A program made the translations under genes and the position numbers. Below, piece by piece: positions 1 through 32,331 of a stretch of 32,331 nt of DNA. Under the pieces are notes generated by a model that made no database searches, was not told the origin of the DNA, and saw nothing but the letters and a program-made list of their open reading frames with translations. Positions within the stretch are counted from its first letter, which is position 1. Every line of letters starts with the position of its first letter. The stretch spans positions 1 to 32,331 of the forward strand of contig JAPLYW010000005.1 in NCBI GenBank assembly GCA_026395335.1, written 5' to 3'. This stretch comes from Candidatus Shapirobacteria bacterium. Lineage in GTDB: Bacteria; Patescibacteriota; Microgenomatia; PFEM01; JAPLYW01.

Positions 1-1616
1 GGCATACCGCCACCCATACCGCCCATTGGTGATTCTTTTTCTTTTTCAGGAATATCAGTAATCAAACATTCAGTTGTTAAAATCATCGTTGCTACAGAAA
101 CAGCATTTTGTAATGCCGTTCTGGTAACTTTGGCCGGGTCAATAATACCAGCTTTAATCATATCCAAATATTCACCGGTTAAAACATTAAAACCAAAACC
201 AGCCGGATTTTTCTTAACATTAGAAATGACAACATTCCCATCCTCACCGGCATTAGAAGCCAAAAGTTTCATCGGTGACTCCAAAGCTTTTTGAACAATC
301 TTAGCACCGGTCAACTCATCACCACTTAAATCTTTAAAATCAATCGCTTTAGCCGCAGTTATCAAAGCAACGCCGCCACCAGGGACAATCCCTTCTTCAA
401 TTGCGGCTTTAGTAGCCGCTACGGCATCTTTAACTCTTTCCTGTTTTTCTTTCATCTCTGTTTCGGTTGCCGCTCCAACTTCAATAACCGCTACGCCACC
501 AGCTAATTTAGCTAATCTTTCTTGAAGTTTCTCTTTATCAAATTCAGAAGTTGTTCGGTCTAATTCTGCTCTAATTTGCTTAATACGGCTTTCGATCTCT
601 TTTCTCTCACCTTTACCGCCAACAATTACGGTAGTATCTTTATCAGCCGTAACTCGATCAGCTTGGCCTAAATCTTCAATTGTTACATCTTCTAATTTGC
701 GGCCAATATCCTGAGAAATCACAGTTCCACCGGTTAAAACAGCAATATCCTGAAGCATTTCTTTTCTTCGATCACCAAAACCAGGAGCCTCAACTACTAA
801 AACATTAAAAGTGCCTCTTAACTTATTAACAACTAAAGTTGCTAAAGCCTCGCCATCAACTTCATCAGCAATAATAACCAAGTTCTTGGAAATCTTAACT
901 AATTTTTCCAAAAATGGCAGCAATTCCTGAATAGAGGAGATTTTTTTATCAGTCAATAAAAGATAAGCGTCTTCAATAGAAGCTTCCATAGTATCGGAAT
1001 TGGAAATAAAGTAAGCGGAAGAATAACCTTTATCAAATTCCATCCCTTCCTTATAATCAATCACTAAATCCATACCTTTACCTTCTTCAACAGTGATAAC
1101 TCCATTAGAACCAACTTTTTTCAAGGCTTCAGCGATTTTACTGCCAATTTCTTCATTTTGAGCTGAAATAGTCGCTACCTGAATAATCTTATCAGAGTTG
1201 TCTTTAATAACTTGGGATTGTTTTTTAATTGCGGCTAAAACCTGATTAGCTGCCTTTTCAATACCTTTGTTTAAAATCATTGGGTTAGCTCCAGCCGTAA
1301 TATTCTTAATCCCCTCATCAACAATGGCCTGAGTTAAAATTGTCGCTGTCGTTGTTCCATCCCCAGTCACGTCATTAGTTTTATCAGCAGCTTCTTTCAT
1401 TAATTGAGCCCCCATATTTTCAAAAGGATCTTGTAACTCAATTTCTTTGGCAACCGAAACACCATCATGAACAACAGTCGGCGCTCCCCATTTTTTGTCC
1501 AAAGCCACATTACGACCTTTTGGGCCTAAAGTTGTTCCTACTGCTTTAGCCACGGCATCAACACCTTTTTTTAATTTTTCTCTAGCTTCTGATGAATATT
1601 TAATTTGTTTCGCCAT
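1..1616 (-). CDS. groEL: Chaperonin GroEL (C-terminus reaches the window edge; stop codon outside)
   Basis: Minus strand reads [20 protein letters not shown]... from ATG at 1614-1616 and ends in a GGM-rich tail ([11 protein letters not shown]) at the left edge; groES lies directly upstream. Not in the ORF track because the stop is outside the window. Confidence 0.97.
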
Positions 1617-1628
1617 TTTGAGTCTCCG

Positions 1629-1665
1629 AAAAACAAGGTTCTGTCGTTTCGACAGGTCCTTATAT
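1629..1665 (-). repeat. Hairpin repeat copy 1 (groES-groEL intergenic, groEL leader)
   Basis: + strand AAACAAGGTTCTGTCGTTTCGACAGGTCCTTAT (1631-1663); inverted core CTGTCG-TTT-CGACAG. Same family as 6352-6383 and 23579-23610. Confidence 0.8.
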
Positions 1666-1671
1666 TGTACT

Positions 1672-1995
1672 TTACTTAATAACCGCTAAAATATCTTCAA
1701 ATTTTACAAAAATATATTCCTTGCCAATCATTCCAAACTTGACTTCATCTCCGCCCCATTTTTTATAAATCACAATCTCACCAATTTTAAATTCAGGTTC
1801 AATTTTTTTCCCGGAATCAGTAATATGAGGTCCGCCCAAAGCAATAACTTTACCTTTTTGTGATTTCTCGTCATGAGTATCCGGAAGAACAATTCCTGTT
1901 GCTGTCTTCTTTTCCATCTCCACCGGCTCAATTAAAACATAACCAGCCATTGGTTTTAATTTTGGCAGAGAACTAATATTTTCCATTTTTGACAT
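1672..1995 (-). CDS. groES: Co-chaperonin GroES
   Basis: [42 protein letters not shown]...[16 protein letters not shown]; upstream of groEL. Confidence 0.97.
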
Positions 1996-2030
1996 TGGGA
2001 TTAATTATCAATCAATACTAACAATTGCTT

Positions 2031-2059
2031 ATTGTAAAAAGATTGGTTGCTCTTGTCAA
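2031..2059 (-). promoter_or_regulatory. Sigma70-type promoter for groES-groEL
   Basis: Minus strand TTGACA (2054-2059) - 17 nt - TACAAT (2031-2036), upstream of groES. Confidence 0.7.
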
Positions 2060-2113
2060 GAAGCTAATTAATAACTCTAACTCTTAACTTTTCTCCTATG
2101 CTATACTTCAAGC

Positions 2114-2809
2114 ATGAATTTTAAAGAAGTTTTCTCTAACAATAAAGTAGTTTTACCAGTTGTTCATGTAAAAACAGAGAAACAAACACTTAACAATGTT
2201 TTTATTGCTAAAGAAAACGGAGCCGACGGAGCTTTTCTTATTAGTATGGAAGGAATGAACCATCATGATTTATTAAAAATGTATGAGGTTGTCCAAAAAG
2301 AGGTACCTACTTTTTGGCTTGGTATTAACTATCTTGATCTTAGAGCGATTCATGTTTTTGAAAATTTAAATAGTCATATAAACGGAGCCTGGGTTGATGA
2401 TGCTGAAATTTTTGAACAGGTAAATTTGCAGCTTAACGCCGAGAAAATTAGTGAGGCTAGGAAAAAAAGTGGTTGGAAAGGATTATATTTTGGCGGAGTT
2501 GCCTTTAAGTATCAGCGAGAAGTCAACAACTATAAAAAGGTAGCGGAAATTGCTAAACATTATATGGATGTTATCACTACTAGTGGAACACAAACTGGCT
2601 CAGCTCCTGATTTAAGAAAAATTGAAATTATGAAAGAAGCAGTTGGTGATTCACCTTTAGCTATTGCTAGTGGGATTTCTCCAGAAAATGTCGGTAAATT
2701 TAAAAAAGTCGCTGATTGTTTTTTAGTCGCTACCAGTATTCTCAAACCAGGAACTGAAGATTTTGATCCGTCAAAAGTTAAAGAATTAATTGAAGCTGTT
2801 AGAGGCTAA
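2114..2809 (+). CDS. BtpA-like TIM-barrel protein
   Basis: C-terminal pattern TSGTQTGSAPDLRKIEIMKEAVGDSPLAIASGISPENVGKFKKVADCFLVATSIL resembles BtpA/TIM-barrel phosphate-binding loops. Confidence 0.6.
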   Translation: MNFKEVFSNNKVVLPVVHVKTEKQTLNNVFIAKENGADGAFLISMEGMNHHDLLKMYEVVQKEVPTFWLGINYLDLRAIHVFENLNSHINGAWVDDAEIFEQVNLQLNAEKISEARKKSGWKGLYFGGVAFKYQREVNNYKKVAEIAKHYMDVITTSGTQTGSAPDLRKIEIMKEAVGDSPLAIASGISPENVGKFKKVADCFLVATSILKPGTEDFDPSKVKELIEAVRG

Positions 2810-2812
2810 TTA

Positions 2813-3331
2813 ATGAAAAAAGAACAAGAATTTAACCAGTTGGAAAATCAAATAGAAAAAATTATTAATGTTAATTCTACTAGTGAAAATGAAACAGAAA
2901 AGGTTTTAAGTAATTTAGCCCATACTCCATTCGATATGGATGGCAAACATTATGAATCAGTCGAGGGATTTTGGCAGGGATTGAAATTTCCTGAAGGAAG
3001 TGATGAAAGAGAAAAAATTGCTGAACTTTTTGGAATTGAAGCCAAAAAAGCCGGAAGAAAAGCAGAGGATTTAGCTGAATTTGAATACCAAGGTAAAAAA
3101 TTTAAAATTGGTTCAAAAGAACATCAAAAATTAATAAAAAAAGCAATCACTGCTAAACTTAAACAAAACCCTTCTGTTTTAAATTTACTATTAAAAACAG
3201 GCGAGAAAAAGATTACTCATATTCTTAAAAATTCTGTGGGACAGATTTCTCCTGATAGTAAAACCATTCCCGGAGAAAAATTTTGTCAAATCTTAATGGA
3301 TTTAAGGGAAGATTTCAGAAAAAAGTCATAA
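2813..3331 (+). CDS. NADAR (YbiA-like) family protein
   Basis: LSNLAHTPFDMDGKHYESVEGFWQGLKF ... IKKAITAKLKQNPSVLNLLLKTGEKKITH ... FCQILMDLRE resembles the YbiA/NADAR fold; 3 nt after the BtpA-like stop. Confidence 0.7.
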   Translation: MKKEQEFNQLENQIEKIINVNSTSENETEKVLSNLAHTPFDMDGKHYESVEGFWQGLKFPEGSDEREKIAELFGIEAKKAGRKAEDLAEFEYQGKKFKIGSKEHQKLIKKAITAKLKQNPSVLNLLLKTGEKKITHILKNSVGQISPDSKTIPGEKFCQILMDLREDFRKKS

Positions 3332-3332
3332 A

Positions 3333-3370
3333 AAAACCGGAGGGCTATTCACATAGACCTGCCGGTTTTA
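3333..3370. terminator. Probable bidirectional intrinsic terminator between convergent genes
   Basis: AAAACCGGAGG ... CCTGCCGGTTTT stem with one bulge, between a + gene ending at 3331 and a - gene ending at 3382. Confidence 0.65.
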
Positions 3371-3381
3371 ATTTAAATTTT

Positions 3382-3687
3382 TCAGTTAATAACTTTTACT
3401 TTATCTTTCTTAGATATGATTTTCTTTTTTTGTCTTGCTAAAAATTTTTTAAATTTAAAAATATCTTTAACAAGATAATAAAGACAGAAACAAGCTAGAA
3501 TAAAGACAATTCCTAGTACAAAAATCGTTGAAGTTAAAGAAGAATTTACAATCTCCGTTACCAAAGGATTCCAAATACCTAAAAGGTATAAAGCAATTAC
3601 TAAAACCACGAATAAAAAACCAGATGTTCCTATACAGTCCCGTATAATATTACAAACATACTTTCTCATTTCCTTCTCCTTAAACAA
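3382..3687 (-). CDS. Small two-TM membrane protein, unknown function
   Basis: Two hydrophobic segments (GFLFVVLVIALYLLGIW; TSTIFVLGIVFILACFCLYYL) and a Lys-rich tail. Confidence 0.6.
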   Translation of the reverse strand: MFKEKEMRKYVCNIIRDCIGTSGFLFVVLVIALYLLGIWNPLVTEIVNSSLTSTIFVLGIVFILACFCLYYLVKDIFKFKKFLARQKKKIISKKDKVKVIN

Positions 3688-3706
3688 AAATATTAAGTTA
3701 ATAAGA

Positions 3707-4591
3707 TTATTTACAGATTGTTTTCTTCACTAACTCATAAAGTTTAATTAAACCTGCCAGAAGGGTTATCTGCTGTAAAGAATTATCAGCATTATTAGAA
3801 CTAAATCTATAACCTTTTCCTTCATCATCAGACCAATCAGTTGGGTTTAAACCACAAGCATCACCTGGACAAGATGTCGTAAATCTGCCTTTACCCCTTT
3901 TAAAGGTATAGAACTTGTTTTTCTCATAATCAGTGAGTGTGAACATTTTTTTGTAAGCAATCTGCATGGCGTTATTAACTTCTGGGATGTCAATTTCATC
4001 ATTACTTAAAGACATTAGCCATTGTTTAAAAGGAATGCTGATCTTTCCATATAGCGAACCACCCTGACCTCCTTTAGTAGTCACTGTCCGAACAGTCATT
4101 AGTTGAGAAAAAGATGCAGATGTTTCTTTTTCAGGAAATTCCAAAAAAGTAGTAAAAAAGGTAAAACTAGCGGAAATAGCACGGACTTGATCCCAGTCTA
4201 TGATAGATTCTTTACTAGTTCCATCACATAAAGCACACTTTTTTTTCAAGTATTTATCATACCCTGATCCGTTACAAAAATGGCATGTCTTCTTGGCTCC
4301 TTCTTTAGAAGAGGGTATTTTAATTAAAAACTCAATAAAGTTGTCTTTTTCACCTTGGTGTTTAAAAACTTTATTAAAACCAATATCTCCATTAAAATCA
4401 CTGGCGAATTCAGAAAACTTAAACTTATCCATTAAAGTCTTCATTGTGTAATGATTTTGTAAATTAATATGAAGATTTTCAATAAATTCTTTATGGACTC
4501 TTAGGATAATTGCCGGTATTTTTTCCTCAAAGGATAATTCATACCAGCAGGGAATGTTTTTGTACATAATTGAATCACGCACTTTAATCAC
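3707..4591 (-). CDS. Unknown protein with DnaJ-like CxxCxGxG zinc-ribbon
   Basis: 294 aa; CHFCNGSGYDKYLKKKCALCDG plus C-terminal CPGDACG. No family recognised for the rest. Confidence 0.65.
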   Translation of the reverse strand: MIKVRDSIMYKNIPCWYELSFEEKIPAIILRVHKEFIENLHINLQNHYTMKTLMDKFKFSEFASDFNGDIGFNKVFKHQGEKDNFIEFLIKIPSSKEGAKKTCHFCNGSGYDKYLKKKCALCDGTSKESIIDWDQVRAISASFTFFTTFLEFPEKETSASFSQLMTVRTVTTKGGQGGSLYGKISIPFKQWLMSLSNDEIDIPEVNNAMQIAYKKMFTLTDYEKNKFYTFKRGKGRFTTSCPGDACGLNPTDWSDDEGKGYRFSSNNADNSLQQITLLAGLIKLYELVKKTICK

Positions 4592-4748
4592 CTCTTTTGA
4601 AGTAAAATTATTAAAAAGTTAAAGAACACTGAAAATTTATTTTAAAAGCAAATTGTTGGGATTTCCGCTTTTAGAAAACCTAAAATTTACTGAATAAACT
4701 AAGTAGGAAGAATATAAGTCAAAAAGAAGCAAAAGTCAAATAAAAAAT

Positions 4749-5492
4749 TTATTCATTTAAAGTCAAAAGAAACATTAGGCCAACCCCCAAAAGCAGACCT
4801 AAAAGTTGAATGAATGATTTGCCAATTTTAGTTTCTTTATGAAGCTCTGGAATTAAATCAGAACCAGCAATATAAATAAAATTACCGGCGGCAAAAGGGA
4901 TAATTAATTTACTGAAAATAATAATTTTGGCTCCAATCGCTAAAGTTAAAATGGCCCCCAGAACAGCTGTTAATGCCGAAATAAAGTTTAAGAACAAGGC
5001 TTTTTTATTAGTAAAACCGCCATGAATAAGAACGCTAAATTCTCCAATTTCCTGAGGGATTTCATGAAAAATAACCGCTAAACTGGTAGTTAAACCTAAA
5101 GAAAAACTTGTCATAAAACTAGCGGCCACGACCACACCGTCAATAAAGTTATGAAAGGCATCACCAATTAAATTCATAAAAACTACCGGATGTGGATGCT
5201 GACTTGAAGTTGGAATATGACAATGACGCCAGGCAATAAATTTTTCCAAAATGAAAAAGGCTAGAATGCCGCCTATAACCGCAAAAGAAAAACTGAAACC
5301 AGTTCCTAAATCATTAACCGCCTCAGGCAGAAGATGGAAAAAAGCTCCGCCTAACATACTTCCGGCTGCAAAACTAACTAAAAAGAATAAAATCTTTTGT
5401 AAAACTTCTTTTTTAAGGCATAAAAACAGAACACCAACAAAGGAGATTAAACTGATAATAAAAACGCTAATTAGAGAAAAAAACCAAATCAC
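4749..5492 (-). CDS. ZIP family metal transporter
   Basis: GGAFFHLLPEA, DAFHNFIDGVVVAASF, HEIPQEIGEFSVL motifs in a multi-TM protein. Confidence 0.9.
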   Translation of the reverse strand: MIWFFSLISVFIISLISFVGVLFLCLKKEVLQKILFFLVSFAAGSMLGGAFFHLLPEAVNDLGTGFSFSFAVIGGILAFFILEKFIAWRHCHIPTSSQHPHPVVFMNLIGDAFHNFIDGVVVAASFMTSFSLGLTTSLAVIFHEIPQEIGEFSVLIHGGFTNKKALFLNFISALTAVLGAILTLAIGAKIIIFSKLIIPFAAGNFIYIAGSDLIPELHKETKIGKSFIQLLGLLLGVGLMFLLTLNE

Positions 5493-6312
5493 CTTTTTAA
5501 ACCTAATTTAATTAATCTTTTTTTGTATTCTAACATAATTGAAACATGACAGTCATTTGGATGAAAAAGTAAACGACCTTCCTCAATTACTTCTGTAGTT
5601 TTCTTTGAGGCCATATATTTTAATTGCCAATTTTTAGCTACGATTTCCAGTTTGGTAAGAATTTTTTGTACCATTGGTTCTCCTTTGAAAATTTTTGATA
5701 AACTTTTTCTCTTTGCCATAAAATTTTTAATTGACAAATTTCATGGGCTGTAAAAAGGTTTTGCTCAGATTTAGGAAAAGCTAAATGCTTTTCGTCTAAA
5801 AACATATTAAGACAAATTTTATCCTTAACTTTTTTATCTCCAGGTCGCCTTCGCTTTGAAACTAATTCTATTAAAAAAATTGTTAATAAGCGGGTTAACC
5901 AAAGTCTTTTTTGCCCAGTAATAATCAGTAAATCAATATCGTCATTTTCATCAGCATTCTTCATAGCTAAGTTACCAGTAACACTCACCATTTTAATAAA
6001 AGGGATTAATCTTAACCAATTAGCAACCTCCTGAGCTATTTTGGTTTTTTCCTGACTCCATTTAAATCGTTGAAGTCTTTGTTGAATAATTTTTTGGCGG
6101 TTTTTAAAACAATAAAAACCATCGTGATATGTGATATGTAATACAAGATAAGAATCTTCATTTAATTGCTTCCGTATCTCGTTTTGCGTCTCACGTCTTA
6201 CGTTGCCCGTATCACTTATTAAAAATTTATGGATTTCTTCCAAAGTTAACGGGTAAGCAAAAACATCAGCATAGGCTAATGTTTTTAAAATCTTTTCCTG
6301 AAACTCGACCAT
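5489..6312 (-). pseudogene. Nucleotidyltransferase-domain protein, frameshifted (N-terminal part to 5638, C-terminal part in another frame to 5489)
   Basis: Frame 1 has SVTGNLAMKNADENDDIDLLIITG (GN...DxDLL NTase motif) and ends NQWYKKFLPNWKS*. The next ~150 nt continue in the -1 frame as IVAKNWQLKYMASKKTTEVIEEGRLLFHPNDCHVSIMLEYKKRLIKLGLKR. Probable start is MVEFQEK at 6312, not 6357. Confidence 0.7.
6123..6215. repeat. Two heptanucleotide tandem arrays inside the NTase gene
   Basis: CGTGATA TGTGATA TGTAATA CAAGATA (6123-6150) and CGTATCT CGTTTTG CGTCTCA CGTCTTA CGTTGCC CGTATCA (6173-6214). Confidence 0.65.
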
Positions 6313-6351
6313 AAATTTTTTTTCTATTTTGATCCGCCAGTTAGCGGAGAG

Positions 6352-6383
6352 AAACAAGGTTCTATCGTTTCGATAGGTTCTTA
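6352..6383 (-). repeat. Hairpin repeat copy 2 (leader of the NTase gene)
   Basis: + strand AAACAAGGTTCTATCGTTTCGATAGGTTCTTA; core CTATCG-TTT-CGATAG has a compensatory change relative to CTGTCG/CGACAG of the other copies. Confidence 0.8.
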
Positions 6384-7976
6384 CTTTGAATTTCCCAAAT
6401 CGTATTGGGAAAGAAGCTGTTTGACTCCTTGACTGGTTGTTTTCAAAATATCTGAAGCTGCGGACCCACCGTTTAAAGCATTAACTGCGTCTTCGTAATA
6501 TTTAATCATTTTATCGTTAATGCCATTATCAAAAGTCCCCGAGCAAAGATACCAAGTCTTGGCTTTAGCCGCTTGATTTATAAAAGGAGCCACTAAATTA
6601 TTATTTGTTAATAAACTGGCCATATCGGTTCTGGCATAAGGTTCACCAAATAATCGTACTTGTGACTGAGCTTGATAAAGTTTCTGAAGTTCCTCTTTAG
6701 AAGATAAAAATTTTAAAAAAGCCCAAGCTTCTTGCTGATGAGAGCTCCTTTTACCAATGCCTTCTATCCAAAAAGAAGCCCAGCCAATATCTGTCCCGGA
6801 TAATTGCGGAACAGGAATTACCCGAAAATCTAAATTAGGATTAATATTTTTAATTTCAAAAACATCCCAAGAATAGCCAAAATACATGGCTGTTTTGCCG
6901 GTAGCAAAAGCCAAAGTTGAAACAGGTAAAGTTTCATCCCAGACTCGATCTACATTATTAAAAATGGTATAAAAAGTTAAAGCATCTTCAGCTAAATTTC
7001 CGGTTGGTTGAGATAAATCTACGCCATTTTGTAACATCATTAATCCTAAAATATCAGACCAATGGTCAACGTTACTGGTATTGCCCAAAGCTACACCAGC
7101 CGTTTGAATTCGGCCGCTTTCATCCCGAACTGTCAAGTCCAAAGCTAGTTGTCTTAATTGATCCCAAGTGGTTGGCGGTGTTTTACCGGCAGCTTGAAAA
7201 ATTTGTTGATTATAAAAAAGAGCTAGATTGTCAATCTCAAGGGGTAAACCTAAAAAAGAAGTCCCGGAACGCAAATTTTCTTTAGCCACCGGATAAAAAG
7301 TATTCTCAAACTCCGTTGCACTCATTACTTCTGTGGGAACAGCTTGTAATTCATTTTTTAACATCGGTAACCAAGTAATATGGAAACGAAAAATATCCGG
7401 ACCTTCGTTACGAGCCAAAGCGGACTGTAATCTTTCCCGATATTCTTTCGGAGATTGCTGGGAATAACTAATCTTAATATTAGGATTTTTACTCTCCCAT
7501 TCACTAATAATTTCTTTCATAACATTCTCTGGCTCCCATAAACCCCAATAAGTCAAAGTTATTTGTTTTTGTTTTTGTAAACGAGGAATTAATAATTTAA
7601 AAACAGCAAAACCACCAAAAACCAAGATTATTAAAATTAATAAAATTGTCAGAATTTTTTTAAAACCGAACTTAGGCTTCTCATTCAAATTAAAATCATT
7701 AGACTCGTTAATTAATTTAGCGGCTGCTTCTTCCGGTGAAGAAAAACTTTTTTCTTCCGTCCCAAAATTTTGAGCATTTCCCTCAAAATTTTTTCCAAAA
7801 TCCTGCGTAGAAGAGTTATTTGTCTCAGGAAAAATTGGTTGCGCTTGATAAGAAGGTTGCGGAAAATCATTTTCAACTAGAGGTTTTTCTTCTTTAGGCG
7901 GTAAAGAAGTTTCTTTTTCTTCTGCAGGAAAAGAACTCGTTAAATCTTTTGACGGAAAAAAACTTTGGTCAGGCAT
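6381..7976 (-). CDS. Extracellular solute-binding protein family 1, membrane-anchored
   Basis: LTYWGLWEPENVMKEIISEWESKNPNIKISYSQQSPKEYRERLQSALARNEGPDIFRF; TM segment after a ~105 aa acidic/Pro-rich N-terminus. Confidence 0.88.
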   Translation of the reverse strand: MPDQSFFPSKDLTSSFPAEEKETSLPPKEEKPLVENDFPQPSYQAQPIFPETNNSSTQDFGKNFEGNAQNFGTEEKSFSSPEEAAAKLINESNDFNLNEKPKFGFKKILTILLILIILVFGGFAVFKLLIPRLQKQKQITLTYWGLWEPENVMKEIISEWESKNPNIKISYSQQSPKEYRERLQSALARNEGPDIFRFHITWLPMLKNELQAVPTEVMSATEFENTFYPVAKENLRSGTSFLGLPLEIDNLALFYNQQIFQAAGKTPPTTWDQLRQLALDLTVRDESGRIQTAGVALGNTSNVDHWSDILGLMMLQNGVDLSQPTGNLAEDALTFYTIFNNVDRVWDETLPVSTLAFATGKTAMYFGYSWDVFEIKNINPNLDFRVIPVPQLSGTDIGWASFWIEGIGKRSSHQQEAWAFLKFLSSKEELQKLYQAQSQVRLFGEPYARTDMASLLTNNNLVAPFINQAAKAKTWYLCSGTFDNGINDKMIKYYEDAVNALNGGSAASDILKTTSQGVKQLLSQYDLGNSK

Positions 7977-8029
7977 GATATAAGTTCCCCAATAAATTTG
8001 TCTGTTATACTAATGTTATCATAGACGAA

Positions 8030-9823
8030 ATGAGTAAAAAAATGCAACCAGATAAAAAGAAAATATTAAAATCTTATTTTAAAATAAAAAATTGGTGGCA
8101 ACAAACTTTAGTTTACCTTTTAGCTTTTTTGTGTCTAATTATTTTTATCTATCATTTAGCTTATTGGCAAAAAATTTATCCAGGAGTCAAAATTTTAAAT
8201 CAAATCGTCGGTAATCAAACTGTTTCCGAAGCTATTGACATAATAAACCAAAAATTAAATCTACAAAAAACACCCTCTTTTTTAAATCTTTTTGCTGCCA
8301 AACAGCAATGGCAAATTAATCTTGAAGAGATTAGTTTTAGTTATGATCTAGAAAAAACTGTCCAAAATGCCTATCAAATCGGCAGGACAAAACGTACAAT
8401 TAAAGATCTTAAAACTAAATTTAAACTTTGGTTCAAAGAAGAAAATTTACCTTTAGCTTATCAGTTAAATCAAGATTCTTTAGAATCGCAAGTTGCCAGT
8501 ATCGCTTCACAGGTTTTTATTCCAGCCATTGAACCAACAATTAAAATTGATCGGACCCAAGAAAATCCAAAGATTATTATTGAATCGGGCAAAGACGGTC
8601 AGGAGCTAGATAAAAGAAAATTATTATCTTTAGTTAATAATCATTTAGCAGAAGTTGATTTCAGTTCAATTGAACTCCCTTTAATTGAAACTTCCCCTTC
8701 TTTGACTAACGAAGAAACTAAAAATACTCAACAGCGAGCAGAAAAATTTTTAAACAAAAAGATTGTCATCACCGCTGAAGAAAATAAGTGGGAACTTGAA
8801 GAAAATGACTTAATTGGTTTCCTTTCTTTTAAAAACGAATTTGCTCAAGAAAAAATTGCTAGTTGGACAGCCAATCTAGCGCTAACTGTTAACCGTTTAC
8901 CGGAAAATGCCACTTTCCAATTTAATGGGGGCCGAGCTACAGAGTTTCAACCGGCTAAAGATGGACTAACTCTTGATCAAAAAAAGACTACTGACTTAAT
9001 TACTAAAAGTCTTGAGCAAATTGAGAGAGGAGAAACCCCTCAAGAAATTAAATTACCATTAACTAGAACTCCACCCTTAGTTAAAACTGCAGATGTTAAT
9101 AATTTAGGTATTAAAGAATTACTCGGTAAAGGTGTTTCTTATTTCCAAGGTTCCATTGTCAACCGCATTCATAATATTCAATTGGCGACTTCTAAACTTA
9201 ACGGTATATTAATTCCGCCAGGGGAAATTTTTTCTTTTAACAAAAACTTAGGTGATGTTTCTGCCAGCACTGGTTATAAAGAAGCTTATATTATTAAAGA
9301 AGGACGAACGATCTTAGGTGACGGCGGCGGTGTTTGCCAAACTTCAACGACTCTTTTTCGCGCTGCTCTTCAAGCCGGTTTGCCGATTATTGAACGTCAT
9401 GCTCATGCTTATCGGGTAGGTTATTATGAACAAAATTCACCGGTTGGGATAGACGCAACTGTTTTTGATCCAACGGCTGATTTAAAAATTAAAAATGATA
9501 CTCCCGCTTATCTTTTATTACAAACTCATATTGATTTACAAAAGAAAATGCTGACTTATGAATTTTATGGTACTAACGACGGGCGAAAAGTGACTCTAAG
9601 CAAATCCAGAATCTGGGATCAAACTTCTCCACCGCCGGATTTATATCAGGATGACCCTACTTTACCTAAAGGCACAGTTAAGCAAGTTGACTGGCAAGCT
9701 TGGGGAGCTAAAGTCTCTTTTGATTATCAAGTAGAACGCAGCGGAGAAATTCTTCAAAAACAAACTTTTTACTCTAATTATCGTGCTTGGCAATCAGTTT
9801 ATTTAAGAGGGACCGGCCAATGA
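8030..9823 (+). CDS. VanW family protein
   Basis: IQLATSKLNGILIPPGEIFSFNKNLGDVSASTGYKEAYIIKEGRTILGDGGGVCQTSTTLFRAALQAGLPIIERHAHAYRVGYY is the VanW signature; N-terminal TM. Confidence 0.93.
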   Translation: MSKKMQPDKKKILKSYFKIKNWWQQTLVYLLAFLCLIIFIYHLAYWQKIYPGVKILNQIVGNQTVSEAIDIINQKLNLQKTPSFLNLFAAKQQWQINLEEISFSYDLEKTVQNAYQIGRTKRTIKDLKTKFKLWFKEENLPLAYQLNQDSLESQVASIASQVFIPAIEPTIKIDRTQENPKIIIESGKDGQELDKRKLLSLVNNHLAEVDFSSIELPLIETSPSLTNEETKNTQQRAEKFLNKKIVITAEENKWELEENDLIGFLSFKNEFAQEKIASWTANLALTVNRLPENATFQFNGGRATEFQPAKDGLTLDQKKTTDLITKSLEQIERGETPQEIKLPLTRTPPLVKTADVNNLGIKELLGKGVSYFQGSIVNRIHNIQLATSKLNGILIPPGEIFSFNKNLGDVSASTGYKEAYIIKEGRTILGDGGGVCQTSTTLFRAALQAGLPIIERHAHAYRVGYYEQNSPVGIDATVFDPTADLKIKNDTPAYLLLQTHIDLQKKMLTYEFYGTNDGRKVTLSKSRIWDQTSPPPDLYQDDPTLPKGTVKQVDWQAWGAKVSFDYQVERSGEILQKQTFYSNYRAWQSVYLRGTGQ

Positions 9824-10896
9824 TTATTTTAGGAATTGAAACCAGTTGCGATGAAACGGCCGTGGCAATTATTGAAAATGGGAGAAAAATTTTATCTAAC
9901 ATCGTTGCTTCTTCAATTGAACTTCATCAAAAAACCGGAGGTATTATTCCGGAGATTGCTGCCAGAGAACAATTAAAATATATTGTCCCTGCGATTAAAG
10001 AAGCTTTAGAAAAAAGCAGACTAAAACCTAAAGATTTAGACGCTTTAGCTGTCACCAGCGGTCCGGGTCTTATCGGCAGTTTATTGATTGGCGTCGAAAC
10101 TGCTAAAACTTTAGCTTATCTTTGGAAAAAACCGATTGTACCGATTAATCATTTACAAGCCCACCTGTACGCGAATTTCATTCGCGAGCATCCAGTATCC
10201 AGTAGCCCGCTTTGCGGGATTCCTACAGAATGTCAGTGTCCAGTTTTTCCTGCTATTGGGTTAGTTGTTTCCGGCGGCCATACCGATTTAATTTTAATGA
10301 AAAATCATAGCCAGATAAAATGGCTGGGCGGAACCAGAGATGATGCCGCTGGTGAATGTTTTGATAAATGCGCTCGTTTATTAAATTTAGGTTATCCCGG
10401 CGGCCCGGCTATTGCCGCCACAGCGGCAAAGTACATAGTACATAAAACAGAGAACAAAGTTAAATTACCCAGACCAATGATAAACGACGATAATTTTGAT
10501 TTTTCTTTTTCCGGTTTAAAAACAGCCCTTTTAAGCAGGATAAAAGAATTAGAAAATAAAAAAGTAAAAATAAATACTTATGAAATTGCTTACGAAATTC
10601 AGGAAGCGGTTACTGATGTCTTAGTTAAAAAAGTTCTAAAGGCTGTTTCTCAAAACCAAGTTAACTCTTTATTATTAGCTGGTGGAGTTACGGCTAATCC
10701 CCGCTTAAAAGAAAAAATGAAAGAAGCTTTAGAAAAACAGCAAATAAAGATACCTCTTTTTATTCCTGAGCCAAAATTTTGCACTGATAATGCCACTTTT
10801 GTGGCCAGTTGTGCTTTTTTTAATTTTGAGCCAGTCCCTTGGCAAAAAATCCAAGCTGACTCTAGCCTCGAAATCGAAGAAGTGATAAAATTTTAA
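9820..10896 (+). CDS. tsaD: tRNA N6-adenosine threonylcarbamoyltransferase TsaD
   Basis: MIILGIETSCDETAVAIIENG...GLIGSLLIGVETAKTLAY...INHLQAHLYA...LVVSGGHTDL. ATGA overlap with the vanW-like stop supports the 9820 start over 9787. Confidence 0.96.
   Translation: MIILGIETSCDETAVAIIENGRKILSNIVASSIELHQKTGGIIPEIAAREQLKYIVPAIKEALEKSRLKPKDLDALAVTSGPGLIGSLLIGVETAKTLAYLWKKPIVPINHLQAHLYANFIREHPVSSSPLCGIPTECQCPVFPAIGLVVSGGHTDLILMKNHSQIKWLGGTRDDAAGECFDKCARLLNLGYPGGPAIAATAAKYIVHKTENKVKLPRPMINDDNFDFSFSGLKTALLSRIKELENKKVKINTYEIAYEIQEAVTDVLVKKVLKAVSQNQVNSLLLAGGVTANPRLKEKMKEALEKQQIKIPLFIPEPKFCTDNATFVASCAFFNFEPVPWQKIQADSSLEIEEVIKF
10170..10244. repeat. Intragenic heptamer/palindrome composite element in tsaD
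   Basis: CGCGAAT-TTC-ATTCGCG hairpin (10170-10186), ATCCAGT x2 (10190-10203), CCCGC-TTT-GCGGG hairpin (10206-10218), TGTCAGT GTCCAGT (10231-10244); encodes ~20 extra residues before the VSGGHT motif. Confidence 0.7.
10413..10444. repeat. Second small intragenic palindrome + heptamer pair in tsaD
   Basis: TGCCGC-CACA-GCGGCA (10413-10428) followed by GTACATA GTACATA (10431-10444). Confidence 0.6.
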
Positions 10897-10902
10897 GACA
10901 AG

Positions 10903-12975
10903 ATGGAAAAAAATTACGAACCGCAAAAAACGGAAAATAAAATTTATCAATTTTGGGAAAAGGGTAATTATTTTCAACCAATTTTTGATAAAAAGAAAAA
11001 GTCTCAAAAACCTTTTGTGATTACTCTCCCCCCGCCCAATGTTACCGGCGAACTTCATTTAGGCCATGCTCTTTATTGTTTAGAAGATTTAATGATCCGC
11101 TATCATCGTATGTTGGGTGAGCCAACCTTATGGTTACCGGGCTTTGATCATGCTTCTATTGCTGTAGAATACCTAGTCAATAAACAATTAAAAAAAGAAG
11201 GAACTAATAAACAGTATATCGGCCGGGAAGAATTCTTAAAAAGAGCTAAAGATTTTGCTGATAAATCAAAAAGCCATATTAAAAATCAATTAATATCTTT
11301 AGGTTTTTCTCTAGATTGGACACACGAAGCCTATACCATGGATGAAAAACGATCCTTGGCAGTTAAAGAAGCTTTTAAAAGACTTTATGAAAAAGGTTTA
11401 ATTTATCAAGGTGAAAGGATTATTAATTGGTGCTCGAAATGCCAGACCGCTTTATCTGATTTAGAGAATGATTATCAGGAAGAAAAAGGAATTCTTTATT
11501 ATATAAAATACGGCTCCATAACCATTGCCACAACTAGGCCGGAAACAATGTTTGCTGATGTCGCTGTCGCAGTTAATCCTAAAGATAAACGTTATTCAAA
11601 ATTAATTGGCAAAAAAGTTTCCTTGCCATTAACTAATCGCAAAATTCCTATCATTTCCGATGAATCCGTTGATTTAAAATTCGGTACCGGAGCGTTAAAA
11701 ATCACTCCCGGCCACGATCCTTTGGATTTTGAAATCGGTCAAAAACATAAACTAGAAATACTAATCGTAATTAACACCAAGGGCCATTTAACTTCTTTAG
11801 CCGGAGATTATCAAAACTTAACTGTTAATGAAGCTAGAGAAAAAGTTGTTGCTGAATTAAAAAAACAGGGATTGTTAGAAAAAACTCAGGAATTTCAACA
11901 CGCAGTTGGCCATTGCCAAAGATGTGGAACAATTACTGAACCTTTAATATCTAAACAATGGTTTGTTAAAACTAAAACGTTAGCTAAACCAGCTATTGAA
12001 GCGATTAAAAAAGGCAATATTAAAATCATTCCCAAAAAATTTGAAAAAGTTTATTTAAATTGGATGGAAAACATTCGCGATTGGTGTATTTCCCGCCAAC
12101 TTTGGTGGGGACACCAAATTCCAATTGAAGATGAAACTGATGTTTTAGATACTTGGTTTTCTTCAGGACTTTGGCCTTTTGCCACTTTAGGCTGGCCTGA
12201 AAAGACCAAAGATTTAGAAAATTTTTACCCAACTACAGTCAGAGAAACTGCTTACGATATTTTATTCTTTTGGGTAGCCAGAGAAATTATGATGAGTCTA
12301 TTTTTAACCGGTAAAATCCCCTATGAGATCGTTTATCTCCATGGATTAGTTCGTGATAAACAAGGCCAAAAAATGAGCAAAACTAAAGGCAATGGTTTAG
12401 ACCCGTTGGAACTAACCCAAAAATATGGAACGGATGCCTTAAGAATGGCTTTAATTGTCGGAAATGCTCCGGGAAATGATTTTTCTCTAACTGAAGACAA
12501 AGTAAAAGCTTATCGTAATTTTGCCAATAAAATTTGGAATGCGAGCCGGTTTATTCTTTCATACGAACAGCAGAACATAGTGTCCCGCGAAGCGGGATCC
12601 CGCTCCGCGGGACAAAGAACAAAGAGCATAGGAAAACATAAAGACGACATTTGGATTTTGGAAGAAACAGAAAAAGTTATTAAAAAAGTCACTAGTTTTA
12701 TTAACCGTTATCGTTTTGATTTGGCAGCGGAAACTATATATCATTTTTTCTGGCACACTTTTTGTGACCAGTATTTGGAAATAAGTAAAAAGAGAAGAGA
12801 TGAAACCCAATTAACTTTAATACAGGTTTTAGAAACTTCTTTAAAATTACTTCACCCTTTTATGCCTTTTTTAACTGAAGAAATTTGGTGCCGAATGAAA
12901 AATATTTCAGTTGAGCATTCTCGAGACAAAGCGTCGGGACAAAAACCCCTTATTATCACCTCATGGCCAAAATGA
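10903..12975 (+). CDS. valS: Valyl-tRNA synthetase (short form)
   Basis: PPPNVTGELHLGHAL (HIGH), RDWCISRQLWWGHQIP, DVLDTWFSSGLWPF, KMSKTKGN (KMSKS), editing domain TIATTRPETMFADVAVAVNP. Confidence 0.96.
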   Translation: MEKNYEPQKTENKIYQFWEKGNYFQPIFDKKKKSQKPFVITLPPPNVTGELHLGHALYCLEDLMIRYHRMLGEPTLWLPGFDHASIAVEYLVNKQLKKEGTNKQYIGREEFLKRAKDFADKSKSHIKNQLISLGFSLDWTHEAYTMDEKRSLAVKEAFKRLYEKGLIYQGERIINWCSKCQTALSDLENDYQEEKGILYYIKYGSITIATTRPETMFADVAVAVNPKDKRYSKLIGKKVSLPLTNRKIPIISDESVDLKFGTGALKITPGHDPLDFEIGQKHKLEILIVINTKGHLTSLAGDYQNLTVNEAREKVVAELKKQGLLEKTQEFQHAVGHCQRCGTITEPLISKQWFVKTKTLAKPAIEAIKKGNIKIIPKKFEKVYLNWMENIRDWCISRQLWWGHQIPIEDETDVLDTWFSSGLWPFATLGWPEKTKDLENFYPTTVRETAYDILFFWVAREIMMSLFLTGKIPYEIVYLHGLVRDKQGQKMSKTKGNGLDPLELTQKYGTDALRMALIVGNAPGNDFSLTEDKVKAYRNFANKIWNASRFILSYEQQNIVSREAGSRSAGQRTKSIGKHKDDIWILEETEKVIKKVTSFINRYRFDLAAETIYHFFWHTFCDQYLEISKKRRDETQLTLIQVLETSLKLLHPFMPFLTEEIWCRMKNISVEHSRDKASGQKPLIITSWPK
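12582..12625. repeat. Intragenic 32-nt near-perfect palindrome plus heptamer pair in valS
   Basis: GTCCCGCGAAGCGGGATCCCGCTCCGCGGGAC (12582-12613, 30/32 self-complementary) overlapping ACAAAGA ACAAAGA (12612-12625); encodes VSREAGSRSAGQRTK. Confidence 0.75.
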
Positions 12976-12990
12976 CATACGAGAATAAAA

Positions 12991-13016
12991 GAGTTCACTC
13001 CGAGAGTTCACTCCGA
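12991..13016 (+). repeat. Perfect 13-bp tandem repeat GAGTTCACTCCGA x2
   Basis: Read directly at 12991-13003 and 13004-13016. Confidence 0.9.
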
Positions 13017-13116
13017 GGAGCAAAAGAACAGGAGAGTAAAAAGAGGAATCCTTGGATTTTAAACAAAACTCAAGCTATCCACCGAGTAATGAAACCTATG
13101 GCCGCCAGAATCGGAC

Positions 13117-13136
13117 GCCGGCTAGGTCCTAGCGGC
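13117..13136. repeat. Palindrome inside the TPR-gene N-terminus
   Basis: GCCGGCTAGG TCCTAGCGGC, inverted arms with one bulged G. Confidence 0.65.
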
Positions 13137-13605
13137 ATAGTTTTAGTAACTTTATTAATTATTGGTTCTATTGTTTATCCAAAAGATGAAACCCAAAAAA
13201 TTAAACTCCAATTGATAAATAATCCTTACGATTTGGAAAGCCATTTAAAATTAGCAGAAAAATTTTTACAAAATCATCAATTTACTGAAACAGAAAAAAC
13301 TTTATTATTGACAAAACAAATAAATCACTATTCATTAGCAAACAATAAAGTTCTTGAGGAAAGAACAAATGTAAATTTAGAAAGAATATGGCAAGAAAAA
13401 AATTTATCCGATCCTCAAGATATTAAAAAGCTTATTTCTTCTTGGGAAAAAATTATAGAAGCTAAACCGGATTATCGCGATGGCTATCTTCAACTGGCAG
13501 TTCTTAATTTTAAGCTTTCACAAAAATAAAAAGCAAATTTTTATTTGAAGAAGGCCTTGGAAATTGATCCTAATTTTATAACCAGCCAAAAATTAAAAGA
13601 AATTT

Positions 13606-14301
13606 TTACTCAGTCTTAGTTTCTTCTGGTTTCTTTTCTCCTGCTTTAGGTGTTTCTTCACCAGCTTTTTCCGTTTCACCACCTTCAGCTGTTACCTCTT
13701 CTGCAACTGGAGCAATAACAACTTCTTCTTTAGCTGGCGGTTCTATTTTTGCCAAAACCTCTTTACCATCAGTTAAAATTTTAATTCCTTCGGCAATTTT
13801 AACTGTTTCTACTAAAATAGTATCGCCAATTGTTTTTAGCCCGGAAATATCAACTTCAATTTTTTCTGGTAAATCAGCTGGTAGGGCTTCAACTTCAACC
13901 TCTGACAAAGGTTGAATTAAAATACCAATTTTATCTTTAACTGCTAAAGATTCGCCAATTAATTCCACCGGGACTTTTGTCGTTACTTTTTCTTTTAAAT
14001 CAACTTGGTAAAAATCAGCATGTAATGGCTCGCCACTGGTAGGATGAAATTGAACAGAATGAATTAAAACTGGACGAACATTTTCTTCATCAGTAACTTT
14101 TAATTCCAGTAAACCTGTTTCACCAACTTCTTTTAAGACAGGTAAAAAAGATTTGGCTGAAAGTTGGACTGCTAAAGATTTAATTTTTTTACCATAAATA
14201 TTAGCCGGTAAAATCCCCTTTCTGCGAAGAAATTTTACTTCCCGACCGACAGTCTTTCTTTTTTCAACGCTTAATTTGGTTTTTTCTCTTTTAACAGTCA
14301 T
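13606..14301 (-). CDS. rplY: 50S ribosomal protein L25/general stress protein Ctc
   Basis: KRKTVGREVKFLRRKGILPANIYGK...HADFYQVDLKEKVTTKVPVELIGESLAVKDKIGILIQPLSEVEVEALPADLPEKIEVDISGL. Confidence 0.95.
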   Translation of the reverse strand: MTVKREKTKLSVEKRKTVGREVKFLRRKGILPANIYGKKIKSLAVQLSAKSFLPVLKEVGETGLLELKVTDEENVRPVLIHSVQFHPTSGEPLHADFYQVDLKEKVTTKVPVELIGESLAVKDKIGILIQPLSEVEVEALPADLPEKIEVDISGLKTIGDTILVETVKIAEGIKILTDGKEVLAKIEPPAKEEVVIAPVAEEVTAEGGETEKAGEETPKAGEKKPEETKTE

Positions 14302-14313
14302 AAAACTATCTTA

Positions 14314-16773
14314 TCATTTTATAAGACTAAATTCAAAGACTAAATCTTGATCAAAACTAGGACTGAGAAAAAGTCCTTCGGTTGTTTGAGCAAACTTTAA
14401 TTTATCGACCAAAGCTGTAACACCTATTGACGGTTGAAGCCAAAAGTTAAAACTCTCATCTTGAATCCCAGGTTGTTTTTGTAGAAAAAATAAATAATGA
14501 CCAATCTCTGATTCCCATTTTTCATCTAACTGATAAACAATCTCTACTGAACGTTTTTCTTGAATTGGAACCTCTATTAAAAATCCAAAAACCTGATAGT
14601 TATGATCTTGTTTTATCTCTCTATCGGTAATTTCTTCTACCTGCCCTGTTTGATTATTAGTAACTTTTAAGCTTATTAATTTACTATTTAATGGAGTATA
14701 AAGTCTAATATAGCTTTTATAACGACCAGCTGGAAAAGCTTCTGAAGGCGATGTATTTTGGTAATCAAGACGTAAAGTTTCTTTAATATCTCCATTTTCT
14801 TCTATTTTTATTTGATGAGAAAGGCTTCTTTTTAAAAAGTAATTGGCTTTATTAATTCCAACATTTGCTTCTATCACCATTAAATAGTCATTTAAACACT
14901 TCGTGTTTGTTACCTGGCACCTAACATTTTTTATCTCTCCTCCCCATGCCAACTCTTGAGCGATCAGTGTCGCTTTATCATCATAAAACCATAAAATTAA
15001 ATCTTTAGCCTTTAAAGAAGGTAATAAATTTTTAGCTAAGCCAAACCAAATTTTCTGATCACCCTGTTTAATTTTTTCAAACAAAACACGAGCAACACTG
15101 CCCAAAAAATCTTGCTTTTGAGTTGAACCTGGGAAAAAATTAATCTCCGAATGGTATTCAGCTCTTTCAAAAAAATTGTCAGCATTAATTTTTTCTTGAT
15201 AATCAGGTAGTTCTATCTCGCCGATTGATTTTAAAATCCGCTGGGCTAAAAACAAATTGACGCCAATTACCCCATCAACTTTTCGACCGGTTTCCTTCTC
15301 CAAAAACCAAGCTGCTTTCAAAGCTGATGAAGGGAAATCAGGATCCCAGTTAGAATCACGAAAATACCAACCGGCTTCACCTAAATATTTTTTCAAATCT
15401 TCCGGCGGCTCAACATGACCTTTTAATTGTCCATCAGCGCTATAAACGTCTTTAATCTCAAAATCCACTAATTGGCCTTCATCAAGAGTTAAAAGACCAA
15501 AACTACCGATAAAACCACCGGTCGGCCGTAACTCACTATTATTTTGGAAAAGAATTAAATAAGTCTGTTTTTTCTCTAAACCAATTAATGAAGGCAAAAG
15601 TTCAATCCCCTTTCTGGCTTGAAGAATAAGATCTCTAGCTTCTTTTAATTGTTCTTTCTCCGGCCGATCACCTATTTGGCTTTCTGCTAAAGAAAGTTGG
15701 CTAAAACTTTGGTCCAGATTAATTTTTATCTCTTTAATTGAGCTATCAATAGACAACGGTTCTTTTTGAAAAATAGATTTTAGGAGACCTTCTAATTGCA
15801 ATGTCGCCTGTAAAAAATTATCAAGACCTTCCGAAACCGTCTCTCCTAAATTTAACAATTTGTTTAATTGTGTTGTTTTCTCCTGACTGAAAAAGTTTAA
15901 AAGTGGGGTTATTTGCCCTAACTGCTCTTCACTTTTCTGAAAAGAATTTAAGGCCGTATCAGCCTGATGGCTGGCTTTTAATAAATTCCCTTGAGTTAAA
16001 GAATTTTTCGCTTGCTTTAAATTTTGTACGCCTAAAAGGCTCCAAAAACCTAAAGAAAGAAAAGGGTAAAAAATTGCTAAAATTAGTAAAGTAATTAAAA
16101 AAGAAATGACGGCTTTTTTGGAAAAAACTTTTGGCAAAATGGGCTTTTTTATTTCTAATTTTTCTTTTTTCGGTTGGTCTTTTAATTGAAAGGATTTCTC
16201 TAATTCCTCTAACCCTTGACTTAGATCAACTTTAGTTTGCCAACCAAGATTTTTATTATTTTCTAAAAGAAAAAATGATTTACCCTTAGTTCCATTACCA
16301 AACATAGCTTTTAACAAACCATAAATAAAATCAGAAATAAAAATCGCTTTTTCTTTTATCGTCCCATCTAAATGTAAGAATTTTTGGTACTCCTTTAAAA
16401 CCATCCCCGGACCATAAACATAAGCAAAACGAATGATTCTAACATTAAGTTTTTTTTCAAAAGATAACTGAATAATTTTATCTTCTAAAGAATCTTTTTC
16501 TGATAATGATGGCAAGGCAAAAAGAAGTTTCGCTTGTGGAGAAACAGAGTCAAGAACTTCTTTGATTAAAACCCAATTTTGATGAAAACAAAAAACATAA
16601 TTGCCTTTTTTAAAAACTTCTAAATCTAAATTTCTAGTAAAAGAAATTGATTGGCAATTGTACAAAAGCAAAGCTTTGTTTAAAAATTCATTGACAAAAT
16701 TTTCTCCGCCAACAATTAAAACTAAAGGTTTTTCTTGACTCTCGCCAACTCTGTGAAAAATTTTATCATTCAT
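14314..16773 (-). CDS. DUF4012 domain protein with N-terminal NAD-epimerase-like domain
   Basis: C-terminal half: NNSELRPTGGFIGSFGLLTLDEGQLVDFEIKDVYSADGQL...WDPDFPSSALKAAWFLEKETG (DUF4012). N-terminal: VLIVGGENFVNEFL...LNVRIIRFAYVYGPGM (SDR/epimerase-like), then a TM segment. Confidence 0.85.
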   Translation of the reverse strand: MNDKIFHRVGESQEKPLVLIVGGENFVNEFLNKALLLYNCQSISFTRNLDLEVFKKGNYVFCFHQNWVLIKEVLDSVSPQAKLLFALPSLSEKDSLEDKIIQLSFEKKLNVRIIRFAYVYGPGMVLKEYQKFLHLDGTIKEKAIFISDFIYGLLKAMFGNGTKGKSFFLLENNKNLGWQTKVDLSQGLEELEKSFQLKDQPKKEKLEIKKPILPKVFSKKAVISFLITLLILAIFYPFLSLGFWSLLGVQNLKQAKNSLTQGNLLKASHQADTALNSFQKSEEQLGQITPLLNFFSQEKTTQLNKLLNLGETVSEGLDNFLQATLQLEGLLKSIFQKEPLSIDSSIKEIKINLDQSFSQLSLAESQIGDRPEKEQLKEARDLILQARKGIELLPSLIGLEKKQTYLILFQNNSELRPTGGFIGSFGLLTLDEGQLVDFEIKDVYSADGQLKGHVEPPEDLKKYLGEAGWYFRDSNWDPDFPSSALKAAWFLEKETGRKVDGVIGVNLFLAQRILKSIGEIELPDYQEKINADNFFERAEYHSEINFFPGSTQKQDFLGSVARVLFEKIKQGDQKIWFGLAKNLLPSLKAKDLILWFYDDKATLIAQELAWGGEIKNVRCQVTNTKCLNDYLMVIEANVGINKANYFLKRSLSHQIKIEENGDIKETLRLDYQNTSPSEAFPAGRYKSYIRLYTPLNSKLISLKVTNNQTGQVEEITDREIKQDHNYQVFGFLIEVPIQEKRSVEIVYQLDEKWESEIGHYLFFLQKQPGIQDESFNFWLQPSIGVTALVDKLKFAQTTEGLFLSPSFDQDLVFEFSLIK

Positions 16774-16810
16774 AAATTCAATTTTTACATAACTAATGTG
16801 AAAAGCAGAA

Positions 16811-17254
16811 CTAATAAGTTTCTTTGTCTAAAGTTTGATTGACTAAACTATCTGCCTGATAATTTTTTGACCGAGGAATAAAATTATAAAAAATTTTAGC
16901 AGTAACTTTTTTTTCTAACTCTCTGGTTTTAACAATTAAACTTTTCAATTTAAAATCTTTAATTTTATATAAACCATTCAGTTGGCAAACAACTAATTTA
17001 GAGTCTAAATAAAAGTTTATTTTTCTCTTATCTGTTTCATCAATTAAATTGGTAACCAACCAAGATAAGGCTTCAATAACTGCTTGATATTCAGCGACAT
17101 TGTTAGTTGTCGGTCCAAGATATTTCCCAAAACTAGCTAAGATTTTTTCTTGTTGGTTTTTAATGACAACACCAATAGCCGCCGGCCCGGGATTACCTCT
17201 AGCACCTCCATCAGTAAAAATAATTAAATCATTTTTTCCATCTAAATTTGTCAT
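16811..17254 (-). CDS. Ribonuclease HI-like protein
   Basis: IIFTDGGARGNPGPAAIGVVIKN...NNVAEYQAVIEAL...FYLDSKLVVCQLNGLYKIK. Confidence 0.92.
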   Translation of the reverse strand: MTNLDGKNDLIIFTDGGARGNPGPAAIGVVIKNQQEKILASFGKYLGPTTNNVAEYQAVIEALSWLVTNLIDETDKRKINFYLDSKLVVCQLNGLYKIKDFKLKSLIVKTRELEKKVTAKIFYNFIPRSKNYQADSLVNQTLDKETY

Positions 17255-18577
17255 TTAAAAAATTTTACCTTTCTGTTTAATTAACTGCATTAAAGTTTTT
17301 GGAAAACCAAATAAAGAAGGGACAACACCAATTGTTTTATAAATAAAAATGCTAGTAGCAATTAAAACTAAAAATTCTGTAGCTACAGTTATCATCGCCG
17401 CTCCCCAATAAGAAAAATAAGGAATAACAATTAAGTTTAAAACAACATTAAAAACCAAAGCAGAAAAAGCTATAAAAAAATAAGAGTTTTGTTTTTTTAA
17501 ACTAACTAAAGTATAACCGGTTAAATGATTAAAATAAGAAAGAAAAATAGCAAAAGATAAAATCCTTAAAATAGAAATCGTGTCAAAAAATTCTCCAAAA
17601 CGGTTTAGGGTTAAAATCCTAATAATTAATGGGGAACCAAAAAAACCGAATAAAAATATTATTAATCCCATTATCAGTAAAACATCAAAAGATTTTTGAT
17701 AAATAATTTTAAATTTATTACGCCAGTCGTCTTTTGTCGCGTATTGGGAAATAACCGGTAATAAAGAACTCATTAAATAAGCTGCCCCTAAAATTAAAAC
17801 ATCATAAACACGATAAGCGACCGCATAAATTCCAACTGCGTCTGCTCCTTTTAAGTAGCCCAACATTACCGTATCGATTTTATTATCAACCGTAAACATT
17901 AATAATACTGCTCCCATTGGTAGAGACTCAAACAAGAAATTTTTTATAAATTGTCTATCAATTTTGAGATGAAAACGGATTGTCTTAACAGCTAAGAATC
18001 CAACCGTAAAAACCGCAACAATATTAGCTATTAATATCGCTCCGATTAAAGCCATTAAACCTAAATGCATTTTAATAAAAATCCAGGAAATTAGAAAAAC
18101 CAAAGCGCTGGCTAAAATATCAGCTACTGCTAATTTTTGCATCTGCATCTTTGTTTGGAAAATTAAGCCAAAAGAAGCCTTAATCGCAAAAAGGATTAAA
18201 ATTAAAGAACCTAATAAAATCCCCTGACGAATAAGCAGATAATTAGAAATCCCTAGCGGCAGCAAAAAAGCCAATCCAATCATTAAACAGGCTCCAAAAA
18301 AAGCTAGGACTAAACGGATAAAAAAAACATTAACTAAAATTTCATCTTGTTTTTCTTTAACCCTAGAGGCTTCCCTAACCCCAATTGTGGCTGTTCCCCA
18401 ATCAGAAAAAGCACCAAAAATAGTTACTAAAGTTAAAATATACATGTAGTTACCATAACCTTCGCGACCCAAAGAAGAGGTCAATAAAATCATCGTCGCC
18501 AAGCCAAAACAAACAGTAACGATTTTAGTGACTATTTGGATTATGGTATTAAGGGCAACCTTTTGCGAAAGATGCAT
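17255..18577 (-). CDS. Polysaccharide biosynthesis/flippase (MATE/Wzx-like)
   Basis: ~440 aa multi-TM; SLGREGYGNYMYILTLVTIFGAFSDWGTATIGVREASR typical of flippases. Confidence 0.9.
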   Translation of the reverse strand: MHLSQKVALNTIIQIVTKIVTVCFGLATMILLTSSLGREGYGNYMYILTLVTIFGAFSDWGTATIGVREASRVKEKQDEILVNVFFIRLVLAFFGACLMIGLAFLLPLGISNYLLIRQGILLGSLILILFAIKASFGLIFQTKMQMQKLAVADILASALVFLISWIFIKMHLGLMALIGAILIANIVAVFTVGFLAVKTIRFHLKIDRQFIKNFLFESLPMGAVLLMFTVDNKIDTVMLGYLKGADAVGIYAVAYRVYDVLILGAAYLMSSLLPVISQYATKDDWRNKFKIIYQKSFDVLLIMGLIIFLFGFFGSPLIIRILTLNRFGEFFDTISILRILSFAIFLSYFNHLTGYTLVSLKKQNSYFFIAFSALVFNVVLNLIVIPYFSYWGAAMITVATEFLVLIATSIFIYKTIGVVPSLFGFPKTLMQLIKQKGKIF

Positions 18578-18597
18578 AAATCAATTATACCCGCTCT

Positions 18598-19878
18598 TTA
18601 ACTTAATTTCGACCAAGACAAACCAAGAACAATAGTTAAAAGAAGCTGATTTTGTTGAAGAGTTAACCAATAATGGTCATTCAGCCCTAAAAACAACACC
18701 GTTGTTAACCCCAATATTAAGACTAGATAAGAAGACAATAAACGACTAAACAATCTACGATAAGTTAAGATTAAAAACCAAACAAAAATAATCAATCCGG
18801 TAAATCCAGTTTCTGCAGCTATAAGAAAATAAATATTATGAACCGGTTGTAGCCAATAAGTAAAACCGACTAAAGACCAATAATCAGGAAGACGAGTAAT
18901 AAAATTATTTAAGCCAACTCCCGACAAAGGAAAATTTCTAATCATTAGTAAAGCTGACTCCATTAATTGTTTTCTTTGGGAAAAAGCTTCATTAGTAGAA
19001 AAATAGGGGACAACAACAATTAATAAACAGCTAAAAAGAAAAAATAAAGAAGAAATAAAAAAAAGCTTTTTCTTTTGAAAATGATTTTTATGAATTATAA
19101 AATAAAAAACGGCCATTAAACTCAAAAACCAAACCGAGCGAGAGAAACTAACAATTATGGTTAATCCCCCTAAAATAAAAGCCAAGTATTTAATCGACTT
19201 GATTACTTTATTTTTTCCCACCGACCAATTACTTAATAAAATTAAACTTACTAGAAGAAAACCAGCCAAAGCATTAGGATGAGCAAAAATCCCATAAGGC
19301 CGCAAAACTAACCGACCATTAAGAATAGTTTTAGCAATTCCCGGAGTAGCTAAATCAAAAGTTCGTTCTCCCAACCACCAGAAAATACCGTTTAAAGAAC
19401 CTTGTTTTAAAAACTGGCCTAAAGCAATTAAAGAAGAATAGACTACTGCCCCGGCAAGTGGATACTGGATATAAGGAAACCTTGTTTCTCGAAGCTCGAA
19501 ATTAGATACTGGATACTGATTCTTAGCGATATAAAATCCAAGCAGGGTAAACTCAACGATTTTGGCAAATTTATAAAAGGCTACCCCTTGGTTTTGAGCT
19601 AAAAAAGCATTGACCAAAAGAAAAACAAAAATTGTAAAAACCCACCAGCAGCTCCTTAATATCTTACGTATTACATATCTCTTATCACGTATCCCCCAAA
19701 CCCACAAGAATAAAATTAAAAAAACTAAAATGTCGGTTAAATAAAGAGTAGGAGATAAATAATCAACTTTTAAACCTAAAACATAACTCCAATTTGGCCA
19801 AAAATGTTTTCCTAGCTGAAAAGGTAAAAGCAGTATTAATAACCAAAAAAAATTCTGATGAAGCTTTTTTTTAAACAT
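18598..19878 (-). CDS. O-antigen ligase family protein
   Basis: Multi-TM; GIFAHPNALAGFLLVSLILL, SFSRSVWFLSL, FPLSGVGLNNFI, QPVHNIYFLIAAETGFTGL are Wzy_C/WaaL-like motifs. Confidence 0.88.
   Translation of the reverse strand: MFKKKLHQNFFWLLILLLPFQLGKHFWPNWSYVLGLKVDYLSPTLYLTDILVFLILFLWVWGIRDKRYVIRKILRSCWWVFTIFVFLLVNAFLAQNQGVAFYKFAKIVEFTLLGFYIAKNQYPVSNFELRETRFPYIQYPLAGAVVYSSLIALGQFLKQGSLNGIFWWLGERTFDLATPGIAKTILNGRLVLRPYGIFAHPNALAGFLLVSLILLSNWSVGKNKVIKSIKYLAFILGGLTIIVSFSRSVWFLSLMAVFYFIIHKNHFQKKKLFFISSLFFLFSCLLIVVVPYFSTNEAFSQRKQLMESALLMIRNFPLSGVGLNNFITRLPDYWSLVGFTYWLQPVHNIYFLIAAETGFTGLIIFVWFLILTYRRLFSRLLSSYLVLILGLTTVLFLGLNDHYWLTLQQNQLLLTIVLGLSWSKLS
19459..19518. repeat. Intragenic heptamer/palindrome element in the O-antigen ligase
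   Basis: TGGATAC TGGATAT (19459-19472) - TTCTCGAAGCTCGAA core - GATACTG GATACTG (19505-19518). Confidence 0.65.
19667..19694. repeat. Degenerate heptanucleotide tandem repeat in the O-antigen ligase N-terminal region
   Basis: CGTATTA CATATCT CTTATCA CGTATCC, matching the NTase repeat at 6173-6215. Confidence 0.6.
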
Positions 19879-19899
19879 AGCAAAAAACAGGGGACAGTT

Positions 19900-20352
19900 T
19901 TAAGCTTTCCGTTTAATAACGACATGTCTTTGTTCGCCTTCACCTTCAGAAACTGTTTCAACTTCTGAATGATTGGCTAAAACTAAATGGACAATTCTTC
20001 TTTCAAAAGAAGACATCGGAGGTAAAATTTGGCTTTGACCGGAAACTTTAACTTTTTCTGCCATATTCATCGTCATTCTTTCTAAAACCTCTTTTCTTTT
20101 TTCCCGATAGTCCTCAACATCAACTAAAATCCTTACCCATTCTCCTAATTTTTTAAAAGCTATCATTGTTATCATTTGCTGCAGAGCAGCCAACGCTTGA
20201 CCATGATAGCCAATCAAAACCCCTGGTTCATCAGTTTTAAATTGGATAATAAAAACATCTTCTTCTTTTTTAATAGTGAAATTAACTTTCATTTGAAGAA
20301 GATCAAATAGTTCTTGAGTTATTTCTTTAAGAATTTTATCTTGTTTATCCAT
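19900..20352 (-). CDS. jag: Jag/KhpB-like KH-R3H RNA-binding protein
   Basis: GVLIGYHGQALAALQQMITMIA (KH) and MSSFERRIVHLVLANHSEVETVSEGEGEQRHVVIKRK (R3H). Start MDKQDK at 20352 preferred over 20370. Confidence 0.93.
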   Translation of the reverse strand: MDKQDKILKEITQELFDLLQMKVNFTIKKEEDVFIIQFKTDEPGVLIGYHGQALAALQQMITMIAFKKLGEWVRILVDVEDYREKRKEVLERMTMNMAEKVKVSGQSQILPPMSSFERRIVHLVLANHSEVETVSEGEGEQRHVVIKRKA

Positions 20353-21131
20353 GGTTTTAGACCTCCCCAACCACTAATATAATATTGTTGGACAACAGTT
20401 GATAGAGAAAAAATAAACCAATAAAGGACTAGACCTGAAGGAAAAGTAAAGCCGATAAAAATAGTCATTAAAGGAAAAAGATAAAGCATTTGTCGTTGCA
20501 TAGAAGTAGCCATGTCATCAGTTTTTGTTTCTGTTTTTTCCGCCTCTTTTTGGAGATTGGCTACTTCCGGCATCATCATTTTTGAAGAAATAAACTGAGA
20601 AAGGGCCGCTAAGATTAAGAATAGTCCGGGTAAAGGAAAGGAAAGACCATTTAAATGAAAAACATCAGGAGTAGCTAAGTTAAGATACCAAAATCGAGTA
20701 TTAATTATTGTCCCTTCAGCTAATTTTAAAGAAGGATATAAAATTTGATTTAATCTCGCGATTACATCACCATTCGACCGCAAAACTCCGATAAAAGCCT
20801 GATATAAGGCAATTAAAATAATTAACTGAACAATTTGCGGCAAACAACCGGCAGCCGGATTAGCCCCATGCTGACGATAAAGTTCCATTTGAGCTTGCGC
20901 TAACTTTTTCTTATCATCGGCGTATTTCTTTTTTAATTTTTCCAACTCCGGCGCTAATTCTTTTATTTTCTGAGCGGCTCTCATAGAAGGAAGAGTTAAA
21001 GGCACTAAAAGACCTCTAATAATTAGAGTTAAGACGATAATTGCCAACCCAAAATTATGAAAAAGAATTTCATAAAAAAAGATTAAAGCATTTACAATTG
21101 GATGATAAAGTAATGTTCCCCAGAGTGACAT
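20319..21131 (-). CDS. yidC: Membrane protein insertase YidC/Oxa1
   Basis: GLAIIVLTLIIRGLLVPLTLPSMRAAQKIKELAPELEKLKKKYADDKKKLAQAQMELYRQHGANPAAGCLPQIVQLIILIALYQ. Confidence 0.96.
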   Translation of the reverse strand: MSLWGTLLYHPIVNALIFFYEILFHNFGLAIIVLTLIIRGLLVPLTLPSMRAAQKIKELAPELEKLKKKYADDKKKLAQAQMELYRQHGANPAAGCLPQIVQLIILIALYQAFIGVLRSNGDVIARLNQILYPSLKLAEGTIINTRFWYLNLATPDVFHLNGLSFPLPGLFLILAALSQFISSKMMMPEVANLQKEAEKTETKTDDMATSMQRQMLYLFPLMTIFIGFTFPSGLVLYWFIFSLSTVVQQYYISGWGGLKPWINKIKFLKK

Positions 21132-21133
21132 AA

Positions 21134-21367
21134 TTATTTTTTCTTTTTTTTGAGTGGTAGAGAATCAAGGCCACCTTTTGACCAAGGATGACAGCGGCTA
21201 ATTCTTTTTAATCCCAACCAACTTCCTCGAATTATACCATAATAATTAATTGCTTGATAAGTGTATTCTGAACAGGTTGGTTGGAAACGGCAAGATTGAT
21301 GCCAGAAAATTAAAAAGGGTGTTTTTTTCTGATAAAACCGAATTAAAGATAAAACACTTTTCTTCAT
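21134..21367 (-). CDS. yidD: Membrane protein insertion efficiency factor YidD
   Basis: [48 protein letters not shown]. Confidence 0.96.
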
Positions 21368-21376
21368 TTAAGAAAA

Positions 21377-21742
21377 TTAAGAAATAAGCTTCGCTTTCTG
21401 AAGAATTAATCTAACCTCCTCTTTAACTTGAAAGTAATTTACTTCAGTCATTAATTTTTTTACTAAAAAAACACCATCAAAGTTTTTTTTAGTTTCATTT
21501 TTCAAAGACCAAATAACCTCTGATAGCCAACGCCGTAAACGATTACGAATAACCGCTTTTTTACTCACTTTATTGGAAATAATAAAAGCAAATCTTGAAG
21601 CTTGATTTATATCAGTTTCAATTCCATTAGAAATTTGCGGAGCAACCAATAAACCGAACAGACTCCCTTGAATAAGTTTTCCTTCTTTTTTAATACGATT
21701 AAATTCTGTTCGAAGAGGCAACCGATATTTTTTCGGAAGCAT
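21377..21742 (-). CDS. rnpA: Ribonuclease P protein component
   Basis: MLPKKYRLPLRTEFNRIKKEGK...RFAFIISNKVSKKAVIRNRLRRWLSE. Confidence 0.95.
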   Translation of the reverse strand: MLPKKYRLPLRTEFNRIKKEGKLIQGSLFGLLVAPQISNGIETDINQASRFAFIISNKVSKKAVIRNRLRRWLSEVIWSLKNETKKNFDGVFLVKKLMTEVNYFQVKEEVRLILQKAKLIS

Positions 21743-21751
21743 ATAATAAAT

Positions 21752-21892
21752 TTAAAGAGTTAATTTTTTACGTCCCTGCAACCTTCGACGTTTGATAACT
21801 TTACGACCATCATGGCTTGCCATTTTCTTAAGAAAACCGTGTTTACGGACTCTTTTGAGTTTTTTTGGTTGATAAGTTCTTTTAGTCGCCAT
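21752..21892 (-). CDS. rpmH: 50S ribosomal protein L34
   Basis: [46 protein letters not shown]; true ATG at 21890-21892. Confidence 0.97.
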
Positions 21893-21942
21893 TGAGTTAA
21901 GAATACATAAAAAAAAATTCAAAAACAAGAGGAAAATTATCA

Positions 21943-21971
21943 TTGACAAATTGTGGATAACCTTGTTAAAT
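21943..21971 (+). promoter_or_regulatory. dnaA promoter with a DnaA box in the spacer
   Basis: TTGACA (21943-21948) - 17 nt containing TGTGGATAA (21952-21960) - TTAAAT (21966-21971). Confidence 0.65.
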
Positions 21972-22006
21972 TAAATTATTATCTTCTGCCCTACTTTCAA
22001 ATTACC

Positions 22007-23383
22007 ATGGATAAAGAAAAGATTTGGTCCAATGTCTTGGAAAATTTAAAATTGACTCTTTCTTCGGCCAATTTTGCCACTTGGTTTAACCGTACTTTTA
22101 TTACCGAAATTAAAGAAATTGACGAAATCAGACAAATTACAGAGATTGGTTGCCCTTCCTCTTTTATCAGCAGCACTGTAGAAAATCGTTATTATGCCCT
22201 AATTAAAGAAGCCATAGATCAAATTACTAAAAAGAAAAATGATTTGGTTTTTGTGGTTAAACAAAGTAAAGAACCTCTAAATAAAAACCCAAAGTTAGCC
22301 AACGAACCTCTTTTCAAAGAAATAAAAGAAGAAAAAACCGAAATGGAAAATGCTTTAAAAAAAATCGGTTTAAAAGCGGATTTTACTTTTGATAGTTTTG
22401 CGGTTTCTTCATCAAATCAAATGGCCCATGCTGCTGCTTTAGCTGTCGCTCAAACACCAGCCAAAGCCTACAATCCTTTGTTTCTTTATGGTGGAGTAGG
22501 GGTGGGTAAAACTCATTTGATACAGGCCATCGCTCATGAAATTCTTAAAAAAAATAACCAGGCAAAAATTATTTATTGTATGGGCGAAGAATTTACTAAT
22601 GAAATTATTAATGCTATCCGCGAAAAAGCCACTAAAGAATTTAAGGAAAAATACCGTTCTACTCATTTATTAATGGTTGATGATATTCAATTTATCGCTG
22701 GTAAAAATACAGTTCAGGAAGAATTTTTTCATACTTTCAATGCTATCTGGCGGGCTGGTGGACAAATTGTTTTGACTTCTGACCGCCGCCCGGAAGAAAT
22801 TAGTAAATTAGAGGACCGTTTACGTTCGCGTTTTGAAGGAGGATTAATTATTGATATTCAACCGCCGGATTTTGAGCTAAGAACGGCTATCCTTTTAATT
22901 AAAGCCCAACAAAAAAATATTCAACTTCCCATGGATGCAGCCCAACTAATTGCCAGTAATATTACTTCTATCCGTAAAATGGAAGGTTTCCTTACCCGTT
23001 TAATCAGTGAAGTTCAAACTAAAAAAGTAACGATTAATCCTGATTTAATTACGGCTATTTTAGGCCAGACAAATGGTTTAATTAATCCGCAAAAATTAGT
23101 TAAGCCTAAAGAAGTTTTAAGTACAGTCGCTAATTTTTATAATCTCAGAATAGCAGATCTTACTAATCAAAAAAGGGATAAAAAAATAGTTGTTCCTAGA
23201 CAAATTAGTATGTACCTTTTACGTAATGATTTAAAAATAGCCTTAATGGATATCGGCCGCTTTTTAGGAGATAGGGACCATACTACAATAATGCATGGTG
23301 TGGAAAAAATTACTAGACTTTTACCTGACTCTGAGGATTTGCGTGTTGATATTATGGGGATAAGAAAAAAACTTTATGGATAA
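22007..23383 (+). CDS. dnaA: Chromosomal replication initiator DnaA
   Basis: NPLFLYGGVGVGKTHLIQAIAHEI (Walker A), LLMVDDIQFIAGK (Walker B), C-terminal LGDRDHTTIMHGVEKI. Start MDKEKIWSNVLENLK at 22007 preferred over 21953. Confidence 0.97.
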   Translation: MDKEKIWSNVLENLKLTLSSANFATWFNRTFITEIKEIDEIRQITEIGCPSSFISSTVENRYYALIKEAIDQITKKKNDLVFVVKQSKEPLNKNPKLANEPLFKEIKEEKTEMENALKKIGLKADFTFDSFAVSSSNQMAHAAALAVAQTPAKAYNPLFLYGGVGVGKTHLIQAIAHEILKKNNQAKIIYCMGEEFTNEIINAIREKATKEFKEKYRSTHLLMVDDIQFIAGKNTVQEEFFHTFNAIWRAGGQIVLTSDRRPEEISKLEDRLRSRFEGGLIIDIQPPDFELRTAILLIKAQQKNIQLPMDAAQLIASNITSIRKMEGFLTRLISEVQTKKVTINPDLITAILGQTNGLINPQKLVKPKEVLSTVANFYNLRIADLTNQKRDKKIVVPRQISMYLLRNDLKIALMDIGRFLGDRDHTTIMHGVEKITRLLPDSEDLRVDIMGIRKKLYG

Positions 23384-23580
23384 GAATTTAAAGTTTTACA
23401 CTTATCCACAATTAATTTAAAGTTATCAACTGGTTTTTAAACAGAAATAAAACCCAAAAGGCGTAATTAAAAAAGATGAATTATTCACTTATCCACAAGA
23501 CTACTAATACTACTATTTTAAACATAAAAGGTTGATAGAAGTAATTTTGTAGGATACAATTATTATATAATAATAAAATA
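23384..23580. other. Putative chromosomal origin (oriC) between dnaA and dnaN
   Basis: Perfect DnaA boxes TTATCCACA at 23402-23410 and 23489-23497, near-boxes at 23423 and 23481, a CTA-rich trio tract at 23501-23518, and AT-only sequence near 23559-23580. Confidence 0.8.
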
Positions 23581-23610
23581 AGAACCTGTCGAAACGACAG
23601 AACCTTGTTT
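23579..23610 (+). repeat. Hairpin repeat copy 3 (dnaN leader)
   Basis: TAAGAACCTGTCGAAACGACAGAACCTTGTTT; direct AGAACCT repeats flank GTCG-AAA-CGAC. Confidence 0.8.
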
Positions 23611-23626
23611 TTTTGTAAACAAAAAA

Positions 23627-24751
23627 ATGAAAGTCTATATTCTTCAAGAAAATCTTACTAAAGGCTTAACTGCTGTTAATCGTTTTATTACTACTAAAAC
23701 ACAATTACCGATTTTAAATAATATTTTAATTAAAACTGATCAGGGTAGATTAAAACTTTCCGCTACTAATTTAGAAACTGGTATTAATTTTTGGTTGGGG
23801 GCTAAAATAGAAAAAGAAGGTGAGGTTTGTATCCCCGCAAAAACATTAGCGGAATATATTACTTCTTTACCGGCTGATAAAATTGATTTAGAAGTGGAAA
23901 ATAATCTTTTAAAAATTCATTCCGGCTCTTATCAGGCTCAATTTTTAACTTCACCCTCGGTTGAATTTCCTGAAATTCCCACTTTAGAAAAAAAACCGGA
24001 AATTAATTTAAGTTTTAAAGATTTATCTTTAGCCATTAACCAAGTAGCTTTTGCCGCTACTCAAGATGAAGGCCGCCCGGTTTTAACTGGAGTTTTATTA
24101 AAGGTTAAAAAGCAAAGTTTGTTTTTAGTGGCAACCGATGGTTATCGTTTAAGTGTTAAAGAAATTAAGGATTTGAAAGAAATTGAAAAAATAAAAGAAA
24201 CAGAAGAACTTTTAATTCCTGCTAGAGCCTTAATAGAGGTAGGAAAAGTTATGAGTAGTAATAATTCTGAAAATAATTTAGGATTAACAATTACTCCTAA
24301 AAATAATCAAATTATTTTTTCTAATTCGGAGGTGGAAATTATTTCAAGATTAATTGAAGGAAAATTTCCTGATTTTGAGAAGATTATTCCGGAGAAAGGT
24401 AAAACAAAGATTGTTATAGAAACAGAGAGTCTGTTACAAGCAGTGCGTACGACCTCAATTTTCGCCCGAGAAGCCGCCAATATTATAAAAATGGAGGTTA
24501 GTGACTCTAAGATAGAAATTAGCGCCAATAATCCCCAAATGGGTGAGAACAAAATTAAACTAGAAGCTAAAACTGAAGGTGAAGGCGGGAAAATTGCTTT
24601 TAATTCCCGTTATTTAATTGATTTTCTTAATTCTACGAAATCAGATTTAATTAATTTACAAATTAATGACGCTTTAAGCCCTGGAGTTTTTTCTCCAGTA
24701 GATGATCCTTCTTATCTTCATGTGATCATGCCGATAAGGTTGCAGGAATAA
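23627..24751 (+). CDS. dnaN: DNA polymerase III subunit beta
   Basis: TTKTQLPILNNILIKT...GRPVLTGVLL...FLVATDGYRLS...SPGVFSPVDDPSYLHVIMPIRL. Confidence 0.97.
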   Translation: MKVYILQENLTKGLTAVNRFITTKTQLPILNNILIKTDQGRLKLSATNLETGINFWLGAKIEKEGEVCIPAKTLAEYITSLPADKIDLEVENNLLKIHSGSYQAQFLTSPSVEFPEIPTLEKKPEINLSFKDLSLAINQVAFAATQDEGRPVLTGVLLKVKKQSLFLVATDGYRLSVKEIKDLKEIEKIKETEELLIPARALIEVGKVMSSNNSENNLGLTITPKNNQIIFSNSEVEIISRLIEGKFPDFEKIIPEKGKTKIVIETESLLQAVRTTSIFAREAANIIKMEVSDSKIEISANNPQMGENKIKLEAKTEGEGGKIAFNSRYLIDFLNSTKSDLINLQINDALSPGVFSPVDDPSYLHVIMPIRLQE

Positions 24752-25783
24752 TTATTGTAGGAGGTATTCGTCTTTAACAGCAGGAAGATAAATACCAACT
24801 TCGGCAGTTCGACCGTCATTTAAATTAGCTGTTCCAGTTATAAAGAAAATTGGCTGAAGATAACTTTGAAAAGCTTGACTTTTTATATAGGTAAGGTTGA
24901 TTTTATCTAAATTAATACCAGTAATATTTTCTATTTCACTAGTAGTAGTGTAATAATTAGGAATATTAAAATAATTAATAAAATTGATTGATTTAAGTTT
25001 TTTAAGAATTTCTTGACTTGTTTTTAAAGGGTAATTACTTATCTTTTTTATTTCTTTAAAAGAAGGTTGATAATCAAGTTTAATAATATTTTTATCTAAA
25101 TCCATTATTAAACTTATTTTAGCTTCTAATAATTCTTTATTTTCAATTTGATAGATAAAATCTACTTCAACAGCATTAGCTTTTTCAGGAGAATTTAATC
25201 GTTCAAATTCCACTTCTCCGATTTGAAGATAATATTTATCTTTAGTGATTAGACTGACGCCTTCTGGAGGATAAAATTGGTTATTAGATAGGAATTTTTT
25301 AGCTGTTTCTTCCGTATCTAATAAATCTGGGATAGAATTATTTTTATTAGTTTTAAGTTTTAATTGGTTTAATTGATAGGTAATTTCTCTAGTTGAAAGA
25401 TTGATTGAAAGATATTTTTCTTCAGTTGACCATTCATAAAAAATATTATTGGTTCTTTGATCATTATAAACTTTAGGCTGGTCTGTAAGATTAAATTTTT
25501 GAGCAATTAAAATAGCTTCTTGGTCGGATAAAGAGGGGTCTTTCACTTCATAAACAATTTCTTCTTTCTTTAAATTTTGAAGATTTTTCTCTAAAGAAGA
25601 AAAATCGATTGATGTTTTAATATTATAAAAATCAAAGGTTGGCTGTGGAATAGATAATAGATCTGATTTTATTTTTATACCATTAATCTTATTTATAAAA
25701 TAAAAAACGATTAAAAAACTAGCGATTAAAGAAAGTAAGATAAAGAGCCAATATTTTTTTAAAAAGTTTTTTGTTGAATTCAT
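24752..25783 (-). CDS. Unknown membrane-anchored protein
   Basis: 343 aa with an N-terminal TM (YWLFILLSLIASFLIVFYFIN); downstream in the T4SS-like operon and convergent with dnaN. Confidence 0.75.
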   Translation of the reverse strand: MNSTKNFLKKYWLFILLSLIASFLIVFYFINKINGIKIKSDLLSIPQPTFDFYNIKTSIDFSSLEKNLQNLKKEEIVYEVKDPSLSDQEAILIAQKFNLTDQPKVYNDQRTNNIFYEWSTEEKYLSINLSTREITYQLNQLKLKTNKNNSIPDLLDTEETAKKFLSNNQFYPPEGVSLITKDKYYLQIGEVEFERLNSPEKANAVEVDFIYQIENKELLEAKISLIMDLDKNIIKLDYQPSFKEIKKISNYPLKTSQEILKKLKSINFINYFNIPNYYTTTSEIENITGINLDKINLTYIKSQAFQSYLQPIFFITGTANLNDGRTAEVGIYLPAVKDEYLLQ

Positions 25784-25789
25784 TTTAAA

Positions 25790-28558
25790 TTATGGTGCTG
25801 TAGTTTTGGTATTACATTGAGCCGAACTATTACAACTACGAGATGGTAAATTAAGAGGAATATTCTTAGGTTCCATTTTAAGGATACCATATGGTTGAAA
25901 TTCATAATGTAAGTGGGAAGCATAAGGGCCGCCACTGCTATCCACATAACCAATAATTTGTCCTTTTATAACTGAACCTGAAACACGATCTCTTTCTAAA
26001 AGGTGATAATATCTAGTGTGGAAAATTTTACCTTCGCAAGTTCCGGCAATATCAATATAATACCCTGCACCAAAAGTTTGATGCCCGATTGTAGCTGTAC
26101 CTTTATGAGTAGCGTAAACTGGTGTTCCTCTATTAGCACCAATATCAATAGCTTCTTCATGATGAGGACCATGGGAAGTTGCTCCTTCTGGACCTTGAGC
26201 AATTTTTCCACTAGTTGGCCAACCAGAAGGGCAATCCATTGGTGGGCTACCAATAATAACAACAGTACTAGTTGTTCCTGGGAAACTTCCATCAATACCT
26301 TCAACTGCAAGGGTAGCATTAATAGTGTTAGTAATGGCAGTATTTTCAAACCTGGAGTCAACTTGGGTAGTATAATCTACTTGCCATGTTGTTCCAGAAC
26401 TAATTTCTCTACCCTTTTCGTTTAAATCTTTGGAAAAAGAATATGTTGGGAGGGTTAATTGTTTCCCATCAGTGCTAAAAGAAAAATTATCTTTAATATT
26501 AATAATTCTTAGGCTATAACCATCATTAGCCTTAATTGTTACTATGTATTTAATTTCTGGATTATTACTAAGTTCACTATTGTCTATTTTTGTACGATCA
26601 GCAGTTTTTTCTAATTTAAAATAAGGTGACTCATAAGCAGAAACATTAGTGACAGTGGTTTCAGTTACTTTTGCAGGCAAGATAAAAGAGCCGCTGACTA
26701 CTAAAACAATAAACAAAGTCAAAACAGCTAGAGTACTTAAAACAATAATTAAAAAAAGAGCCACTGGAAAAATAACTGGAGCGGCAAGAGCCGTAAAAAA
26801 TACTCCAATTCCACCTCCAATAGCGCCTAAAGTTATTGGCGCCATAACAAAACTGGCTAAACCCAGACCACCGAAAACAAGGGGGATAATTCCGAATAAA
26901 TTAAAAGGGTTAGGGATAAAAACTAAAACAGCAATGCCAATACCAATAGCCATTAAGCCTTTTTCCGGATCATTAATAATTTGTCGAATAAAACCAATAA
27001 TTTTTCCTCCAACCTTTTTTAATAATTCAAAAACAATAGAAGCTGCGGCAATGACAACTCCGGGTACTCCTCCGGCGGCAGTTCCAGCCACAGTAGCGCC
27101 TATTTCAACGCCTAATCTAGTTGCTAACCAAGTAGCGGCTTTTTTAACCCCAGCCTTAACAGCTTTACCAGCCGCCGTTTTAGCTAGCCAGTGAACTATT
27201 GGCTGGCCAACTTTTTGTGAGAAAAATTGTCTTATTGGTGTTAAGAAGGAAGTATATTGACCTTTAGTAACAAATTTACTAAATCTTTCATAGGTATTAA
27301 TAATAAATTTAAAATGGTTAAGACCATTTTTAATAGAGCCGGCATAGCCGCCTTTTGACCAATCAGTATTATTTGGGAATGGTATTCTATCATAAGAAAT
27401 TCTCTGTCGGCCTGTAATCTTGTCGAATTTATAAAAGCGTTTTAAAAAAGCGGCTGCTGGTTTGTCTTTATAATGGACATTACCGTTTTTATCTTTATAT
27501 TCAATTTTTTGTTGTTCTTGGAAACGGGCAAATTTATCATTTAGTTTTACTAAAACCGGATGTTTTTCGGAAACTCCTAACTCTCTAAGACGTCGAATTG
27601 TGAATTCAAAATCTTCGGCAAAGATTCCTTGAGTAATCATGGCCTGCCATTCCGGAGAAGCATCGTCAGCCGCTAGTTTTAGAATTTTAGCCGGTAAAGT
27701 ATAAATTCCCCTTTCAATAAAGGCTGCAGTAGCTTTGGGATATAAAACTGTATAAAGTGGTAAAAAAGCTACGCCGTCATTTTGAGCTAATTGATCTAAA
27801 ATGGCTTGAGGGAGAGTTGCGTCTAAAATCGGCGAAGTGATTTTAGTAACTTCTTGAAAGGGTTTGATAATAGCTGGAGTAGCGGCAATTTCCTGAGCTT
27901 CAGTAATAAGGTTTTGTGTTTTCCCCCTAGTAGCTTCTTCTTTAATCTTTTTAAGCTCATCATTAACAATTTTTTCGGCTTCTTTAAGAACTTGATTTTT
28001 AGTAACTTTTTTAAGCTCATCATTAACAATTTTTTCGGCTTCTTTAAGAACTTGATTTTTAATTTCTTCGGTAAAAAAGTCTGCTTGCGCTACTGGAGGA
28101 AGAGAGGCAATAGTTTTATCAGTAGCATTTTTAGCCATTTCTTCCACCAAAGGTTTGGGAATTTGTATATTAGCCTTAGTAATAATTTTTCTAAATTCCT
28201 CATTAAAATTTCGGTAGCGTTTCTGATTTTCTTTAGAAGAAACTTTTTTCTGTAATTCTAATGTTTCTTTTTCTTTGTCTTTCTCATAAATTTCTACTAA
28301 TTCAGAAAGGTTAGGAGGAATATCTGGGGCTTCCTGGTTTTTTGATTGCGAAGAAATCTCCACGATTTTAACCGTCATTAAAGGTAAAAATTCCGGATCA
28401 TTAGGGTCAATATTGACGCCTAAAATTTGCGCTAGCTGGATAATTTTATCCAAAGCATCTTTTCTACTTATATCCTGATGGGGCCAATTTTTTTCTTGAA
28501 GATCATAAATAATGGGTAGAAATTCTTCGAGATTAACGAGTTCTTTTTCTTGGATCAT
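25790..28558 (-). CDS. T4SS-like multi-TM (VirB6-position) protein with C-terminal M23 peptidase
   Basis: 922 aa; central hydrophobic cluster; C-terminal HHEEAIDIGANRGTPVYATHKGTATIGHQTFGAGYYIDI...YYHL...HLHYEFQPYG (M23 HxxxxD and HxH). Confidence 0.85.
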   Translation of the reverse strand: MIQEKELVNLEEFLPIIYDLQEKNWPHQDISRKDALDKIIQLAQILGVNIDPNDPEFLPLMTVKIVEISSQSKNQEAPDIPPNLSELVEIYEKDKEKETLELQKKVSSKENQKRYRNFNEEFRKIITKANIQIPKPLVEEMAKNATDKTIASLPPVAQADFFTEEIKNQVLKEAEKIVNDELKKVTKNQVLKEAEKIVNDELKKIKEEATRGKTQNLITEAQEIAATPAIIKPFQEVTKITSPILDATLPQAILDQLAQNDGVAFLPLYTVLYPKATAAFIERGIYTLPAKILKLAADDASPEWQAMITQGIFAEDFEFTIRRLRELGVSEKHPVLVKLNDKFARFQEQQKIEYKDKNGNVHYKDKPAAAFLKRFYKFDKITGRQRISYDRIPFPNNTDWSKGGYAGSIKNGLNHFKFIINTYERFSKFVTKGQYTSFLTPIRQFFSQKVGQPIVHWLAKTAAGKAVKAGVKKAATWLATRLGVEIGATVAGTAAGGVPGVVIAAASIVFELLKKVGGKIIGFIRQIINDPEKGLMAIGIGIAVLVFIPNPFNLFGIIPLVFGGLGLASFVMAPITLGAIGGGIGVFFTALAAPVIFPVALFLIIVLSTLAVLTLFIVLVVSGSFILPAKVTETTVTNVSAYESPYFKLEKTADRTKIDNSELSNNPEIKYIVTIKANDGYSLRIINIKDNFSFSTDGKQLTLPTYSFSKDLNEKGREISSGTTWQVDYTTQVDSRFENTAITNTINATLAVEGIDGSFPGTTSTVVIIGSPPMDCPSGWPTSGKIAQGPEGATSHGPHHEEAIDIGANRGTPVYATHKGTATIGHQTFGAGYYIDIAGTCEGKIFHTRYYHLLERDRVSGSVIKGQIIGYVDSSGGPYASHLHYEFQPYGILKMEPKNIPLNLPSRSCNSSAQCNTKTTAP
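27948..28060. repeat. 60-bp-period tandem duplication inside the VirB6-like/M23 gene
   Basis: 27948-28000 and 28008-28060 are identical; encodes NQVLKEAEKIVNDELKK twice. Confidence 0.92.
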
Positions 28559-30417
28559 AAAGCTGTTTGTGGTTCATTGTTGGCTATGGCAGTTTTACTT
28601 TTCTGAATCATCTCCTCTTTTCTTTTTTGCATTTCTAAAAGTTCAGATGGTCTGGTGGTGACAAGTTGATGTTCTTCCGGTGAGGCTACAACGTGCATAG
28701 CTACATGGTTTGGTCCGGCAAAAAATATTCCTTCGCCAACATCAGAGGCTAACAACAATTGTTTTTCGCCTTCAGAAAGGTAAAAAACTTGAGCTACCTT
28801 GTCAATAGCTGCGGGCGATTGTTTCATTAAAATTTGGATAGAAGAATTAGTTAAAACCGCCTTACCATATTCACTACCAAGAAAATCTTCGACATCTTGG
28901 GTGATGGTGGTTAGCCCTAAATAATATTTTCTGGCTCTTTTGGCAATGGAATATAAAAAATTAGCTGAATCAGGATATTTCATTAGGTACCAAGCTTCAT
29001 CAACAACTAAAATTCTTTTTTTCATATCTTTTTTAATTCTTGTCCAAATATAATCCAAAATAATAAACATGGCAATTGGCCGTAGGGCTTCTTCCATTTC
29101 CCTAATAGAAAAAACCGTAAAAGGATTTTTAATATCAATATTAGAGGGTTGGTCGAAAATACCGACAAAAGAACCTTTGACAAATTTTTCAATCCTGTCC
29201 GCTAAACCTTTTGCTTGAGCTTCCTCCATACCGATTAAAGTTTTATAAAGATCCTCCATCAAAGGCGGTTCTTTTTTCTGAGTGGTTGGATCGTTAGTAA
29301 TACCTTTCATTTTATAAGTCAGAACTAAGGCCCGATCTAAGATGGCCTCTTCCGAAGCGGAAATTTGGCCCATGATAATTTTAAATAAGGAATGAAGAGA
29401 AAGGATTTTCATTCCCAGCTCATTTTCACCTTCCTCATAAATAGCTGAAAGGTCAAAAGGGTTAATTTTTGCCTGACTTTGAAAACCAAAACTTATAAAT
29501 TCTCCGCCAACAGCTGTGGCTAAAGTTTGGTATTCTTTCTCAGGATCAATAACAATAATTTCCGTCCCAAACATTAAAGAGCGTAAAATTTCCAATTTAA
29601 CTAAATAAGATTTGCCGGCTCCGGCTTTGGCAAAAATAACCGCATTGGCGTTTTCCAAACTAAAACGGTCAAAGATAATTAAAGAATCGTTATGTTCATT
29701 AATACCGTAAAGAACACCTTCATTAGCGGTTAGTTCTGAGGAAGTAAAAGGAAAAGTTGTGGCTAAAGATGTTGTATCCATATTACGGGTAATCATTAAT
29801 TTATCGACACAAGTGGGGATAGTAGTTTTAAAGCCGTCTTCCATTTGCAAAGTGGCGTGTTTGGCAATAATGAGAAGTGAGCCTAAAGTAGAGATGACTT
29901 CTTTAGAAATTTTATTCAACTCCTCTAAAGAATCAGCCGGGATAGTGATATAAAGTCCAAATTGGAAAAAACGTTCGGAGCCTTTAACTAATTGTTCTTG
30001 TAAAGATTTGGCATCTTCTAATTTAGCTTGAGTACTGGGATTGATTAATCGGCCTCTTTCTAAATCGGTTTGAATTTCTGCTTCCATTTCGGCTATTTTT
30101 CTTCTTAAATTATCCAAAACTCCTTTACCTTCTACAGGATAAATATACATAGAAATATCCAGCGAATTATCAAAATTAATTAAAGGTGATAGCCAGTTAG
30201 AAGAAACAAAACGAGGATAACCAGCTACAAAAAGCGTTCGGAAATATTTATTACCTATTTTTAAATAATCAAAGTCAACTTCAATGGCGGAAGGAGCAAT
30301 AATATCTTGGACGGAAACCATACCCTTGCCCAATTGCAAAATCGGCTCATCAAGCTGAGGTGTTGTTTGATTATCTGCTAGTGGTTTTTTAAGAAATGGC
30401 AGTTCCATTTTTGACAA
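28555..30417 (-). CDS. virB4: VirB4/TraC-like T4SS ATPase
   Basis: AVIFAKAGAGKSYLVKLEILRSL (Walker A), KRILVVDEAWYLM (Walker B), LGLTTITQDVEDFLGSEYGKAVLTNSSIQILMKQ. Start overlaps the upstream gene. Confidence 0.93.
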   Translation of the reverse strand: MSKMELPFLKKPLADNQTTPQLDEPILQLGKGMVSVQDIIAPSAIEVDFDYLKIGNKYFRTLFVAGYPRFVSSNWLSPLINFDNSLDISMYIYPVEGKGVLDNLRRKIAEMEAEIQTDLERGRLINPSTQAKLEDAKSLQEQLVKGSERFFQFGLYITIPADSLEELNKISKEVISTLGSLLIIAKHATLQMEDGFKTTIPTCVDKLMITRNMDTTSLATTFPFTSSELTANEGVLYGINEHNDSLIIFDRFSLENANAVIFAKAGAGKSYLVKLEILRSLMFGTEIIVIDPEKEYQTLATAVGGEFISFGFQSQAKINPFDLSAIYEEGENELGMKILSLHSLFKIIMGQISASEEAILDRALVLTYKMKGITNDPTTQKKEPPLMEDLYKTLIGMEEAQAKGLADRIEKFVKGSFVGIFDQPSNIDIKNPFTVFSIREMEEALRPIAMFIILDYIWTRIKKDMKKRILVVDEAWYLMKYPDSANFLYSIAKRARKYYLGLTTITQDVEDFLGSEYGKAVLTNSSIQILMKQSPAAIDKVAQVFYLSEGEKQLLLASDVGEGIFFAGPNHVAMHVVASPEEHQLVTTRPSELLEMQKRKEEMIQKSKTAIANNEPQTAL

Positions 30418-31186
30418 GATTATTAATTTGATCTCTAATAGTTAGATCTTCTTGGGTTTTAGCTAAAGGTTGATTGGGAATTTCATTTTTAATTTCCGGT
30501 TTAATTGGCATAGCAGTTTTAACGATGGGTGTTTTATATTGGGAACTTTCAGCCATAGGTTGGCTGACTAACTCAGGGTTATAAATATTAAAGAAAAGTC
30601 GAATTAATTCCTGGCTTTCCAACTGATGAGATTTTAGACCCAAACGGGCTAATTGGCGTAAAAGATGATCACGTTTTGGATAAAGATTAATTTTTGCCTG
30701 CTGAACAATATAATTTTTCTCAAAAGGCAAACCTTTTTTCTGGCTGGCAGTTTTCATTAAAGTTTTAGCGACGCCTAACTCTAAAGAAGTCATAGGAATA
30801 ATTAAAAAGAATTTTTTGTCTAAAACATTGTTTTTTTGTATGATCTCTTGAATAAATTGATGATATTTAATTATTTGTTCTTTGATTAATTTTCTTTCTT
30901 CTTTAAGCTGTCTTTCTTCCAATAAACTTAAATAAGAAGAAATATCTTTTCTGGCGGAACGAATAACGATTTGGACAGTAAAATTTAAAGAATTTAGAAG
31001 GGCGGCATAGGCATAAATAGTGGCTTCCTGTTCTTTTTCTGATAGAAGACCGAAGTTAATAGCTGTGGTGGCTAAAACTAAACAGGAAGAACCGTCTTTT
31101 AAAATAACGATACCGTCTTTAATATCTTCAATCTCCAAATGTTCTTGGGTTGAAGCGCGAATAGCAATTTTGGCAGGATCAGACAT
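30389..31186 (-). CDS. TraC-like N-terminal-domain protein
   Basis: IEDIKDGIVILKDGSSCLVLATTAINFGLLSEKEQEATIYAYAALLNSLNFTVQIVIRSARKDISSYL, upstream of and overlapping virB4. Confidence 0.7.
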   Translation of the reverse strand: MSDPAKIAIRASTQEHLEIEDIKDGIVILKDGSSCLVLATTAINFGLLSEKEQEATIYAYAALLNSLNFTVQIVIRSARKDISSYLSLLEERQLKEERKLIKEQIIKYHQFIQEIIQKNNVLDKKFFLIIPMTSLELGVAKTLMKTASQKKGLPFEKNYIVQQAKINLYPKRDHLLRQLARLGLKSHQLESQELIRLFFNIYNPELVSQPMAESSQYKTPIVKTAMPIKPEIKNEIPNQPLAKTQEDLTIRDQINNLVKNGTAIS

Positions 31187-31216
31187 ACTTTAAAAAAAAT
31201 TGATAATTAATATTAA

Positions 31217-31378
31217 CTAATTTCCCATTCTCAATTCTCCATTCGAGCTCTTAGCACGTATTTCGATTGGTTGGATGATTTCACCTTTTACCTCAATTTT
31301 AATTATATCAAATTGATAACCATCTTTTTCTGTTTCAATTTCGTAAATACCATTTTCTAAAGGGGTAACAATTAATTT
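31217..31378 (-). pseudogene. Displaced C-terminal part of the PrgI gene's regulatory-like beta domain
   Basis: Minus strand, other frame: KLIVTPLENGIYEIETEKDGYQFDIIKIEVKGEIIQPIEIRAKSSNGELRMGN*, fitting the end of a carboxypeptidase-regulatory-like domain. Confidence 0.65.
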
Positions 31379-32163
31379 CTAATTTCCAAAATCGCACCGT
31401 CAATAATTTTTCCCTCATTATCCAAAACCATGCCGACAATAATATTTGGTCTGGTTGGCGGCGTGGGAATTAGTAAAGCCGGATTCATTTTTGCTTCAAA
31501 AATCGGTTTTCTGGGACGGCCGACTTGTTGAGGTAAAATCACTTTACCAGAAAGAGGTTTAGGCGGATTAGAAACAGGTCTGCTTTGTAACGGTTGATAA
31601 TTTGTCCTTGGTGGCGGTGTAAAAGAATAATTTAGTTTAGGTTTAGGAACAGAAGGTGGTGTTGATATTGGAATTGGTTGGAAAGGATGGACTAACTGGA
31701 AAAGGTTACCTATTTCTTTTAGAAAACTTTCTTCCTGTTGGTCAAGCGGATTTTTATTTTCTGAATAGGGTAAAGTAGCTAAATATTGGTTTAAAGTTTT
31801 TTTATCAGCGGTGTATTTTGCTGCTTTATTTAAAGGCGTTTGGAAAATAATCGGTTCAAACATTTCTGGTTTTTGCGATGTTTTTTCCCAAACAAATTGA
31901 GTAGGTAAGAAAATCGCCTTAAAAAAAGCCAAAACCCAAGTACTTAAAGGTCTCTCATTAAGCGGTAAAAAAGCAAGAGCAAAACCGGAAAAACCAAAAA
32001 AAATAATTAGTGGCCATTTAAATAAAGATGGAATTGGGAGAGCGTAAATAAGCAAGCCAAGAATAGCTCCGGCTGCTAATTGGGCAAATTGTTTCAAGGT
32101 CATATCGCCGATTAAGCGGAATTCGTAAGAAGCGATATTTTGTGGGACAGGATGTTGATCCAT
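31372..32163 (-). CDS. PrgI family (VirB3-like) membrane protein, C-terminally truncated
   Basis: MDQHPVPQNIASYEFRLIGDMTLKQFAQLAAGAILGLLIYALPIPSLFKWPLIIFFGFSGFALAFLPLNERPL; Pro-rich linker; ends VGMVLDNEGKIIDGAILEIRN*. Confidence 0.8.
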   Translation of the reverse strand: MDQHPVPQNIASYEFRLIGDMTLKQFAQLAAGAILGLLIYALPIPSLFKWPLIIFFGFSGFALAFLPLNERPLSTWVLAFFKAIFLPTQFVWEKTSQKPEMFEPIIFQTPLNKAAKYTADKKTLNQYLATLPYSENKNPLDQQEESFLKEIGNLFQLVHPFQPIPISTPPSVPKPKLNYSFTPPPRTNYQPLQSRPVSNPPKPLSGKVILPQQVGRPRKPIFEAKMNPALLIPTPPTRPNIIVGMVLDNEGKIIDGAILEIRN

Positions 32164-32315
32164 GGGCAGTCTTTCTACTTTCTTCTATTCTAAATTGCAA
32201 CTAAAGCGACTTCAACTGTATATAAATCAATCAATTAAGAACGCCAATAGAACAAAACGTTTGACTTTTACTAATTGAAGTGATATAAAAATAACCAAAT
32301 TATTAAATTATTTCA

Positions 32316-32331
32316 CTGCCCGAAAGGGCAG
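32316..32331. other. Perfect hairpin with GAAA loop at the window edge
   Basis: CTGCCC-GAAA-GGGCAG; terminator stem or repeat, cut by the edge. Confidence 0.5.

What the first reader, a model, noticed from the sequence alone, without database searches (positions are those of the whole stretch)
10170..10244. Composite heptamer-palindrome element inserted in frame in tsaD
Seen: two hairpins and two heptamer pairs (ATCCAGT x2; TGTCAGT GTCCAGT) packed into 75 nt. Together they encode REHPVSSSPLCGIPTECQCP between HLYANF and the VSGGHT motif, where TsaD proteins normally have only a few residues. The order heptamers - palindrome - heptamers recurs in the O-antigen ligase (19459-19518), with recognisably similar flanks (TCCAGTATCCA, TTCCT). 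It looks like a small mobile or palindromic element tolerated inside an essential gene, analogous in concept to Rickettsia palindromic elements.
Basis: partly seen in the sequence, partly recalled or inferred. Interest (0 to 1): 0.75.

Follow-up and report, generated by a model that had tools for sequence, protein, structure and literature searches.

The report
Repeat-built in-frame insert in tsaD
A tiny ultra-small-bacterium genome carries an extra 15 amino acids in the essential tRNA-modification protein TsaD, built from short DNA repeats (a doubled 7-letter word and little hairpins), and related bacteria fill the same floppy loop again and again with unrelated 7- or 8-letter repeats, so the loop looks like a natural landing or growth site for small selfish or slippage-made repeats.

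Summary
The insert is real. Window TsaD has 22 residues between HLYANF and FPAIGL-VSGGHT, against 7 in its closest held relative (66% identical). The loop is 18-27 residues in 66 non-Patescibacteria and 15-57 in Patescibacteria; window 34. AlphaFold gives pLDDT <50 only at residues 126-138 and the C-terminal tip. The two hairpins and the ATCCAGT pair are there; the second "heptamer pair" is weak (4/7).

It is not one mobile 75-nt element: the sequence is single-copy, and the heptamer pair occurs at only two sites. The wzy "copy" shares the flanking heptamers, but its core is a truncated copy of another dispersed repeat (>=34 copies), and it too is an insertion. The inner palindrome does belong to a repeated set: TCCCGC-NNN-GCGGGA-like, 13 sites versus 0 controls, also in valS and dnaJ.

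Class-wide, period-7/8 arrays are strongly over-represented (78 and 21 versus 2 each), and tsaD is a hotspot: 22 arrays in 30 kb versus 5 in 82 kb of flanks, at five loops.

Best reading: a tolerant TsaD loop repeatedly filled with heptamer arrays and small palindromes, Rickettsia-palindrome-like in concept. Mechanism inferred, not shown.

The parts
9820..10896 (+). tsaD (tRNA A37 threonylcarbamoyltransferase subunit), 358 aa
   Evidence: TIGR03723 390.6 bits; AlphaFold model pLDDT 91.6 matches TsaD/YgjD structures 8ifx, 4wq5, 4ydu
10180..10245 (+). loop between YANF and FPAIGL, residues 121-142; net +15 aa (45 nt) over G001
   Evidence: alignment with 29 class members; loop length 34 vs 18-27 in 66 non-Patescibacteria; pLDDT <50 at residues 126-138
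10170..10186 (+). hairpin 1 CGCGAAT-TTC-ATTCGCG; left arm is conserved coding sequence, right arm is inside the insert
10190..10203 (+). heptamer pair ATCCAGT x2
10206..10218 (+). triloop palindrome CCCGC-TTT-GCGGG, of a type repeated in this genome
   Evidence: CCCGCNNNGCGGG 5 vs 0 control in own genome; TCCCGCNNNGCGGGA with up to 2 mismatches 13 vs 0
10231..10244 (+). degenerate heptamers TGTCAGT GTCCAGT (4/7 to each other; second is 6/7 to ATCCAGT)
   Evidence: sequence
10430..10456 (+). second heptamer array in tsaD (AGTACATAGTACATAAAACAGAGAACA), in the loop at residues ~204-213 that also carries arrays in other genomes
12583..12612 (+). two tandem 15-nt palindromes TCCCGCGAAGCGGGA TCCCGCTCCGCGGGA in frame in valS, followed by ACAAAGA x2 (12612-12625); that loop is shorter in most relatives
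   Evidence: antisense similarity to a dispersed-repeat copy, L279
19459..19518 (-). in-frame +10 aa insert in O-antigen ligase-like gene: heptamers GATACTG flank a truncated copy of the dispersed repeat, ATAAGGAAACCTTGTTTCTCGAAGCTCGAAATTAG (read on the + strand)
   Evidence: absent from 9 relatives; score 23 against a dispersed-repeat copy versus a background 95% of 11
1628..1669 (-). copy of the dispersed repeat, ending directly at the start codon of a groEL-like gene
6326..6387 (-). copy of the dispersed repeat with both hairpins
23568..23610 (+). copy of the dispersed repeat upstream of an ATG

Best explanation
The segment is a lineage-specific, in-frame insertion in a solvent-exposed, disordered loop of TsaD, assembled from short repeat modules and not brought in as one 75-nt mobile element. 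Two processes feed it. (i) Formation of tandem arrays with a 7- (or 8-) nucleotide period, which runs through this class of Patescibacteria and strongly hits the same few TsaD loops with a different word in each genome, most simply slippage at a preferred 7-nt step. (ii) Gain of small triloop palindromes (here CCCGC-TTT-GCGGG) of a type that is repeated in this genome, both between genes and in frame inside genes (valS, dnaJ). The first hairpin could come from a fold-back copy of the preceding conserved codons. The loop lies between the metal-binding helix (HxxxH) and the VSGGHT strand but is itself unconstrained, so in-frame additions survive. Shown: insertion, predicted loop disorder, array excess and hotspot, palindrome repetition. 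Inferred: slippage, fold-back copying, and that the palindrome was copied in.
For: Insertion and loop variability. Disordered only here in an otherwise confident model, on a known TsaD fold. Period spectrum in 1.5 Mb from 27 genomes: period 7, 78 arrays vs 2 in Markov controls; period 8, 21 vs 2; periods 5, 10, 11, 13, 1-5 each; 61 of 98 arrays lie in long open frames. tsaD hotspot: 17 period-7 and 5 period-8 arrays in 30 kb of tsaD from 29 genomes vs 5 in 82 kb of flanks, and only one array of any other period from 5 to 13 in tsaD. All 22 fall at five loops, seven of them at the loop of the finding. Words differ between genomes. Palindrome type: about 155 vs 16 control sites over 59 genomes, 13 vs 0 in the own genome. 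The 131-nt stretch is single-copy.
Against: The own genome is poor in heptamer arrays (1 in 138 kb at the threshold used), so the array process is weak or old here. The tsaD palindrome shares only about 15 nt with other copies, too little to prove copying. No relative of the same genus or family was available, so order and age of the steps are unknown. An exact two-copy heptamer by itself is near chance.
Confidence: 0.66

Rival explanations
1. One composite mobile palindromic element (heptamers-palindrome-heptamers), with copies in tsaD and wzy, analogous to a Rickettsia palindromic element.
For: Both sites are lineage-specific in-frame insertions with the same heptamer pair in the same reading phase; wzy site is the top match in 138 kb; the genome does have small dispersed palindromic repeats, some in frame in genes.
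Against: No second copy of the 131-nt stretch. The core of the wzy insert belongs to another repeat family, to which the tsaD insert shows no similarity beyond the palindrome. Heptamer pair at only two sites genome-wide.
Confidence: 0.15
2. Ordinary loop-length drift; the repeats inside are coincidental low-information matches.
For: The loop varies in length across the class; two-copy heptamers occur by chance at about 0.5 per window.
Against: Palindrome type 13 vs 0 controls; folding z -4.17; arrays in tsaD are almost exclusively period 7/8 and 12-fold denser than in flanking DNA.
Confidence: 0.12
3. The extended loop is a selected feature of TsaD in these bacteria, for example contacting TsaB, TsaE or tRNA.
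For: Many members of the class have long loops at the same places.
Against: Loop sequences are unrelated between genomes, predicted disordered, and the closest relative lacks the segment.
Confidence: 0.05
4. Assembly or binning artefact in a metagenome-derived genome.
For: 457 kb in 30 contigs, draft.
Against: Frame stays open and the gene is intact; similar arrays are in complete single-contig genomes of the class, such as G009 and G034.
Confidence: 0.02

Closest known systems
Rickettsia palindromic elements (RPE; Ogata 2000, 2002; reviewed in PMC2229807, PMC3733652)
   Same: Short palindrome-bearing DNA in frame inside conserved protein genes as well as between genes; tolerated by the protein
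   Different: RPEs are 105-146 bp families with recognisable full-length copies and, in R. conorii, a CGTC tag; the tsaD insert is single-copy, mixed with heptamers, and has no CGTC
Cyanobacterial heptameric short tandem repeats (STRR) and small dispersed repeats embedded in them (Elhai 2008; from memory, paper not held)
   Same: Heptameric tandem arrays, with a small palindromic unit sitting inside or beside them
   Different: Here many arrays lie inside conserved coding genes; no shared sequence family was tested
Heptameric repeats in Xanthomonas and Nostoc (PMC4692102) and TAACTGA repeats of Beggiatoaceae (PMC4679880)
   Same: Over-representation of 7-nt tandem units; 7-nt step attributed to polymerase slippage in the literature cited there
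   Different: Those are mostly intergenic with one preferred word per genome; here words vary and tsaD loops are a hotspot
REP / REPIN elements (GTAG-tagged, RAYT-mobilised; PMC3733652, PMC3116915)
   Same: Small high-copy hairpins, often between genes; the tsaD palindrome happens to be preceded by GTAG
   Different: Other copies of the palindrome lack the GTAG tag; no RAYT motif in the part of the genome held
Tandem repeats in Borg extrachromosomal elements (PMC9879509)
   Same: Tandem repeats inside genes giving disordered protein segments
   Different: Borg repeats inside genes all have unit lengths divisible by three; here the units are 7 and 8 nt

Membership tests
Rickettsia palindromic element-like family | In-frame insertion in a conserved protein gene, absent from relatives | tested here: met
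Rickettsia palindromic element-like family | Multiple recognisable full-length copies in the genome | tested here: not met
   131-nt query finds only itself; wzy core is another family
Rickettsia palindromic element-like family | Terminal CGTC tag reported for R. conorii elements | tested here: not met
   no CGTC in 10170-10244; definition from PMC3733652
REP (GTAG superfamily) | GTAG tetranucleotide at one end of the hairpin across the family | tested here: not met
   GTAG precedes the tsaD palindrome, but not the valS, dnaJ or intergenic copies
REP (GTAG superfamily) | RAYT tyrosine transposase in the genome | tested here: inconclusive
   no PNHxHL-type motif in the stretches held, only part of the genome
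Heptameric tandem repeat arrays | At least two tandem copies of a 7-nt unit | tested here: met
   10190-10204, 2.1 copies, 100%
Heptameric tandem repeat arrays | Genome-wide over-representation of period 7 | tested here: not met
   own genome 1 array in 138 kb; met in class members such as G013, G100, G038
Mobile element with target-site duplication | Flanking direct repeat made on insertion | tested here: inconclusive
   wzy insert is flanked by GATACTGGATA on both sides, but this may be a pre-existing array; tsaD flanks are only partly alike

The most novel reading that the evidence does not exclude
In this class of Patescibacteria a dedicated process writes 7- and 8-nt tandem arrays and small exchangeable hairpins into genes, with tsaD loops as preferred sites, so that an essential tRNA-modification enzyme is under continual in-frame insertion by units that are not multiples of three; the hairpin-bearing repeat is a mobile leader that also docks exactly at start codons.
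Probability: 0.2. Interest if true: 0.85.

Novelty: new variant of a known kind. Interest (0 to 1): 0.56.

Why it matters
Small selfish or slippage-made repeats inside essential genes are well known mainly from Rickettsia and Wolbachia. Here a similar outcome is seen in the streamlined Patescibacteria, with two unusual points: the units are 7 and 8 nt, not multiples of three, and one essential gene, tsaD, is a strong hotspot with unrelated words in each lineage. It offers a natural set of loop insertions for testing how conserved enzymes tolerate new segments, and it warns that loop peptides in these proteins can be repeat-derived and not conserved biology. It also brought up a dispersed, covarying hairpin leader without an Rfam match.

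Tried and rejected
Blast of the 131-nt stretch in the own genome: only itself. Heptamer pattern in 280 class genomes: 3 genomes with a match vs 1 with a control match, so ATCCAGT itself is not a class-wide element. General over-representation of triloop hairpins: modest at best. Inverted pairing of arrays as a general rule: clear in G100 and in G013's tsaD inserts, but only 11 of 77 heptamer arrays overall. Rfam: nothing in the window or in ten loci with the dispersed repeat. First tsaD alignment mishandled reverse-strand loci and was replaced; first wzy alignment picked wrong frames for some relatives and was replaced. Elhai 2008 could not be read. Two region requests failed on length. Several held stretches, such as those of G001, contain masked N runs, so counts there are lower bounds.

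Full report
What is there. The window is a contig of a 457,599-base draft genome, by its nearest named relatives a member of the Patescibacteria close to Levyibacteriota. The gene at 9820-10896 is tsaD. Between YANF and FPAIGLVVSGGHT the window reads IREHPVSSSPLCGIPTECQCPV. The closest relative held, G001 (same order, 66% identical), reads LEKKKPQ, so the window has 15 residues (45 nt) more. The equivalent loop is 18-27 residues long in 66 non-Patescibacteria, 15-57 in 38 Patescibacteria, and 34 in the window. The insert is therefore real, and unusual outside this group.

The repeats. The two hairpins and the ATCCAGT pair are at the stated coordinates, and the stretch folds as single-stranded DNA better than any of 200 shuffles. 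The second heptamer pair is weak. The left arm of the first hairpin is the conserved YANF codons, so only its right arm is new; this would fit a fold-back copy, but that is inference.

Not one element. The 131-nt stretch occurs once in the genome. TATCCAGTATCCAG with up to one mismatch occurs twice, in tsaD and in the O-antigen ligase-like gene. The ligase site is also a lineage-specific in-frame insert, +10 aa against nine relatives, and it is the best match to the 75-mer in 138 kb sampled. Its core, however, read on the + strand as ATAAGGAAACCTTGTTTCTCGAAGCTCGAAATTAG, is a truncated copy of another repeat (score 23 against a background 95% of 11). That repeat gives 49 blast hits at E<=10 in the own genome. 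A strict pattern for it, AAGAACC-N5-30-GAACCTTG, has 34 sites versus 0 controls there and 0-5 in other class genomes.

The palindrome. CCCGCNNNGCGGG occurs at 5 sites versus 0 controls in the own genome, and at about 155 versus 16 over 59 class genomes (my sum of the table). With two mismatches allowed on TCCCGCNNNGCGGGA there are 13 sites versus 0; some of these are imperfect and may be ordinary coding sequence. They include a tandem pair in frame in valS (12583-12612), whose loop is longer than in most relatives, and a tandem pair in the glycine-rich part of DnaJ. A similar tandem pair lies in a long open frame of G038. Some matches in other genomes, such as those in radA-like genes, look like native codons. 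The tsaD palindrome shares about 15 nt with the closest dispersed copy, so copying is plausible, not proven.

The heptamers. In 1.5 Mb from 27 genomes of the class, degenerate tandem arrays show a sharp excess at period 7 (78 vs 2 in third-order Markov controls) and a smaller one at period 8 (21 vs 2). Periods 5, 10, 11 and 13 give 1-5 each; period 9 gives 27, as expected of coding units of three. Genomes differ greatly, and the own genome is poor in arrays (1 in 138 kb, itself in tsaD at 10430). Of 98 arrays, 61 lie in open frames of at least 150 codons. Around tsaD of 29 genomes there are 22 period-7/8 arrays in 30 kb of tsaD against 5 in 82 kb of flanks, with one array of any other period from 5 to 13 inside tsaD. 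The 22 fall at five places, near window residues 68, 125-136, 207-211, 248-251 and 304-307; seven are at the loop of the finding, and 38% of array residues lie in insertion columns against 12% expected. The words are mostly unrelated between genomes, so this is recurrent independent filling of the same loops. In G013 two tsaD loops hold 85%-identical copies of a 114-nt octamer element that has further matches in that genome. In G100 an 80-96-nt element of inverted heptamer arrays is present at four places, three of them in long open frames including one with the LepA-type motif NLIDTPGHVDFSYEV. In those genomes dispersal of array-based elements is therefore likely. The same kind of arrays also occurs in some Chloroflexota, Poribacteria and other genomes.

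Structure. The AlphaFold model of window TsaD is confident (mean pLDDT 91.6) except at residues 126-138 and the last three residues, and it matches TsaD/YgjD structures. The insert is a disordered loop between the helix with the two conserved histidines (H111, H115) and the strand before VSGGHT. Neutral tolerance is the simplest view; function was not tested.

Mechanism and comparison. I favour stepwise growth: 7-nt slippage plus gain of a small palindrome, kept because the loop is tolerant. This is inferred. It works like the Rickettsia palindromic elements, in which palindromic DNA is fused in frame into conserved genes and tolerated (PMC2229807), but it fails the test of full-length copies and lacks the CGTC tag (PMC3733652). 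Heptameric repeats are known from Xanthomonas, Nostoc and Beggiatoaceae, mostly between genes (PMC4692102, PMC4679880). Borg repeats inside genes have units divisible by three (PMC9879509), in contrast to the 7- and 8-nt units here. No paper on such arrays in Patescibacteria was found in the held library; that is not proof of absence.

By-catch. The dispersed repeat of the own genome has a variable but nearly always self-complementary hairpin in a constant frame. In 20 of 34 copies scanned it lies within 60 nt upstream of a start codon, usually at 11-12 nt, or 20-21 nt when a second hairpin is present, before genes whose first residues read as GroEL, EF-G, DnaJ and ribosomal proteins (gene names by eye except DnaJ). 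It has no Rfam match. Whether it is a regulatory leader, a mobile repeat or both is open.

Noticed in passing
G000 genome-wide; window 1628-1669 (-), 6326-6387 (-), 23568-23610 (+), 19459-19518: Dispersed repeat AATAAGAACC-[hairpin]-GAACCTTGTTTCTC-[hairpin or GAAGAC]-TCRAAAT, at least 34 copies, hairpin stems vary but stay complementary, often ending exactly at a start codon (11-12 or 20-21 nt spacing); no Rfam match; expanded in this genome relative to the class.
   Followed up: partly
L328:2088-2170 (G000 contig 7, about 11419-11500): Copy of the dispersed repeat lies in frame in a DRG-like GTPase gene between the NKVD and ISAE motifs (LRTSDVTSENLVFANAQIIDNPPAGGEG); not compared with close relatives.
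   Followed up: partly
L016:1392-1505 and 1659-1772 (G013 tsaD): Two 114-nt copies, 85% identical, of an octamer-array element with inverted arms in two loops of one tsaD gene, with further matches elsewhere in that genome.
   Followed up: partly
G100: L142:13994-14072, L143:10207-10290, L145:8251-8334, L141:10536-10611: Element of 80-96 nt made of GTATCCA-type heptamers, an A-rich spacer and the inverted heptamers, four copies, three in long open frames, strongly self-folding (z -3.9 to -5.4).
   Followed up: partly
L078, L080, L084, L067 (non-Patescibacteria): Period-7 arrays with similar words, some facing each other as inverted pairs (L084 1225-1254 and 1273-1304).
   Followed up: no
window 27948-28061: Perfect 60-nt tandem repeat, 1.9 copies, inside the 922-aa open frame on the minus strand (20-residue repeat).
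   Followed up: no
window 12990-13017: Perfect 13-nt tandem repeat AGAGTTCACTCCG just after the end of valS.
   Followed up: no
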